Of a DNA stretch of 64,000 nucleotides, positions 1 through 64,000 are shown piece by piece. Source of the DNA: Woeseiaceae bacterium. Lineage in GTDB: Bacteria; Pseudomonadota; Gammaproteobacteria; Steroidobacterales; Woeseiaceae. How positions within the stretch are numbered: position 1 is the stretch's first letter; every line of letters starts with the position of its first letter. The notes under the pieces are model-generated. The model ran no database searches. It saw only the letters and a list, made by a program, of their open reading frames with translations, and was not told the DNA's origin. The stretch covers positions 1-64,000 of the forward strand of contig JAHEFF010000005.1 in assembly GCA_024640315.1 (NCBI GenBank). The letters are read 5' to 3'. The position numbers and the translations under genes were made by a program.

Positions 1-133
1 CCCCTGCGGGCGCCTGCGGCGTCCAAATCGCATGCGATTTGTCGAACTGGAGTCCTCAGCTTCATCCAGACACCCAAAATGAAAAAGGGCCCCCGATGGG
101 GACCCTTTGTCATTTGGCGCGCCCGGAGAGATT
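1..133 (-). repeat. truncated copy of 164-bp tRNA-Arg tail repeat
   Basis: This is an incomplete copy of the repeat unit at 134-297, cut by the window edge. Read on the minus strand it holds a 19-nt copy of the 3' end of tRNA-Arg including CCA (115-133), a terminator-like hairpin (82-109), a spacer, and the structured hairpin module at 1-45. The tail and terminator are nearly identical to the downstream unit. The module stem differs but still pairs (CAAATCGC with GCGATTTG). It cannot make a tRNA, having no 5' half. More units may lie beyond position 1. Confidence 0.85.
82..109 (-). terminator. terminator hairpin in outer tRNA-Arg repeat copy
   Basis: Minus-strand stem of GGG and CCCC blocks around a 3-nt loop, ending CCCTTTTTC. 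It duplicates the hairpin at 246-273 that follows the real tRNA-Arg gene. Confidence 0.6.
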
Positions 134-297
134 GATCAAAACAGCGCCGCCGCTGTTTTGACCCTGCGGGCGCCTGCGGCGTCCAAAACGCTACCGCGTT
201 TTGTCGAACTGGAGTTCTCATCTTCATCCGGACACACAACAAATGAAAAAGGGCCCCCGATGGGGACCCTTTGTCATTTGGCGCGCCCGGAGAGATT
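134..297 (-). repeat. 164-bp tandem repeat unit with tRNA-Arg 3' tail
   Basis: The unit begins just downstream of one 19-nt tRNA tail (115-133) and ends with the corresponding 19 nt of the real tRNA-Arg gene (279-297), giving a 164-bp period. It carries, in plus order, a palindrome (about 136-162), a GC-rich hairpin pair (161-182), a third stem CAAAACGC/GCGTTTTG (184-203), a GTCGAACTGGAG half-site, a spacer and the tRNA terminator. The E. coli tyrT locus is a known precedent: its distal repeats of about 178 bp each carry the last 19 nt of tRNA-Tyr. The structured module itself I do not recognise. Confidence 0.85.
246..273 (-). terminator. intrinsic terminator after tRNA-Arg
   Basis: Just downstream of the tRNA-Arg CCA on the minus strand, GGG and CCCC pair with GGGG and CCC around a short loop and are followed by TTTTTC. 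It is the probable end of the tRNA-Ser/tRNA-Arg transcript. Confidence 0.7.
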
Positions 298-355
298 CGA
301 ACTCCCGACCGCCTGGTTCGTAGCCAGGTACTCTATCCAGCTGAGCTACGGGCGC
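279..355 (-). tRNA. tRNA-Arg (anticodon ACG)
   Basis: The minus strand folds into a 77-nt cloverleaf with the CCA end encoded. The 5' strand GCGCCCG pairs with CGGGCGC, the D-arm contains AGCTCAGCTGG, the anticodon loop is CTACGAA (anticodon ACG), and the T-loop is TTCGAAT. ACG is normally edited to ICG by TadA to read CGU/CGC/CGA. tRNA-Ser(GCT) lies upstream and csrA-alaS beyond it, matching the enterobacterial alaS-csrA-serV-argV neighbourhood. A 19-nt copy of its 3' end lies downstream at 115-133. Confidence 0.97.
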
Positions 356-370
356 ATTGTTTTGTGTCTT

Positions 371-393
371 GCGATCGAAATCGCTTTTTTTTT
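371..393 (+). terminator. possible plus-strand stem-loop with T-tract
   Basis: GCGAT pairs with ATCGC around a 4-nt loop and nine T residues follow on the plus strand. No plus-strand gene is visible upstream, so it may serve no termination role; on the minus strand it sits between the tRNA-Ser tail copy and tRNA-Arg. Confidence 0.3.
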
Positions 394-394
394 G

Positions 395-486
395 TGGCGG
401 AGAGGGAGGGATTGATTCACCACCTGCGGTGGCTCACCCTCCGGGCGCACTTCGTGCGTCCATTCCGGCTCCGCCGGTCTGTCGAA
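395..486 (-). repeat. tRNA-Ser 3' tail copy plus structured module
   Basis: Positions 395-413 repeat exactly the last 19 nt of tRNA-Ser (T-loop to CCA). They adjoin a module at 414-483 with the same architecture as those in the tRNA-Arg repeats: a palindrome (ACCACC with GGTGGT), a CCC/GGG hairpin, GCGCAC/GTGCGC, TCCATTCCGG against CCGGTCTGTCGA, then a T-arm-like GTCGAACCCC. On the minus strand this reads half-site GGGGTTCGA, module, then half-site AATCCCTCC. The module therefore sits at the T-loop break point of a partial tRNA copy. Confidence 0.8.
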
Positions 487-526
487 CCCCATTGTCTAAT
501 TCGAGGATTCGAATTCTAACTTTCTT

Positions 527-567
527 CTACTACTTTTGGGCCCTCTTTGAGGACCCAAAAGTAGTAG
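527..567 (-). terminator. long hairpin directly after tRNA-Ser
   Basis: CTACTACTTTTGGG and CCTC pair with GAGG and CCCAAAAGTAGTAG around a 3-nt loop, about 18 pairs with one mismatch, starting at the base after the tRNA-Ser CCA. No T-tract follows on the minus strand (AAGAAAG). It could be a 3'-processing signal, a leaky terminator or a mobile hairpin. tRNA-Arg lies about 170 bp downstream and could share the transcript. Confidence 0.6.
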
Positions 568-658
568 TGGCGGAGAGGGAGGGATTCGAACCCTCGAAGG
601 GGTATTAGCCCTTACTCCCTTAGCAGGGGAGCGCTTTCGACCACTCAGCCACCTCTCC
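568..658 (-). tRNA. tRNA-Ser (anticodon GCT)
   Basis: A 91-nt class II tRNA on the minus strand. The acceptor GGAGAGG pairs with CCTCTCC, the D-arm contains GGCTGAGTGGTCGA, the anticodon stem CTCCC/GGGAG encloses CTGCTAA (anticodon GCT, reading AGC/AGU), a long variable arm follows, the T-loop is TTCGAAT, and CCA is encoded. It lies between csrA and tRNA-Arg, the conserved position of E. coli serV. Copies of both ends occur nearby: the 3' 19 nt at 395-413 and the 5' about 23 nt at 793-815. Confidence 0.97.
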
Positions 659-747
659 GATTTTCTCAATTTGTTGGCAAAATGGCTTCGTTGAAGATCC
701 TGCCACCAGCGCTCCTTCGCGCTTTGACTCGGCGCGTCCTGCGCCTC

Positions 748-840
748 GCCCTGCGGGCGGCTTCGCCGTCCAAATTCGCTCCCGGCGAATTTGTCGACCA
801 CTCAGCCACCTCTCCGTTTACTCAAATTGTTGTCAAAAAC
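748..840 (-). repeat. structured module plus copy of tRNA-Ser 5' end and leader
   Basis: On the minus strand, 840-793 repeats, with a few changes, the sequence upstream of tRNA-Ser (TTTTGCCAACAAATTGAG becomes TTTGACAACAATTTGAG) and the first 23 nt of the gene up to GGTCGA in the D-loop. At that point it joins the structured module: CAAATTCGC/GCGAATTTG stem, then GGACGGCGAAGCCGCC and CCGCAGGG. The module again starts at a TCGA motif, here in the D-loop instead of the T-loop. No complete tRNA can be formed. Confidence 0.75.
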
Positions 841-912
841 CCACCATCGTCCCCGACGGCGGACGTGCATAGTACTGATGGGATTGGGCGAGGTAAAGCA
901 GGAAATTGACCT

Positions 913-1119
913 TTATTCCGCTTTAGATTCGGGCTCCCCGGCCCCTTCGGTATTCTTCTCGCTCTGAATCCGTTCGTATATTTCTTCGCGGTGCACAGCC
1001 ACGTCCTTCGGCGCATTAATTCCGATGCGGACCTGGTTTCCCTTCACCCCTAAGACCGTGATTGTGACATCGCTCCCAATCATGACGGTCTCACCGGCGC
1101 GTCGCGTAAGTATCAGCAT
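913..1119 (-). CDS. csrA: carbon storage regulator CsrA
   Basis: A 68-residue RNA-binding translational regulator that binds GGA motifs in mRNA leaders and controls carbon flow, motility and biofilm genes. It begins [10 protein letters not shown] with conserved Leu4 and has Arg44 (VHREEI), the RNA-contact residues of the CsrA dimer. Length is near the usual 60-70. It follows alaS on the same strand and precedes tRNA-Ser, the standard gammaproteobacterial order. Its ribosome-binding region contains two GGA triplets (AGGAGTAGGA) just before ATG, as expected if CsrA represses its own translation; that is inferred. Confidence 0.97.
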
Positions 1120-1188
1120 GACTTCCTACTCCTGCCGTATGCGGGCATCTAGCCCTTGCTACGCTGCTTATTGTTGTAAACGCTTGTT

Positions 1189-1218
1189 ATTGTAGACGAA
1201 ATTGCCTGCGGCTGTCCC
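1189..1218 (-). promoter_or_regulatory. candidate sigma-70 promoter for csrA
   Basis: On the minus strand GGGACA and TACAAT are separated by 18 bp, in the 146-bp gap between alaS and csrA. The -10 matches 5 of 6 and the -35 matches 4 of 6. Confidence 0.4.
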
Positions 1219-1265
1219 CTGCCTTTGCACATTCGTCGGTAAACTCTTGAAATCTCACCAGGAAG

Positions 1266-3875
1266 TCAGCCTATTTGCTCCGAAACCCAGTCGCGAACAG
1301 AGCCCAGAGCGGCATCCAGGCCGTCGGGATTGCTGCCGCCAGCCTGTGCAAAGTCGGGTCGACCGCCCCCTTTGCCGCCGACCTGTTCGGCAACGAAATT
1401 GATGAGGTCACCCGCACGGATCTTGTCAATATTGTTCTTGGTGACACCCGCCGCAAGCCTCACTTTGCCATTGTCTACTGACCCCATAACGACCACGGCA
1501 TTCTGAAGCTTGTCTTTGACGCGGTCTATTGCGTCGCGCATCGCCTTGGCGTCGACACCGTCCACGCGCGACGCCACCACCTTGATCCCCGCGACTACCT
1601 GAATGTTGTCTTCCTGGTCGGTCGCCTCTCCAGTGATCAGCGCATGCTTTGCCGTCGCCAGTTTCTTTTCGAGTTCCCTGTTGTTCAAAAGAAGCTGCTC
1701 GATCTTGGCCGCTGCCTGTGCAGGCTGACTTTTCAGCATGTCGGCGATTTCGTAGAGCATTCGCTGGTTCGCTTCTATCCAATCCATTGCACCCTGGCCA
1801 GTCACAGCCTCGATGCGGCGCACACCAGCCGCCACGCCGCCTTCCGACGTAATCTTGAATACGCCGATGTCGCCTGTGCTGTTGACGTGTGTGCCGCCGC
1901 AGAGTTCAACGGAAAACCCGTCGCCCAAACGGAGAACACGAACCTCGTCATCGTACTTCTCACCGAACAGTGCCATTGCGCCGGATGCGACAGCATCGTC
2001 ATAACTCATAAGCCGGGTATCCGCCCGGACATTTTTTCGCACCTGCTCGTTGACCAGGTTTTCGATCTGCTCCAACTGCTCGGGCGTTACACCTTCATAG
2101 TGGGAAAAATCGAAGCGTAATTTGTCTGGCGCGACCAACGATCCCTTCTGTTGCACATGATCTCCCAGCACCTGCCTCAATGCCGCATGCATAAGGTGAG
2201 TCGCGGAATGATTTAGAACAATGGCTGCGCGCCGTTCGGCATCGACTTTCGCGTTGGCCTGGTCCGCAACATTCAGCGTGCCACTCTGCATCTTGCCGAA
2301 ATGGACGTTGGCCTTGCCCGATTTTCTTGTGTCACTGACCAGGAACGATCCATTTTTGGTTCCTATGACACCGGTGTCGCCGACCTGCCCGCCGCTTTCT
2401 GCATAAAAAGGCGTTGCATCGAGTATCAATGCAGCTTCATCTCCCTCGGATGCCGAATCAACCGATTCGCCGTTCCTGTAGATAGCCATGATTGTTCCGG
2501 AAGTCTCGACAACTTCGTAACCGGAGAATTTAGTTACCGAATCTGTTTTTATTCCGGACTGATCGCCGACACCGAACTTGCTGGCTGCACGTGCACGCTG
2601 CCGCTGCGACTCCATCTCTTTTTCGAATCCTGCCTGATCGACAGTCAGGTCACGTTCTCGTGCAATATCCGCCGTGAGGTCAACCGGGAAACCGTATGTA
2701 TCGTAAAGTTTGAAGACGACGTCACCCGGCAATTCCTTGCCCTTTAGTCCGGCAATAGCTTCGTCGAGGATCTCCATGCCCTGATCAAGGGTCTCGGCGA
2801 ATCGGCGTTCTTCTTTATCGAGCACTTTCTCAACATGCGCTTTGGCCTTCACCAGCTCCGGATAGGCATCGCCCATTTCAGCGCAGAGCGGATCCACCAG
2901 CTTACTGAAGAACGCCTCATCGACGCCGAGTTTCTTACCGTGTCGGATTGCACGACGAATGATTCGGCGAAGCACGTAGCCCCTGCCCTCGTTGCCTGGC
3001 AATACGCCATCAACAATCAGGAACGCGCACGCCCGAATATGATCGGCGATTACATTCAATGAGCTTGAGCCGTTGTTCTCAACGCCGAGGATCTTTGCGG
3101 TGGCATCGATAATATTGGCGAAAAGATCTATGTCGTAATTCGTGTGCACGCCCTGCATAACCGCGGCAGCACGTTCGAGGCCCATGCCCGTATCCACGGA
3201 CGGCTTCGGCAAAGGCACCATTTCTCCGCTGGCAGAACGGTCGAATTGCATGAAGACGAGATTCCAGATCTCGACATAGCGATCACCATCTTCATCCGGC
3301 GAACCGGGCGGCCCGCCGGGAACATCCGGGCCATGATCAAAAAATATCTCACTACAGGGCCCACAAGGTCCCGTGTCGCCCATGGCCCAGAAATTGTCCT
3401 TGGCGCCCATGCGAGTGAAACGTTTCGGATCAACTTTCATCGTCTTAAGCCAGATGTCCGCCGCTTCGTCGTCATCTTCGAAGACGGTGACCCAGAGTCG
3501 TTCGGCCGGGAGGCCCAACGTTTCAGTCAGGAACTCCCAGGCGTACTTGATGGCATCTTCTTTGAAATAGTCGCCGAAACTGAAATTGCCAAGCATTTCA
3601 AAGAAGGTGTGATGTCGGGCTGTGTAGCCAACATTCTCGAGGTCGTTGTGTTTACCGCCGGCACGAACGCATCGTTGCGAGGTTACCGCTCGGTTGTACT
3701 TACGCTTGTCTTCACCCAGGAAAACGTCCTTGAACTGGACCATGCCTGCATTGGTAAACAGCAAAGTGGGATCGTTGCCCGGAACGAGCGGCGAGCTCGC
3801 GACAATCTCATGGCCATGCCCATGGAAGAATTCCAGGAATGCCTGGCGCAACTCGTTGCTGGTCATGCGTTTCAT
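1266..3875 (-). CDS. alaS: alanyl-tRNA synthetase
   Basis: Charges tRNA-Ala with alanine and hydrolyses mischarged Ser/Gly-tRNA-Ala. At 869 residues it has the full family length (E. coli 876). The N-terminal class II catalytic core (from [10 protein letters not shown], with [13 protein letters not shown]) is followed by the editing domain with its zinc ligands NHSATHLMH (about residue 560) and CGGTH (about 660), then the C-terminal oligomerisation/C-Ala region. recX and recA lie upstream and csrA downstream, all on the minus strand. The start could be the first Met or Met4. No lesions seen. Confidence 0.98.
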
Positions 3876-3933
3876 TCAGGGTTTGTGGGGTCTGCCGGCG
3901 TATTTGCAATTGCGCGTAGTGTAGCGATAACTG

Positions 3934-4473
3934 CTAGTCATCACCATGCGCCTGGACTGCAACCTGGATTTGCTCAGAATCGAATCCACGGTATTGCAGG
4001 AACCGCATCTGGCGCGCCTTCTCCGAGAAATCTCCCGGCAGGCCCGCGCCAAACTTTCGTACCCGCACGTCTCTTGCCAGTTCGAACCAGTCCTGATCCA
4101 CTTCCTTCAGCGCACTTTCGGCAATTGATGCACGCAGGCCGCGTTCCTTGAGCTCCTGGCGGATGCGCACCGGCCCTTTGCCCTGATTGATACGCGACTG
4201 CACAAAACTGCCGGCGAAACGCTCGTCGCTCTGTAATCCATCATCCGTCAGCCGGTCGACTTCCACGGCCGCGATGTCGTGGTTATAGCCCGCGTTGGTC
4301 AGCTTATTAACCAACTCGTCCCGACCGTACTCGCGGCGTGCGAGGTAGTCCATGGCCTTTTTTCGGGCCTCTTTAGGATCTGAAAAACGATCGACCTCTT
4401 CCGCATGGAAGAGGTCGGCGTTCAGTTCATTGATGGACTTGGCTTCACTCATGGAATGAGCATCAGTCTGCAA
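3934..4473 (-). CDS. recX: RecA regulator RecX
   Basis: A 179-residue helical protein that binds RecA filaments and limits RecA activity. It shows the RecX three-helix repeats: AMDYLARREYGRDELVNKL, then DRLTDDGLQSDERFAGSFVQ with RINQGKGPVRIRQEL, then a degenerate C-terminal repeat. The N-terminal 35 residues are acidic and poorly conserved, so the start is uncertain; Met8 is an alternative. It begins 11 bp after the recA stop, the usual recA-recX arrangement that may allow some read-through from recA. Confidence 0.95.
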   Translation of the reverse strand: MQTDAHSMSEAKSINELNADLFHAEEVDRFSDPKEARKKAMDYLARREYGRDELVNKLTNAGYNHDIAAVEVDRLTDDGLQSDERFAGSFVQSRINQGKGPVRIRQELKERGLRASIAESALKEVDQDWFELARDVRVRKFGAGLPGDFSEKARQMRFLQYRGFDSEQIQVAVQAHGDD

Positions 4474-4484
4474 GGCGATGCCTG

Positions 4485-5540
4485 TTAAGCGACAGCCTCA
4501 TCCGTATCGGCAGCCTCAGCTCCCGCATCCTGATCTGCTGCTACCTGTGTCGGCGGCATCAGTGTCGCGCGAATTCGGGCTTCGATATCGGCCGCGATCT
4601 CGGGGTTACTCTTCAGGTACAGGCGGACATTTTCCTTACCCTGACCGATGCGATCATCACCATAGCTGTACCACGAGCCTGCCTTGTCGATAATGCCCTG
4701 TTCGACACCGTGGTCGATGATTTCGCCTTCGCGGGAAATTCCCTCGCCGTAGAGAATTTCGAACTCAGCCTGTTTAAACGGCGGAGACACCTTGTTCTTG
4801 ACGACCTTCACCCGGGTCTGGTTGCCGATCACTTCGTCGCCCTTCTTGATGGCGCCGATACGCCGAATGTCGAGACGAACCGATGAATAGAATTTGAGTG
4901 CATTACCACCGGTCGTCGTTTCCGGGCTGCCGAACATGACCCCGATCTTCATACGAATCTGGTTGATAAAGATCACCATCGTATTGGATCGCTTGATGTT
5001 GCCGGTCAGCTTCCTGAGCGCCTGTGACATCAAACGGGCCTGCAGGCCCATGTGCGAATCTCCCATTTCGCCCTCGATTTCCGCCTTGGGCGTCAGTGCC
5101 GCAACCGAGTCGATGACCACGACATCGATCGCGCCGGATCGAACCAGCATATCGGTGATTTCGAGCGCCTGCTCGCCGGTATCCGGCTGAGACACCAGGA
5201 GTTCGTCCACGTTAACGCCCAGTTTTTCGGCGTATGCAGGATCGAGCGCATGCTCGGCATCGACAAATGCCGCCGTGCCACCGAGTTTTTGCGCTTCTGC
5301 GACAACCTGCAGCGTTAAAGTCGTTTTGCCGGAAGATTCCGGACCGTAGATTTCGATGACGCGTCCCTTGGGAAGGCCACGGATGCCAAGCGCCGCATCC
5401 AGGCCGATGGATCCGGTAGAAATCGATTCCATGTCCTTGATAACGCCGCCATCGCCCAATCGCATGACAGATCCTTTGCCGAATTGTTTTTCTATTTGTC
5501 CCAGAGCGGCGGCGAGCGCCTTTTTGCGATTGTCATCCAT
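4485..5540 (-). CDS. recA: recombinase RecA
   Basis: Forms ATP-dependent filaments on single-stranded DNA for homologous recombination and LexA cleavage. It has 351 residues (E. coli 353), with Walker A GPESSGKT at 66-73, Walker [11 protein letters not shown] at about 140, the L1/L2 DNA-binding loops around 155-210 ([24 protein letters not shown]) and an acidic, Ala-rich C-terminal tail. thpR-pncC lie upstream and recX follows. I find no E. coli-type LexA box (CTGT-N8-ACAG) in the 117-bp upstream gap, which is unusual for a gammaproteobacterial recA. Confidence 0.99.
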
Positions 5541-5657
5541 TATTTTTAAACCATTCCGAAGGTGAAAAGTTAATGGGGGATTATTCCATAAATCCGCGCG
5601 GACGGTAGCCGCGAGGCCGACGAGAAACTCAGCAATATCTTAAGAATTGAGCCGAAG

Positions 5658-6167
5658 CTATTGTTTCAATGGGTGGTACTGAACTTCGCCGCGGAACGAG
5701 ACCGACTCCACCAGTTCAAATTCCGACCAGGTGAGCTCAACCGGCCGCGCCAGGCGCACTTCCTGAAAAGTCCGGACCTTTCTTGCCACGGTGATGTGCG
5801 GCCGGTAAACGCGGGGATCGGGGTCATAGCCGAACGGAATCAGCGCCTGCTGCAGCGACTGGACGAGGCGTTCCAGCTCCGGCGGAACTGTCCTGGTGTG
5901 CACGCAGGCAATTTTCGGCCGCTGCCAGAAAGTCAGGCTTTCGAAACGAACCCGTATCTGCCCCGGATCGATGAGCGCGACCGCTGACCTGAGCCCGGGA
6001 ATTCGCTCTTCCGGAAAATCACCGATATAAACCAGCGTTACGTGCCAGTTGCCGCGATCCACCGCAGTCCCCTCCACGGTGGACAAGGACGGGACAATCG
6101 CATCGCGCAGCTGTTCCCGCTGCCGGTGGGATGGCCATAAGGCAAAAAACAGTTTCTTGTCAGCCAC
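5658..6167 (-). CDS. thpR: RNA 2',3'-cyclic phosphodiesterase (2H family)
   Basis: A 169-residue 2H phosphoesterase of the LigT/ThpR family, which opens 2',3'-cyclic phosphates on RNA ends and can join 2'-5' linkages in vitro. Both signature HxTx motifs are present, HVTL at 42-45 and HITV at 124-127, at normal spacing. Its start overlaps the pncC stop by 8 bp, implying co-transcription from the glycosyltransferase through pncC. The physiological substrate is not known from sequence. Confidence 0.93.
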   Translation of the reverse strand: MADKKLFFALWPSHRQREQLRDAIVPSLSTVEGTAVDRGNWHVTLVYIGDFPEERIPGLRSAVALIDPGQIRVRFESLTFWQRPKIACVHTRTVPPELERLVQSLQQALIPFGYDPDPRVYRPHITVARKVRTFQEVRLARPVELTWSEFELVESVSFRGEVQYHPLKQ

Positions 6168-6669
6168 TCTCTCTCAGACGCTCCCTCAGGCCCTGTAGTG
6201 CCAATATTACCGCTTGTGCACGAATGGTTTCGCGATTCCCCTGAAGAAAATGCTTCTCGGCCTCGATGTCGGGACTCATATCGGTCGTTGTCGCCCAGGC
6301 AAACCATACAGTCCCGACCGGCTTGTCCGCGGTACCGCCATCCGGTCCGGCGACACCGCTGACCGCGACTGCAAAGCTGGCACCGCTCAGCTGCAGAACA
6401 CCACTCACCATTTCCAGAACCACAGCCTCGCTCACGGCACCATGCTCCTGAAGTGTTCGCGGGTCCACGCCCAGCAACGACACCTTGGCGCTGTTTGAAT
6501 AGCTGACGATGCCGTAGCCGAAGCACTGCGAGCTACCGGCAATATCCGTGAGCGACTTTGCGATCCAGCCACCGGTGCAGGACTCGGCCGTCGATACCAC
6601 CTGGTCAGCTGCGATCAGTTCCCGGACGAGCGCCTCAGCCAGGGTGGCAATGGATTCGGTATCACTCAC
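6160..6669 (-). CDS. pncC: nicotinamide-nucleotide amidohydrolase PncC (CinA C-terminal type)
   Basis: A stand-alone CinA C-terminal domain (169 residues) that deamidates nicotinamide mononucleotide to nicotinate mononucleotide in pyridine-nucleotide recycling. Recognisable features are TAESCTGGWIAKSLTDIAGSS near residue 26, GVDPRTLQEHGAVSEAV, and the AVSGVAGPDGGTADKPVGTVW block. The pncC-recA adjacency is widely conserved. It overlaps both neighbours by 8 bp. The long CinA form with an N-terminal MoCF domain is absent. Confidence 0.95.
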   Translation of the reverse strand: MSDTESIATLAEALVRELIAADQVVSTAESCTGGWIAKSLTDIAGSSQCFGYGIVSYSNSAKVSLLGVDPRTLQEHGAVSEAVVLEMVSGVLQLSGASFAVAVSGVAGPDGGTADKPVGTVWFAWATTTDMSPDIEAEKHFLQGNRETIRAQAVILALQGLRERLRESG

Positions 6670-7747
6670 TCAAGATCTCTTCGTAAAGGTCAACGTAGCT
6701 TTCTACCATTGAAGCGACCGGAAATTCATCCCGCATGCGCTTTCGCCCGGCCACTCCCAGGCCGACCCCGATATCGGGCTCCTCAACCAGCACCCCGATC
6801 GCCCGTTGCAAGTCACTCAAATCACCGGGCTCGACCAGTATGCCCGTCTGGCCGTGGACAACAGCTTCCGCCGAGCCCGCTATATTGAAAGCAATCACGG
6901 GCAAACCGGCTGCAGCAGCTTTCAGCATTGCCACGCCCAGCCCTTCCTTTTCCGCAGGGTGGACGAGCAGATCAAACGCCCCGAGGTACTCGTCCAGGTC
7001 ATCACGGAATCCGGCAAATTGCACGGCTCCCGACAGGCCCAGTTTGCTCGTCAGGGCGCGCAACTGCGACTCGGCATTGCCGGTGCCGAAGAAGACCACT
7101 TTGATACCAGGATTTTCTGCGAGCAATCCTGGCAGCACATCAAGGAGAAAACGATGCCCTTTTCTCTTGATGAGCTGAGCGACAACAGCGATGGCAAATG
7201 CATGCACACTGATGCCGAATTTCTCGTGCAGCACGCGCCGGTCGACGTCCACCGCGACAGCGTCGAGGTCAACCGCACTCCTTATGATTGAAAGCTTGCC
7301 GCTCCGGACTCTGCTCTTCTTCAGAACAGCTTCAATGTTCTCGGAAATCGCGACCACTTTCCTGAACGGCCGGTAACGAATCGCGGCGGCCGTTGGCGAC
7401 TCGGGACTATCGACACGGCGTGTGACAACGGCGTGCGTGCCAGCCAGCAACGCCGCCCAGCCGCCGGGAAAGTCGGCGCCTCTGCGGCTGTGGCAATGGA
7501 GAATATCCGGCCTTTCCCGTCGCAAGAGTGAATAGAGGCGCCACGCAAATCGGAAATCATGTTCCCCCGCACAGGGGATATTGGTGACGGACAATCCCGA
7601 CGCCCTTGCCGCCGTATCGATCGCCGAGCCCGGAGGGCACACGAGCATCGACTCCACACCCTTTTCTGTCAGGCCTTTTATCAGCCAGATCACCTGCTGT
7701 GCACCGCCAAAAAAATGGCGGCCGGTTTCGACGTGCACGATTTTCAT
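6662..7747 (-). CDS. GT-B glycosyltransferase, family 4 type
   Basis: A probable retaining GT-B glycosyltransferase acting on an envelope or exopolysaccharide substrate that cannot be named. The start chosen at MKIVHVETG gives 361 residues; an earlier Met adds 15 unlikely residues. The N-terminal half has the acceptor-side Rossmann fold (GGAQQVIWLIKGL), and the C-terminal half has the nucleotide-sugar region (GTGNAESQLRALTSKLGL, HPAEKEGLGVAMLKAAAAG). Where GT4 enzymes usually show E-x7-E, this one reads E-x7-K. It is the first gene before pncC-thpR, with 8-bp overlap, and is divergent from mutS. Confidence 0.85.
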   Translation of the reverse strand: MKIVHVETGRHFFGGAQQVIWLIKGLTEKGVESMLVCPPGSAIDTAARASGLSVTNIPCAGEHDFRFAWRLYSLLRRERPDILHCHSRRGADFPGGWAALLAGTHAVVTRRVDSPESPTAAAIRYRPFRKVVAISENIEAVLKKSRVRSGKLSIIRSAVDLDAVAVDVDRRVLHEKFGISVHAFAIAVVAQLIKRKGHRFLLDVLPGLLAENPGIKVVFFGTGNAESQLRALTSKLGLSGAVQFAGFRDDLDEYLGAFDLLVHPAEKEGLGVAMLKAAAAGLPVIAFNIAGSAEAVVHGQTGILVEPGDLSDLQRAIGVLVEEPDIGVGLGVAGRKRMRDEFPVASMVESYVDLYEEILSE

Positions 7748-7824
7748 TCGAGTGTACCGGGCATCGACTTCGTCATCGACAGAGGCTAGCATGACCCGTC
7801 CATGTCGCCGACAACAATAATACG

Positions 7825-10386
7825 ATGAGCGCCAAGGTGAGCCCCGTTCATACGCCGATGATGCAGCAGTACCTGAGCATCAAGGCCGATTATCCAGACA
7901 TGCTGGTCTTCTACCGGATGGGGGATTTCTATGAACTCTTTTTCGATGACGCTCGTCGCGCGGCCTCACTGCTCGACATCACGCTGACCGCCAGGGGCAA
8001 GTCCGCGGGCAACCCGATACCGATGGCGGGCGTGCCATACCACGCTGCGGAAGGCTACCTGGCCAGGCTGGTCCGGAAAGGCGAGTCGGTTGCCATTTGC
8101 GAACAGGTCGGCGATCCGGCAGCAAGCAAGGGACCTGTCGAACGCAAAGTGATGCGAGTGGTTACGCCCGGCACACTCACCGATGAAGCGTTGCTGCCGG
8201 AAGCCAGGGATAACCTGGTCGCCGCAATCTACATGGATGGCGACCGGATCGGGCTTGCGTGGCTGGACCTGGCAGGTGGCCGCTTTCGCGTGACGGAGTT
8301 CAGTGGCCGTGACGCCCTGGCCGGCGAACTGGAACGTTTAAAACCCGCAGAAATAATCATCGACGATGAGAATCGCGAGAACCCCGGGTTTCGTGACGGT
8401 GTACGAGTGAGCGGCAGACCCCCCTGGCACTTTGACCACGATAGCGCAACACGGCTGCTTTGCTCTCAGTTTCAGACTCAGAGCCTGTCCGGATTCGGCT
8501 GCGACGATGTCCCGCTTGGCGTCGCTGCGGCAGGCGCACTGCTGCAATATGTCAGCGACACTCAGAAAACCGCCTTGCCACACCTGACCTCCATCACGGT
8601 CGAACAATTGAGTGATGCGGTCATCATGGACGGGCCAACGCGCAGGAACCTCGAGCTCGAAGAAAGCCTGACAGGCCATTCGGAACACACGCTCGCCGGT
8701 GTCATGGACCGCTGCCAAAGCCCGATGGGCAGCCGCTTGCTGAAACGCTGGATCCAGCGGCCGCTTCGGGATACGAATACCCTGCGAGGCCGATACCAGG
8801 CTGTCGAAACGTTGTTGTTTGCTCGTCTTATCGAGCCCCTGCAGTCGGGCCTTCATGGCATCGGCGATGTCGAGCGCATCTTGTCCCGCGTGGCACTTCG
8901 GTCAGCAAGGCCGCGTGACCTGCGACAGCTCGAGGTGGCGTTGTCCAGGATTCCGGACCTGAAGAGCCCGTTGAAGACCGCCGAGTCTCCTCTCTTACAG
9001 GGCCTCGCCAGGGATATTGGCGATCACGGCCGGGAAAGAGACCTGCTGCACAAGGCGATCATCGACAACCCGCCCATGTTGATCCGGGACGGCGGCGTCA
9101 TTGCGCCGGGTTTTGACGACGAACTGGACGAATTGCGCTCTATCGCAGAGAACGCCGACCAATATCTCCGCGATCTTGAAACGCGGGAAAAGGAGCGAAC
9201 GGGCGTGGCGAACCTGAAGCTCGGTTACAACCGGGTGCACGGCTACTATATCGAAATCAGTAAGTTGCAAGCCGACAAGGCGCCGACAGACTATGTCAGA
9301 CGGCAAACCCTGAAATCGGCGGAGCGCTTCATTACGCCTGAGCTGAAAGCATTTGAGGATAAAGTCTTAAGTGCGCGCGAACGCGCCCTGACACGGGAGA
9401 AATACCTCTACGATTGCCTGATCGAAACCTTGTCTGAATCTTTGCCGTCATTGCAGGCCACGGCAGCGGGACTCGCGGAACTCGATGTTCTCAGCTCCTT
9501 TGCCGAGCGGGCGGAAACACTGGGACTTGCCAAACCGGAGATCGTTGACGAGCCGTGCATCGAAATCTCCGGTGGCCGTCACCTGGTCGTCGAACAGGTC
9601 ATTGACACACCCTTCGTCGCAAACGATCTCGAACTCAATCGTCAGCGAAAACTGCTCGTCATCACTGGCCCGAACATGGGCGGAAAATCCACCTACATGC
9701 GCCAGACGGCACTCATCGCGATACTGGCCCATATCGGAAGTTTTGTGCCGGCCGAAAGGCTTCGGATCGGCCCGGTTGACCGGATCTTTACGCGAATTGG
9801 CGCGTCCGACGATATTGCGGGTGGCCGGTCGACGTTTATGGTCGAGATGACCGAGACTGCAACCATCCTGAACAATGCAACCGAATCGAGCCTGGTACTG
9901 ATGGATGAAATCGGGCGCGGCACCAGTACTTTCGATGGTTTGTCGCTCGCCTGGGCGGCAGCTCACCACATGGGCGAGAAGGTGCAGGCGTTCACGTTAT
10001 TTGCAACGCACTATTTTGAGCTGACTGCACTGGCCGACGAGATACCGGCCTGTACGAATGTCCACCTCGACGCTACGGAACATAAAGGACAACTGGTTTT
10101 TCTGCACGCGGTGAAACCTGGACCGGCCAATCAAAGTTACGGGTTGCAGGTTGCCGCACTGGCCGGTGTGCCACCGATTGTCATCAAGAGAGCACGGACG
10201 TACCTGGCAACACTGGAAACACACCAGGTTTCGGAGCACCCGCAGGCGCAACTGCCGTTAACCGCCCCGGCCGAAGAGAAGCCGGACGAGCTAGCCAATG
10301 CGCTGGACGAGATCAATCCGGACGATATGACGCCGCGCGAAGCCATGGATGCGCTCTATCGTCTGAAGAAGATTGGCGACACCTGA
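7825..10386 (+). CDS. mutS: DNA mismatch repair protein MutS
   Basis: Recognises base mismatches and small loops and recruits MutL. It has 853 residues, the E. coli size. The mismatch-reading Phe-x-Glu is in GDFYELF near residues 37-41, the connector/lever region fills 130-560, Walker [10 protein letters not shown] lies near 615, and the ABC signature region STFMVEM and Walker [14 protein letters not shown] follow. The C-terminal tail ends with the helix-turn-helix/tetramer segment ([15 protein letters not shown]). It stands alone on the plus strand between two minus-strand blocks; mutS close to recA is a conserved arrangement. Confidence 0.99.
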
Positions 10387-10407
10387 ACGCGAGCCGGACC
10401 CGCGAAT

Positions 10408-10848
10408 CTAGCTCAGTTCCTGCCGCAGATTTTCCAGAGCTTCCCTGTTCGTCCAGGACCAGACGGCGTCAATTGCCTCGTCAATATCGAGCCACTTCCA
10501 CGCACCATGCTCGGCCGGGTTTGCTATGACATCGATCGGTGCGCGGACGCGGTAACGCCACTCGTGTTCCCTGTTTTCCGTTACACCTGGCGGGTAACGA
10601 TCGCGCCACCGCGGATCGATCTCGAAGGTTCGGGCCATTCCGGAGTCGACAAGATCCCCTTCGTCGGTCAGACCAGTCTCTTCTTCCAGTTCACGTCGAG
10701 CAGCGTGCAAAGAAGATTCGCCAGGATCCAGCGATCCGGTGACAGATTGCCAGAATTCAAAAGGCATGATGCGATTCAGCAACAGGATCTTGCCTGGCTC
10801 GGTGTAGACGACGACCAGTACGGATTCGGGCCTGCGTAACCCGGTGAT
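10408..10848 (-). CDS. nudB: dihydroneopterin triphosphate diphosphatase (Nudix), apparent AUC start
   Basis: Removes pyrophosphate from dihydroneopterin triphosphate in folate synthesis. The Nudix box is complete: G-x5-E-x7-REL-x-EE-x-GL, starting at GSLDPGE. The conserved NudB N-terminus (RRPESVLVVVYTEPGK) lies upstream of any ATG/GTG/TTG; the frame has no such codon back to a stop inside aspS. An ATC codon at 10848 is preceded 7 nt away by GGAG and gives 146 residues, the E. coli length. A TTG at 10782 would remove the first beta-strand. Close behind aspS (4 bp), as in the usual aspS-nudB operon. Confidence 0.85.
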   Translation of the reverse strand: MTGLRRPESVLVVVYTEPGKILLLNRIMPFEFWQSVTGSLDPGESSLHAARRELEEETGLTDEGDLVDSGMARTFEIDPRWRDRYPPGVTENREHEWRYRVRAPIDVIANPAEHGAWKWLDIDEAIDAVWSWTNREALENLRQELS

Positions 10849-10852
10849 TGGA

Positions 10853-12625
10853 CTACTCCGGTCGCGGTGCGCGCAAGCGAATACCGGCTTCCTTGAGCTG
10901 CTCGGCGGACACTACACCCGGTGCGTTGGTCAGGGGGCAACTCGCGGTTTGTGTTTTCGGAAATGCGATAACATCCCGAATACTTTCAGCACCAGCCATC
11001 AGCATGATCATTCGATCCAGGCCGAAAGCGATGCCGCCGTGCGGCGGGCAACCGTAACTCAGCGCGCGCAGCAGGAAGCCGAACTTTTCCTCGGCTTCCT
11101 CGTCGCTGATGCCGAGCAACTCGAATACTGCGGCCTGCATCGACCGGTCGTGAATACGGATTGAACCACCGCCAATCTCCGAGCCGTTCAGAACCATGTC
11201 GTAGGCACGCGACAGTACGGTACCGGGCTCGGCTTTGACTGCGTCGGCATCGTCCACGGCCGGCGCTGTGAACGGATGGTGAAGTGACGTCCAGCGTTTC
11301 GACTGCGGGTCTTTTTCAAACATCGGAAAGTCAACTACCCAGAGCGGCTGCCACCCTTCCTGCACAAGCCCCCGATCTTCGCCAAGCTTGACGCGAAGCG
11401 CACCCAGCGCGTCGTTCACGACACGGGCTTTGTCTGCGCCAAAAAAGACGAGGTCGCCGTCCTTCGCTCCGGTTCTGTCCATGATGCCGCTGATGGCATC
11501 GTCTGGCAGGAATTTGAGAATGGGCGACTGCAGCCCGTCGCGACCGGCGCTCACATCGTTCACCTTGATGTAGGCAAGTCCTTTCGCCCCGTATCGGCCA
11601 ACATATGCGGTGTAGTCGTCGATCTCCCTGCGACTCAATGCACTGCCACCAGGCAGGCAAAGTGCGGCCACGCGTCCGTCGGGGTCCGCCGCCGGCCCTG
11701 CAAAGACCTTGAATTCAACTGAGCCCATCAAATCTGCCACTTCGATCAGCTCGAGCGGGATGCGCAAATCCGGTTTATCAGAGCCGTATCGCTGCATTGC
11801 CTCCGCATAGCTAATACGCGGAAACGGTGACGGCAAATCGACATCCATCACCTCTTTGAACAGATTCCGAACGAGGCCTTCCATCGTATTTGTGACATCG
11901 CCTTCATCGACGAAACTCATCTCGATATCGAGCTGGGTAAATTCAGGCTGCCGGTCCGCGCGCAGATCCTCGTCACGGAAGCATCGAACGATCTGGTAGT
12001 AGCGATCCAGTCCCGACATCATCAGCAGCTGTTTGAAAATCTGCGGCGATTGCGGCAATGCAAAAAACTTTCCGGGATTGGTTCGGCTCGGCACGATGTA
12101 GTCGCGCGCGCCCTCCGGCGTCGCCCGCGTCAGCATCGGCGTTTCCACGTCGATAAAACCATTGTCATCGAGATAGTTGCGCATCGCACGGGTCACCGCG
12201 TGACGCAGGCGCAGGTTGCCAAGCATGTTTTCGCGGCGCAGATCGAGGTAACGATACTTCAGTCGCAGCTCTTCGTTGGCCTGCTCGTCGTGATGAAAAG
12301 GCGGCGTCTCGGAATCGTTGAGCGTCACCAGCTCGTGGGCGAGAACCTCGACCTGGCCCGTCCGCATGTTCGGATTAATAGTTCCCTCGGGCCTTTGCCG
12401 GACTTTGCCTTTGACGGCCAGAACAAACTCGCTGCGGATCCGCTCGGCTTCCGCAAAGATTTCAGCGCGATCCGGGTCAAATACGATCTGTAACAGGCCC
12501 TCCCTGTCGCGAAGATCGACAAATATTACGCCGCCGTGATCCCGGCGCCGGTGCACCCAGCCACAAACCGAGATTTCCTCGCCGATCAGGGTTTCGTCTA
12601 CTTGTCCGCAATAATGGCTGCGCAT
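10853..12625 (-). CDS. aspS: aspartyl-tRNA synthetase
   Basis: Class II synthetase charging tRNA-Asp. It has 590 residues, the size of bacterial-type AspRS. An N-terminal OB-fold anticodon-binding domain ([22 protein letters not shown]) is followed by catalytic motif 2 ([18 protein letters not shown]), a GAD insertion domain (about 280-420) and motif 3 ([11 protein letters not shown]). Whether it is discriminating or also charges tRNA-Asn cannot be decided by eye; no gatCAB is in this window. It belongs to a minus-strand run FmdB-DUF502-aspS-nudB. Confidence 0.98.
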
Positions 12626-12709
12626 CGTCTTGTCTATGACCGAAAATTGGAGGCGGAATGGTACGGGCTGCCGGAGTAGGCTGCAACACTGCAGGCACCC
12701 GTTTGGTCG

Positions 12710-13375
12710 TTATTTTTCGCCTTCTTCCGGCATGACGAGCGGTAATTCGGGCAGCTTGTCATTGCGCCACGTCGGAATCACCACACCGAGGGAGATTATC
12801 ATCTTGAGCGCCTCGTCAACTTCCATATCCAGAACGACCACATCTTTTCTTGGCACGATGATGATGAAGCCGGAGGTCGGATTCGGCGTAGTCGGTACAA
12901 AAGTACAGACAACATCCTCGCCGGTGCGCCCCTGGACTTCACCCAGGTTGCTGGACGTCTGGAATGCGAGGCTGTACAGACCTTTGCGGGGATACTCGAT
13001 CAGCAGCACATTTTTGAACGACTCGCTCTTGTCCGAAAACACCATCTCCGCAAATTTCTTGACCGCAGAATAGACCGCGCGAACGACCGGTATTCTGTCC
13101 AGGAGCGATTCCCAACCGTTGACAAACGCGCGGCCAACGAAATTCGCGGCCAGCATTCCGGTGATGACGAGCAGCAGGAATGTAAAGATGACGCCAAGGC
13201 CGGGAAGCTCTATGCCGAGCAACTGGTCCGGGTTATAGTTTGGCGGCAACCAGCCCAGGAAGTTGTCCAGCCAACGGTCCATCTGGCTGACAACGAATTT
13301 CAGCAGCTGATAAGTGACCGCCAGCGGCAACCAGACCAGCAGGCCCGCAATAATGTAACGGCGAAGGTTCTTCAC
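12710..13375 (-). CDS. DUF502 family inner-membrane protein
   Basis: A 221-residue membrane protein of the DUF502 family, function unknown. Two hydrophobic stretches are evident, at about 9-29 (IAGLLVWLPLAVTYQLLKFVV) and 58-80 (LGVIFTFLLLVITGMLAANFV), followed by the conserved soluble part with RIPVVRAVYSAVKKFAE and VPTTPNPTSGFIIIVPRKDV. Its start overlaps the stop of the zinc-ribbon gene by 4 bp, and aspS follows. The association FmdB-DUF502-aspS is common in Proteobacteria, but no function follows from it. Confidence 0.92.
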   Translation of the reverse strand: MKNLRRYIIAGLLVWLPLAVTYQLLKFVVSQMDRWLDNFLGWLPPNYNPDQLLGIELPGLGVIFTFLLLVITGMLAANFVGRAFVNGWESLLDRIPVVRAVYSAVKKFAEMVFSDKSESFKNVLLIEYPRKGLYSLAFQTSSNLGEVQGRTGEDVVCTFVPTTPNPTSGFIIIVPRKDVVVLDMEVDEALKMIISLGVVIPTWRNDKLPELPLVMPEEGEK

Positions 13376-13677
13376 TTGGTGCTGTCTTTGCTGGCGGTCG
13401 TCGTTTTGGATTCCGCTTTGGCGGAATCCTTTTTGTCCGTTTTGACGGTCGATTTGGCTGGCTCGGAATCGCTCTTGTGCACGTTCTTCTGTTTATCCTT
13501 TTTGAAATCCGTCTCGTACCAGCCCTGTCCTTTCAGGCGAAAGCGAGGCGCTGACAGCAGCCGCTTGAGCGCGGGCTCACCACACTCGGGACAATCCAAG
13601 AGCGGCTCATCGCTAATCTTCTGCAGTGCGTCCAGCTTATGGTCACACTTCCTGCAGGCATACTCGTAAATGGGCAT
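13372..13677 (-). CDS. FmdB-type zinc-ribbon protein
   Basis: A small (101 residues) putative regulatory protein. The N-terminal 40 residues form a zinc ribbon, CRKC at 8-11 and CPEC at 34-37, within the FmdB pattern that begins MPIYEYAC. The rest is a low-complexity Lys/Ser/Asp-rich tail (DKKDSAKAESK) likely to be disordered. First gene of the run into DUF502 and aspS. Biochemical role unknown. Confidence 0.9.
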   Translation of the reverse strand: MPIYEYACRKCDHKLDALQKISDEPLLDCPECGEPALKRLLSAPRFRLKGQGWYETDFKKDKQKNVHKSDSEPAKSTVKTDKKDSAKAESKTTTASKDSTK

Positions 13678-13700
13678 GCGTTCGACTCCGGGTAAAGATG

Positions 13701-13728
13701 CGTTGCATCCGTGATCCCGGATGCAACG
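13701..13728 (-). terminator. hairpin downstream of clpB
   Basis: A perfect 10-bp stem CGTTGCATCC/GGATGCAACG with an 8-nt loop lies 21 bp after the clpB stop on the minus strand; only a short T-run (CATCTTT) follows. It probably ends or stabilises the clpB transcript. Confidence 0.55.
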
Positions 13729-13748
13729 AGTTCCTCATTATATGTGTA

Positions 13749-16328
13749 TCAGGCCGCGTTCTGGAACTCGAGATGGCCCTCATCGACGCCAATCTCGATC
13801 GTATCACCCGGCTTGAAACGGCCCTGCAGGATTTCCTGCGCCAGCGGATTCTCAACCTGCTGCTGAATTGCGCGCTTCAGCGGCCTAGCTCCATATACCG
13901 GGTCAAACCCGGCTTCGGCCAGTTTATCGCGGGCAGCGTCCGAAAGTACGATTTTCATGTCGCGCCCGGCGAGACGCTCGTAAAGGTAGCCGAGCTGGAT
14001 ATCCACGATCGCGCGGATGTGCTCCCTGCCCAGCGGGTGGAATACCACGGCGTCGTCGATACGGTTGATAAATTCGGGTCGGAAGTGCGTTGCGACGACT
14101 TCCATGACCGCGCTCTTCATCGCTTCATAGTTTTGCTCGCCCGCCAGCTCCTGGATTCGCTGCGATCCCAGGTTCGATGTCATGACAATGACGCAATTGC
14201 GGAAATCGACCGTCCTTCCCTGCCCGTCCGTCAGGCGCCCGTCATCGAGAACCTGCAGAAGAACATTAAAAACATCCGGGTGCGCTTTTTCGACCTCGTC
14301 GAGAAGAATGACGGAGTAAGGCCGGCGGCGAACCGACTCGGTCAGGTAGCCACCCTCGTCGTACCCGACGTATCCAGGCGGTGCGCCAATCAGGCGCGCC
14401 ACAGAATGCTTTTCCATAAACTCCGACATGTCGAGCCGCACCATGGCGTCATCCGTGTCGAACAGGAAATGCGCGAGCGCTTTGGTCAGCTCGGTTTTGC
14501 CAACACCTGTCGGGCCGAGGAACAGGAACGACCCGATCGGACGGTTCGGGTCCGACAGGCCCGCCCTGGAACGGCGAATCGCGTTCGCAACTGCAGTCAC
14601 GGCTTCATGTTGACCGACTACGCGCTGCTCTATCGCCGCCTCCATTTGCAGCAACTTGTCCTTCTCGCCCTCGAGCATTTTCGAAACCGGGATGCCGGTC
14701 CATTTCGAGACGATTTCCGCTACCTCTTCTTCGGTGACGTTGTTACGCAACAGCGTGGTTTCCTGACCTTCCGCCGCCATCGCCTCCTTTAACTGTTTTT
14801 CCAGCTCCGGAATCTGGCCGTACTGCAACTCCGACATACGTGCCAGATCATTGGCCCTGTGAGCGGTCTCGAGTTCAAGTCGGGCCCGTTCAAGATCCTC
14901 CTTGATCTGTGTCGTACCCTGCATGGCTGCCTTTTCGGATTTCCAGATCTCATCAAGATCTGAAAACTCTCGCTCGAGCGCTTCGAGCTCTTCATCGAGA
15001 TCTTCCAGGCGCTTCCGGGATGCGTCGTCAGATTCCTTTTTCAGCGCTTCGCGCTCGATTTTGAGCTGGATGACGCGACGTTCGAGCTTGTCCATTTCCT
15101 CAGGTTTCGAATCGATCTCGATACGAATACGTGATGCCGCTTCATCGATCAGGTCGATCGCTTTGTCCGGCAGTTGCCGATCTGAAATATAGCGATGCGA
15201 CAGCGTCGCCGCCGCCACGATTGCGGGATCCGTAATTTCAACACCATGATGCACTTCGTATCGCTCTTTCAGTCCGCGAAGAATTGCGATGGTGTCTTCG
15301 ACTGTTGGTTCTTCAACTAAAACTTTCTGAAAACGCCGCTCGAGGGCCGCGTCTTTTTCGAGATACTTCCGATATTCATCAAGCGTCGTCGCGCCGACAC
15401 AGTGCAGTTCGCCACGCGCAAGAGCAGGCTTCAGCATATTACCGGCGTCCATGGATCCCTCAGCCTTCCCAGCGCCGACCATTGTGTGCAATTCGTCAAT
15501 GAAAAGAATGATCTGCCCTTCCTGTTTCGCAAGATCGTTCAGGACAGCCTTAAGTCGTTCTTCAAACTCACCGCGAAACTTCGCGCCGGCAATCAGTGAG
15601 CCCATGTCAAGCGACAGGATTCGTTTGTTCCGCAAACCTTCCGGAATCTCATTGTTCACGATCCGCTGCGCAAGACCTTCAATAATTGCGGTCTTGCCGA
15701 CGCCTGGCTCACCGATGAGGACAGGATTGTTCTTTGTACGTCGCTGCAGAATCTGGATCGTGCGTCGAATCTCGTCGTCCCGGCCGATAATCGGGTCGAG
15801 CTTTCCCTGCTCTGCACGCTCGGTCAGGTCGATGGTGTATTTTTCGAGGGCCTGCCGGGTGTCTTCAGCATTCGGGTCATTGACCTGCTGGCCACCACGA
15901 ATCTCATCGATGGATTTTTCGACCGCACCCCGGATGGCGCCGGCCTGCTCCATAATTGGCTTGAGATGGGACTTGCCATCCATTGCGGCAAGCACGAATA
16001 ACTCGCTGGAGATGTACTGGTCATTACGCTTTTGCGCGAGCTTGTCGGTCAGGTTCAGAAGGTTCGATAATTCATTCGAAATATGAATTTCGCCGGCAGT
16101 TCCCTCCACCTTCGGCAGCCTGTCAAGCGCGTCGCCGAGTTGCGAGCGAAGCAGATTTACGTTCACGCCTGACTTGGCAAGCAGACCGCGTATCGAGCTA
16201 CCCTGTTGGTCGAGCAACGCAACCATCACGTGCGCGGGCTCAATGAACTGATTGTCCAGGCCAACAGCAAGCGACTGAGCCTCGGCCAGCGCCATCTGAA
16301 ATTTGCTTGTCAGTTTATCCATTCGCAT
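13749..16328 (-). CDS. clpB: ATP-dependent disaggregase ClpB
   Basis: Hsp100 hexamer that extracts proteins from aggregates together with DnaK. It has 859 residues, the E. coli length. N-terminal Clp-N domain (1-145), AAA-1 with Walker [10 protein letters not shown] near 205, the coiled-coil middle domain at about 400-530 rich in [19 protein letters not shown]-type heptads, and AAA-2 with Walker [10 protein letters not shown] near 605 and [14 protein letters not shown]. No IGF/L-type ClpP-binding loop, as expected. It lies between pgeF-rluD and the FmdB-aspS run. The upstream gap holds a repeat pair and a weak heat-shock promoter candidate. Confidence 0.98.
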
Positions 16329-16334
16329 TGTTGA

Positions 16335-16404
16335 AAATTGGGGTCAGACCCCGATTCCTCCGAATCTAAGATGAATAACGTCCAAATGGGCTCTGACCCC
16401 ATTT
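16335..16404. repeat. inverted pair of GGGGTCAGACCCC-type repeats
   Basis: AATTGGGGTCAGACCCCGATT (16337 region) and the reverse complement of AAATGGGGTCAGAGCCCATTT face each other about 28 bp apart in the clpB leader. Each is itself partly palindromic. Such REP-like elements are often scattered in gammaproteobacterial genomes. A single related half, CGGGGTCAGAC, occurs in front of mraZ near 57342-57352. Confidence 0.65.
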
Positions 16405-16415
16405 CCATGCGCAAT

Positions 16416-16443
16416 TAATTGAGTCGTTTGAAGCTTTTTCAAG
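16416..16443 (-). promoter_or_regulatory. weak sigma-32 promoter candidate for clpB
   Basis: On the minus strand CTTGAAA is followed after 13 bp by CTCAATTA, resembling the heat-shock consensus (CTTGAAA, 13-17 bp, CCCCATNT). The -35 is exact and the -10 is poor. clpB is sigma-32 dependent in E. coli. Overlaps the end of pgeF closely. Confidence 0.3.
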
Positions 16444-16457
16444 CCGCTCCGGGCAAC

Positions 16458-17195
16458 TCAGGCATTGCGAAAAACGAACGCCGCCATGCGGCCGCACTGC
16501 CCGTCACGCCGGTAGGAAAAGAACCGGGCTGAATCCTCATGCGTACACCAGCCACCGCCGAACACCTGGTGAATACCAGCCGCCTGCAGGCGCCGACTGG
16601 CAAGAGCGTACAGGTCTGCCTGCCAGCGACCACGCTCATTCGGCACGAAGCAATCGGCGGCGTTGATGTCGCCCTGCAGAAAGGCCTCGCGAACTTCGCC
16701 ACCTACTTCAAACGCCGACTGCGAGATGGCCGGACCCAACCAGGCGAGAATGCTGTGCGGCGGCGCGTTAAATGCGCACACCGTGTTCTCAAGGACGCCG
16801 GCCGACAATCCCCGCCAACCCGCATGCGCGGCGGCAACCTCTCTGCCGTCTTCGCTGGCCAGAAGAACCGGGAGACAATCGGCAATCATTACGACACAAA
16901 CCCTGTCGACCTGTCGCGTCAGCGAGGCATCAGCCTCAGCATCGCGAGTCGGTTCTTCGAGCACCTTGGCGCCGTGAACCTGCGACAACCAGGCCGGCTC
17001 TGACGGCAAGTTGCAGGCCGTAGCAAGACGCTGTCGATTCCTCCTGACAGCATCCGGGTCGTCACCTACGTGCTCACCGAGATTGAGTGACGCATAGACA
17101 CCGGTACTAACCCCGCCCGTCCGCAGCGAACATCCAGCGACAACATTGCCAGGCGCTGACCAGGCCGCCGGAATCCAGAAATCAGCTGACGTCAC
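16458..17195 (-). CDS. pgeF: peptidoglycan editing factor PgeF (YfiH, DUF152)
   Basis: A 245-residue multicopper-oxidase-like (DUF152) protein. The E. coli homologue YfiH/PgeF prevents wrong amino acids in the peptidoglycan stem, and related proteins cleave purine nucleosides. Zinc-site motifs are visible: SQVHGAKV (about residue 77), AAHAGWRGLSAGV (about 123) and CTHEDSARFFSYRRDG near the C-terminus. It overlaps the rluD stop by 4 bp, the usual rluD-pgeF pair. Substrate cannot be told from sequence. Confidence 0.92.
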   Translation of the reverse strand: MTSADFWIPAAWSAPGNVVAGCSLRTGGVSTGVYASLNLGEHVGDDPDAVRRNRQRLATACNLPSEPAWLSQVHGAKVLEEPTRDAEADASLTRQVDRVCVVMIADCLPVLLASEDGREVAAAHAGWRGLSAGVLENTVCAFNAPPHSILAWLGPAISQSAFEVGGEVREAFLQGDINAADCFVPNERGRWQADLYALASRRLQAAGIHQVFGGGWCTHEDSARFFSYRRDGQCGRMAAFVFRNA

Positions 17196-18148
17196 TCCTT
17201 TTCCCCGGCGTCGCGTCGCAATGTTTCGAGCAACCTGGCGAAATCATCCGGCGGCGCACATTGCTGATCAATTTCTGCGCCTGTCTGCGGGTGCAGGAAT
17301 GTAAGCCGCGTTGCGTGCAACGCCTGACGGCGAAACGTGCGCAGCAATTCAACCAGTTCTTCCGACGCGCCTGCGGGCCGTTGCAGCCTGCCACCGTAAG
17401 CCTGGTCGCCCAACAGAGGGTTTCGACGGTGTGCGAAATGCACACGGATCTGGTGCGTTCTGCCTGTTTCAAGCTGAACGCTTATATAGGTATGCGCCCG
17501 GAACCGCTCGATGACCCGATAGTGGCTAACCGCCGGCTTGCCGTCCTCGCGAACGGTCATTTTTCGCCGGTCAACGGGATGACGGCCAATTGGGGCATCG
17601 ATTTTGCCGCCACCGGTGAGCACACCACTGCAGACAGCCAGGTAATGACGCGAGATATCCCTGTCCGCGAGCGCCCTCGTCAGGGCTGTATGTGATTCCA
17701 GCGTTTTGCCGACGAGCAACAGTCCACTGGTGTCCTTGTCCAGCCGGTGAATAATCCCCGCGCGCGGTAACTCCTCGAGCGACGACTGATGGTGCAGAAG
17801 TCCGTTCATCAGCGTGCCACGAGTGTTGCCGGCGCCGGGATGTACAACGAGTCCTGCGGGCTTGTTGATGATCAGCAATTCATCGTCCTCGAAGACAATA
17901 TCCAGGGCGATGGGCTCTGGTTTGCTGGTGACGCTCACCTCTGCCTGCGGCGTCAGGACTACCCGTTCGCCCCCGGTAACCGGATCGCGCGGGCGCATCT
18001 CGCGCTCATCCACAGTGACCAGACCAAGCTTGATCCAGCTCTGCAGCCTGCTCCTCGAATATTCCGGAAACATACGCGCCAGCGCCTGGTCCAAACGCTG
18101 TCCGGACAGGTCCAACGGTATTTCTTTTTGCAGGGATTCTTCGGCCAT
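17192..18148 (-). CDS. rluD: 23S rRNA pseudouridine synthase RluD
   Basis: Forms pseudouridines in helix 69 of 23S rRNA. An N-terminal S4-like domain (LDQALARMFPEYSRSRLQSW, residues about 15-60) precedes the RluA-family catalytic domain with HRLDKDTSGLLLVGKT, whose Asp is the nucleophile. The start MAEESLQ aligns with E. coli RluD; a Met 4 codons earlier is possible. It is divergent from bamD and pairs with pgeF, the classic bamD/rluD-pgeF-clpB arrangement, which separates RluD from RluA/RluC. Confidence 0.95.
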   Translation of the reverse strand: MAEESLQKEIPLDLSGQRLDQALARMFPEYSRSRLQSWIKLGLVTVDEREMRPRDPVTGGERVVLTPQAEVSVTSKPEPIALDIVFEDDELLIINKPAGLVVHPGAGNTRGTLMNGLLHHQSSLEELPRAGIIHRLDKDTSGLLLVGKTLESHTALTRALADRDISRHYLAVCSGVLTGGGKIDAPIGRHPVDRRKMTVREDGKPAVSHYRVIERFRAHTYISVQLETGRTHQIRVHFAHRRNPLLGDQAYGGRLQRPAGASEELVELLRTFRRQALHATRLTFLHPQTGAEIDQQCAPPDDFARLLETLRRDAGEKE

Positions 18149-18264
18149 GAACCTTGTCAAACCAATGGGCGGGGCAACTTCAAGTTTACGGTATACTTGC
18201 TGATCGCGCCGGATTGATGCAAAGTCCGGCGGCTGCCCGGTTCAGGACGGCAAAAACCAGAAAT

Positions 18265-19077
18265 ATGGCCAATTCTATCGAAAATTTGCGGCAAGCTTTG
18301 CGTGCTGCCTGCTGCGGGACACCTCAGCCGAGACGTCGACTCGTGATTCTGTCAGTCGTGGCGCTGCTGTTCGCTGGTTGCGGCGGCAATGAGGAAGAGT
18401 TTGACCTCACGAAAAATATCCGCGAAGCCTACGTAGAGGCCCAGGAAGCCGTTGAAGTTGCCAACTATCGGAAGGCTATTGGCATTTTCGAGGCATTGCA
18501 GGCGCGATTCCCGTTCAGTGAATTTGCCACGCAAATTCAGCTCGAACTTACCTACTCCTACTACAAGGACGGGCGTACAGAACAGGCCATCGACGCTGCC
18601 GATACCTTTCTGCGGGAAAACCCGACGCATCCAAGGGTTGACTACGCAACATATATAAAAGGGCTTGCTTACTTCGAACAAGGCCAGACTTTTCTGGAGC
18701 GAGTGTTTCGCAAGGATATCTCCCGGCGTCCGCCGCGAGACGGCGAACTCGCCTTCTCCATTTTCAGCCGGCTTGTCGAACGCTACCCGGCCAGCCCGTA
18801 CGCGGCGGATTCACAACAGCGCATGGTCTACCTGCGGAACCGGCTGGCTGCATACGAGAATGCCGTCGCCTGGTTCTACATGGAGCGGGATGCCTATGTT
18901 GCCGCTTTAAATCGGGCTAAAACGGCTATTGAGGTTTATCACGGAGCGGACAGCGGCGCCGAGTCTCTGCAGATTATGATTGAAGCCTACGAAGGCCTCG
19001 GCATGACAGATCTTGCCAACGACACACGGCGCATCCTGCAAAAGAACTTCTCGGACGATTCCGTCGCGCAGAATTGA
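18265..19077 (+). CDS. bamD: outer membrane assembly lipoprotein BamD
   Basis: Essential lipoprotein of the BAM complex that inserts outer-membrane beta-barrels. The start at MANSIENL gives 270 residues; a longer frame opens 37 codons earlier but has no family counterpart. A Lys/Arg-rich N-region is followed by hydrophobic LVILSVVALLFAGC with lipobox FAGC, then the conserved YxxAxxxxxxGxYxxAI pattern (AYVEAQEAVEVANYRKAIGIFE) and five TPR-like repeats. Ser/Asn do not occupy +2 (Gly), allowing Lol transport to the outer membrane. Divergent from rluD. Confidence 0.95.
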   Translation: MANSIENLRQALRAACCGTPQPRRRLVILSVVALLFAGCGGNEEEFDLTKNIREAYVEAQEAVEVANYRKAIGIFEALQARFPFSEFATQIQLELTYSYYKDGRTEQAIDAADTFLRENPTHPRVDYATYIKGLAYFEQGQTFLERVFRKDISRRPPRDGELAFSIFSRLVERYPASPYAADSQQRMVYLRNRLAAYENAVAWFYMERDAYVAALNRAKTAIEVYHGADSGAESLQIMIEAYEGLGMTDLANDTRRILQKNFSDDSVAQN

Positions 19078-19130
19078 TCATTCAAGGAAGGTGTAGCGCG
19101 ACGTTACGGGGTAACGCCCAATCCGCCCAC
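19078..19130 (-). pseudogene. decayed duplicate of the nadE 3' end
   Basis: On the minus strand this stretch encodes GRIGRYPVTSRYTFLE followed by TGA, matching the last residues of NadE (GRDWRYPITSRYTFPE) at protein and DNA level (about 38 of 45 bases). It lies about 70 bp beyond the intact nadE stop and touches the bamD stop. There is no other piece of nadE here, so it is a fragment, left by a partial duplication or an exchange with a second nadE. Confidence 0.75.
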
Positions 19131-19199
19131 TACCCAGTAAATTTCCCTGCCGGCTAAAGCGGTTTGATCTTTAGTGACCCGGACTGAAAGTTCGAGTAT

Positions 19200-20831
19200 C
19201 TACTCCGGGAAGGTATAGCGCGACGTTATGGGGTACCTCCAATCCCGCCCAAACGCCCTGCTGCTGATCCGGATACCAGGCGGCGCCTGACGACGTTTGT
19301 ACTCGTTGCGTTTGACCAGTTCGAGGATTCTGACAACAATGTCTTTGTCGAAACCCTGGCCAACAATCTCATCGACAGACAGGTCCTGCTCGATAAAGGC
19401 CCTGAGAATTGGATCGAGCACATCATATGCCGGCAAGGAGTCCGTGTCTTTCTGGTTAGGCCGCAGTTCGGCCGACGGGGGCCGGGTGATGATGCGCTCT
19501 GGAATCACTTCGCTAACCGTGTTCCTGTAATTCGCCAGCCTGTACACAAGCGATTTGCTGCAATCCTTGATCGGCGCAAAACCGCCGGCCATATCACCGT
19601 ACAGCGTTGCATAGCCCACGGACATTTCGCTCTTGTTGCCTGTGGTTAACAGCATGGAACCGGTCTTGTTCGAAATCGACATCAATAACAATCCACGGCA
19701 GCGCGCCTGGATGTTTTCCTCAGTCACGTCTTCGTCACACCCTGCAAAAATATCGCGCAGTTGCGCGACGGTAGCTTCGTACATAGGTTCGATCGGAATA
19801 ACGTCGTAGCGAATACCGAGTAACGATGCCTGCCTGGCCGCATCTTCCTGGCTCATGTTACTGGTATAGCGAAACGGCATCATGATGGCCCGGACTCTGT
19901 CAGGGCCCAACGCATCACAGGCAATGGCCACCACAAGCGCCGAGTCCACTCCACCCGACAAGCCCAAAATGACTCCGGGAAAGCCGTTCTTGTCGACATA
20001 GTCCCGCGTACCGCAGACCAGCGCTTCGTAGACACTTTGCTCCGTCGACATCAGCGGCGTGATCTCACCCCTGGCGGGTCGGACACCGGCGCCGTCAGCA
20101 TCCAGCTCCACACGAAAAAGGCCCTCCGAATAGGGTGCAGCCCGGAAGCAAATCTCACCGTCCCGGTCCATTGTGAATGATCCGCCGTCGAAGACCAGTT
20201 CGTCCTGCCCACCCACCATGTTGAGGTAAACAAACGGCACGCCGGTCTCCTTTACGCGCTGCCGGACGACACGTTCCCGGTTGGTCTGGCTATTCGTCTC
20301 ATAAGGCGATCCATTTATCGCGATAATCACCTCGGCGCCAGCCGCACGGCTGGCCGCCAACGGTCCGCTCTTCCAGACGTCCTCGCAAATATTTATCCCG
20401 ATACGAATACCGTTGAGCGAAAACACTGACGGTTCCCGCCCGGCGGCGAAATACCGTTCCTCATCGAACACGCTGTAATTCGGCAACAGCTGCTTGCGAT
20501 ATTGTGCAAGGGGAGTGCCATCTTTAAAGACCACCGCAGAGTTATAGATTTCCCCGTCGTGGTATTCGGGATAGCCGAGCAACACGCCGATATCCCGCAC
20601 CCGGCTGCGAATTATCCCGAGCGCCTCGTCAACGCGTTTTCGTAACCCTGAGTGAAAAAGCAGATCTTCTGGTGGATAACCGCTGATGCTGAGTTCCGGG
20701 AACACGACAAGATCTGCCGCCATCTCGTCGTGAGCCCGAGCACAGTAGTCGAGGATCTTTTGGGTGTTACCAGCGACATCGCCGACGACAAGGTCAACCT
20801 GGGCCAGCGCTACTGTTATCCTGTCACTCAT
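19200..20831 (-). CDS. nadE: glutamine-dependent NAD+ synthetase
   Basis: Amidates nicotinate adenine dinucleotide to NAD using glutamine-derived ammonia. At 543 residues it has both modules: an N-terminal nitrilase-type glutaminase with the Glu-Lys-Cys triad (FPELSISGY, YRKQLLPNY, NICEDVW at about 46, 113 and 150) and a C-terminal synthetase with the PP-loop LGLSGGVDSALV near 290. Single-chain glutamine-dependent type, unlike short ammonia-dependent E. coli NadE. It is convergent with bamD and followed by a fragment of its own 3' end at 19078-19130. Confidence 0.98.
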   Translation of the reverse strand: MSDRITVALAQVDLVVGDVAGNTQKILDYCARAHDEMAADLVVFPELSISGYPPEDLLFHSGLRKRVDEALGIIRSRVRDIGVLLGYPEYHDGEIYNSAVVFKDGTPLAQYRKQLLPNYSVFDEERYFAAGREPSVFSLNGIRIGINICEDVWKSGPLAASRAAGAEVIIAINGSPYETNSQTNRERVVRQRVKETGVPFVYLNMVGGQDELVFDGGSFTMDRDGEICFRAAPYSEGLFRVELDADGAGVRPARGEITPLMSTEQSVYEALVCGTRDYVDKNGFPGVILGLSGGVDSALVVAIACDALGPDRVRAIMMPFRYTSNMSQEDAARQASLLGIRYDVIPIEPMYEATVAQLRDIFAGCDEDVTEENIQARCRGLLLMSISNKTGSMLLTTGNKSEMSVGYATLYGDMAGGFAPIKDCSKSLVYRLANYRNTVSEVIPERIITRPPSAELRPNQKDTDSLPAYDVLDPILRAFIEQDLSVDEIVGQGFDKDIVVRILELVKRNEYKRRQAPPGIRISSRAFGRDWRYPITSRYTFPE

Positions 20832-20873
20832 TGTAGAAAGACCTGAACCCTTTGTAAGGCAGGCAAATCGCGA

Positions 20874-21746
20874 CTACTTGTTCAGCAGCTCCTGCATCTT
20901 GCTGCCGAGTTCTGCCGGGGATCTTACTGTTGCAACACCAGCAGCATCGAGCGCACGGAATTTGTCTTCCGCGGTTCCCTTGCCTCCGGCAATGATAGCG
21001 CCTGCATGCCCCATGCGCTTGCCCGGTGGTGCCGTAACACCGGCGATATAGGCGACCACCGGCTTGGTCACGTTCGACTGGATGAATTCTGCAGCCGCTT
21101 CCTCGTCGGTACCCCCGATTTCGCCAACCATCACGACGCCTTCGGTTTCCGGGTCGGCCTGGAAAAGTTCCAGGCAGTCGATGAAATTCATGCCGCGGAC
21201 AGGATCACCGCCAATGCCAACACAGGTGCTTTGACCAAGGCCATTCTGGGTTGTCTGATAGACGGCTTCGTAGGTCAGCGTACCGGAACGCGACACCACG
21301 CCAATTTTTCCTTTCTGGTGGATAAAACCAGGCATGATGCCGATCTTGCATTCACCCGGCGTGATGATGCCCGGGCAATTCGGCCCGATCAGGCGACAGT
21401 CGTAACTCGCAAGCGCCGACTTCACTTTGACCATGTCGAGCACCGGAATGCCCTCGGTGATGCAAACGATGAGTTCGACCCCGGAATCGGCAGCCTCGAG
21501 AATGGCGTCCGCAGCAAAAGGCGCCGGCACATAAATCATGCTGACGTCCGCGCCGGTTTCGGCAACGGCTTCTCTCATCGTGTCATAAACGGGAACGCCA
21601 AGGTGCTCTTCGCCGCCGCGACCCGGTGTCACACCGGCGACAACATTCGTACCATAGTCGATGCACTGTTCCGTGTGAAAAGACCCCTGGTTGCCCGTGA
21701 TGCCCTGACAAATAATCTTGCTTTCTTTGTTGACCAGTATGCTCAT
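20874..21746 (-). CDS. sucD: succinyl-CoA synthetase alpha subunit
   Basis: TCA-cycle enzyme subunit that carries the phosphohistidine and binds CoA. It has 290 residues, the E. coli size. The N-terminal CoA-binding Rossmann domain contains [13 protein letters not shown] and the ligase domain ends with the phosphorylated His in [12 protein letters not shown] (about 246). It follows sucC by 12 bp, forming the usual sucCD pair. The sdh and sucAB genes are not in this window. Confidence 0.99.
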
Positions 21747-21758
21747 GATAAGTCCGCG

Positions 21759-22922
21759 TTAACTGCCCGACGCCGCAACCGCTTTCTGCGCGGCGTCGGT
21801 CAGGTCCTCTGCTGAAATGATGTCGAACCCGCTCTCAGCGAGTAGCTCGCGGCCTTTATCGACGTTTGTGCCTTCCAGTCGAACAACAACCGGAACGCCG
21901 ACACCAACCTCTTTCACCGCAGAGACGATGCCCTGCGCGATCAGATCGCACCTGACGATGCCGCCGAATATATTGACGAGGATGGCTGATACGTTTTTGT
22001 TCGACAGAATCAGTTTGAATGCCGCCGCGACGCGCTCGCTCGTCGCTCCACCGCCCACATCAAGGAAGTTTGCGGGCTCTCCGCCGTGCAGCTTGATCAG
22101 ATCCATTGTCGCCATGGCGAGGCCAGCTCCGTTCACCATGCAGGCGATATTTCCGTCCAGTGATACGTAGTTGAGGTCGTGCTCTGCGGCCTCTCTTTCC
22201 TTCGGGTCTTCCTGGCTCGGATCCCTCATTTCCATCAGTCGGGCCTGCCGAAACAGTGCGTTGTCCTCGATGTTGATCTTCGCATCAAGTGCCAGTACGT
22301 CACCGGCCTTGGTCACGATGAGTGGATTCACTTCGACAAGGCTGGCATCACATTCACAAAAGAGGCGATAAAGCTTGCTGATCAGATCCGCGAACTGGCG
22401 ACTTTGCTTCTTGTCGAGCCCAAGGCCGAATGCTAACTGTCGTGCCTGGTACGGCTGCAGGCCGGCGTCGGCCGACACGGCTACCGTGAAGATCTGCTCA
22501 GGCGTTTCGGCCGCAACCTGCTCGATGTCCATGCCACCGGCTGCAGAGGCAATAAATGAAATCTTGCTGACTTCACGATCCACCAACATGCTGAGGTACA
22601 GCTCACGATCAATTTCCGAGCCTTCCTCAACATACACGACATTGACCGGCAACCCCTCCGGTCCCGACTGGTGAGTGACAAGCTGAGTGCCCAGCATCTC
22701 AGTCGCATATTCGCGAACTTCCTCAGCCGAGCGAGCCAGTTTGACACCGCCCGCTTTGCCGCGACCGCCGGCGTGCACTTGCGCCTTGACGACCCACAGG
22801 TCGCCGCCAAGATTTTCCGTGGCGGCGACTGCCGCATCGGGGGAATCGGCCGCGACGCCCCTGGGTACCGGAATGCCGAATTCTGCAAAAAGCTGTTTTG
22901 ACTGGTATTCGTGAAGATTCAT
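21759..22922 (-). CDS. sucC: succinyl-CoA synthetase beta subunit
   Basis: ATP-grasp subunit of succinyl-CoA synthetase (387 residues). Begins [20 protein letters not shown], then the nucleotide-binding region [19 protein letters not shown] (about 45-62) and the C-terminal flavodoxin-like domain with [15 protein letters not shown] (about 320). First gene of sucCD, divergent from pilS across about 190 bp. Specificity for ATP or GTP is not decidable by eye. Confidence 0.99.
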
Positions 22923-23113
22923 TTGGTTTCTTTATTGGTGATCGCCGGGGAGCAAATTGCCTGGATCAATGCCATTTAATGCAATGCCCGGGCGACCTGT
23001 CCTGAAAAGTCGGCGTATTTTGTAGGAAAGCAACCTAAGACGCAAAATTACGGTCGCGCTTCGTCTACAATCTGCGCTGGCCGGAACGTTCGCCGGTGAC
23101 GCAAGCGGAGAAA

Positions 23114-24784
23114 ATGAACCAGGCACTAACAGATACCAGGTCGCTCAGGATCGATTCTCCCTTGCAACGCGCCATTGATGAGTCAGACCTGACATGGCGG
23201 GTTCTGGGCACACTGAACGTCTTCCGCATTGTTATCGCGGTTATCCTGATCGGCCTTTTTTTTGCCGGCGAGGAATCACGGTTTTTCGGTGACCGGTACC
23301 CGACTATCTTCGCGGCAACCGTCAGCGGCTATCTTGTATTCGCCATAATCACCGGCTTTGCGATTCGTGGCCGCTGGGTGACCGCTGGTCCGCAAATCCT
23401 CACCCAGATTCCAGTCGACATTCTGGCCATTGTCATCCTGATGCACGCCAGCGGCGGCATCAGCAGCGGACTGGGAGGCCTGCTGGTGGTATTCGTCGGC
23501 GCGGGCAGCCTGATTCTCCCGTTCCGCATTCCTGCTTTTTTTGCCGCGATCGCCACGCTTGCGGTGCTGGGAGAGCAATTGTTCTCCCAGATCGGCGGCG
23601 TCAGCGACACGAGCAATTTCTCAGCCGCCGGTGTCCTTGGCGCCATCATTTTTGCCATCGCTTTAGCGGCCAGACCGCTTGCGAGGCGCATTCAGTTTAG
23701 TGAGGCGCTGGCGCGCCAGCGTGGTGTGGATCTGGCCAACCTGTCAGAGCTGAACGAATACATCGTTCAGCATCTTCGCGAAAGCATTGTCGTTGTGGAT
23801 TCCGACAACCGGGTTCGCCTCATCAATGCGAGCGCGGCCCGTTTGCTGGGCGCCCCGGCCGATTGTCATGGCACCGATATCGGTGACGCGTCGCGAGACC
23901 TGGCCGACTACGTAGCTCACTGGCGTCGCGATCCGGAAGCCGGCTCCCACACGGACATCACCATGAATGCGAATGAGGACAGCTCCCGCATCAAGGCGCA
24001 CCTGGCGCCGCTCGGCAAAGGAGAGGCACGAGACGGGCCGATCCTGGTGTTCCTGGAGGACTCCAGCCTGATGAATGCCAGGGTGCAACAATCGAAACTG
24101 GCATCGCTTGGACGACTGTCCGCCAGCATTGCGCATGAAATCAGGAACCCGGTCGGCGCGATGAGCCATGCGGGCCAATTACTTGGCGAGTCCGAGGCAT
24201 TGACAGCGGACGATCTGCGCCTGACAGAAATAATTCGAACGCATGCAGAGCGGGTCAGCCATATTATTGACAATGTTCTGCAGCTTTCCCGCCGCGAATC
24301 CAGCCAGCCCGAGCGCTTCGAACTCGGTCCCTGGCTGATGGATTTCGCGCAGGAATTTACGCGCACCCTGGAACTGCAGGAGGGCGAGCTGTCGGTAACG
24401 AGCGTTGCACCAGGCCTCGAGATTCGCATGGATCCGAGCCACCTGCGCCAGGTGCTCTGGAATCTCTGTGACAACGCCGTCAAATACGCGAGCGAGACGG
24501 GAGGCATCCTGGTTGAACTGCAGGCCGGCCGAACAGGAAGAACCGGCCAGCCATACCTCGAAGTGCTTGACCAGGGCCACGGCGTCGATGCTGCCACCGC
24601 GGACAAGATATTCGAGCCTTTCTTTACAGCGAGAAGCGGCGGTACCGGACTGGGGCTTTATATATCCAGAGAGTTGTGCGAGCTTAACCGGGCAACCCTG
24701 GTGTACAACGCCCGGGAAACCGGCGGCAGCATATTCAGAATCGTATTCGCTGATCCTGATCGCTGGGAAGCAGTAGACAGCTAG
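23114..24784 (+). CDS. pilS: sensor histidine kinase PilS
   Basis: Membrane kinase that controls the response regulator PilR and pilin transcription. The start chosen at MNQALTD has GCGGAG just upstream and gives 556 residues; a GTG 6 codons earlier is possible. About six membrane segments lie in residues 35-195, then a PAS domain (about 215-320), HisKA with the phosphorylated His in SIAHEIRNPVGAMSHAGQ (about 345), and HATPase with N-box NLCDNAVKY and G-boxes DQGHGVD and GGTGLGLYISREL. Pairs with pilR 29 bp downstream. In Pseudomonas PilS senses inner-membrane PilA. Confidence 0.95.
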   Translation: MNQALTDTRSLRIDSPLQRAIDESDLTWRVLGTLNVFRIVIAVILIGLFFAGEESRFFGDRYPTIFAATVSGYLVFAIITGFAIRGRWVTAGPQILTQIPVDILAIVILMHASGGISSGLGGLLVVFVGAGSLILPFRIPAFFAAIATLAVLGEQLFSQIGGVSDTSNFSAAGVLGAIIFAIALAARPLARRIQFSEALARQRGVDLANLSELNEYIVQHLRESIVVVDSDNRVRLINASAARLLGAPADCHGTDIGDASRDLADYVAHWRRDPEAGSHTDITMNANEDSSRIKAHLAPLGKGEARDGPILVFLEDSSLMNARVQQSKLASLGRLSASIAHEIRNPVGAMSHAGQLLGESEALTADDLRLTEIIRTHAERVSHIIDNVLQLSRRESSQPERFELGPWLMDFAQEFTRTLELQEGELSVTSVAPGLEIRMDPSHLRQVLWNLCDNAVKYASETGGILVELQAGRTGRTGQPYLEVLDQGHGVDAATADKIFEPFFTARSGGTGLGLYISRELCELNRATLVYNARETGGSIFRIVFADPDRWEAVDS

Positions 24785-24813
24785 ACAAATATCTGAAGAG
24801 CAACAGTAACGCA

Positions 24814-26121
24814 ATGCAGAAACCCCTGGCACTGGTCATCGATGACGAACCTGATATTCGCGAACTCCTTGCATTGACGTTGGGGCGAATGGACATAGAA
24901 ACGGTGCTGGCCGAAGATGTCAGTGGCGCCAAAGAGCAACTCGGCAGCCGGCAATTCGATATTTGCCTTACCGATATGCGGTTGCCTGATGGCGATGGAC
25001 TCGATCTCGTCCAGTGGATGCAGCACCACGCCGCCGGCGTGCCGGTAGCGGTGATCACCGCCCACGGCAACGTCGAGACTGCGGTTCAGGCGCTGAAACT
25101 CGGCGCCTTTGATTTCATTTCCAAACCGCTCGATCTGGGCAATCTGCGCAATATCATCGGCAACGCACTGAAACTGAGCAAAAAGGATGGGGATGAGGCG
25201 TCCCGCCTGTTGGGTGAATCTGCGCCCATGCAGAACCTGCGCCAGATGATCGACCGGGTTGCGCGCAGCCAGGCGCCGATTCACATATCCGGAGAGTCCG
25301 GCACCGGCAAGGAACTCGTCGCCCGGCTGATCCACGACTCCGGACCGCGAAGAGACGGTCCCTTCGTACCCGTCAATTGTGGCGCCATTCCCGCAGAACT
25401 CATGGAAAGCGAGTTCTTCGGCCACCGCAAGGGCTCATTTACCGGCGCCGTCAATGACAAGACCGGCCTCGTGCAATCAGCCAATGCCGGCACGCTCTTC
25501 CTGGACGAAATCGCCGATCTTCCCCTGCCCATGCAGGTGAAGCTTTTGCGGGTCATCCAGGAGCAGACTGTTCGTCCGGTCGGTGCCGCCGGCGAAGAGC
25601 AGGTCGATGTCAGAATCCTGTCAGCAACCCACAAGGACCTCGCGAAAATGGTCAAAGACGGCGATTTTCGTGAGGATCTCTATTACCGCATCAACGTCAT
25701 CGAGTTGCGGGTGCCCGCGTTGAGGGAACGTGAAGACGATGTTTTGCAGCTCGCCGCTTTCATCCTTGAGCGCCTGGGCTCGAGTTTCGAGGTTCTGGAT
25801 GACAGCGCCCGAACCGGGTTGATGAAATACGCCTTCCCCGGCAACGTCCGAGAGCTCGAGAACATGCTCGAAAGAGCCGTGACGCTCTCCGGCGGCGGTA
25901 CGATTTCCGAGAGCGGCCTGGCATTTCGCGCCGGATCGAATGACCAGCAAGGCGTTACGGCACCGGGCAAGGATCTCGGCAACCAGATCGACGATGTGCA
26001 GCGCCAGGCGATTGTCGAGGCACTGGAAAAAACCCGCTACAACAAAACGGCCGCCGCAAAACTGCTCGGACTGACTTTTCGACAGCTTCGATACCGCATC
26101 AAGAAGCTCGGCATCGAGTAG
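24814..26121 (+). CDS. pilR: sigma-54 response regulator PilR
   Basis: NtrC-family activator of pilA. It has 435 residues: receiver domain with acceptor Asp in CLTDMRLPDGDGL (about 53), AAA+ domain with Walker A GESGTGKE (about 165) and the sigma-54 contact loop GSFTGA, as in Pseudomonas PilR, Walker B TLFLDEIADLP, and a Fis-type helix-turn-helix at the C-terminus (YNKTAAAKLLGLTFRQLRYRIKKLG). It is directly followed by the pilA promoter region with matching half-sites. Confidence 0.97.
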   Translation: MQKPLALVIDDEPDIRELLALTLGRMDIETVLAEDVSGAKEQLGSRQFDICLTDMRLPDGDGLDLVQWMQHHAAGVPVAVITAHGNVETAVQALKLGAFDFISKPLDLGNLRNIIGNALKLSKKDGDEASRLLGESAPMQNLRQMIDRVARSQAPIHISGESGTGKELVARLIHDSGPRRDGPFVPVNCGAIPAELMESEFFGHRKGSFTGAVNDKTGLVQSANAGTLFLDEIADLPLPMQVKLLRVIQEQTVRPVGAAGEEQVDVRILSATHKDLAKMVKDGDFREDLYYRINVIELRVPALREREDDVLQLAAFILERLGSSFEVLDDSARTGLMKYAFPGNVRELENMLERAVTLSGGGTISESGLAFRAGSNDQQGVTAPGKDLGNQIDDVQRQAIVEALEKTRYNKTAAAKLLGLTFRQLRYRIKKLGIE

Positions 26122-26135
26122 CTCCCGGCAACGGG

Positions 26136-26200
26136 TGACAAATTTTGTCACCTTTCGACATTAGCTGACAGAATCTGACCGTTTTCAGGTCAGTGCAGTG
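26136..26200 (+). promoter_or_regulatory. probable PilR binding region upstream of pilA
   Basis: A 15-bp palindrome TGACAAATTTTGTCA (26136-26150) and further TGTC/GACA half-sites (TTCGACA, GCTGACAG, TCTGACC) lie 70-160 bp upstream of the sigma-54 promoter, where an enhancer-binding protein would sit. Pseudomonas PilR binds clustered TGTC half-sites. Confidence 0.55.
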
Positions 26201-26270
26201 GCATCCCACAGACACTAAAAACCTTTTTAGTCTTTATAAAACAAATACTTAATGCCAAATAACCAAAGTT

Positions 26271-26284
26271 GGCACGGGGCTTGC
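26271..26284 (+). promoter_or_regulatory. sigma-54 promoter of pilA
   Basis: TTGGCACGGGGCTTGCTT gives the exact GG-N10-GC of a -24/-12 promoter, 75 bp before the pilA start. With PilR encoded immediately upstream this is the expected PilR-activated pilin promoter. The mRNA should start near 26296. Confidence 0.88.
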
Positions 26285-26358
26285 TTTATACATCCTACAG
26301 GCGCATTACGCCGTTTGTTAATGACTAACACTCTCAAACATTCATGGAGTTTACTGAG

Positions 26359-26790
26359 ATGAAGAAACAACAGGGTTTTACACTGATCGAACTTATGATC
26401 GTAGTTGCCATCATCGGCATTCTGGCTGCGATCGCTATCCCGGCCTACCAGGACTACACGATTCGTGCACAGGTTTCTGAAGGTCTGAACCTGTCGGGCG
26501 CTGCTAAAGCGGCAGTCACCGAGTTCTACCAGGACCAGGGCGCGGCCCCCACGACCAATGCACAGGCAGGTCTTGACGATGCCATCGCTGGTAAGTACGT
26601 CGCAAGCGTAGCGGTAGGCGCCGGTGGCGTAATCACCGTCACGTATGGCGGCGATGCCAACGCTAACCTCGTAGCCGCCGGTACGCTGTTGATGACGCCT
26701 GACTTCGTCACCAGCCCAGGCAGTGTTCAGTGGGGCTGCAGCAGTGGCGCCATACCGAACAAGTGGTTGCCAGCTGCATGCCGTCCGTAA
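26359..26790 (+). CDS. pilA: type IV major pilin PilA
   Basis: Structural subunit of type IVa pili, 143 residues from the start MKKQQG (a Met 5 codons earlier would lengthen the leader needlessly). The prepilin peptidase site is G/FTLIEL with Glu5, followed by the hydrophobic helix to IAIPAYQDY with Pro22 of the mature form. A Gly/Ala-rich globular domain follows, and the C-terminal pair of Cys (WGCSS and AACRP) defines the D-loop. Own sigma-54 promoter and a strong terminator. Confidence 0.95.
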
Positions 26791-26834
26791 GGACTGCTCG
26801 AAGGATGTCCTAGCGACTTCCTTTGCAGGACAAG

Positions 26835-26864
26835 AAAGCCCCGGCTCTGCCGGGGCTTTTTTTT
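26835..26864 (+). terminator. intrinsic terminator after pilA
   Basis: AAAGCCCCGG and CCGGGGCTTT form a stem with a short loop, followed by an unbroken T8, 45 bp after the pilA stop. It should isolate the abundant pilin mRNA from the next pilin gene. Confidence 0.92.
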
Positions 26865-27005
26865 GGTCGGGTTGAAACCGGTGTGACGTGGTTCACACTT
26901 TCCGGGCAGACTCAATAGCATGAAAATTTTGTTGGATCCCGGTAGGCTCAATCTCATCGCGCCGAGGTCTCCGGCCATAAACAGAACAAAGAGCGGATCA
27001 GCTTC

Positions 27006-27491
27006 ATGTCATATCGCAGCCGGGGATTCACCCTTATCGAATTGATGATCGTCATGACGATTATCGGCATCCTGGCGTCACTTGCCGTGTCGGCTTACCA
27101 GACATTTACGGTCAGGGCCCAGGTCTCGGAGGGCCTGAACTTCGCCGCCGGCGCCAAAGTGCCCATTGTCGACGCGTATACCAATGGCGGCGTCGCTCCC
27201 GCCAACCGGGTAGCGGCAGGCATGACCCCGATGGCAACGGATACCCGCGGCAGCTATGTCACTTCGACCGAGATCGTCAACGGTCGGATCGACATCACTT
27301 TCGGCGGCCCGCTTGCGCACCAGGACCTTATCGGCGCGGTGCTTTCGCTAACGCCTTACGAAACAGCCGGAAATACCATCGTCTGGCGCTGTGGCAACGC
27401 CCCGCCACCGGCCGGCGTGCTGCTAAACGGTGGTTCGGGCCACATCGCCCCGACCGTCGACCCCCGCTACCTGCCTACCAGCTGCCGTTAA
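27006..27491 (+). CDS. second type IV pilin (PilA paralogue)
   Basis: A 161-residue pilin related to PilA: leader MSYRSRG, cleavage before FTLIEL with Glu5, and the shared segment [10 protein letters not shown]. It differs from PilA in having Ser instead of Pro at mature position 22 (LAVSAYQ), and a longer C-terminal loop between Cys pairs (WRCGN to PTSCR). No sigma-54 motif is visible upstream and pilA's terminator intervenes, so it is probably expressed separately and at a lower level. It could be an alternative major pilin or a minor subunit; the cluster gives no proof. Confidence 0.9.
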   Translation: MSYRSRGFTLIELMIVMTIIGILASLAVSAYQTFTVRAQVSEGLNFAAGAKVPIVDAYTNGGVAPANRVAAGMTPMATDTRGSYVTSTEIVNGRIDITFGGPLAHQDLIGAVLSLTPYETAGNTIVWRCGNAPPPAGVLLNGGSGHIAPTVDPRYLPTSCR

Positions 27492-27668
27492 AACATCCGG
27501 AATTACGCCGCTTTTACTGTAAATTGACCCTCAATCGCGGGTTTGACTTAATGAAATTCCACAACTGTGACAAACAGCACAAAATCGAGTTGATCCGAGC
27601 ACTTAGATTGGCGAGACTGTGACGCTTGGGGGAGTTGCTCCTCTGCAATTTATGGGATTCTTCGCAGC

Positions 27669-29387
27669 ATGGCAGTAACAGCATCGCAATCAGTTCTTTC
27701 GGGCTTGCCAAGGCGCCTGGTGCAGGATGGTATCGTCACGGAAGAAGCCGTTCAGGAGGCGACTGAAGCCGCCCGAAAGGCAAAGGAACCGCTGGTCTCC
27801 TATCTCGTCGATAAGGAAATGGCGGACCCGCGTGCGATCGCGGTAGCCGCGTCGCACGAATTCGGAGTACCGCTTCTCGACCTGGATGCGATCGAGATCG
27901 ACGTTGAAACTCTTCGGGCCGTTGATCAGAAGTTGCTAATCAAGCACCGTGTACTGCCATTGGTCAAGCGCGGCCAGAGACTGTTCCTGGGTATTTCCGA
28001 CCCGACCAATCTGCAGGCCATCGACGACGTCAAGTTCCAGACAAGCCTGCGCATCGATCCGGTCGTAGTCGAAGACGGCAAGCTGATGGAACGTATCAGC
28101 AAGGCCCTGGAAGCCGTCGACACCTCGATGTCCAGTTTCGACGACGACGATTTCGACCTCGAGAATCTCGATGTCACCGGCGGCGAACAGGAAGATGACG
28201 GCGTCACCAAGGATGACATTGAAGATGCGCCAGTAGTTCGCTTCGTCAACAAGATTCTGCTCGACGCTATCAAGCGCGGCGCCTCTGACGTTCATTTCGA
28301 ACCCTACGAGAAGATCTTCAGGGTAAGAACCCGTCTCGACGGCGTGTTGTCGGAAGTTGCACAACCGCCCGTCGCGCTCGCCAACAAAGTCTGCGCAAGA
28401 CTCAAAGTCATGTCACGCATGGACATCGCCGAGCGTCGTGTACCGCAGGACGGTCGCATCAAGATGCGTTTATCGAAGAACCGCGCTATCGACTTTCGTG
28501 TGAATACCTGCCCCACGCTCTTCGGCGAAAAGATTGTGCTACGTATTCTCGATCCGACGAGCGCCCAGTTGGGTATTGACGCTCTCGGATACGACGAGCA
28601 GCAGAAAAATCTGTACATGAAACACCTGAACAAGCCCTACGGGATGATCCTCGTCACCGGCCCGACAGGTTCAGGTAAGACCGTTTCGCTTTACACCGGC
28701 CTCAATATTCTCAACACCGTGGACCGGAACATCTCGACAGCCGAAGATCCGGCGGAAATCAACTTGCCGGGAATTAACCAGGTCAACGTCAACCCCAAGG
28801 TTGGGCTGACCTTTGCGTCGTCCCTCAAGGCGTTTCTCCGCCAGGATCCGGACGTGATCATGGTCGGTGAGATTCGAGACCTCGAGACGGCAGAGATTGC
28901 GATCAAGGCAGCGCAGACCGGTCACCTTGTGCTCTCGACACTGCACACGAATGACGCTCCGCGAACACTGACCCGCCTGGTCGACATGGGCGTAAAACCC
29001 TATGCCATCGCAACCTCGGTCAGCCTGATTATCGCCCAGCGACTGGCTCGCCGAATATGCGACAACTGCAAGGAAGTCAGGGACATACCGCGCGAGGCGC
29101 TGGAGAAAGAGGGTTTCGACGCCGAAGATATAGAAAACGGATTGACAGTTTTCGGTCCGGTAGGATGCAAGTCCTGCAACGATGGCTACAAAGGTCGTGT
29201 CGGTATATTCCAGGTGATGGAAGTATCGGAAACGATGGGAAGAATAATAATGGAAGGCGGCAACGCAATGCAGATTGCCGACCAGGCTGCTAATGAGGGG
29301 GTTCTCGATCTACGGCGTGCTGGTTTGAACAAAGTTAAGGAAGGATTGACCAGCCTCGAGGAAATCAACAGGGTAACAATCGAGTAG
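27669..29387 (+). CDS. pilB: type IV pilus assembly ATPase PilB
   Basis: Cytoplasmic hexameric ATPase powering pilus extension, 572 residues. N-terminal MshEN/GSPII_E N domain (about 1-150), then the ATPase core with Walker A GPTGSGKTVSLYTGL (about 325), Asp box, Walker B and His box STLHTNDA, and the zinc-binding tetracysteine CDNC...CKSC (about 458-500). A 177-bp gap without a gene separates it from the second pilin. pilC follows after 31 bp. Confidence 0.97.
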   Translation: MAVTASQSVLSGLPRRLVQDGIVTEEAVQEATEAARKAKEPLVSYLVDKEMADPRAIAVAASHEFGVPLLDLDAIEIDVETLRAVDQKLLIKHRVLPLVKRGQRLFLGISDPTNLQAIDDVKFQTSLRIDPVVVEDGKLMERISKALEAVDTSMSSFDDDDFDLENLDVTGGEQEDDGVTKDDIEDAPVVRFVNKILLDAIKRGASDVHFEPYEKIFRVRTRLDGVLSEVAQPPVALANKVCARLKVMSRMDIAERRVPQDGRIKMRLSKNRAIDFRVNTCPTLFGEKIVLRILDPTSAQLGIDALGYDEQQKNLYMKHLNKPYGMILVTGPTGSGKTVSLYTGLNILNTVDRNISTAEDPAEINLPGINQVNVNPKVGLTFASSLKAFLRQDPDVIMVGEIRDLETAEIAIKAAQTGHLVLSTLHTNDAPRTLTRLVDMGVKPYAIATSVSLIIAQRLARRICDNCKEVRDIPREALEKEGFDAEDIENGLTVFGPVGCKSCNDGYKGRVGIFQVMEVSETMGRIIMEGGNAMQIADQAANEGVLDLRRAGLNKVKEGLTSLEEINRVTIE

Positions 29388-29418
29388 ATTGCTACTGATC
29401 TAACGGAAGAGAACTACG

Positions 29419-30639
29419 ATGGCAAACGCAACCGCAATAAGTAATTCGCCTTTCCTCTGGGAAGGTACTGATCGCAAAGGCAACAAGATCAAAGGCAAAA
29501 GCATGGCAGCCGACGAGGCGGCTGTGCGGGCAGACCTTCGTCGCCAGGGCGTGGTACCGAGCCGAATCAGGAAGCAGAGCTCCGGCCTGTTTAAAGGTAA
29601 GTCCAAAATAACACCAGGCGACATCGCGATCTTCAGTCGTCAGCTCGCGACGATGCTGGCAGCCGGCATACCGCTGGTGCAGGCCTTCGAGATCGTTGGT
29701 AACGGCCACGAAAATGCCGCGATGCAGAAACTTATCCTTGCCATCAAGGCCGATGTGGAGGGCGGTAGCGCACTCGCCGAGGCATTGGCGAAACACCCGC
29801 TTTACTTCGACGATTTATTTGTAAACCTTGTGGAAGCCGGCGAACAGGCTGGTGCACTCGAGACTTTGCTCGAGAAGGTCGCGACCTACAAGGAAAAGAC
29901 CGAAGCGATCAAAAAGAAGATTAAAAAGGCGCTGACCTATCCTGCGGCTGTTTTGGTCGTCGCATTTGTCGTGACGATTATTCTGCTGATTTTCGTCATT
30001 CCTGCTTTCGAGGACTTGTTCAAAGGATTTGGCGCAGACCTCCCCGCATTTACACGAATGGTCATTGATCTGTCGCTGTTCGTCCGCAATCAGGGCTGGA
30101 TCCTTGCGATCTTGATTGGTGGAGCGTTCTATACCTTCTTCTATTTCAAAAAGCGCTCCAGACCAATGCGACACTTCCTGGATCGGGTGGCGCTGAAGGC
30201 ACCGATTCTCGGACCGATCCTGCAGAAGGCATCGATTGCCCGATATGCCCGCACACTGTCAACGATGTTTTCGGCCGGCGTACCGCTGGTTGAAGCGCTT
30301 GACTCAGTGGCAGGCGCCACCGGTAACATTGTTTACGAAATCGGCGTGCTGCAGATGAAAGACGAGGTTGCAACCGGTCAACGACTGCAACAGGCAATGG
30401 AGAACACCGATCTCTTCCCCAACATGGTCATCCAGATGATTGCCGTAGGCGAAGAATCAGGATCACTCGACGAAATGTCTGCCAAAGTTGCCGATTTCTA
30501 CGAGGAAGACGTGGACAACGCCGTCGACAACCTGTCGAGCCTGTTGGAGCCGATGATTATGGCAATCCTCGGCATTCTCGTTGGCGGCCTGGTTGTCGCC
30601 ATGTACCTGCCTATCTTCAAGATGGGATCGGTAATCTGA
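29419..30639 (+). CDS. pilC: type IV pilus inner-membrane platform protein PilC
   Basis: Polytopic platform protein coupling PilB to pilin assembly, 406 residues. Two homologous GspF/T2SSF cytoplasmic domains (FSRQLATMLAAGIPLVQAFE about 75 and YARTLSTMFSAGVPLVEALD about 275) alternate with three membrane segments (about 175-200, 225-250 and 375-400). Standard pilB-pilC-pilD order. No anomalies. Confidence 0.97.
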   Translation: MANATAISNSPFLWEGTDRKGNKIKGKSMAADEAAVRADLRRQGVVPSRIRKQSSGLFKGKSKITPGDIAIFSRQLATMLAAGIPLVQAFEIVGNGHENAAMQKLILAIKADVEGGSALAEALAKHPLYFDDLFVNLVEAGEQAGALETLLEKVATYKEKTEAIKKKIKKALTYPAAVLVVAFVVTIILLIFVIPAFEDLFKGFGADLPAFTRMVIDLSLFVRNQGWILAILIGGAFYTFFYFKKRSRPMRHFLDRVALKAPILGPILQKASIARYARTLSTMFSAGVPLVEALDSVAGATGNIVYEIGVLQMKDEVATGQRLQQAMENTDLFPNMVIQMIAVGEESGSLDEMSAKVADFYEEDVDNAVDNLSSLLEPMIMAILGILVGGLVVAMYLPIFKMGSVI

Positions 30640-30684
30640 CAACGGACCGCTGAACTGGTCTCAGCGAGAACAACGGAAGATAAT

Positions 30685-30710
30685 GAAACGGCGTCGCAAG
30701 ACGCCGTTTC
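30685..30710 (+). terminator. hairpin between pilC and pilD
   Basis: Perfect stem GAAACGGCGTC/GACGCCGTTTC with a 4-nt loop, followed by TGTATT. Weak T-run, so partial attenuation or RNA stabilisation is as likely as termination. Confidence 0.5.
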
Positions 30711-30732
30711 TGTATTACGGAGCCAATAGTTG

Positions 30733-31617
30733 ATGCAAGCCATATTTGTCCAGTCGCCATTGCTATTCATAAGTACTGCTTTCGTATTCGCCCTGCTCGT
30801 CGGCAGCTTCCTGAACGTCGTCATTTATCGACTACCGGTCATGATGGAACGCGCCTGGCGGGCGCAATGTGATGAACTGGCCGCCACGCCGGCCAACGAA
30901 CTGCCGGAAGGTCGCTTTGATCTCATCGCACCGAGGTCACGGTGTCCGTCTTGCGGGCAACAAATAACGGCCCTGCAGAACATCCCGGTAATTAGCTATG
31001 TACTGCTAGGTGGCAAATGTGCCGGTTGCGGCACCAAAATCGCACTTCGGTATCCGATCATCGAGCTGCTTACGGCTGTGCTGACAGGCATGGTCGCCTG
31101 GCGCTTTGGCTTTGGCTGGGAGGCGGCAGCGGCAATCGTCATGACATGGGCCCTGGTCGCCATCAGCGTTATTGATATAGACCATCAATATATTTACGAC
31201 AATATGGTGCTGCCGCTCATTTGGATCGGGCTCGCGCTGAGTCTGTTTCATCCCATGGACGGCGCAGATAAGCTATTCATTGACCCCAAGGCCGCAATCG
31301 TTGGCGCCCTTGCGGGCTACCTGAGCCTTTGGAGCATCTACCACCTGTTCCGCCTGCTGACCGGCAAGGAAGGCATGGGTTACGGTGATTTCAAGTTGCT
31401 TGCCGCCCTGGGCGCCTGGCTGGGCTGGTCGCTACTGCCGTTGATCATCCTGATGTCCGCCGTTGTGGGCGCGGTTGTGGGCATTCTCCTGATCGTGTTC
31501 AAACAACACGAGCGCAGCGTGCCGATCCCGTTTGGGCCCTACCTTGCTGCAGCAGGATGGATCTCGATGCTCTGGGGTCGGGAAATCATTAACTGGTATC
31601 TGGATTTCATGGGTTAA
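30733..31617 (+). CDS. pilD: prepilin peptidase / N-methyltransferase PilD
   Basis: Inner-membrane aspartyl protease that cleaves prepilins after Gly and N-methylates the new Phe. It has 294 residues. The N-terminal cytoplasmic methyltransferase domain carries two CxxC pairs (CPSCGQQ at about 73 and CAGCGTK at about 98); the catalytic Asp residues are in IDIDHQ (about 150) and GYGDFK (about 215). Eight hydrophobic segments. The ATG at 30733 is preferred over the TTG one codon earlier. Its stop lies 17 bp before the proposed coaE start. Confidence 0.96.
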   Translation: MQAIFVQSPLLFISTAFVFALLVGSFLNVVIYRLPVMMERAWRAQCDELAATPANELPEGRFDLIAPRSRCPSCGQQITALQNIPVISYVLLGGKCAGCGTKIALRYPIIELLTAVLTGMVAWRFGFGWEAAAAIVMTWALVAISVIDIDHQYIYDNMVLPLIWIGLALSLFHPMDGADKLFIDPKAAIVGALAGYLSLWSIYHLFRLLTGKEGMGYGDFKLLAALGAWLGWSLLPLIILMSAVVGAVVGILLIVFKQHERSVPIPFGPYLAAAGWISMLWGREIINWYLDFMG

Positions 31618-31633
31618 CCAGGCGGAGGCTCGT

Positions 31634-32260
31634 CTGAAAAGCACCGCAAAAGAGACTGCATTTCGCGTCGGGCTGACCGGTGGCATTGCCAGTGGCAAGA
31701 CCACGATCGCCAACTGTTTCGCCGAACTCGGCGTACCGGTGATCGACACTGATGTCATTGCACGTCAGGTTGTTACGCCGGATTCGCCGGCGCTCGACGA
31801 GATTCGCTCCGAATTTGGTGATTCCGTCATTGCCGACGACGGTTCGCTCGACAGAGCGGCAATGCGGAAACTGGTCTTCGGCGACGATAGCAAGCGAACG
31901 AAACTCGAATCAATACTTCATCCCCGCATTCGTGATGAAGCCTTTCAGCAGGCATCGGTCTCAGACGCACCGTATGTAATCATCGTGGTTCCTCTGCTGT
32001 TTGAATCTCCAATGAAAGATGCGATGGATAGAATTCTTGTCGTTGACTGCAGTGTCGAGACGCAGCTGCAACGACTCCTTGCGCGTGACAACGAGAGCGA
32101 AGCACAGGCCCGTCGCATAATTGCGACACAGGCGAGCCGTGCAGAGAGGTTGTCGATCGCCGATGACGTTATCAGGAACGACGGCGGCATACACGACAGT
32201 GAACAAGCGGTTCGCCGCTTACATGAGCGATATCTGCGAATGGCGCGGAAAAAAACCTGA
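31634..32260 (+). CDS. coaE: dephospho-CoA kinase CoaE, apparent CUG start
   Basis: Last step of coenzyme A synthesis, phosphorylating dephospho-CoA. The P-loop GLTGGIASGKTT lies at residues 13-24 from the proposed start. The only ATG in frame (31532) lies inside pilD and would add 34 unrelated residues. CTG at 31634 has a strong Shine-Dalgarno GGCGGAGG 5 nt upstream, just after the pilD stop, and gives 208 residues (E. coli 206). Standard pilD-coaE-zapD order. Confidence 0.93.
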   Translation: MKSTAKETAFRVGLTGGIASGKTTIANCFAELGVPVIDTDVIARQVVTPDSPALDEIRSEFGDSVIADDGSLDRAAMRKLVFGDDSKRTKLESILHPRIRDEAFQQASVSDAPYVIIVVPLLFESPMKDAMDRILVVDCSVETQLQRLLARDNESEAQARRIIATQASRAERLSIADDVIRNDGGIHDSEQAVRRLHERYLRMARKKT

Positions 32261-32343
32261 GCCCGCCATTTGCCTGAAGTCTGAGTGTGGCGCAGAATAC
32301 CGTTATGGCTGCAACGGCACCCAGCACTTCGCAACAGGCGGCA

Positions 32344-33108
32344 ATGAATCGCATACCGGAATATGAGCAACCAATTAATGAACGCATGCGGACTTTTATG
32401 CGTTTGGAGTTTCTGTATCAGCAATTGCTTTATAACTGCGAAACAGACTCTGATTGGGCGACGCGCGGCGCAATTTCGAGCCTTCTCGAAATCATGGCCA
32501 TACTCACTCGTGGCGATGTCAGGAGCGACGTGCGTAAGGAACTCGACATGCAGATTGACAACCTGCAGAAGTTCCAGAGCCGGGCGGGGGTCGACACCGG
32601 GCGCCTCGGCGTGCTGCTTGGAAACCTGATCGCCAACCGCGACGAAATTGATGCCGTTGGTACGCAGTTCATGCAACCGCTGAAAGACTGCGAGTTCCTG
32701 AGTTCAATTAAACACCGGAGTTCTATTCCGGGCGGCACCTGCGAATTCGATTTGCCAGAGTTCAGCCATTGGTTGCGACAACCCAATTCCAGGAGACAAC
32801 AGGACATGTCGACCTGGCTGCAAATCATCCGCCCGCTTTGCGATGCAGTTACCGAGCTACTTTGGCTCGTTCGGGAAAGCGCTCAGCCCGTCGACAAGAC
32901 AGCGCTCAATGGCATGTACCAGCACCGAATGCAGAAAGATGCGAGCTGCAGACTTCTGCGCGTGCGCATGCCGGATTCGAGCACGCTCTACCCGGAGATC
33001 AGCGGCAGCCAGCATCGATTCACCGTCCGTTTCTTAGAGTGGTCAACCATCGACGCTCGCGCCGTACAAACCGGACACGACGTCAAATTCAAATTGAGTA
33101 TCTGCTAG
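32344..33108 (+). CDS. zapD: FtsZ-bundling protein ZapD
   Basis: Cytoplasmic divisome protein that cross-links FtsZ filaments by binding the FtsZ C-terminus. From MNRIPEYEQPINERMR it has 254 residues (E. coli 247); GTG at 32287 or ATG at 32305 would add a 13-19-residue low-complexity extension. Conserved features: PINERMRTFMRLEFLYQQL at the N-terminus and CEFDLPEFSHWL (about 142). Lies in coaE-zapD order as in E. coli; the small yacG gene usually found next to it is absent. Confidence 0.94.
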   Translation: MNRIPEYEQPINERMRTFMRLEFLYQQLLYNCETDSDWATRGAISSLLEIMAILTRGDVRSDVRKELDMQIDNLQKFQSRAGVDTGRLGVLLGNLIANRDEIDAVGTQFMQPLKDCEFLSSIKHRSSIPGGTCEFDLPEFSHWLRQPNSRRQQDMSTWLQIIRPLCDAVTELLWLVRESAQPVDKTALNGMYQHRMQKDASCRLLRVRMPDSSTLYPEISGSQHRFTVRFLEWSTIDARAVQTGHDVKFKLSIC

Positions 33109-33114
33109 CCGTGC

Positions 33115-33534
33115 TTATTGCTGAATCAATGCTTCGATGACCGGAGCGTCAGCCGGCAACAGGTTTTGCCGGTGCAGGGAATTCTTGCCGACCCATTTGA
33201 TCTGCTGTCCTTCAGCACCTGCCGGAGTACCTTGCCATTCGTCAATGCGATAGAAATCAATCGCGACTTTCAAATCAGCATAGTCGTGCTCTATACGCTG
33301 GAAAAGGCGTGGAGCAGCGATTTCGATGCCCAGCTCCTCGAAGAGTTCACGGCGAAGTGCCGCTGTCGCCGACTCTCCAGTAATCACCTTGCCGCCAGGA
33401 AACTCCCAATGATCCTGCATTGAACGCGACCGGGTCCGATCGGCGATCAACACCCGCTCTTCCTGGTCTTCCAATATGCCTGCGACAACATGGATTCGTG
33501 CAGAGCGATTATCTAGCTTATCTTGCCGTGACAC
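33115..33534 (-). CDS. mutT: 8-oxo-dGTP diphosphatase MutT
   Basis: Sanitises 8-oxo-dGTP from the nucleotide pool. 139 residues with a complete Nudix box, G-x5-E-x7-REL-x-EE-x-GI, from GKVITGE (about 49). The start is GTG inside the secA 3' end, overlapping by 22 bp in another frame, which suggests translational coupling. secA-mutT is the enterobacterial order; the thiamine-phosphate-synthase domain fused in some MutT proteins is absent here. Confidence 0.94.
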
Positions 33535-36443
33535 TGCTTGAACTTCTTGCCGGAGCCGCAGGGACAGGGCTCGTTTCGGCCAACTTTGCGTCCACTTCGG
33601 ACGAATGGTTCGACCCCCGGCTCGGCCGTTCCCGCCTCCCGGGGCTGGGCGCCACCGCCAAGCGTTCTGGGCTGACTCTGCGCCAGTGCCGAGGCCTCGT
33701 CATGTTTAAATTTCAGCGCCTGTGCCTTGCGGCGATCTTCTTCCATGCGCTGAACATCTGCCTCGCTCTGGATTCGTACGCGTGACAGAATGCTGATCGT
33801 GTCATGCTTCACCTGCTCCAGCATTTCGCCGAACATCTCGAACGCCTCACGTTTGTATTCCTGCTTCGGATTCTTTTGTGCGTAACTTCTTAATCCGACG
33901 CCCTGGCGGAGGTAATCCATCGCAGCAAGGTGTTCTTTCCAGTGAAAATCGAGCTGTTTCAGCATGACTTCTTTTTCGACAAGGCGCATCAAAGACTCGC
34001 CGATCGAATCGGTCTTTTCCTTGTAGGCGTCCTGGATTGTCCTGACGCACCGCTCGCGAATCTGGTCTTCGTTCAGACGGCTGTCCTCCCGAATCCAGCC
34101 AGGCACGTCCATGGTAATCGCGAAATCACTTTCAAATGCCGCCGCGAGACCCTCTGTATCCCACTGCTCCTCCAGACTGCCTGGCGGAATATACTGATCA
34201 ACCAGGCCTTCGATGACTTCCTCGCGAATCGCAGCGACAGATTCAGTAACATCGTCGGCCGCCATCAGCTCCGAACGCTGGTGATAAACGACTTTACGCT
34301 GGTCGTTTGCAACGTCGTCATATTCGAGCAGGTTCTTGCGCATATCGAAGTTATGCGATTCAACCTTGCGTTGTGCTTTTTCTATTTGCCGCGAAAGGAG
34401 CTTGCTCTCAATGGCTTCTCCTTCCCGCATTCCGGCACGCGCCAACAAGGCTTTGGTGCGCTGCGGATCGCCGAAGATGCGCATCAGTGTGTCTTCCATC
34501 GACAGGTAGAAGCGGCTCGATCCAGGGTCTCCCTGACGGCCTGAGCGTCCACGTAGCTGATTGTCGATGCGTCTCGACTCATGCCGCTCGGTACCCACAA
34601 TATGCAGGCCACCCGCCTCCAGGACCTTGTTGTGGCGCTCAGTCCAGTCGGCGCGTACGGCCTCCTCGTCCGCGCCCTCGCCCGCCTCAGCCAGTTCCGC
34701 GTCCAGGTTTCCGCCGAGCACGATATCCGTGCCTCGGCCGGCCATGTTGGTCGCAATCGTGATCGCCCCGGGGCGGCCTGCCTGCTGCACGATATTCGCT
34801 TCCCGTTCGTGCTGCTTGGCATTCAGGACTTCATGTTTAATGCCATTTTTACTTAGTTTTGAGGACAGCAATTCCGAGGTCTCGATCGACGTGGTGCCGA
34901 CAAGAACCGGCTGTCCACGTTCCCGGCAATCGGTGACATCCTCGATAATGGCGTCGAATTTATCGTCTTCGTTCAGATAGACCAGGTCAGGCATATCTTT
35001 TCGAATCATGGGCTTGTGCGTTGGAATGACAATGACCTCGAGTCCGTAAATCTGCTGGAACTCGAATGCTTCGGTGTCCGCCGTGCCGGTCATGCCGGAC
35101 AGGTTGTTGTAAAGCCTGAAATAGTTCTGAAAAGTAATCGACGCTACCGTCTGGTTTTCCTGTTTGACCGCAACGCCTTCCTTGGCTTCAACAGCCTGAT
35201 GCAAGCCGTCGGACCAACGGCGCCCGGGCATCGTTCGGCCGGTAAATTCGTCGACAATGACGATCTCGCCATCTTTGACGATGTATTCGACGTCCTTGTG
35301 AAACATGACGTGGGCACGTAACGCCGCATTCAAATGATGCAATAAACGGATATTTTGGGCGTCATAGAGGCTTTCGCCGTCGCCCAGAAGCCCTGACTGG
35401 ATCATCAATTCCTCGAGAAACTGATGGCCCTCTTCAGTGACGTGAACTTGCTTGGATTTCTCGTCGCCACTGTAGTGGCCGCAGATCGCAAGGCGACAAA
35501 CCGGTATACCGTTGTCTTCGTCTTCGGTAAGAACAACATCTGCCCCTTTGTCCGAACCAAAGCCGACCGCCTGTTCGACTGACATGACGTTCGACTCTTC
35601 GCCATTTTCATCCGTGATCGTGACCGGTTTGCCCTTTTCGTCAATCAGCGCAATTTTCTTCACCAAGATGTCGAAATTGGTCAGACCATCCGGTTCGTCA
35701 TGGGGACGAAGTTTCGGTATCAGTTTGTTGATTTTCAGATACAGGTCCGTGCTTTCATCCACCGGTCCGGAAATGATCAGGGGCGTCCGCGCCTCGTCGA
35801 TCAAAATCGAGTCAACCTCATCGACGACAGCAAAATTCAGGTCGCGCTGCACCTTGTCATTCAGTGAAAAAGCCAGGTTGTCCCGCAGGTAATCAAAACC
35901 GAGCTCGTTATTGGTCGCATATGTGATATCGGATTCGTAGGCCGCGCGTTTTTCATCTTGCGATTGCCCCGACCTTGTAACGCCGACGGTCAAACCGAGA
36001 AATTCGTAAACCGGCCGCATCCAGTCCGCGTCACGTTGTGCGAGGTATTCGTTCACGGTAACGATGTGTACGCCCTTGCTGGACAAGGTGTTCAGGTAAG
36101 CGGGCAACGTTGCCATCAAGGTCTTGCCCTCACCGGTGCGCATTTCAGAGATATTGCCGCCGTGCAGAACCATGCCACCAATAAGTTGCACATCGAACGG
36201 ACGCATTTTAAGGGTCCGAAAGGCAGCCTCACGGGCGACAGCGAACGCCTCAGGAAGCAGGTCATCCAGCGTCTCGCCTTTATTAAAACGGCCGCGGAAT
36301 TCTGCCGTTTTCGCTCTCAGTTCATCATCGCCCAGCGCCTTCAGGCCCTCTTCAAGGTCATTGATGCGATTGACGGTCTTCGAAAACTGACGAAGCAGGC
36401 GCTGATTGCGACTGCCAAAAATTCGGGTCAAAAAATTGGCCAC
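33513..36443 (-). CDS. secA: preprotein translocase ATPase SecA
   Basis: Motor of the Sec pathway, 976 residues (E. coli 901). DEAD motor with Walker [10 protein letters not shown] (about 102) and Walker [22 protein letters not shown] (about 207), preprotein cross-linking domain, second motor with [10 protein letters not shown], scaffold/wing, and a C-terminal zinc finger [13 protein letters not shown] that binds SecB and lipid. The extra length is an insertion around 260-330 with an acidic stretch (LTEDEDNG), seen in other gammaproteobacterial SecA proteins. No SecM-like arrest peptide is evident upstream. Confidence 0.98.
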
Positions 36444-36817
36444 TGAGGGCTCCTGGTACTTCCGGCCGGAATTTCGGCCAGCAGTTGAACAAAAAACGGG
36501 TATTTTACTGACTAATCAGGAATTTGCACGATAACAACGCGCAATTCCGGACAGAATTATCTGCTGAGGTATGGGACCGGGAACCGTATTTACAAGTTCG
36601 CGTCAACGGCATTGATCCGGGGAAGCAAACTGGACCGAAGTCGCGCAAATCGCTGCGAGCGAAGGCATGGCCGCCAATCAGATGTCAAACTGTCGCTGGC
36701 GTGTGCAGGACAAGGCAAACGCCGCCGAAAAAGCGGAGTGTACCAATGGGTACGTGAGCATTTTACGGAGGCGTTTAATGCCGCATTGCGACGCCAGGGG
36801 CTCTTCTTCGGGCTTCT
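36444..36817. other. 374-bp gap between the M23 gene and secA
   Basis: It must hold the secA promoter and leader. A small stem GGCCG/CGGCC lies at 36465-36480 just before secA. On the plus strand, protein-like stretches appear in two frames (EVAQIAASEGMAANQMSNCRW, then GVYQWVREHFTEAFNAALRR), with no single intact frame and no recognised product. It may be a frameshifted remnant, or chance. Confidence 0.4.
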
Positions 36818-37750
36818 CTAGTCGGCGTCGCGTCGGATAAAGGTAACAGGATTAACCCGCTGGCCATTTTTCAGCACTTCAAAGTGCAGGTTCGGGCCAG
36901 TCGCACGACCGGTCTCGCCCATCAGGGCGACTGTCTGACCTTTTTTGACTTCTTCGCCAACTTTTACGAGGTTACTCTCATTGTGCGCGTAGCGCGTCGA
37001 ATAACCATTTCCATGGTTGATCTCTACGAGATTGCCGAATCCGTAGCGATCCGACGACCAGGTGACGACACCGTCGGCGACAGCAATGATTTCATCACCG
37101 TCTTTCCCCGCAAAATCCACACCGCGGTGATTCGCCGGTTTGCCGGTAAACGGGTCGGTACGACGACCGAAGTAGGAAGACATCCAGCCAGAGCGAACCG
37201 GTCGGCCTTGCGGATAAACCCTTTCTGACAGATTCTGGTTCTGGAGCACGCTTTCGAGCACGCCCAGCTGAGCCTCACGATTGTAAAGCTGGCTGTCGAG
37301 CTCCGCCATCGCGGCCATGAGCTCCGGTACCACAGCAGAACCGGAGGCATAGGACTCTTCCTCCGGACCGCCAATCGCGGGTTCTGAATCAAAGTCGAAT
37401 TCGCCGTCTTCGAGATCGGCCATTTCCGTGAGCCGGCGGCCCAGCGCATCCAGGCGGATTACGCGAGCATTCATTTGCCCGATTCGGATCGCCAGGGCAT
37501 CCAGCGTATCCTCGGTCTGTTGCCGGGTATCGGCAATTTGGGTTTTCTGTGTGTCGAGTTCTTCGGTGAGGTTGGCGACCTCCGTCTGGCTGACACCCGA
37601 GCCAGTTTGCGCGGAATATAAGTAACCTGCACCGAACGCGATGCTTCCAAGGACACCGGTGAGCACAACCCCGACGACGGCGGCCCCGCGGCCTGTCAGG
37701 TTGATTTGCCTGGGTCTTCCAAACCCATTGCCGAAAATAACTACATTCAT
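36818..37750 (-). CDS. M23-family (LytM) peptidase or peptidase-like protein
   Basis: A probable periplasmic peptidoglycan endopeptidase or amidase activator, 310 residues from MNVVIFGNG (an earlier ATG at 37771 adds 7). N-in membrane anchor about 21-45, a coiled coil about 55-100 (EELDTQKTQIADTRQQ), then a C-terminal LytM domain: NHRGVD (zinc His/Asp), YAHNES (catalytic-type His) and GPNLHFEV. In the last, the usual HxH reads NxH (Asn287), so one catalytic His is missing while the zinc ligands remain. A GEMM-like riboswitch precedes it. secA follows. Confidence 0.92.
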   Translation of the reverse strand: MNVVIFGNGFGRPRQINLTGRGAAVVGVVLTGVLGSIAFGAGYLYSAQTGSGVSQTEVANLTEELDTQKTQIADTRQQTEDTLDALAIRIGQMNARVIRLDALGRRLTEMADLEDGEFDFDSEPAIGGPEEESYASGSAVVPELMAAMAELDSQLYNREAQLGVLESVLQNQNLSERVYPQGRPVRSGWMSSYFGRRTDPFTGKPANHRGVDFAGKDGDEIIAVADGVVTWSSDRYGFGNLVEINHGNGYSTRYAHNESNLVKVGEEVKKGQTVALMGETGRATGPNLHFEVLKNGQRVNPVTFIRRDAD

Positions 37751-37796
37751 CGAGTGGTCCCCGAACGTCATTCGCTCATTTTGTAAGCTGTTGAAT

Positions 37797-37858
37797 TATA
37801 ACAACTTGTGATACAGACCAGCTGCCAGGGGTGGCGCCCTATCATTGTTATCGGTCTG
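37797..37858 (-). promoter_or_regulatory. candidate expression platform between riboswitch and M23 gene
   Basis: Two complementary pairs interleave: ATAACAA (37798-37804) with TTGTTAT (37845-37851), and CAGACC (37814-37819) with GGTCTG (37853-37858). The order is A-B-A'-B', so the pairings are mutually exclusive or form a pseudoknot. A small AGGG/CCCT hairpin lies between. This could be a switching region, but no U-tract terminator is present. Confidence 0.4.
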
Positions 37859-37865
37859 CAATATC

Positions 37866-37965
37866 TACTCACTTCGGTAGCCCCGCTGTCCTAGGACATA
37901 TTGTCCCTTAGATCGGTGGTTTTGCGTCCCCGCCTTTCAGCGGGTATGCCGTTTTCGGATTGCCA
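37866..37965 (-). ncRNA. cyclic-di-GMP-I (GEMM) riboswitch-like aptamer
   Basis: Minus-strand blocks match the GEMM consensus in order: GGCATACC, a CGC-TGAAAG-GCG hairpin with the GAAA loop, GGGACGCAAAACCACC, GATCTAA, a second hairpin GGGAC/GTCCT, then GGACAGCGGGGCTACCGAA. The G of GGCA and the first C of ACCG, which pair with the two ligand guanines in the V. cholerae Vc2 structure, are kept. Departures: A for G at the base of both helices (ACC for GCC, CGA for CGG) and a weak 5' segment. It lies about 115 nt upstream of the M23 gene. A natural variant or a decaying copy are both possible. Confidence 0.72.
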
Positions 37966-38062
37966 ATATGCAAAATAAAGCTGTTTATTACAATATCCAT
38001 GTTTCTGAACCTTGATTTCGGTCACCGGAAGGCAAAAAAAAACGCTAACTCCGTCACAATTT

Positions 38063-38362
38063 ATGTCCGCTACAAAACTTGAAAATCTACTCAAATCGGG
38101 GGCCGGTGGCGGCCTGGAAAAACTAGTCCAGACCGCTCAAAATATGGATTCGCTGACCAGTGCGCTTAAGGACGCCCTGGAATCCGGGATGGCTGACAAG
38201 TTACTTGCCGCCAATGTCCGGGAGAACGGCGAACTGGTCGTCATTTGCAGCTCGTCTGCCTGGGCTTCACGTATCCGCTTCGAATCAGACCCGCTACTCG
38301 CTGCCGCCAGCAAGGCCGGCTTTGAGGCCGCCACCCTCCGCGTCACAGTCACCCAGCAATAA
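38063..38362 (+). CDS. dciA: DciA-type helicase loader (DUF721)
   Basis: A short DUF721 protein of 99 residues from MSATKLENLL. DciA proteins load or interact with the replicative helicase DnaB where DnaC/DnaI are absent. The conserved KH-like part is ADKLLAANVRENGELVVICSSSAWASRIRF with the Trp typical of the domain. It stands alone on the plus strand between M23-secA and lpxC, the position held by this family in many gammaproteobacteria and by secM in enterics. Confidence 0.85.
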   Translation: MSATKLENLLKSGAGGGLEKLVQTAQNMDSLTSALKDALESGMADKLLAANVRENGELVVICSSSAWASRIRFESDPLLAAASKAGFEAATLRVTVTQQ

Positions 38363-38569
38363 TTGCTCTCTGGCACCGGCTACACGCGCCTGGCTTTTCG
38401 CAATCTCAACAAGCAATCGATCAGTAGCTCATCACCCGACAGGCTGCGATCGGCCCAAAAACAGCCGCTCACGCCAACACTTGCTGAAGGTACGCTTTTG
38501 CGGCGTCAAGCAGCCACAGGAAAGCGTTCGTCCGGCAAGCGGGATTCATTGCAACGGAGGCGTCAGGAA

Positions 38570-39478
38570 TCAGGCGTACGCAGGAGTTGCGTAAGAAATC
38601 GGCGCTTTCTTGGGATCGCTGAAAGTAACCTCTTCCCAGGCTGTTTCATCGTTAAGTAACGCGCGCAGCAACTTGTTATTCAAATCATGGCCAGACTTGT
38701 GCGCGGAGAATTCGCCGATAAGACTGTGACCCAGGAGATAGACGTCACCAATCGCATCCAGAATTTTGTGAATGACAAACTCGTTGGCGTAACGGAGCCC
38801 GTCTTCATTGAGGATTCGATAGTCGTCGAGGACGATTGCATTATCCATGCTGCCGCCCAGAGTCAGATTGTTTGCACGCAGCGCTTCAACGTCACGCAGA
38901 AAACAGAACGTCCGCGCCCTGCTGACTTCTTTCAGGAAAGATGTTGAAGAAAAATCGATCGACTCCTGACGGCTGAGCTTGTTAAACACCGGGTGATTGA
39001 ACGAAATTCCAAAATTTACCTTGAAGCCGTTAAACGGGGTCAATTGAGCCCATTTATCATCCTCCTCAACACGAATCTTCTTCTTGATTCGTATAAATTT
39101 CTTCGGCGCGTTTTGTTCTTCGATGCCAGCTGATTGCAGCAGGAACACAAATGGCCCGGCGCTACCATCCATGATCGGCACTTCAGGCGCCGACAGGTCA
39201 ACATGGAGATTATCGATGCCGAGACCTGCCAGTGCAGACATCAGGTGTTCGACGGTAGCCACTTTCACGCCGTCACGAATGAGCGTCGTGCCGAGCATCG
39301 TTTCACCGACGAGCCGCGCATCGGCCTTGATATCAACCGGCTCGTCCAGATCTACGCGACGAAAAGTGATGCCCGCATTTGCCGCCGCCGGGCGAAGGGT
39401 CATATACACCTTCTCGCCAGTATGGAGTCCCACGCCGGTAGCACGGATAGCAGTTTTCAAAGTTCGCTGTCGAAGCAT
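38570..39478 (-). CDS. lpxC: UDP-3-O-acyl-GlcNAc deacetylase LpxC
   Basis: Committed, zinc-dependent step of lipid A synthesis, 302 residues (E. coli 305). Zinc and catalytic residues are visible: TVEHLMSAL (Glu78, His79), [19 protein letters not shown] (His238, Asp242 and His265 region). The hydrophobic end ATPAYA resembles the FtsH degron of E. coli LpxC (LAVLA). Last gene of the dcw region, separated from ftsZ by about 220 bp with a terminator, so it probably has its own promoter. Confidence 0.99.
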
Positions 39479-39589
39479 ATTCAGGAAACCGCAATTAGAT
39501 TCAATGGCTTATCGCCGCTGACCGGATGAATAACGCGGAAGCCTATCACAATGGCGAATTACTCACCAAGCATGCGAAGGCCCCAAAAA

Positions 39590-39626
39590 GGGTCGGATAA
39601 GCAGAGCTTGCCTGGCTTATCCGACC
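39590..39626 (-). terminator. intrinsic terminator after ftsZ
   Basis: Perfect 13-bp stem GGGTCGGATAAGC/GCTTATCCGACCC with an 11-nt loop, followed on the minus strand by TTTTTGGGG. About 70 bp after the ftsZ stop. It marks the end of the long dcw transcript. Confidence 0.88.
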
Positions 39627-39695
39627 CGAGCGGAGACAGATGGCGTCATTTGCTGACCACGACGAGTGAGTAAGCCGCAGTCCGCACGCCATCAG

Positions 39696-40841
39696 TCAGT
39701 CTGCCTGGCGCCGCAGGAACGCCGGGATATCCAGCAACTCTTCCTGAAGGCCACTATCCTCCAACCCATCACCCACCGCACGCTTCCTTTGCACCGTCGG
39801 CTTGTCCAGGTTCTGGTAGTTCGGCTGGGAAACCGCTTCAGTCTGCCGCTTGACCACCCGCATCGGTGAACCGGCCTGCGCCGCATGCTGGCCCAGCCCC
39901 GTCGCGACGACAGTTACCCTGATCCGATCGCCCATGTCCGGATCGATCACAGTACCAACGACCACCGTTGCCTCGTCAGAAGCAAACTCCTTCACTGTGT
40001 TGCCAACTTCCTGGAACTCGCCGATTGAGAGATCCATGCCAGCCGTCACGTTGACCAGTATGCCGTTAGCGCCAGCCAGGTTGATGTCTTCGAGAAGCGG
40101 ACTCGAAACGGCTGCCTCAGCCGCTTCACGCGCCCGGTCTTCTCCCGATGAGGTTCCCGAACCCATCATTGCCATGCCCATTTCCGCCATAACAGTACGG
40201 ACGTCAGCAAAGTCGACATTGATCAGGCCGGGTCGGGTGATCAGCTCTGCGATCCCCTGAACTGCACCCTGCAATACCTCGTTGGCAGCACGGAACGCAT
40301 CCAGGAGCGTCGTCTCACCGCCAAGGACGGTCAGCAGCTTTTCGTTGGGTATTGTGATCAACGAATCAACGTACTTGCCGAGTTCGCCAATACCATAATC
40401 GGCGATTGCCTGGCGTTTGACACCTTCCATCTCAAAGGGCTTGGTAACGACAGCGACTGTCAGGATGCCAAGTTCCTTGGCAACCTGGGCAACAATCGGT
40501 GTTGCGCCTGTGCCCGTGCCACCGCCCATTCCTGCGGTGATAAACAGCATGTCAGCGCCCTCAATGACCTCGTGAATCCGGTCACGATCCTCCATGGCCG
40601 CCTGCCGGCCGATATCCGGGTCGGCACCGGCGCCGAGACCCTTGGTTATGTTGCAGCCGATTTGCAGCGCCGTCCTGACACGAGCACTGTTCAGTGCCTG
40701 CGCATCCGTATTGGCGCAAATAAAATCGACCCCCTCGATTCCCGAATTCACCATATGGGCGACGGCGTTACCGCCGCCTCCGCCAACACCTATCACTTTT
40801 ATGACGGCGCTCTGGCTATGCGCATCCATTAACTCAAACAT
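39696..40841 (-). CDS. ftsZ: cell division GTPase FtsZ
   Basis: Tubulin-like protein that forms the Z ring. The start [10 protein letters not shown] has AGCGGAGG 5-6 nt upstream and gives 381 residues; an upstream in-frame codon adds 13 residues. GTP-binding GGGGGNAV (about 20) and the tubulin signature GGGTGTG (about 105) are present, followed by a linker and the C-terminal peptide DIPAFLRRQ that binds FtsA, ZipA and ZapD. It follows ftsA by 77 bp. Confidence 0.99.
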
Positions 40842-40918
40842 GTGTACCTCCGCTCTTTGTACATTGATTTTCAAACCCACTCGTTAAAAAAAGCTTCGTA
40901 TTTTTTGAAGCGTCCCAC

Positions 40919-42157
40919 TTAAAACTGTCCCTGGAACCAGGATTTCATCCGGTTCCACATGTCACCAATGCTGCCGCCAACCGGCCTTGCCCGCTGTCCG
41001 AGGCGGACGACGTTCTCGTAGCCGTATAGGAGCAGGCCGACGCCGGTTGCATGAATCGGGTTACGTACGACCTCCAGGAGGCCATCGACATACTGTGGTG
41101 AGCCAAGCCTTACCGGCATGTGGAATACCTCTTCCGCGAGTTCCACGGCTCCCTCCATTTTTGCGCTGCCGCCGGTAATTACGACGCCTGCCGCAATCAG
41201 TTCCTCGAACCCGCTGCGACGCAGCTCGTCGCGAACAAGACCAAACAGTTCTTCAAATCGGGGCTCGACGATTTCCGCAAGCGTCTGCCTCGCAAGGCGG
41301 CGCGGCGGGCGATCACCTACGCTTGGAACCTCGATCGTTTCATCCGGATTAGCGAGCTGCGACAGAGCGCAGGCATATTTGATCTTGATTTCTTCGGCGT
41401 ACTGCAGCGGCGTTCGCATCGATACTGCGATGTCGTTGGTGACCTGGTCACCGGCAATCGGGATCACTGCCGTATGCTGAATCGCGCCGCCAAGAAAAAC
41501 GGCGAGATCCGTCGTGCCACCACCAATGTCTACGATGCAGGCTCCGAGTTCCTTTTCGTCTTCTGTCAGTACAGAATAACTTGACGCCAGTTGCTCGAGC
41601 ACAATGTCGTCGACCTCCAGTCCGCAACGCTGCACGCATTTGACGATGTTCTGTGCAGCACTGACGGCGCCTGTGACCATATGAACTTTCGCCTCAAGAC
41701 GAACACCCGACATGCCGATCGGATCGCGAATGCCTTCCTGGCTGTCGATCAGAAACTCCTGAGGCAGGATGTGCAAAATTTTCTGATCTGCCGGTATGGC
41801 GACCGCGCCTGCGGCGTCGATTACCCGATCAACATCACCGTCGCTGACTTCTTTGTCCCGTATGGCAACGATGCCATGCGAATTCAGGCTGCGAACGTGG
41901 CTGCCCGCTATACCAGCGTAAACGGAATGAATATCACAACCGGCCATCAACTCGGCTTCTTCCACGGCCCGCTGAATCGAATGCACCGTCGACTCGATAT
42001 TGACGACTACGCCTTTCTTCAGGCCGCGCGATGGATGCGAACCGATACCCACAACTTCGATCGTGCCGTCTTCACTGACTTCGCCAACGATCGCCACCAC
42101 TTTCGATGTGCCGATGTCGAGCCCGACAATCAGATTCTTGTCGTTCTTCTTATTCAA
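40919..42157 (-). CDS. ftsA: cell division protein FtsA
   Basis: Actin-like protein that tethers FtsZ to the membrane, 412 residues. ATPase motifs VGLDIGTSKVVAIVGE (about 11-27) and ACIVDIGGGTTDLAVF (about 205), with the 1C subdomain inserted between about 85 and 165. The C-terminal amphipathic helix MWNRMKSWFQGQF is the membrane-targeting sequence. Its start overlaps the ftsQ stop by 4 bp. Confidence 0.99.
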   Translation of the reverse strand: MNKKNDKNLIVGLDIGTSKVVAIVGEVSEDGTIEVVGIGSHPSRGLKKGVVVNIESTVHSIQRAVEEAELMAGCDIHSVYAGIAGSHVRSLNSHGIVAIRDKEVSDGDVDRVIDAAGAVAIPADQKILHILPQEFLIDSQEGIRDPIGMSGVRLEAKVHMVTGAVSAAQNIVKCVQRCGLEVDDIVLEQLASSYSVLTEDEKELGACIVDIGGGTTDLAVFLGGAIQHTAVIPIAGDQVTNDIAVSMRTPLQYAEEIKIKYACALSQLANPDETIEVPSVGDRPPRRLARQTLAEIVEPRFEELFGLVRDELRRSGFEELIAAGVVITGGSAKMEGAVELAEEVFHMPVRLGSPQYVDGLLEVVRNPIHATGVGLLLYGYENVVRLGQRARPVGGSIGDMWNRMKSWFQGQF

Positions 42158-42963
42158 TTACTCAACCCCGCGACCATGCCGCCTGCGTTTTTCCCGGATT
42201 CGCTGACCGGGGATCGCGTCCCGTTTTTCCAGCCAATGGTGAAGCCGTTGCTGTAGCGCATATCAACGAACTCGATTTCACCGTCACGACTGGCGATGAA
42301 ATTCGCTGCAACATCGAGAAACAACTGAGCCCTGGCATCGACATCCTTGCGGCCCAGTCGAATATCAATGCCGTTACTTAACTTCAGATCCCAGGCGCCA
42401 CGTGCGTCCAGTTTCACTTCGCGAAGATCGAGGCCACTGGGAATCAGCTTGTCCCTCATGTTCAGGTAGCGCTTCGCGACGACTGACGACTGCCCTTCGG
42501 GTCCGTCCAGCCGCGGCAGTTCGGCAGGCATATGGCGAGCGCTAAGGACGAACAGGTCGCCGCGCGTGTTCAGGAGTCCACTTTCGCCCCAGATCGCAGC
42601 CGGAATCTGTTCGGTTACGGATATCTCGAGCGTACCCGGCCAGCGCCGCGCCACGTTGGCCTCATCGATCCACGGCAATGCAACTATTCGATCCTGAATT
42701 GCGCCCAGGTTCACGCTAAAGAATCCGTCTCCCAATTCGTCACTGATCGACTCCTCGATTTGCAGCGCAGTAACACGTTGAAACGGACCTTCAATCATGA
42801 TCGATGCGATTGGCTGGTCGAGTAATTGCGCACTAAACCTGTAACTCAGCGTGACTACCGCCAATGCGAAAACAAATACCGATATCCCACGCACGGGCAA
42901 TGCCGGCATCCGGAACTGACGCTTCGCTGTCGGTTTGCGACGCCTGGCCTGTTTACGCGTCAT
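42154..42963 (-). CDS. ftsQ: cell division protein FtsQ
   Basis: Bitopic divisome protein, 269 residues. A basic cytoplasmic tail (RKQARRRKPTAKRQF), one membrane helix (about 28-46), the POTRA domain (IEGPFQRVTALQIEESI, about 58-125) and the beta domain (RLDGPEGQS to GRKDVDARAQLFLDV). Its start overlaps the ddl stop by 11 bp. Binds FtsB/FtsL in the periplasm. Confidence 0.96.
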   Translation of the reverse strand: MTRKQARRRKPTAKRQFRMPALPVRGISVFVFALAVVTLSYRFSAQLLDQPIASIMIEGPFQRVTALQIEESISDELGDGFFSVNLGAIQDRIVALPWIDEANVARRWPGTLEISVTEQIPAAIWGESGLLNTRGDLFVLSARHMPAELPRLDGPEGQSSVVAKRYLNMRDKLIPSGLDLREVKLDARGAWDLKLSNGIDIRLGRKDVDARAQLFLDVAANFIASRDGEIEFVDMRYSNGFTIGWKNGTRSPVSESGKNAGGMVAGLSN

Positions 42964-43948
42964 TGGCGGCCACCCCTACACTGTCGCTTGCAGTTTCTTC
43001 TGTGATGCTCGTTTCCAGAACACGCCAGCAAAGCTCGGCAAAATCAATCCCAGCCACTTTCGCTGCCATGGGCACCAGGCTATGACTGGTCATTCCGGGA
43101 ACAGTATTGACTTCGAGGACCTGCGGCACGCCGTCACTGCCAGTCATGAAATCGACCCGCCCCCAGCCCGTGCAACCGAGCGCCGCAAACGCAGCGACAG
43201 CCATGTCGTGAAAACGGCGTTCCAGCTCATCATCGTCTGTTCCCGGGCAGTGGTAACGGGTGTTGTCGGATTCGTATTTCGCGCGGTAGTCGTAGAACAC
43301 TCGCGGCGTTTCAATGCGGATACTGGATAGCGCCTGTCCCTGCAGAACGGCAACCGTCGATTCCGTACCCACGATGCAGCGCTCCGCCAGTGCTGGCGCA
43401 CCGAAACTCAACGCAAGACTGACGGCCGCAGGCAACTCGTCCGAATCGAAGACCTTGCTCATTCCGACGCTGGAGCCCTGTCCCGCAGGCTTTATCACAA
43501 GCGGAAAGCCGAGTTCGTCTGCTGCCACCCTCGCGTCACCACTGGAATTGATGACGACGTAGTCGGGCGTATCGATGCCTGCAGCGCTGAAGACCTTCTT
43601 GCTAAGCACCTTGTCCATCGCCAACGCCGAGGCCATGATCCCGCTACCCGTGTAAGGCGTGTCGAGCCATTGCAGGGCACCCTGTAGCGCCCCGTCTTCG
43701 CCACCAGGACCATGGAGCGCGATCCAAACGCGATCGAAGCCGGCCCCGGCGAACTCAATAAGATTATTCTTCGCGGGATCCCAACCGTGCGCATCGATTC
43801 CGCGCGATTTCAGTGCACCCAATACAGCCTTACCCGAATCGAGCGAAACTTCGCGCTCGCTGGAGTCGCCGCCGTACATGACAGCAACCCGACCAAAATC
43901 ACTGGCGTCACTAATCATGATGCGTTTATCGTTTATCGGCTTGATCAC
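42953..43948 (-). CDS. ddl: D-alanine--D-alanine ligase
   Basis: Makes the D-Ala-D-Ala dipeptide that MurF adds to UDP-MurNAc-tripeptide. 331 residues, DdlB type by context. N-terminal GGDSSEREVSLDSG (about 26-39), ATP-grasp core with FPLVIKPAGQGSSVGMSKV (about 148) and GRVDFMTGSDGVPQVLEVNTVPGMT (about 270-295). The Tyr/Ser pattern fits D-Ala at the second site rather than D-Lac. The first Met or Met11 could be the start; the first overlaps the murB stop. Confidence 0.98.
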   Translation of the reverse strand: MIKPINDKRIMISDASDFGRVAVMYGGDSSEREVSLDSGKAVLGALKSRGIDAHGWDPAKNNLIEFAGAGFDRVWIALHGPGGEDGALQGALQWLDTPYTGSGIMASALAMDKVLSKKVFSAAGIDTPDYVVINSSGDARVAADELGFPLVIKPAGQGSSVGMSKVFDSDELPAAVSLALSFGAPALAERCIVGTESTVAVLQGQALSSIRIETPRVFYDYRAKYESDNTRYHCPGTDDDELERRFHDMAVAAFAALGCTGWGRVDFMTGSDGVPQVLEVNTVPGMTSHSLVPMAAKVAGIDFAELCWRVLETSITEETASDSVGVAANDA

Positions 43949-44847
43949 GAGGATTCCTCCTCGCCGACGATGCGGACCTCTGGTATCAACTCAATGCCGG
44001 TCGTATCCGCGACAGTCTGTTGCACATGCATGATCAGATTTTCGACATCGAGCGCTGTCGCATCGCCTCGATTGATGATGAAGTTGGCGTGTTTCTCGGA
44101 CACCTCGGCATCGCCGATTCGGCACCCTTTTAATCCCGATGCCTCGATGAGCCTCGCCGCGTAATCGCCGGGCGGGTTACGAAATACCGATCCACAGCTA
44201 GGCAGCCCAAGCGGTTGTGTATCTTTGCGGCGCGCAAGCATCTCTTTCAACGTTTCCATACTCGCATCAGCGTCCGCGTCGAATTCGAGTTCCGCCTCTA
44301 CGAACCATTCTCCGGCAGGACCAGTCACAGTTCGATAAGCGATCTGGTAGTCATTTGGGATTCGCGTGTGTAATTCTCCATGCCGGTCGATCGTTCGCAC
44401 CACGCGGACGCGTTCCCAGGTCTCGCTGCCATGGGCGCCGGCATTCATCGCAAGCGCACCGCCGACAAGCCCCGGAATACCTGCGAAAAACTCCGACGGA
44501 CCGAATCCCCAACGAATGCACTGGCGCGCCAATTGCGTACAAGGCACGCTCGCCCCAACACGAACCCGACGCTCTCCGGTTTTTTCAAGATCCGTGAATA
44601 GTCCGGATGCAGCGATGACCACGCCGCGCAAACCGCCGTCGCGCACCAGCAAATTGCTGCCAAGCCCAAACCAGAACACCGGCACGTCGGCGTCCAGGTT
44701 TTTCAGAAACTCTGACAGGTCATCCAGGCTCGCCGGCTTGAAGAACAAATCAGCAGGTCCGCCAACCCGCCATGACGTGTGTCGGCTCATTGGCTCGTGC
44801 TTAAGCACTTCGCCAACTGTCGCTGGTGCCTGAAAAGCTGCCATCAT
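43945..44847 (-). CDS. murB: UDP-N-acetylenolpyruvoylglucosamine reductase MurB
   Basis: Flavoenzyme reducing UDP-GlcNAc-enolpyruvate to UDP-MurNAc, 300 residues. It is type II in layout (short form): [16 protein letters not shown] at the N-terminus, FAD-binding [18 protein letters not shown] and [20 protein letters not shown], and the active Ser in [10 protein letters not shown] (about 228). Unlike E. coli, it is within the dcw cluster between murC and ddl. Overlaps both by 4 bp. Confidence 0.97.
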
Positions 44848-46268
44848 TTCTGCACCTTCAGCTGCGGACCGCAGGCCAGCAGATCCGGCAAACCGGCCGC
44901 GTAGGCACCTATGTCGCCGGCACCCATCGTGAGCACCAGATCTCCCTCGGTCAACAGGTCTTCCAGGACTGCAGCAAGATCGTCCAGCGCTTTAACAAAG
45001 ACTGGCTCGACCCCCGCGCGACTACGAACGGCTCGGGCAATCGCACGGCCGTCTGCGCCGGCGATCGGATCTTCACCAGCCGCGAATACTTCAAGCACGA
45101 CCAGCACATCAGCGTCGCCTAAAACTGACGCGAAATCGTCGAGCAAGTCGCGCGTTCGTGTAAACCGGTGGGGCTGGAAAACAAGTACAACGCGCTTTCC
45201 AGGCCAACCTGAGCGAGCTGCCGCGAGTGTTGCTGCGATTTCGGTCGGGTGATGACCGTAATCGTCGACCAGCATGACCTTGCCTTTCTTCGTGCGAACC
45301 TCTCCCAGGCTCTGGAAGCGCCGGTCGATTCCCTCGAAATTTTGGAGCGCCGCGACAACGGCCTGGTCGCTGATCTGCAATTCACTCGCGACGGCGATTG
45401 TCGCCAGCGCATTCCTGACGTTATGCATGCCAGGCAAGCGGAGGTTGATATGCAATGATTCATCACGGTCGGCACGAACAACGTCGAACGATGCCGTTCC
45501 GCTGTCAAACTCAATATTCTCGGCCCGAACATCGGCTTCCTGGTCGATGCCATACGTAATGATAGAGCGCCCGACTTGCCCAAGGATCTCTCGTACACCG
45601 GCATCATCGGCACAAAGTATGGCAAGACCATAGAACGGCAGATTATGAAGGAACTTTATAAAGCCGCTGCGCAATTTTTCGATGTCGCCTTCGTAAGTCG
45701 ACATGTGATCAGCATCAATGTTGGTCACAATGGACAACATCGGCTTCAAATGCACAAATGATGCGTCGCTTTCGTCGGCCTCGGCGACCAGGTAGTCGCC
45801 CTGTCCGAGTCGCGCGTTAGCGTCGGCGCTTTTAAGGCGTCCCCCGATTACGAAGGTTGGATCGAGGCCGCCCTCTGCCAGGACACTGGCAACAAGACTG
45901 GTTGTCGTCGTTTTTCCGTGTGTTCCTGCAACTGCAATGGAGTAACGGAAACGCATCAACTCGGCGAGCATCTCTGCGCGCGGCACAACAGGCAGCAGCG
46001 CCTCGCGAGCAGCGGCTACTTCCGGATTTGTTTCGTCAACAGCGCTCGACACGACGACCGCGTCAGCATCCTTCACGTTTGCTGCGTCGTGGCCGATGAA
46101 TACCGTCGCGCCCAGGCTCTCCAGTCTTTTTACGGACTTGTTCTTCTTCAGATCCGAACCCTGCACCTGGTAGCCCAGGCTCAACATAACCTCTGCGATG
46201 CCCGACATGCCGGACCCGCCAATCCCGATAAAGTGAACGTGATTTATACGGCGCATGCGTTTAATCAC
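44844..46268 (-). CDS. murC: UDP-N-acetylmuramate--L-alanine ligase MurC
   Basis: Adds L-Ala to UDP-MurNAc, 474 residues. N-terminal UDP-binding [17 protein letters not shown] (about 12-28), central ATP-binding [17 protein letters not shown] (about 113-129), and [16 protein letters not shown] in the C-terminal domain. The first of the four Mur ligases in the cluster by pathway. Overlaps murG and murB by 4 bp. Confidence 0.99.
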
Positions 46269-47353
46269 GTCGCCACCCCCGCCGCTTCGAGGCAGACGTC
46301 GGTGATTCGCACGAGAGCGCCCGGATTGGCTAACGCGCGCGCCTTGCGCGCACGCTCGAGCAACCCTTCCCTGCTTGCCAGCCAGTTTCGGAGCAGATCC
46401 GCGAGTTTCTCGTCGCTCATATCACGCTGTTGCATGATCTCTGCTGCCCCGGCATCGGCCATCGGGCGCGCGTTGGCAGTCTGGTGATCATCGACCGCAG
46501 CAGGAAATGGGATAAAGATAGCTGGCAGACCGGCCGCCGATAGTTCGGCGACCGTGAGCGCGCCAGCTCTGCAAATCACAAGATCGGCCCAGGCGTATGC
46601 CTCAGCCATATCTTCAATAAAGGGAATTAGCTCAACATCGAGGCCATGGGCTGCATAGGCGGCATTCGCATCATCTAAAGTGCGTTCTCCCGTTTGATGC
46701 CGCACGACCGGGCGAACGTCCGCCGGTAACAACGACAAGGCTGCGGGAACAACCTGGTTCAGCGCCAGCGCGCCCTGACTCCCTCCGAGAATCAACAGCC
46801 GCACGGGACCCTGTCGCCCGGAGAGACGGGTGTCAGGATCGTCAATTGCAGCAATTTCGGCACGAACCGGGTTGCCTACGGTTTCGGCCACGCGTCCGGA
46901 ATTAAAACTGCCCGGGAAGGCCTGCAGCACAACCCGGGCAAGACGCGCCAGAAGACGATTCGTTAGACCAGCAACAGCATTTTGTTCATGTATAACCAGT
47001 GGCCGCCGGGTCAGCCAGGCGGCAAGACCGCCAGGGCCACTGACGAAACCACCCATACCAAGAACGGCGGCAGGTTTATGTTTCCACATCACGACGAGCG
47101 ACTGCCAAAGTGCGTAGAAAAGGCGAACAGGTGCGAGTAGCAGGGCAAACGCGCTTTTCCCGCGCAGCCCGCTGACGGAAACCCACTCGATAGGAATACC
47201 CGCCGCAGGTATCACGCGAGACTCGAGGCCGCGGTGCGTACCGAGCCAGACGACTTCGCGCGACTGCTGCTGCAAAGCGCGGGCGACAGCAAGTGCAGGA
47301 TAGACATGACCACCCGTGCCGCCCGCCATAATCAGAATCGGTCGGGAACTCAT
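46265..47353 (-). CDS. murG: lipid II synthase MurG
   Basis: Transfers GlcNAc from UDP-GlcNAc to lipid I on the inner face of the membrane. The start at [21 protein letters not shown] gives 362 residues; an in-frame start 37 codons earlier lies in the ftsW end and lacks family support. G-loops MAGGTGGH (about 10) and [12 protein letters not shown] (about 190) and the UDP-GlcNAc region [24 protein letters not shown] (about 260) are seen. Peripheral membrane enzyme of the GT28 family. Confidence 0.98.
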
Positions 47354-47399
47354 CGGCCACCACCTTGACGGCATGCTGCAGCAGGACAGGCACAAACAC

Positions 47400-48593
47400 T
47401 CATTTGCGTCGCCCTCTTTTCTTCTTGCGCCGATGCTCCGGTTGCCCGCCAACGGCGAGCTCATGATGAATTCTGAAAAGTATGCCGAGACTGATCATGG
47501 CGATGATAAGACTCGAACGTCCGTAACTGATCAGCGGCAATGTCAATCCCTTGGTTGGCAATAAGCCCATGTTGACGCCAAGGTTTATGAACGCCTGCAG
47601 GCCGAGCCAGGTGCCAATGCCAATCGCAAGATAAGCCTCGAAAAAATATTCACCGTTCGCCGCGCGAATACCGAGAGTGAAGACCCTCCAAAGCAGTGCC
47701 CCGAAAAGACATATCAGCAAAATTGTCCCGAAGAGTCCGAACTCCTCGGCAAAAACGGCGAAGACAAAGTCCGTGTGCGCATCCGGAAGGTAGAAGAGTT
47801 TCTGTACGCCGTCACCGAGCCCGACACCGAACCATTCGCCGCGACCAATCGCGATCAGGGACTGCGTCAACTGGAAACCCGTGTCATAAGGATCGGCCCA
47901 GGGGTCCATGAAACCGGTGAGCCGGTCGAGACGGTACTGTTGTGTTACAGCGAGCGACCCGGCACCGACGATCGCGAGCGCCGCGAATACAAAAAAGTCA
48001 CGAAATCTCGCGCCGGCAACAAACATCATTACAAATGCTACGGCTACGAGGACAACCGCGGCGCCGAAGTCCGGCTCAGCCAATAACAGGCAGCTCGCAA
48101 TAAAGAGCACGATCATGGGCCGCACAAATCCGGAAAACTCCTCCCGCACCGATTTGTTGTGCCGGACGAGGTATCCCGCCAGGTAAATCATTAAACAAAG
48201 TCGCGCCAGTTCGGATGCCTGGAGGTTGAAGACGCCGAGTCGTATCCAGCGTGTACTGCCGTTGACCGTGTAGCCAACCCCCGGCACGAGCACGACGACG
48301 AGCAGACCGAAAGCAGCCAACAACATCAGCGGGCCGGTGCTACGCCAGAAATGCATCGGGATGAACAGGCAGGCGAACCCTGCAATGCTTCCAAGAAACG
48401 CGGCGACGGCCTGTCGGCCTACGTAGAAAAACGGGTCACCTGCCGAGTTTTCAGCCGTCGCTATCGAGGCTGACGCCAGGATCACAAGGCCGCACAGCAA
48501 CAAGGTCAGCGCGATACCCAGCAACACCGGATCGATTCGGATCGGATTCTTGAGCTTTACCGGGAACGGCATGGTTGCGCTACTGACGGTCAT
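47400..48593 (-). CDS. ftsW: septal peptidoglycan polymerase FtsW
   Basis: SEDS-family glycosyltransferase that polymerises lipid II at the septum with FtsI, 397 residues. Ten membrane segments. SEDS signatures: GSTRWIRLGVFNLQASELARLC (about 112) and the C-terminal NLGVNMGLLPTKGLTLPLISYGRSS (about 325). The basic tail (EHRRKKKRGRRK) is cytoplasmic. It overlaps murD by 4 bp. Confidence 0.98.
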   Translation of the reverse strand: MTVSSATMPFPVKLKNPIRIDPVLLGIALTLLLCGLVILASASIATAENSAGDPFFYVGRQAVAAFLGSIAGFACLFIPMHFWRSTGPLMLLAAFGLLVVVLVPGVGYTVNGSTRWIRLGVFNLQASELARLCLMIYLAGYLVRHNKSVREEFSGFVRPMIVLFIASCLLLAEPDFGAAVVLVAVAFVMMFVAGARFRDFFVFAALAIVGAGSLAVTQQYRLDRLTGFMDPWADPYDTGFQLTQSLIAIGRGEWFGVGLGDGVQKLFYLPDAHTDFVFAVFAEEFGLFGTILLICLFGALLWRVFTLGIRAANGEYFFEAYLAIGIGTWLGLQAFINLGVNMGLLPTKGLTLPLISYGRSSLIIAMISLGILFRIHHELAVGGQPEHRRKKKRGRRK

Positions 48594-49957
48594 ATGGTCA
48601 ACGCCTCAACCACACGGACAAAGTCCTCGCCACGCGCCTGGTAGTTGGGATATTGATCAAAGCTGGCGCAAGCCGGTGCCAGCAAGACCGTGTCACCGGA
48701 ATCCGCGATCTCGGCCGCCCTTCTGACCGCGCTCAACATGTCATCCGCACGTTCGGTCGGCGTGAGGTCCTTGAATGCTTCTTCAAGTTGTGGCGCATCT
48801 TCTCCAATCAGAATGGCCGCGCGCAGCTTTCCGCAGGTCGAGGTAGCCAGCCTGTCAAAGTCGCCACCTTTACCCTGACCACCGGCGATTAAAACAACCG
48901 CGCCGGCGACGGATTCGATCGACGCAATTGCCGCACCGACGTTGGTCGCTTTGGAGTCGTTGATGAACTGCACATTTCCGGACCAGCCGGCGGTCTGCAT
49001 GCGATGCGGCAGCCCCGGGAATTCGTTCAAAACCTGCAACATCGGCGACAACCCGAGACCCATAAGCTGACCGGCAGCGAGGGCAGCAAGACAGTTCGCC
49101 TGGTTATGCATGCCGACAAGGGCTATATCCCTGACGGATAACAACAATTGCTCGCCACGTGCGAGAAAAACCTCGCCCTCGTCTTCTCTCAAGCCGAATT
49201 CACCGTCCTGCGGTTCATCCAGGGCAAAACTCAATGTCGGCAGGTTCTTCGGCAGATGTTCGTTAATTTCTTCATCCGCACGGTTGAATACGGCCGCCTC
49301 CGCCTGGTCGAACACGCGGTACTTCGCTTCGCGGTACTCGGCCTCGTCTGCATGCCAGTCGAGATGATCGGGAGAAATGTTCAGCAACACTGCAACCTTC
49401 GCCGGAAGGTTTTGTGTGCGCTGCAGCTGGAAACTCGAGAGCTCAAGCAGGTAGAAATCGGGTTGATCCTCAAGCAGCAGATCAAGGGCCGGTACACCGA
49501 GGTTCGCGCCGGCAAGGCCCTTCTTGCCCGCAGCGTCACACATCAGTGCCAGGAGCGTAGTCACCGTGCTCTTGCCGTTGGAACCCGTAACCGCGACAAA
49601 CGGCGCTTTTGCCTCTGCCACGAATAGTTCGATGTCACTCACGACGTCGATACCTTTCTTGCGTGCCGCTGCAAGAAAAGAGTCGGAGTCCGCGATGCCG
49701 GGCGAAACGATGATTCTTGATGCACCTTTCAGTAGTTTTTGCGGGGCATCGCCAAGCACGACCTCGGCGTCGGGGCAGATCTCTTTTAGATCATTGATGC
49801 CGGGTGGTTCGTCGCGACTGTCGACGTAAATTGCGTCAACGTCATTGCGCGCGAGATAGCGCGCAACCGACAAGCCGGTCGCCCCAAGACCTAAAACCAG
49901 GTCTTTCTTCCCGGCCGACCGTTTTGCTGCCGGCTGTTTTCTGGCGGTGGCGCTCAT
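48590..49957 (-). CDS. murD: UDP-MurNAc-L-Ala--D-glutamate ligase MurD
   Basis: Adds D-Glu to UDP-MurNAc-L-Ala, 455 residues. The N-terminus has an extra basic stretch ([13 protein letters not shown]) before [17 protein letters not shown]; the ATP site is [17 protein letters not shown] (about 122-138), and [18 protein letters not shown] (about 330) identifies MurD. Overlaps mraY and ftsW by 4 bp. An internal start at about residue 18 would match E. coli length more closely. Confidence 0.98.
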
Positions 49958-51039
49958 CTGATTTTCAAACTCGCAAGACCAATCAACACGAGAATGACCG
50001 TGATGATCCAGAATCGTACAATCACTTTCGGCTCAGCCCAGCCTTTGAGCTCAAAATGGTGGTGTAGCGGCGCCATTCGGAATACGCGCTTTCCGGTCAG
50101 CTTGAAAGACGCCACTTGAATCATGACTGACACCGTTTCGACGACGAAAACTCCACCCATAATCGCGAGCACGATTTCTTGTCGAACGACGACCGCTACA
50201 ACACCCAGAGCTGCACCAAGCGAAAGTGCACCTATATCGCCCATGAATACCTGCGCCGGATACGTGTTGAACCAGAGAAATCCCAGTCCCGCGCCCGCCA
50301 AAGCCGAGCAGAAGACAAGGATTTCACCGGTACCTGCCACGTACGGAATGTCCAGGTAATCAGAGAAATTCGTATTGCCGGTAACGTAGGCAAAAACGCC
50401 AAGCGCACCACCTACAAGCACCGTTGGCATGATGGCGAGACCATCCAGGCCATCCGTCAGGTTTACGGCGTTTGAGAAACCGACAATAAAAAGAAAAGTC
50501 ACAACAATCTGGAACATGCCGAGCGGCAGCCACAGATCTTTTACATAGGGAATCAGAAGCGACGTACTGATTTCGTCCGTCGCCATCATATACAAGGCAA
50601 CCGAGGCAATTATCGCAGCTGATGACTGCCAGAATAATTTTTGTCTTGCCGAAATGCCGGCGGGATCCTGCAGGATCAGTTTTTTGTAGTCGTCGACATA
50701 GCCGATCACACCGAACGCCAGCGTGACAAAAAGAACCACCCAGATGTACCGATTTTCGAGGTCCGCCCAGAGCACCGTACTAACGACAATTGCCGTCAGA
50801 ATCAACGCACCACCCATCGTTGGTGTACCAACCTTGAGGAGGTGGGTGTCCGGGCCATCGCTACGCACGGGCTGGCCGCCCATCTGGTTCTCGCTAAGCC
50901 GCTCAATCATCTTCGGTCCAATGACAAAAGACAGGACCAGCGCCGTCAGTGCGCCGAGGATCGCGCGCATTGTCAGATAATTGAAAACGTTAAAACCGGA
51001 TTCGAACTGGGCCAGGTAGTTGGTGAGATAAAGCAGCAT
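49954..51039 (-). CDS. mraY: phospho-MurNAc-pentapeptide transferase MraY
   Basis: Integral membrane enzyme making lipid I on undecaprenyl phosphate, 361 residues, ten helices. Catalytic motifs: GYVDDYKKL (Asp115/116 region), [10 protein letters not shown] (about 193) and [14 protein letters not shown] (about 268), and the HHHFELKG loop near 325. Between murF and murD, as in E. coli. Confidence 0.99.
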
Positions 51040-51041
51040 CG

Positions 51042-52406
51042 TCAGGCGCTCCTTACCTTGTCGGCGTGCATCGTCAACGCCTGTACGACACGCTCCATGC
51101 CCATTGAGCGCGAGCCCTTGACCAGCACGACATCGCCATCACCGATAGTTGCGTTCAGTTCGTCCGCCAGCGCATCGACCGATTCAAACCAGCGTCCGCC
51201 TTCTCCAAAGGCTTCCACCGCTTTGCGTGAATAAGGGCCCGTCGCCAGGAGATTGCTGATGCCAGCCTCCCTGATGACCCAACCTGTATGCGCATGCAAA
51301 AGCTCGGCATCGCCGCCAAGCTCGGCCATGTCACCAAGCACGAGCCAACTCGTTCCTTCCTGTGCAGCAAGGAATTCAGCGGCCGCCTGCACGCTGACGG
51401 GGTTTGCGTTATAGCTGTCGTCGTAGAGGACTGCTCCGCTCCGGCTCTTGACGGCCTGCAATCGTCCGCCAACAGGACGAACTGCCTCGAGTCCTTTCCT
51501 GATCTGCTCCGTTGGGATACCGAGCGCATGGGCAATCGCTGCTGCTGCACAGGCATTCAGCACATTGTGTTTTCCGGCCAGCGCAAGGTGAACTTGTATC
51601 TGCTTATCCGGCAAGTGCAGTTTGAAATCGGAAACTCCGTCACTCGCGGTGATGCCGCTGGCGCGGACATCAGCATTTGCACCGAGACCGAAACTGATGA
51701 CCCTGGCATTGCCGGCCAACGACTTCCAATAGTCGAAGTAGTCGTCGTCTGCATTGAGTATGGCGACATCGGCACCGTTGTTTGCGGTCAGTATTTCACC
51801 TTTTGCTTTTGCAACACCCTCAACGGAGCCAAATCCCTCCAGGTGAGCGGGCGCAGCATTCGTAATCGCAACAATCTTCGGCGAGGTAAGCGACGCCAGG
51901 TAACCTATTTCCCGCGCATGGTTGGCGCCCATTTCGATAACGGCATACCGATCGTCTTCGCTCATCCGGAGCAACATCAGCGGCACGCCAATCTCATTAT
52001 TCAGGTTGCCATGCGTTGCGAGAGTCTTATCTGATATCGACAGGCAACTGGCCAGCAACTCCTTCAGCGTTGTCTTGCCGTTGCTGCCCGTGATACCGAT
52101 AACGGTTGCCGGCATTTGATCGCGCCAGCTTGCTGCAAGCTCTCCCAACGCATCCATCGTGTCGTCAACAACGATAGTTGGCAGTTCTGACGCAACAGGG
52201 CGCGCCACTACTGCGCCGGCCGCCTTACGTTCGACTGCTTGTTTGAGGAAAGCTGAACCATCGAAATTTGGACCGTGCAGGGCAACAAACAACTCACCAG
52301 GCTTCAATGAACGCGTATCGGTACTGACGCCACGAAAAGTCACGTCATCACCGTGCAAGGTGCCGTTCATAACTTTCGCTGCATTTGAGAGAGTGCTCAC
52401 CATCAT
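51042..52406 (-). CDS. murF: UDP-MurNAc-tripeptide--D-Ala-D-Ala ligase MurF
   Basis: Completes the cytoplasmic pentapeptide precursor, 454 residues. N-terminal substrate domain ([22 protein letters not shown]), ATP loop [17 protein letters not shown] (about 106-122), and C-terminal [19 protein letters not shown] (about 325) typical of MurF. Overlaps murE by 4 bp, and mraY begins 2 bp after its stop. Confidence 0.98.
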
Positions 52407-53911
52407 TTTTCTGCAGCACCCCTGGCCAGAAGACAGCTTCGTGCCGCTTCGAAATCCGAGAATGAAAGCGTCGTGTTGCCAATCACCTGGTAGTTCTCGT
52501 GGCCCTTGCCGGCCACGAGCACGATGTCGTCGGCCTCGGCACTTGCTATTGCCTGCGCAATCGCCTCGGCACGGTCGATGACCGCGACAGCATCCTTGCT
52601 CATCCCTTTCAGGATATCGGCAATAATCTGGCCGGGCGGTTCAGAGCGTGGATTGTCGCTGGTTACAATAGACCGGTCAGCGAGCCGCTGAACCACCTCA
52701 CCCATCATCGGTCGCTTGCCACGATCGCGATCGCCACCACAGCCAAACACGCACCAAAGCCTGCCCCCACAATGCGCGCGCAGTGCTTTGAGGGCCGCTT
52801 CGAGACTTGCCGGCGTGTGAGAGTAGTCAATGTAGACCAGGGGCAGATTGCTTTCTGCCGAAATATTGGCGAGCTCCATCCGACCTGGCGGTGCGGACAC
52901 TTTGCCGAGCACAGCGCATGCATCGTTCAAAGGCACGTCATTGCAGAGCAGCAATGCCAGAACTTCCGCCGCGTTTGCAACATTGAAGTCTCCCGGCAAT
53001 TGCAGGGATATTTCGCCTCGGCCCCACGAACTATTGATCGAAATATCTGAACCAAATTGATTCGCAACAACCTCGCTTACAAAAACGTATGGCCGGCCAT
53101 TGGGAGAATGGTCAGGCCTTGTTGATACGGCGACGACATTCGCACCGCAAAGATTCACCAGTTCAACGCCAAATTCCGTATCAATGCACACGATTCGATT
53201 CCGGACGTCATGGTCAAGAAACAAACCAGCCTTCGAATTGAAGTAGGACTGCATGCTGCCGTGATAATCGATGTGATCACGGCTAAGGTTGGTAAAAATG
53301 GCGGAATCGAATTTCACGCCATCCACCCGCGCTTGTTCGAGTGCGTGTGATGACACTTCAATTGCTGCGTGCTCTGCGCCTTCATCGCGAAAACCGGCCA
53401 GTATTCCGTGCAGGTCGATGCAAGCGGGCGTCGTCAGTGAACCCTCGTGACTGAAGCCATCCATGCTGCTTCCCAGTGTGCCGATATAACCGCACTTGAG
53501 ATTCATCTGGTTCAATGCCTGGCTGGCAAGCCAGGCAACCGTCGTCTTGCCGTTCGTGCCGGTGACGCCGGTAACGCTGACAGCCTTCGACGGTGAATCG
53601 AACCAGCGGTTTGCAATTTCGCCAATGTGTTGGGCGAGACCCGGAACTGCAATCATCGGCAAGTCGGTCTCTTCAGCGCATCCGGTACTTGCGTCCCACA
53701 CGACCGCGGCAACACCGGCAGCTTTCGCCTGGTCCAGGTAGTCGAGCCCATGAGACGAGGCGCCCTGGATAGCAAGGAATACATTTCCGGCCTGCAATTG
53801 CCGGGAGTCCGACGCGATACCGGTGACGGAAATTGCGGGCGCGGCCGCAATGCCTTCTAACAAGGCATCGAGAGTTACATCCGGTTTGAGGTGCTCTGCC
53901 GGCATGCTCAT
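52403..53911 (-). CDS. murE: UDP-MurNAc-dipeptide--meso-diaminopimelate ligase MurE
   Basis: Adds the third stem residue, 502 residues. ATP loop VTGTNGKTTVAWLASQ (about 117-132), the carbamylated-Lys region, and DNPRSE (about 407), the motif that selects meso-diaminopimelate. This predicts Gram-negative A1-gamma type peptidoglycan. Overlaps ftsI and murF by 4 bp. Confidence 0.98.
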   Translation of the reverse strand: MSMPAEHLKPDVTLDALLEGIAAAPAISVTGIASDSRQLQAGNVFLAIQGASSHGLDYLDQAKAAGVAAVVWDASTGCAEETDLPMIAVPGLAQHIGEIANRWFDSPSKAVSVTGVTGTNGKTTVAWLASQALNQMNLKCGYIGTLGSSMDGFSHEGSLTTPACIDLHGILAGFRDEGAEHAAIEVSSHALEQARVDGVKFDSAIFTNLSRDHIDYHGSMQSYFNSKAGLFLDHDVRNRIVCIDTEFGVELVNLCGANVVAVSTRPDHSPNGRPYVFVSEVVANQFGSDISINSSWGRGEISLQLPGDFNVANAAEVLALLLCNDVPLNDACAVLGKVSAPPGRMELANISAESNLPLVYIDYSHTPASLEAALKALRAHCGGRLWCVFGCGGDRDRGKRPMMGEVVQRLADRSIVTSDNPRSEPPGQIIADILKGMSKDAVAVIDRAEAIAQAIASAEADDIVLVAGKGHENYQVIGNTTLSFSDFEAARSCLLARGAAEK

Positions 53912-55635
53912 TGACTCATTGCCTGTATCACGCCGTCGTGACCTGCCCCGGGAAGCGCATCAGGCGGTATGGCCAGCAGTCGCAATGACTCGGCCATGAC
54001 ATCGCCGAACACCGGCGCCGCTACGTCACCACCGTAATAAAGATCACCGGTTGGCTCGTCGATAATGACAACGGCCGCCAGTCTCGGATCGCTCGCAGGT
54101 GCCAAACCCGCAAAGATCGAGAAATACTTGTCTTCCGAATACCCGCCTGGAGCAAACTTCCAGGACGTGCCCGTCTTACCAGCGATGCGATAGCCGGCGA
54201 CACCAGCCTCTTTGCCAGTGCCCCCCGGACGCACAACTTCTTCCATCATGGCGCGGATCGCAAGCGCGTTTTCGCTACCAATAATTCGTTCGCCTTTATT
54301 CGGCTGATCCAGCGCAACGAGCGATATCGGACGGATCATGCCGCCGTTGCCGAGCGCGGCATATGCTTGTGTCAGCTGCAACGGAGTGACGGATACGCCG
54401 TAACCATAGCCGAGCGTTGCCTGGCTGATTTGTCGCCAGTCGTTGTAGTGTGTGAGTAGTCCTGCAGATTCACCGGGAAAGCCACTCGATGTCAGCGCAC
54501 CCAGCCCGAAACGGGTCATCGTCTGCCAGAGTTGATCTGGCTCCAGCGACATTGCGATCTTCGTAATACCGACGTTGCTCGAACGCGCGAGAACCGTTGT
54601 AAGGCTAATCCTGCCAAGGTCAGAATGATCTTCAATCTTTTTGGGGCCAACCACGACATAACCAGGCGACGTATCGACGATGCTGCTGGCACGATAGCGG
54701 CCGCTTTCGAGCGCCGCGGCCACGATCAGCGGTTTAATGCTGGACCCGGGCTCAAAGATATCGGTGATCGCACGGTTCCTGTATCGCTCGGCCAGGTACT
54801 GCGAACGATCGTTCGGGTTATAAGAAGGCTGGTTGACCATCGCCAACACTTCACCGCTGGTGATATCCAGAATGACGATGGAACCGGATTCGGCCTTGTG
54901 CTCCTGAATCGCGCCTTTCAGTGTGCGATAAGCCAGATACTGCAATCGCAGGTCGATACTGGACCGAAGGTCGCGGCCCTCCCGGGGCGGCTTGATGCTG
55001 GCGACGTTTTCCACTGCACGGCCGAGGCGATCTTTTAATACGCGCTTCGAACCGGACTCACCGGCAAGCCAGTGATTGAACGCGAGCTCCAGGCCTTCCT
55101 GACCATCATCGTCCACACTCGTAAATCCAACCAGGTGCCCAGCGACCTCGCCCGCGGGATAGTAACGTCGGTACTCGCGAAGTCCGTTGACGCCGGGCAA
55201 ATGAAGCTCGAGCACCTGCCTGGCCTGATCCGGGCTCAGATGACGTTTCAGATAAAGGAATTCCTTGTCCATGCTTCGCGTGATGCGTCGCATTAGCTGA
55301 TCCGGATCCAGCTCCAGCACACGGGCAAGTTCCGGCACCCGATCGACCGCAGCAGCCAGTTCCTGCGGGTTCGCCCATACGCTGTCAACGGGCGTGCTGA
55401 TCGCCAGTGGTTCGCCATTTCTGTCGGTGATCGAACCGCGGTGAGCCGTAATCTTTTCGGTACGCAGGTGGCGGGTATCCGCCTGTTGATTCAGGAAGTC
55501 AGTGTTAAAGACCTGCAGATGTACGGCGCGCGCGACCAGCGCAGTTGCGGACAGAGCAAAAAACGCTATGACCAGTGACAATCTGCCCACAAATCTTCGT
55601 GCAGTCTGCTGCTTTGTCTCTGCGCCCCGGCTCAT
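53908..55635 (-). CDS. ftsI: septal transpeptidase FtsI (PBP3)
   Basis: Class B penicillin-binding protein cross-linking septal peptidoglycan, partner of FtsW, 575 residues (E. coli 588). N-terminal membrane anchor (about 16-38), pedestal domain, and transpeptidase domain with the active-site SxxK in EPGSSIKPL (about 297), SSN (SSNVGITKIAM, about 350) and KTGTSWK (about 485). Overlaps ftsL and murE by 4 bp. Confidence 0.99.
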   Translation of the reverse strand: MSRGAETKQQTARRFVGRLSLVIAFFALSATALVARAVHLQVFNTDFLNQQADTRHLRTEKITAHRGSITDRNGEPLAISTPVDSVWANPQELAAAVDRVPELARVLELDPDQLMRRITRSMDKEFLYLKRHLSPDQARQVLELHLPGVNGLREYRRYYPAGEVAGHLVGFTSVDDDGQEGLELAFNHWLAGESGSKRVLKDRLGRAVENVASIKPPREGRDLRSSIDLRLQYLAYRTLKGAIQEHKAESGSIVILDITSGEVLAMVNQPSYNPNDRSQYLAERYRNRAITDIFEPGSSIKPLIVAAALESGRYRASSIVDTSPGYVVVGPKKIEDHSDLGRISLTTVLARSSNVGITKIAMSLEPDQLWQTMTRFGLGALTSSGFPGESAGLLTHYNDWRQISQATLGYGYGVSVTPLQLTQAYAALGNGGMIRPISLVALDQPNKGERIIGSENALAIRAMMEEVVRPGGTGKEAGVAGYRIAGKTGTSWKFAPGGYSEDKYFSIFAGLAPASDPRLAAVVIIDEPTGDLYYGGDVAAPVFGDVMAESLRLLAIPPDALPGAGHDGVIQAMSQ

Positions 55636-55919
55636 TGTCGTTCAATGACGTAAATTTCCGTTGCCTTGGGCCGCACCAGCGACAGCTGTTCTGCCGCTAC
55701 GCGTTCGATTCTTGCGTGTGTTGCCCACGTGCTCTGCTCAATCTGCAGCTGACCCCACTCAATGTTCAGCTCATCACGCTCAGTCGTCAGCGCTTCGAGT
55801 TCGACGAATAATTTGCGCGACTCATGTTTGGTATAAATCAGCGCTATTGCCGACATGACGCAAACGACGGCGAAGGTCATGATCAGGAGAAATGGCTGCC
55901 GGGTTTTGCCAATTTCCAT
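55632..55919 (-). CDS. ftsL: cell division protein FtsL
   Basis: Small bitopic divisome protein, 95 residues: short cytoplasmic tail, membrane helix at about 9-28 (PFLLIMTFAVVCVMSAIALIY), and a periplasmic coiled coil with leucine-zipper spacing (KLFVELEALTTERDELNIEWGQLQ), ending near conserved ERVAAEQLSLVRP. Forms FtsQLB. It overlaps rsmH by one base and ftsI by 4. Confidence 0.95.
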   Translation of the reverse strand: MEIGKTRQPFLLIMTFAVVCVMSAIALIYTKHESRKLFVELEALTTERDELNIEWGQLQIEQSTWATHARIERVAAEQLSLVRPKATEIYVIERQ

Positions 55920-56863
55920 TACAGCCGCTCCGCAATACGAAGACGCGAGCTGCGCGCCCGCGGGTTTTGTGCCGTTTCTTCAGCGGAAGGTGCGACGGGC
56001 TTACCAATGAGCTTCATCGGTGGCCGCATTTCCTCTGGAATGTCGGGCAACCCGCGGTACTGAACTGGTTCTCTGGAAGCGTCCCGCATGAAACGCTTCA
56101 CGATCCTGTCTTCGAGTGAGTGAAAACTGATAACACAAAGCCGGCCACCCGGGGCCAGCACGCTGACGGAAGCCTGGAGTGCTGCAGCAAGCTGGCCGAG
56201 TTCGTCGTTGAGAAAAATCCTGATCGCCTGAAAAGTCTTGGTCGCAGGGTGGCGCTTCGGTTTTTGCCGCGGCACAGCGTTGCGTACGATTTCCGCCAGC
56301 TCCAGGGTGCGGCTGATCGGAGCGGCATCGCGCGCCGCCACAATTGCACGAGCAATTCGCCCGGCGAAGTTTTCTTCACCCAGTTGTCTCAACACATTTC
56401 TCAATGTTTTTTCGTCCACTGAAGCAAGCCAGTCGGCGGCGCTTTGGCCCGATGTCGGATCCATTCGCATGTCGAGGGGTCCATCTGACTGGAAGCTGAA
56501 TCCACGGTCGGCTTCATCCAGCTGTGGTGACGAGACCCCCAGATCGAGTAACAAGCCATCCACTTTTCCGAGTAAGTTCCTTTCTGTCGCATATCGCTCT
56601 ATTTCCGAGAATTCGCCCTGAATTAATTCAAGTCGCGGATCGTTCTTCAAAGAAGCCGGGGCTGCTGCAATGGCCTGCGGGTCACGATCGATCGCCAAAA
56701 GGCACCCATCGGTTCCCAATTCCTGCAAAATCGCCTCTGCATGACCTCCCCGGCCAAACGTTCCATCGACATAACAACCATCCGCTTTAAGGTTCAGGCC
56801 CCGGACTGCGGGACCAATGAGAACCGGCACGTGGTGACTGGCACCTTTTATTTCTTCGTTCAC
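55919..56863 (-). CDS. rsmH: 16S rRNA m4C1402 methyltransferase RsmH (MraW)
   Basis: Methylates N4 of C1402 in the ribosomal P site, with RsmI adding the 2'-O methyl group. 314 residues. [13 protein letters not shown] and [14 protein letters not shown] (SAM motif I, about 33-46), [20 protein letters not shown] (about 104) and the C-terminal [15 protein letters not shown] (about 245) are diagnostic. rsmI lies just beyond rnpB, so both enzymes for the same nucleotide are encoded here within about 2 kb. Confidence 0.98.
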
Positions 56864-56878
56864 TCCGCCGGAACGGAT

Positions 56879-57328
56879 TTAGAGGGTGAGCGTCTCGAGC
56901 TGAGCCGACAGATCTGAATCATCTCCATCGTTCAGCCACCCATCTCGTGTTTCGTTCCAGCGTCCTTCATCCCACAATTCAAACCTGTTGCCCTGCCCGA
57001 GCAGCAATGCCTGCCGCTCAAGCCCGGCGAACTCACGCAATTCACGCGAGAGAAGAATGCGACCGTGACCATCGATATCCACTTCAGTGGCATGACCGAC
57101 CATCAACCGCTGCAGGCGGCGAGCCTTCGTATCGAGGCTCGGCAGGCGCATCAGTTTTCTTTCTATTTCTTCCCAGTCCGGGAGCGGATAGAGGAGGAGG
57201 CAGTAGTCCTTGTCGACCGTAGCGACCAACTGTCCATCGCAACGCGCAGCAATCCGCTCCCGATAACGGGTCGGAATGGCCAGACGCCCTTTGGCGTCCA
57301 AAGTGACTTTGGTAGCCCCACGCAGCAC
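56879..57328 (-). CDS. mraZ: transcriptional regulator MraZ
   Basis: First gene of the dcw cluster; binds repeats in its own promoter and represses the cluster. 149 residues with two SpoVT/AbrB-like repeats: TKVTLDAKGRLAIPTRYRE (about 6-24) and TEVDIDGHGRILLSRELRE (about 80-98). The start codon is GTG with a poor Shine-Dalgarno, preceded by a GGGGTCAGAC repeat half. rsmH starts 15 bp after its stop. Confidence 0.97.
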   Translation of the reverse strand: MLRGATKVTLDAKGRLAIPTRYRERIAARCDGQLVATVDKDYCLLLYPLPDWEEIERKLMRLPSLDTKARRLQRLMVGHATEVDIDGHGRILLSRELREFAGLERQALLLGQGNRFELWDEGRWNETRDGWLNDGDDSDLSAQLETLTL

Positions 57329-57380
57329 GATTTTGATTCGGGGTCAGACAACGGCACTCGCTATACGGTGACCGCATTTA

Positions 57381-57413
57381 CCCCTTCCTCCCACTTTTCT
57401 CCACTTTTCACCA
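57381..57413 (-). promoter_or_regulatory. MraZ operator repeats
   Basis: Four 10-bp-phased boxes on the minus strand, TGGTGAAAAG, TGGAGAAAAG, TGGGAGGAAG and GGG, directly downstream of the -10. E. coli MraZ binds TGGG-type direct repeats at about one helical turn, so repression of the cluster by MraZ is likely here. Confidence 0.8.
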
Positions 57414-57441
57414 TACTATTCGGGCCCCTGACCATCGTCAA
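57413..57441 (-). promoter_or_regulatory. sigma-70 promoter of the dcw cluster
   Basis: TTGACG and TAGTAT separated by exactly 17 bp on the minus strand, about 85 bp upstream of mraZ. It abuts the MraZ boxes, matching the E. coli mra promoter layout. Confidence 0.82.
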
Positions 57442-57699
57442 CCGGTAAATCCAATTATTTGTTGTTGTACAGGGACTTAGGGGCTAATTCGTGGCTGAAT
57501 TCGGGCGAATTGTGGCAGGCTTTAGAGGCTATAAATCAAGTACTTAGCTACCTTTTCTAGAATAAAAGTCAGATGCGGGTCGCAAGACAGCGACAGCAGT
57601 GGGTTCCCGGTGGTTCGCTGCGATACCAGGCACGGCTCGCGCCGGACCTTCGTGCAGATTAGCTTAAGAAATTATAACCGATTGAATTTTAAAGAGAAA
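57442..57699. other. 258-bp gap between the mraZ promoter and rnpB
   Basis: It holds a T-rich run just after the rnpB 3' end on the minus strand, which probably serves as its terminator region. I see no gene or strong hairpin in the rest. Confidence 0.5.
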
Positions 57700-58059
57700 G
57701 AGAGAGCCGGCCGTAAGCCGGGTTCTGTCGTGGGCAATCATTCATCTGGGACAACCGTCACCGGTCGCCTCTAGCAACCTACCCGGGAGCCCGCTCAGGC
57801 GTACGGTAGAGACCCGAAGGTCCCCATGCTCCCCTATTTGGTCTTGCTCCGGACGGGGTTTACCATGCCGCGGCGTGTTACCACCCGCGCGGTGCGCTCT
57901 TACCGCACCTTTTCACCCTTACCAGCAAAACTGGCGGTATATTTTCTGTGGCACTTTCCATGGGCTCGCACCCTCCAGGCGTTACCTGGCGTCCTGCCTG
58001 ACGGAGCCCGGACTTTCCTCCGGATTCGGTTGAATCCGGCGATTACCTGGCCGACTCTC
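57700..58059 (-). ncRNA. rnpB: RNase P RNA, bacterial class A
   Basis: Catalytic RNA of RNase P, which trims pre-tRNA 5' ends, about 360 nt. P1 pairs GAGAGTCGGCC with GGCCGGCTCTC. Conserved blocks in order: GGAGGAAAGTCCGGGCTCC, AGGGTGCCAGGTAACG-type P11/P12 sequence, GGTAAGGGTGAAAAGGTGCGG, GGTAAACCCC, GAGCAAGACCAAATAGGGG, and the 3' GATGAATGATTGCCCACGAC with ACAGAACCCGGCTTA. The loop GGTAGG region fits class A. It lies between rsmI and mraZ, as in Pseudomonas. Confidence 0.97.
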
Positions 58060-58130
58060 ACTTACTCTTCCGCCAGTCTGCGAGGCAGAGCCAGCGGACC
58101 GCGAATGATACTTTATTTGACCGCAATGAC

Positions 58131-58979
58131 TCAGGTTTTCTCCGCCTTCAGCGCGAGCATCTTCTGGTAAAGCTCGTTCCTGCTCTTGCCTGTCAATTTC
58201 GCGACAATCTCAACCGCCTGTTTTCCAGGAAGCGCCCCGACTAACTCGACGAGCAATGCATCCGCAGTCGTGTCTGAATCGGCATCAGTCTCCTCGATGG
58301 CACCAGCCACTACGATGACGAACTCCCCTTTCATGCGGATGTTTCCGTCAACGATCATTCCGGAAAGTGCCTCCAGCGTGGCAGTCACACATTGCTCATG
58401 TAGCTTGGTGAGCTCTCGACCGATGAATGCGGGCCGCAGAGAACCCAAGACTTCCGCCATGTCGCAAACCGTGTCGGCGATGCGGTGAACGGACTCGAAA
58501 AAAACAAGGGTGCGCGGTTCGCTGACGAGTGATTGCAGCCGCGTTCTTCGGGCAGCACTCTTCGGCGGAAGAAAACCCTCAAAAGCGAATCGGCTGGTTG
58601 GCAAGCCGGATGCAGACAGTGCGGCAACAACAGCCGATGGACCCGGCACCGGCGATACAGTAATGCCTGTCGCATGCGCCGAACGCAACAAATTGAAGCC
58701 GGGATCGCTGATCAATGGCGTACCTGCATCACTGACGAGAGCGATACTTTTGCCGCTCTTGAGCTCCCTGATCAGCGCAACCGAGACCGCTTCCTCATTG
58801 TGCTCGTGAAGCGCTATTTGTCGGTTCCTGATACCGAAATGCGATAGCAATCGGCTGGTCACGCGGGTATCCTCAGCGGCAATAATGTCAACTGCAGCCA
58901 GCACCTCCCTGGCACGCGGAGACAAGTCGTCAAGATTCCCGATAGGTGTTGCTACGACGAACAGTGTGCCCTCGTTCAA
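58131..58979 (-). CDS. rsmI: 16S rRNA 2'-O-methyltransferase RsmI
   Basis: Methylates the 2'-OH of C1402 in 16S rRNA, 282 residues. Tetrapyrrole-methylase fold with FVVATPIGNLDDLSPRA at 8-24, AAEDTRVTSRLL (about 35), ALVSDAGTPLISDPGF (about 78) and VPGPSAVVAALSASGLPTSRF (about 108). The C-terminal helical part ends KSRNELYQKMLALK. Divergent from lpoA, upstream of rnpB. Confidence 0.98.
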   Translation of the reverse strand: MNEGTLFVVATPIGNLDDLSPRAREVLAAVDIIAAEDTRVTSRLLSHFGIRNRQIALHEHNEEAVSVALIRELKSGKSIALVSDAGTPLISDPGFNLLRSAHATGITVSPVPGPSAVVAALSASGLPTSRFAFEGFLPPKSAARRTRLQSLVSEPRTLVFFESVHRIADTVCDMAEVLGSLRPAFIGRELTKLHEQCVTATLEALSGMIVDGNIRMKGEFVIVVAGAIEETDADSDTTADALLVELVGALPGKQAVEIVAKLTGKSRNELYQKMLALKAEKT

Positions 58980-61016
58980 TCTCTGGCTCCATGGTCAGGT
59001 AAGTTGCGAATTTGAGATAGGCTTAATTTTTGAATGGTCCACATTCAGGTTACTTTTACATTAATGATCGAATTGACTGACATCCTGCCCGGCACGTCCG
59101 GCATCAGGCAAGGAACATGACCCGAACCCGTATTCCAATGAGGCTTATTGTCGCATTCATTGCGATCGCATTCGTAATCAGCGGCTGTGCAACGTCCGAT
59201 TTTGGCGGTTTCGCCGGCGATCAGAACGAGCGTCGCGCAGAAGCCTTGTCCGACGAAGGTCACCACGCCGACGCGGCCAGTGCCTATATCGGGCTTGCGT
59301 CCGAGGCCAGCGGTACGGAACGCGATCGATTGACCTTGCTGGCTATCGAACAATGGCTGTTCGCGGGAGACGGCAAACGCGCACGAAACGCGCTCAGCCA
59401 GGTGCCGACGCCAGCCGGCGGCGAATTACTTTGGCTCTGGAGCGCGGACGCCGCAGCCTTATCGTTGTGGGAGGGACGGCCTGACCGGGCATTGTCTTTG
59501 CTGGAGCCGCTCTCGGGACAACCACTGCCGGCAAATCACAGGGCTCGGGTTGAAGCGCTCCGCGCCGATGCCTGGTTCCAGAAAGGCGAACCACTGCGAG
59601 CCGTCGACCTATATATACAGCGGGAAAACTGGCTGGATGACCAACGCGCGATTGACGCCAGCCGTGAGAGGCTTTGGGCGGGACTGAAACTCGCAGACAC
59701 AAAGGCGCTAAATGATGCCGCCGGGATTGCTTTCGACCCGATCGCTCGTGGCTGGTTATCGCTGGCCGCGCTCGCGAATTCAACCGGCCAACAGGGAATT
59801 GGCTGGGGTAACGGCGTCATTCGCTGGCAGGAAAACTATATTGACCATCCCGCCATCGGGGTACTGTCTGATCTATCCTTGCCGGAGGACAGTCTCCTGA
59901 ATTATCCGCGACAGATTGCGCTACTGCTGCCGCTATCGGGCAACAGTGCTGCAGCGGGCAATGCCATCAAGAACGGTTTCCTTGGCTCATACTTTTCAGC
60001 AGTTGGCGGAGCCGAAAGCCAGCAAGAAGTTCGCATATACGACGTCAACACCGCAGATGGCGTTACCGGCGCCTATTCGCGCGCGGTGCTCGAAGGCGCC
60101 GAGTTTGTCGTCGGCCCGTTGCTACGTCGCAGTGTGGCAGAGCTCGCGTCCGAACCCCTGTTACCCGTGCCAGTTCTGAGTCTCAATTACGTTTCGTCAG
60201 ACATTTTGCCACCACCCGGCTTCTACCAATTTGCCCTCGCGCCAGAAGACGAAGCAGCATCCGCTGCAGAGCGGGCAATTGGCGCCGAAGGATCGCGCGC
60301 GGTCGCATTGGTTCCGGCCAACGACTGGGGCCGCAGAGTACTATCGAGTTTTGCAACCGAATTCGAAGGCCTGGGAGGCACGCTGCTCGAGTATCGCAGC
60401 TACGAAACGAACAGCCAGGACTTCGCATTCGAAATCGAAGACTTAATGGGCTTGTCACAAAGCGTGCAGCGCTACCAGCGACTCCGCGCCAATATCGGCG
60501 GGCCATTGCAGTTCGACCCGCGCCGCCGCGAAGACATCGACTTTGTCTTTCTGGCAGCGGATGCCAAAGCCGGTCGTCTCATCAAGTCGCAGCTGAAATT
60601 CCACTATTCGGGTGACTTGCCGGTCTACGCAACTTCTTTCATCTATTCGATGGATGGTCGATCGGATTCCGATCTAAACGACGTTATGTTCGCCGACGCG
60701 CCTTGGGTGGTGTCGCCACCTGCATGGATCGCAGACTATCCGTCAATGTATGCCGAGTACTGGCCGGCAGAAAAGCGCCTCACGCGCCTGCATGCAATGG
60801 GCTACGACGCTTATCATCTGGTCGGGGAATTGTTCAGTTCCCGCGAGGGTGGCATGGATGAAATTTATGGCGCCACAGGCCGCCTGTTCCTGACTGCGGA
60901 CGGTCGGGTGCACCGCCGTCTTGCCTGGGCACGGTTCGAACGTGGCCAGCCAGTACCGCTACCAGACGACGACGAGTTTCAAAATATTTTCGACGAATTT
61001 GGCACGGAAGCCACTT

Positions 61017-62038
<1,022 letters not shown>

Positions 62039-62138
62039 CTGTGCGTAGACACCTAGCCTAAATTTGTAAGCGGCAGACGCCGATCACCGAAGTTATCTGA
62101 ATTGAGTTACTGTCCACGCATTAAGCGTCACTAAAAGG

Positions 62139-62540
62139 TCACTTGACGACTTTGAGGTGAGAGCGGCCGCTCTTCAATTTTTCCTTGTCTTCGGGATCGT
62201 CCGGCGGTTCGGGTTGCTCGCCACCGTGCGAAAAAATCATGCCTTGCCCTGTTTCCTTGGCGTAGATTCCCATCACTGAGGAGACGGGAACCCAGACATC
62301 AAACGGCACGCCCGAAAAACGGGCGCGAAAACTGACACCAGCGTTTGTCAGCTTGAGATTGTGAGCAGCGGAATGGCTGATATTGAGGATGATCTTGCCA
62401 TCCTTGATGTGCTCGGTTGGCACGGTTACGCCGTCTACGCTAGCGTCGATCACAATGTGTGGCGTATGGCCATTATCGCCCATCCACTCATGCATGGCAC
62501 GAATAAGGTAGGGCCGTTTGGACTTACTTGGATTCGTCAT
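62139..62540 (-). CDS. sspB: ClpXP protease specificity adaptor SspB
   Basis: Delivers ssrA-tagged proteins and other substrates to ClpXP. From MTNPSKSKRPYL it has 133 residues; a Met 7 codons earlier is possible. Conserved substrate-binding domain: RPYLIRAMHEWMGDNGHTPHIVIDA and NISHSAAHNLKLTNAGVSFRARFSG, GIYAKETGQGMIF; then an acidic linker and the ClpX-binding tail SHLKVVK. Follows sspA by 53 bp. Confidence 0.97.
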   Translation of the reverse strand: MTNPSKSKRPYLIRAMHEWMGDNGHTPHIVIDASVDGVTVPTEHIKDGKIILNISHSAAHNLKLTNAGVSFRARFSGVPFDVWVPVSSVMGIYAKETGQGMIFSHGGEQPEPPDDPEDKEKLKSGRSHLKVVK

Positions 62541-62593
62541 GATCGATGAGCAGGATACCATCCCTGCCCTGCCAGCAAAAAAATGCCAACGAC

Positions 62594-63223
62594 CTACAGG
62601 CGCATTTCCTGCTCCAGCTCGGTCAGGCTCACCTGGAACGAACGACGATCAAAGACGCGCTTCATGTAAGCCTCGATTGGAGCCGCTTGTGAGCCAAGGT
62701 CGATTCCGTAAACCGGCAGGCGCCAGAGAATTGGCGCAATGCTGCAATCAACCAGGGAAAACTCGTCACTCAGGAAGTATTTACGTGCGGAAAACAATTC
62801 CACGCTCGCGAGGATGCTTTCACGCAACATCTTCCGGGACTTCGTCGCAAGCTTGCGGTCGCCGTCCATGTCGAACTGCTCGGCAAGCTGGTACCAGTCC
62901 GTCTCGATGCGAAACAGCGCCAGTCTGAACTGGGCACGCGTAACGGGATCGACCGGCATTAGTGGCGGGTGCGGGAAGCGCTCATCCAGGTATTCGATGA
63001 TCACGCGAGAATCGTAGAGCACGAGATCCCTGTCCACCAACGTAGGCACCGTATGGTACGGATTCAGATCCATAAGATCTTCGGGCAATTCAGGTCCGTC
63101 GACATTCACGATCTCGATGTTGATGTTCTTTTCAGCAAGCACCAGGCGTGTACGGTGGCTATGAATACATGTTGGCTTGGAAAAAAGCGTCATCACGGAT
63201 CGTCTGTTGGCAATTACTGCCAT
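62594..63223 (-). CDS. sspA: stringent starvation protein A (SspA)
   Basis: GST-fold RNA-polymerase-associated protein that acts in stationary phase and stress, 209 residues. Begins MAVIANRRSVMTLFS like E. coli SspA, with NPYHTVPTLVDRDLVLYDSRVIIEYLDERFPHPP reduced here to its key parts VPTLVDR (about 58) and YLDERFPHPPLMP (about 78), and FLSDEFSLVDC (about 148). It lacks an obvious GST catalytic residue, as in the family. petC-sspA-sspB is a conserved order. Confidence 0.97.
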   Translation of the reverse strand: MAVIANRRSVMTLFSKPTCIHSHRTRLVLAEKNINIEIVNVDGPELPEDLMDLNPYHTVPTLVDRDLVLYDSRVIIEYLDERFPHPPLMPVDPVTRAQFRLALFRIETDWYQLAEQFDMDGDRKLATKSRKMLRESILASVELFSARKYFLSDEFSLVDCSIAPILWRLPVYGIDLGSQAAPIEAYMKRVFDRRSFQVSLTELEQEMRL

Positions 63224-63300
63224 GATTTGGTCCCCTCGGGAAAACGGTTAGATTGGTTCTTCTTGTTATTAGTAATCAGGCGAATTGGAAATAGCACCGG

Positions 63301-64000
63301 TCAGGTGACATCCTTCCAAATCTGCTTTTTGAGCATCGACGCGAGAATCCAGAAAAAGACCAGGAACATCAGCACCCAGACGCCGAGAACCCGCCTTTCG
63401 GAACGTATCGGTTCGCTAATGTATTCAAGGAAATTTACCGTATCGCGAGCGAATTCATCGAATTCCTCGGCAGACATCGACCCGGGCGTCAACTGCTCGA
63501 ATTGCTCGAAGTGCCTCGTACCATTCTCGTCCGTGGAAAACTCGGCCGTCTGGTAACCCTGCAATTCCCACAATACGTGAGGCATGCTCGTACCTTCCAG
63601 GACGCGATTATCCACGCCCGTAGGACTGTCGGGATCAATATAGAAGCCCTTCAGGAAATTGAAAACATAATCCGTTCCGCGCGCCCGGGCCATCAGAGAC
63701 AAATCCGGTGGCGGCTGACCAAACCAGCGCGCGGCCTGATCAAGCGGCATCGTTGCCTGAATAGTCTCAAAGGTCTTCTCGGCATTGAACATCAGGTTTT
63801 CGATGAGCTGGTCTTCGCTCAGGTTGAGATCCCGGCCGAGCGTGTTGAATCGAACATACTTCGCCGAGTGGCAGCCCGCGCAATAATTCATAAAATTGCG
63901 AGCGCCGCGCTGCAGCGAATTGATGTTGTCGGGGTCGTTTCCCGCAGGTTCCAGCTCAACTGACGAAGCAGCAAAGGCTCCAGACGTTACGAGAAGCGCT
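63301..64000 (-). CDS. petC: cytochrome c1 of the bc1 complex (5' end outside window)
   Basis: Membrane-anchored c-type haem subunit of ubiquinol-cytochrome c reductase. The frame runs off the window; what remains is 233 codons, starting in the signal peptide (LLVTSGAFA, then SSVELEPAG). Haem-binding CAGCH lies in NYCAGCHSAKY, the axial Met is probably in EGTSMPHVLWEL, and the C-terminal anchor is VLGVWVLMFLVFFWILASML. Upstream petA/petB are expected beyond 64000. Lies 77 bp before sspA. Confidence 0.96.
   Translation of the reverse strand, partial: ALLVTSGAFAASSVELEPAGNDPDNINSLQRGARNFMNYCAGCHSAKYVRFNTLGRDLNLSEDQLIENLMFNAEKTFETIQATMPLDQAARWFGQPPPDLSLMARARGTDYVFNFLKGFYIDPDSPTGVDNRVLEGTSMPHVLWELQGYQTAEFSTDENGTRHFEQFEQLTPGSMSAEEFDEFARDTVNFLEYISEPIRSERRVLGVWVLMFLVFFWILASMLKKQIWKDVT

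Follow-up and report, generated by a model that had tools for sequence, protein, structure and literature searches.

Why would a tandem repeat beside a tRNA gene carry exactly the last 19 nt of that tRNA? This question is raised by the first 297 positions of the DNA analyzed here (the window, i.e., the whole 64,000-nt stretch of a Woeseiaceae contig), and an earlier note, made from the sequence alone, had proposed either a route that copies tRNA tails downstream or an element that integrates at about position 57/58 of the tRNA. To our knowledge there is no accepted origin for the comparable repeats of the E. coli tyrT locus and their 19-nt tRNA tails. Our best explanation is that the repeats are RtT-type units, in which the 3′ end of a tRNA has been copied locally and a dispersed multi-hairpin element of ~70 bp separates nt 58 from nt 59 of the T-loop.

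The repeat unit at tRNA-Arg

The tRNA genes and repeat units described in the window are all on the minus strand. The intact tRNA-Arg(ACG) gene (279..355; ARAGORN, Rfam tRNA) is followed immediately at its 3′ side by a terminator-like hairpin (240..278, by sequence and fold) and by a 29-nt spacer (211..239), which alignment to its own versus other tRNAs, and its predicted pairing with the tail copy, mark as an inverted and degenerate copy of the 3′ half of tRNA-Arg (GTGTGTCCGGATGAAGATGAGAACTCC). Next come AGTTCGA (204..210), a direct copy of the 5′ side of the T-stem/T-loop through nt 58, then a 71-bp multi-hairpin element of the form C...TCA (133..203; pattern match 163-208), which splits the T-loop between nt 58 and 59, and a tail copy with CCA (115..132), corresponding to tRNA-Arg nt 59-76 and identical to 279-296. 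This element is matched by the covariance model R1, described below, at 130-211 with an E-value of 1.7e-26, the element itself being a member of the R1 training set. The unit then begins again, with a second copy of the terminator (77..114; direct repeat family), a second inverted arm (48..76; GGGTGTCTGGATGAAGCTGAGGACTCC, repeat family D3) and a second element (1..41; pattern match 3-46, R1 match 9-49) that is cut by the contig end; the contig begins at window position 1 within this second module, so that it does not give the number of units. Additional copies are present on contig C64 of the same genome, which is a draft of 85% completeness.

Comparison of positions 70-133 with 234-297 gives a 64-nt block with a 95% match at a spacing of 164 bp, and the last 19 nt of this block (115-133 and 279-297) are identical, for which chance is not an issue. 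The 19-nt identity within a 164-bp repeat claimed in the earlier note is therefore confirmed, with the qualification that 18 nt of the tail copy are unambiguous (115-132) and that the remaining one, an A, also forms the end of the module (TCA|ATC). Homology to tRNA-Arg resumes past the module as AGTTCGA, which makes the tail half of an interrupted T-arm. As that note had stated, the terminator is repeated, but the spacer repeated with it is not neutral, its sequence being that of the tRNA 3′ half, inverted and degenerate.

Units at tRNA-Ser and elsewhere in the genome

The adjoining tRNA-Ser(GCT) gene (568..658, intact; ARAGORN) has units on both sides, neither of which the earlier note had mentioned. 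Its downstream unit (395-567) consists of a terminator-like hairpin (527..567; inverted repeat I1), a spacer (488..526) containing an inverted copy of the tRNA-Ser T-arm (GAATTCGAATCCTCGAA, identified by own-versus-other tRNA alignment), GGGGTTCGA, a 69-bp multi-hairpin element (413..481; pattern match, R1 match 410-489) placed in the tRNA-Ser tail copy at nt 58/59, and this tail copy itself, which comprises the 18 3′-terminal nt of the tRNA (395..412; direct repeat D5, 18/18). Upstream of the intact gene is a partial tRNA-Ser copy (719-819) with an element in its D-loop. Here, a duplicate of the 5′ part of tRNA-Ser (794-819) together with its leader (794..842; repeat D4, sequence) leads into a 69-bp element (725..793; exact junction, R1 match 722-801) inserted after nt 22 (GGTCGA^AAGCGC), and beyond the element a reading of the junction gives AAGCGC (719..724), the six tRNA-Ser nucleotides 3′ of the insertion point. 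The pattern recurs elsewhere in the genome, at tRNA-Arg(TCG), tRNA-Pro(CGG), additional tRNA-Ser genes and sites on contig C64. The congener G009 has the same tRNA-Ser/tRNA-Arg pair without any unit.

We also observed tRNA-Arg 3′ remnants that start in the anticodon stem/loop, one on contig C64 (L008, ~2898-2945) and one in the relative G012 (L044, contig C258, ~1440-1493), both preceded by GGCGCATACG and followed by an RtT-type unit. These remnants resemble an island boundary that has been displaced, the island having integrated in the anticodon loop of tRNA-Arg.

The 3′ ends of tRNA genes are common attachment sites, and genomic islands and tycheposons that target tRNAs duplicate the tRNA 3′ end beside an intact tRNA, as is seen here. 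The tail copies might accordingly be att sites of islands that use the tRNA 3′ end, with the 164-bp unit a minimal island or an att array; tailed copies located ~11 kb apart in the relative G005 and 3 kb apart on C64 would fit, and so would the resemblance of the two remnants to a displaced island boundary. The unit is, however, too small to house an integrase, none was found in the 164-bp units, and the 20 proteins scanned between distant copies are ordinary, with no integrase among them. In addition, it is the hairpin core that sets the break in the window units, and att sites leave unexplained why this core is found in D- and anticodon loops as well. We consider this origin of the tails very improbable.

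A constant break point and exact insertion junctions

The window units belong to a much larger set. Among 153 copies that we tabulated, 31 are downstream units whose right flank agrees with the 18 nt at the 3′ end of the tRNA close by, mostly at 17-18 of 18 positions, and in all of these the break falls at 58/59, so that the tail starts at one constant T-loop nucleotide (one row is offset, solely through an early end of the model match). These units accompany tRNAs for Arg, Ser, Glu, Asp, Gly and Tyr, with Gln and Pro also visible by eye. The earlier note had expected a fixed break point, and this holds across the 31 units, where random fragments of variable length were not seen.

A further 12 of the tabulated copies are of the upstream type. 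Eight copies located beside an intact tRNA gene have exact junctions in the T-loop, in the D-loop or in the anticodon loop of tRNA-Ser(CGA); in each, the insertion is at TCGA^A (once at TTGA^A), zero nucleotides are lost or gained, and the copy matches the adjoining intact gene over 18-74 nt on the left and 6-12 nt on the right. The proposal of an element at about position 57/58 was right, the 71-bp element of tRNA-Arg being placed between T-loop nt 58 and 59. The proposal of a tail copied downstream was incomplete: the tail is not a stand-alone fragment, and its length is set by an element that is also present in D- and anticodon loops and away from tRNAs. In upstream T-loop copies (L046 at 1-280, L148, L120 and L105), we also noted that the 3′ strand of the broken T-arm abuts its own inverted copy, e.g., ATCGTTCacaaggcGGAACGAT.

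The csrA-tRNA-Ser-tRNA-Arg locus often contains tandem tRNA-Arg genes, and the tail and terminator repeat together, as they would in a decayed tandem tRNA-Arg array (compare argVYZQ of E. coli) whose tail was kept by chance or by gene conversion. Decay, however, does not yield a single break point in at least six isotypes, and it leaves both the conserved hairpin core at the break and the arm matched to each tRNA unexplained. A decayed array is contradicted by the constant break point and by the match of the arm to its own tRNA, and we give it next to no credence.

A family of structured, dispersed elements

To describe the element as a family, we built the covariance model R1 from an alignment of 20 copies from the window's own genome and its relatives, leaving out enterobacteria. 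Its consensus contains two helices, with 96.6% of cells paired and two-sided changes at 11 of 12 pairs; this value was reached by none of 500 shuffles, and slid structures did not come close either. R1 identifies 12 copies in the own genome, 20 in G005, 14 in G001 and 10 in G012, with relatives spanning 3-20 copies per genome; the model includes the T-loop flanks and its matches therefore favour tRNA sites, and its E-values are rough owing to a short calibration.

A second pattern, confined to the middle of the module and free of these flanks, matched at least 117 stretches, chiefly in Gamma-, Zeta- and Deltaproteobacteria. Among the 80 loci listed for this pattern, 20 of 85 matches are located within 600 bp of a tRNA gene, every one of them on the same strand, compared with a chance share of ~2% by our own estimate from ~60 tRNA genes in 4 Mb. 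Matches away from tRNA genes are mostly dispersed. The element is 65-81 bp in size and non-coding, and in G005 three elements are arranged in tandem with joints that are exactly TCA|C. No Rfam family matched in the 18 loci with dispersed elements that we searched, and at the gathering cut-off the loci of the own genome returned tRNAs and one riboswitch only. Our searches of open papers returned work on RtT and BIME sequences, without a description of the element.

Two further observations concern copies outside tRNA genes. The flanks of dispersed elements (for example L169, L187 and L135) are often mutually inverted repeats, with a mean of 10.9 pairs versus 7.8 in swapped controls (p=2e-4), as if these elements often sat in the loops of hairpins. 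In four genomes (L126, L158, L197 and L200), an element is located ~400-450 nt downstream of the tmRNA gene and on the same strand; these were left uncounted because they lie outside the tmRNA tail.

The inverted arm and the predicted fold

The spacers of downstream units are related to their own tRNAs. In 26 first units, alignment of the spacer with the reverse-complemented tRNA 3′ end gave a median of 27 for the own tRNA and 18 for other isotypes (p=9.5e-11). Duplexes of arm and tail reached -17.2 kcal/mol for own pairs versus -12.9 kcal/mol across isotypes (p=1e-6), both p-values being optimistic because related units are non-independent. In several units the arm pairs no better with its own tail. 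A first form of the arm test set the own 18-nt tail against shuffled spacers and gave a weak signal, with 6 of 35 exceeding the 95th percentile. Within the arm, GATTCGAAC is the inverted T-loop, frequently read as GATGAGAAC.

Folds predicted for individual sequences have the helix between arm and tail copy closing the hairpin cluster and leaving the CCA end free; for the unit in the window, the prediction pairs 16 of the 18 nucleotides of the tail with the arm. Changes in the arm that are GU-compatible and those that are incompatible occur at too few sites to be separated. Run on a MAFFT alignment of full units, RNAalifold recovered hairpin 1 only, because the isotype-specific arms are not aligned by MAFFT.

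Relationship to the tyrT repeats of E. coli

The earlier note was right to name E. coli tyrT as a parallel, and we find the same architecture there; it was mistaken in calling the structured module unlike tyrT, as the E. coli repeats have a like hairpin module at the corresponding position, together with the same inverted arm. At the K-12 tyrT locus the order is tail, spacer, GGGGAAGGATGAGAAGCTTCGACC, AAGGTTCGA, hairpins with CCCGAAGGG, and AATCC...CCACCACCA, and this is the RtT of Rfam. The window unit has the corresponding series of an inverted arm, GATGAGAA, GTTCGA, hairpins with CCCGNAGGG, AATC and a CCA tail. Thus, tyrT/RttR and the window units share a CCA tail copy, an inverted T-arm with GATGAGAA, GTTCGA ahead of the hairpins, a hairpin with CCCGAAGGG, AATCC past the hairpins and tandem units of 164-178 bp. 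They differ in the tRNAs concerned (tRNA-Arg and tRNA-Ser in the window versus tRNA-Tyr), in the terminator present in each window unit and in the sequences of the hairpins.

The Rfam RtT model (RF00391) gave no match in window positions 1-1000 or in the own genome at E<=10, and we do not file the window units as RF00391 members because its gathering cut-off is not reached. A sequence link is found through intermediate members: the RtT model matches units at tRNA-Ser(GGA) of Serratia (H1w genome, E 1.5e-7), these are matched by R1 too, and R1 run on the E. coli tyrT locus ranks the four rtT units first, at modest E-values of 0.002-0.018. The window repeats are, in that sense, a relative of the known RtT kind, and as both sets of repeats are of the same build, one widespread element may explain both.

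The whole unit could instead be a selected, tRNA-isotype-specific RtT RNA gene that has spread by duplication, with a hairpin core that is not separately mobile. Consistent with this, a conserved fold with a 3′ CCA end is predicted, GATGAGAAC is retained across many isotypes, and E. coli has an annotated RttR RNA whose 3′ end is the CCA of the tail copy. In addition, RtT-family RNAs located upstream of tRNA-Asn and tRNA-Lys were detected on Northern blots in Actinobacillus pleuropneumoniae (PMC4986893). Against it, partial tRNA copies contain the same core in their D- and anticodon loops, the core is also found far from tRNAs, many copies are decayed, and units can be missing altogether, as at the tRNA pair of the congener and in E. 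coli, where 4,680 of 5,426 genomes have a match, at 1-9 places each, and 746 have none at the sensitivity of this search. We regard the RNA-gene reading as rather unlikely.

A proposed mobile element combined with local duplication

At the level of the sequences, our comparisons demonstrate a structured family with exact loop junctions, a fixed break, an inverted arm from its own tRNA and a patchy presence. The mobility of the element we infer. Probably, a mobile palindromic element inserts into the loops of tRNA genes and local duplication spares one tRNA, with the downstream products being RtT-type repeats. Under this explanation, the element would be moved in trans, perhaps as a single-stranded hairpin, by some enzyme, and an insertion would persist only if part of the locus had been duplicated and one tRNA thereby stayed intact. 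The outcome on the downstream side would be a unit of tail, terminator, inverted arm and element, and on the upstream side a unit of leader, tRNA 5′ part and element; downstream units might then multiply through tandem recombination. If transcribed behind the tRNA, a downstream unit is predicted to fold so that a minihelix, resembling an acceptor/T-stem and ending in a 3′ CCA, closes a multi-hairpin junction. By analogy with the annotated E. coli RttR, the unit may be freed by tRNA 3′-end processing; the terminator ahead of each unit is a point against.

A broader proposal, that an unnamed family of mobile multi-hairpin elements extends across Proteobacteria and combines exact insertion at TCGA^A in tRNA loops with local tRNA duplication, with rtT and the window repeats as its footprints, has in our judgement an even chance of being correct. 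What appears to be new, measured against Rfam and the open papers that we searched, is that a dispersed element following an insertion rule of its own, seen across many tRNA families and phyla, determines how long the rtT tail is. A dispersed element that breaks tRNA loops at a single dinucleotide step would account together for the length of the tail, the presence of hairpins and the repeated occurrence with so many families of tRNA. RtT would shift from an enterobacterial curiosity to one case of a widespread class. If so, there is a defined target site with which to seek the enzyme, and stable RNAs ending in CCA are predicted at many tRNA loci.

Comparison with known palindromic elements and their transposases

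In being short, non-coding, palindromic, dispersed, conserved in structure and multicopy, the element resembles REP/BIME sequences and other small palindromic repeats (GTAG and CGTC families, PMC3733652), and rtT has been reported to be similar to a BIME cluster (PMC2965389). It differs from REP/BIME in having several hairpins per element, precise targets in tRNA loops, fewer copies (3-20 per genome) and no adjoining RAYT gene. REP palindromes carry a GTAG tag and are mobilised by a RAYT gene that has copies on either side; neither GTAG nor CGTC was noted at the element ends (GTAG by eye). Y1 transposase genes are present in 11 of 11 genomes, none of them beside an element, and no element was found within the 27 Y1_Tnp loci fetched from these genomes. 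More generally, our search found no transposase, recombinase or reverse transcriptase that uses the element.

Among transposons, IS608 inserts 3′ of a fixed tetranucleotide without target duplication. The element is like the IS200/IS605 family in its hairpin ends, in insertion 3′ of a short fixed tetranucleotide and in the absence of a target duplication, the eight exact junctions all following TCGA or TTGA; this is a likeness of pattern only. Unlike IS200/IS605, it has no transposase gene, is only 65-81 bp in size and has targets that were seen mainly in tRNA loops. In a comparison by eye with integron attC sites (core sites GTTRRRY and RYYYAAC), the half-site GTTCGAC does not fit GTTRRRY.

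Two minor features of the genome were also recorded. In the window at ~16330-16410, an inverted repeat (GGGGTCAGA...TCTGACCCC) resembles the terminal repeats found on either side of Y1 transposase genes in related genomes. On another contig of the same genome (C72; locus L009, 7660-7740), we identified a c-di-GMP-I-GGC riboswitch (RF03167, 68.2 bits).
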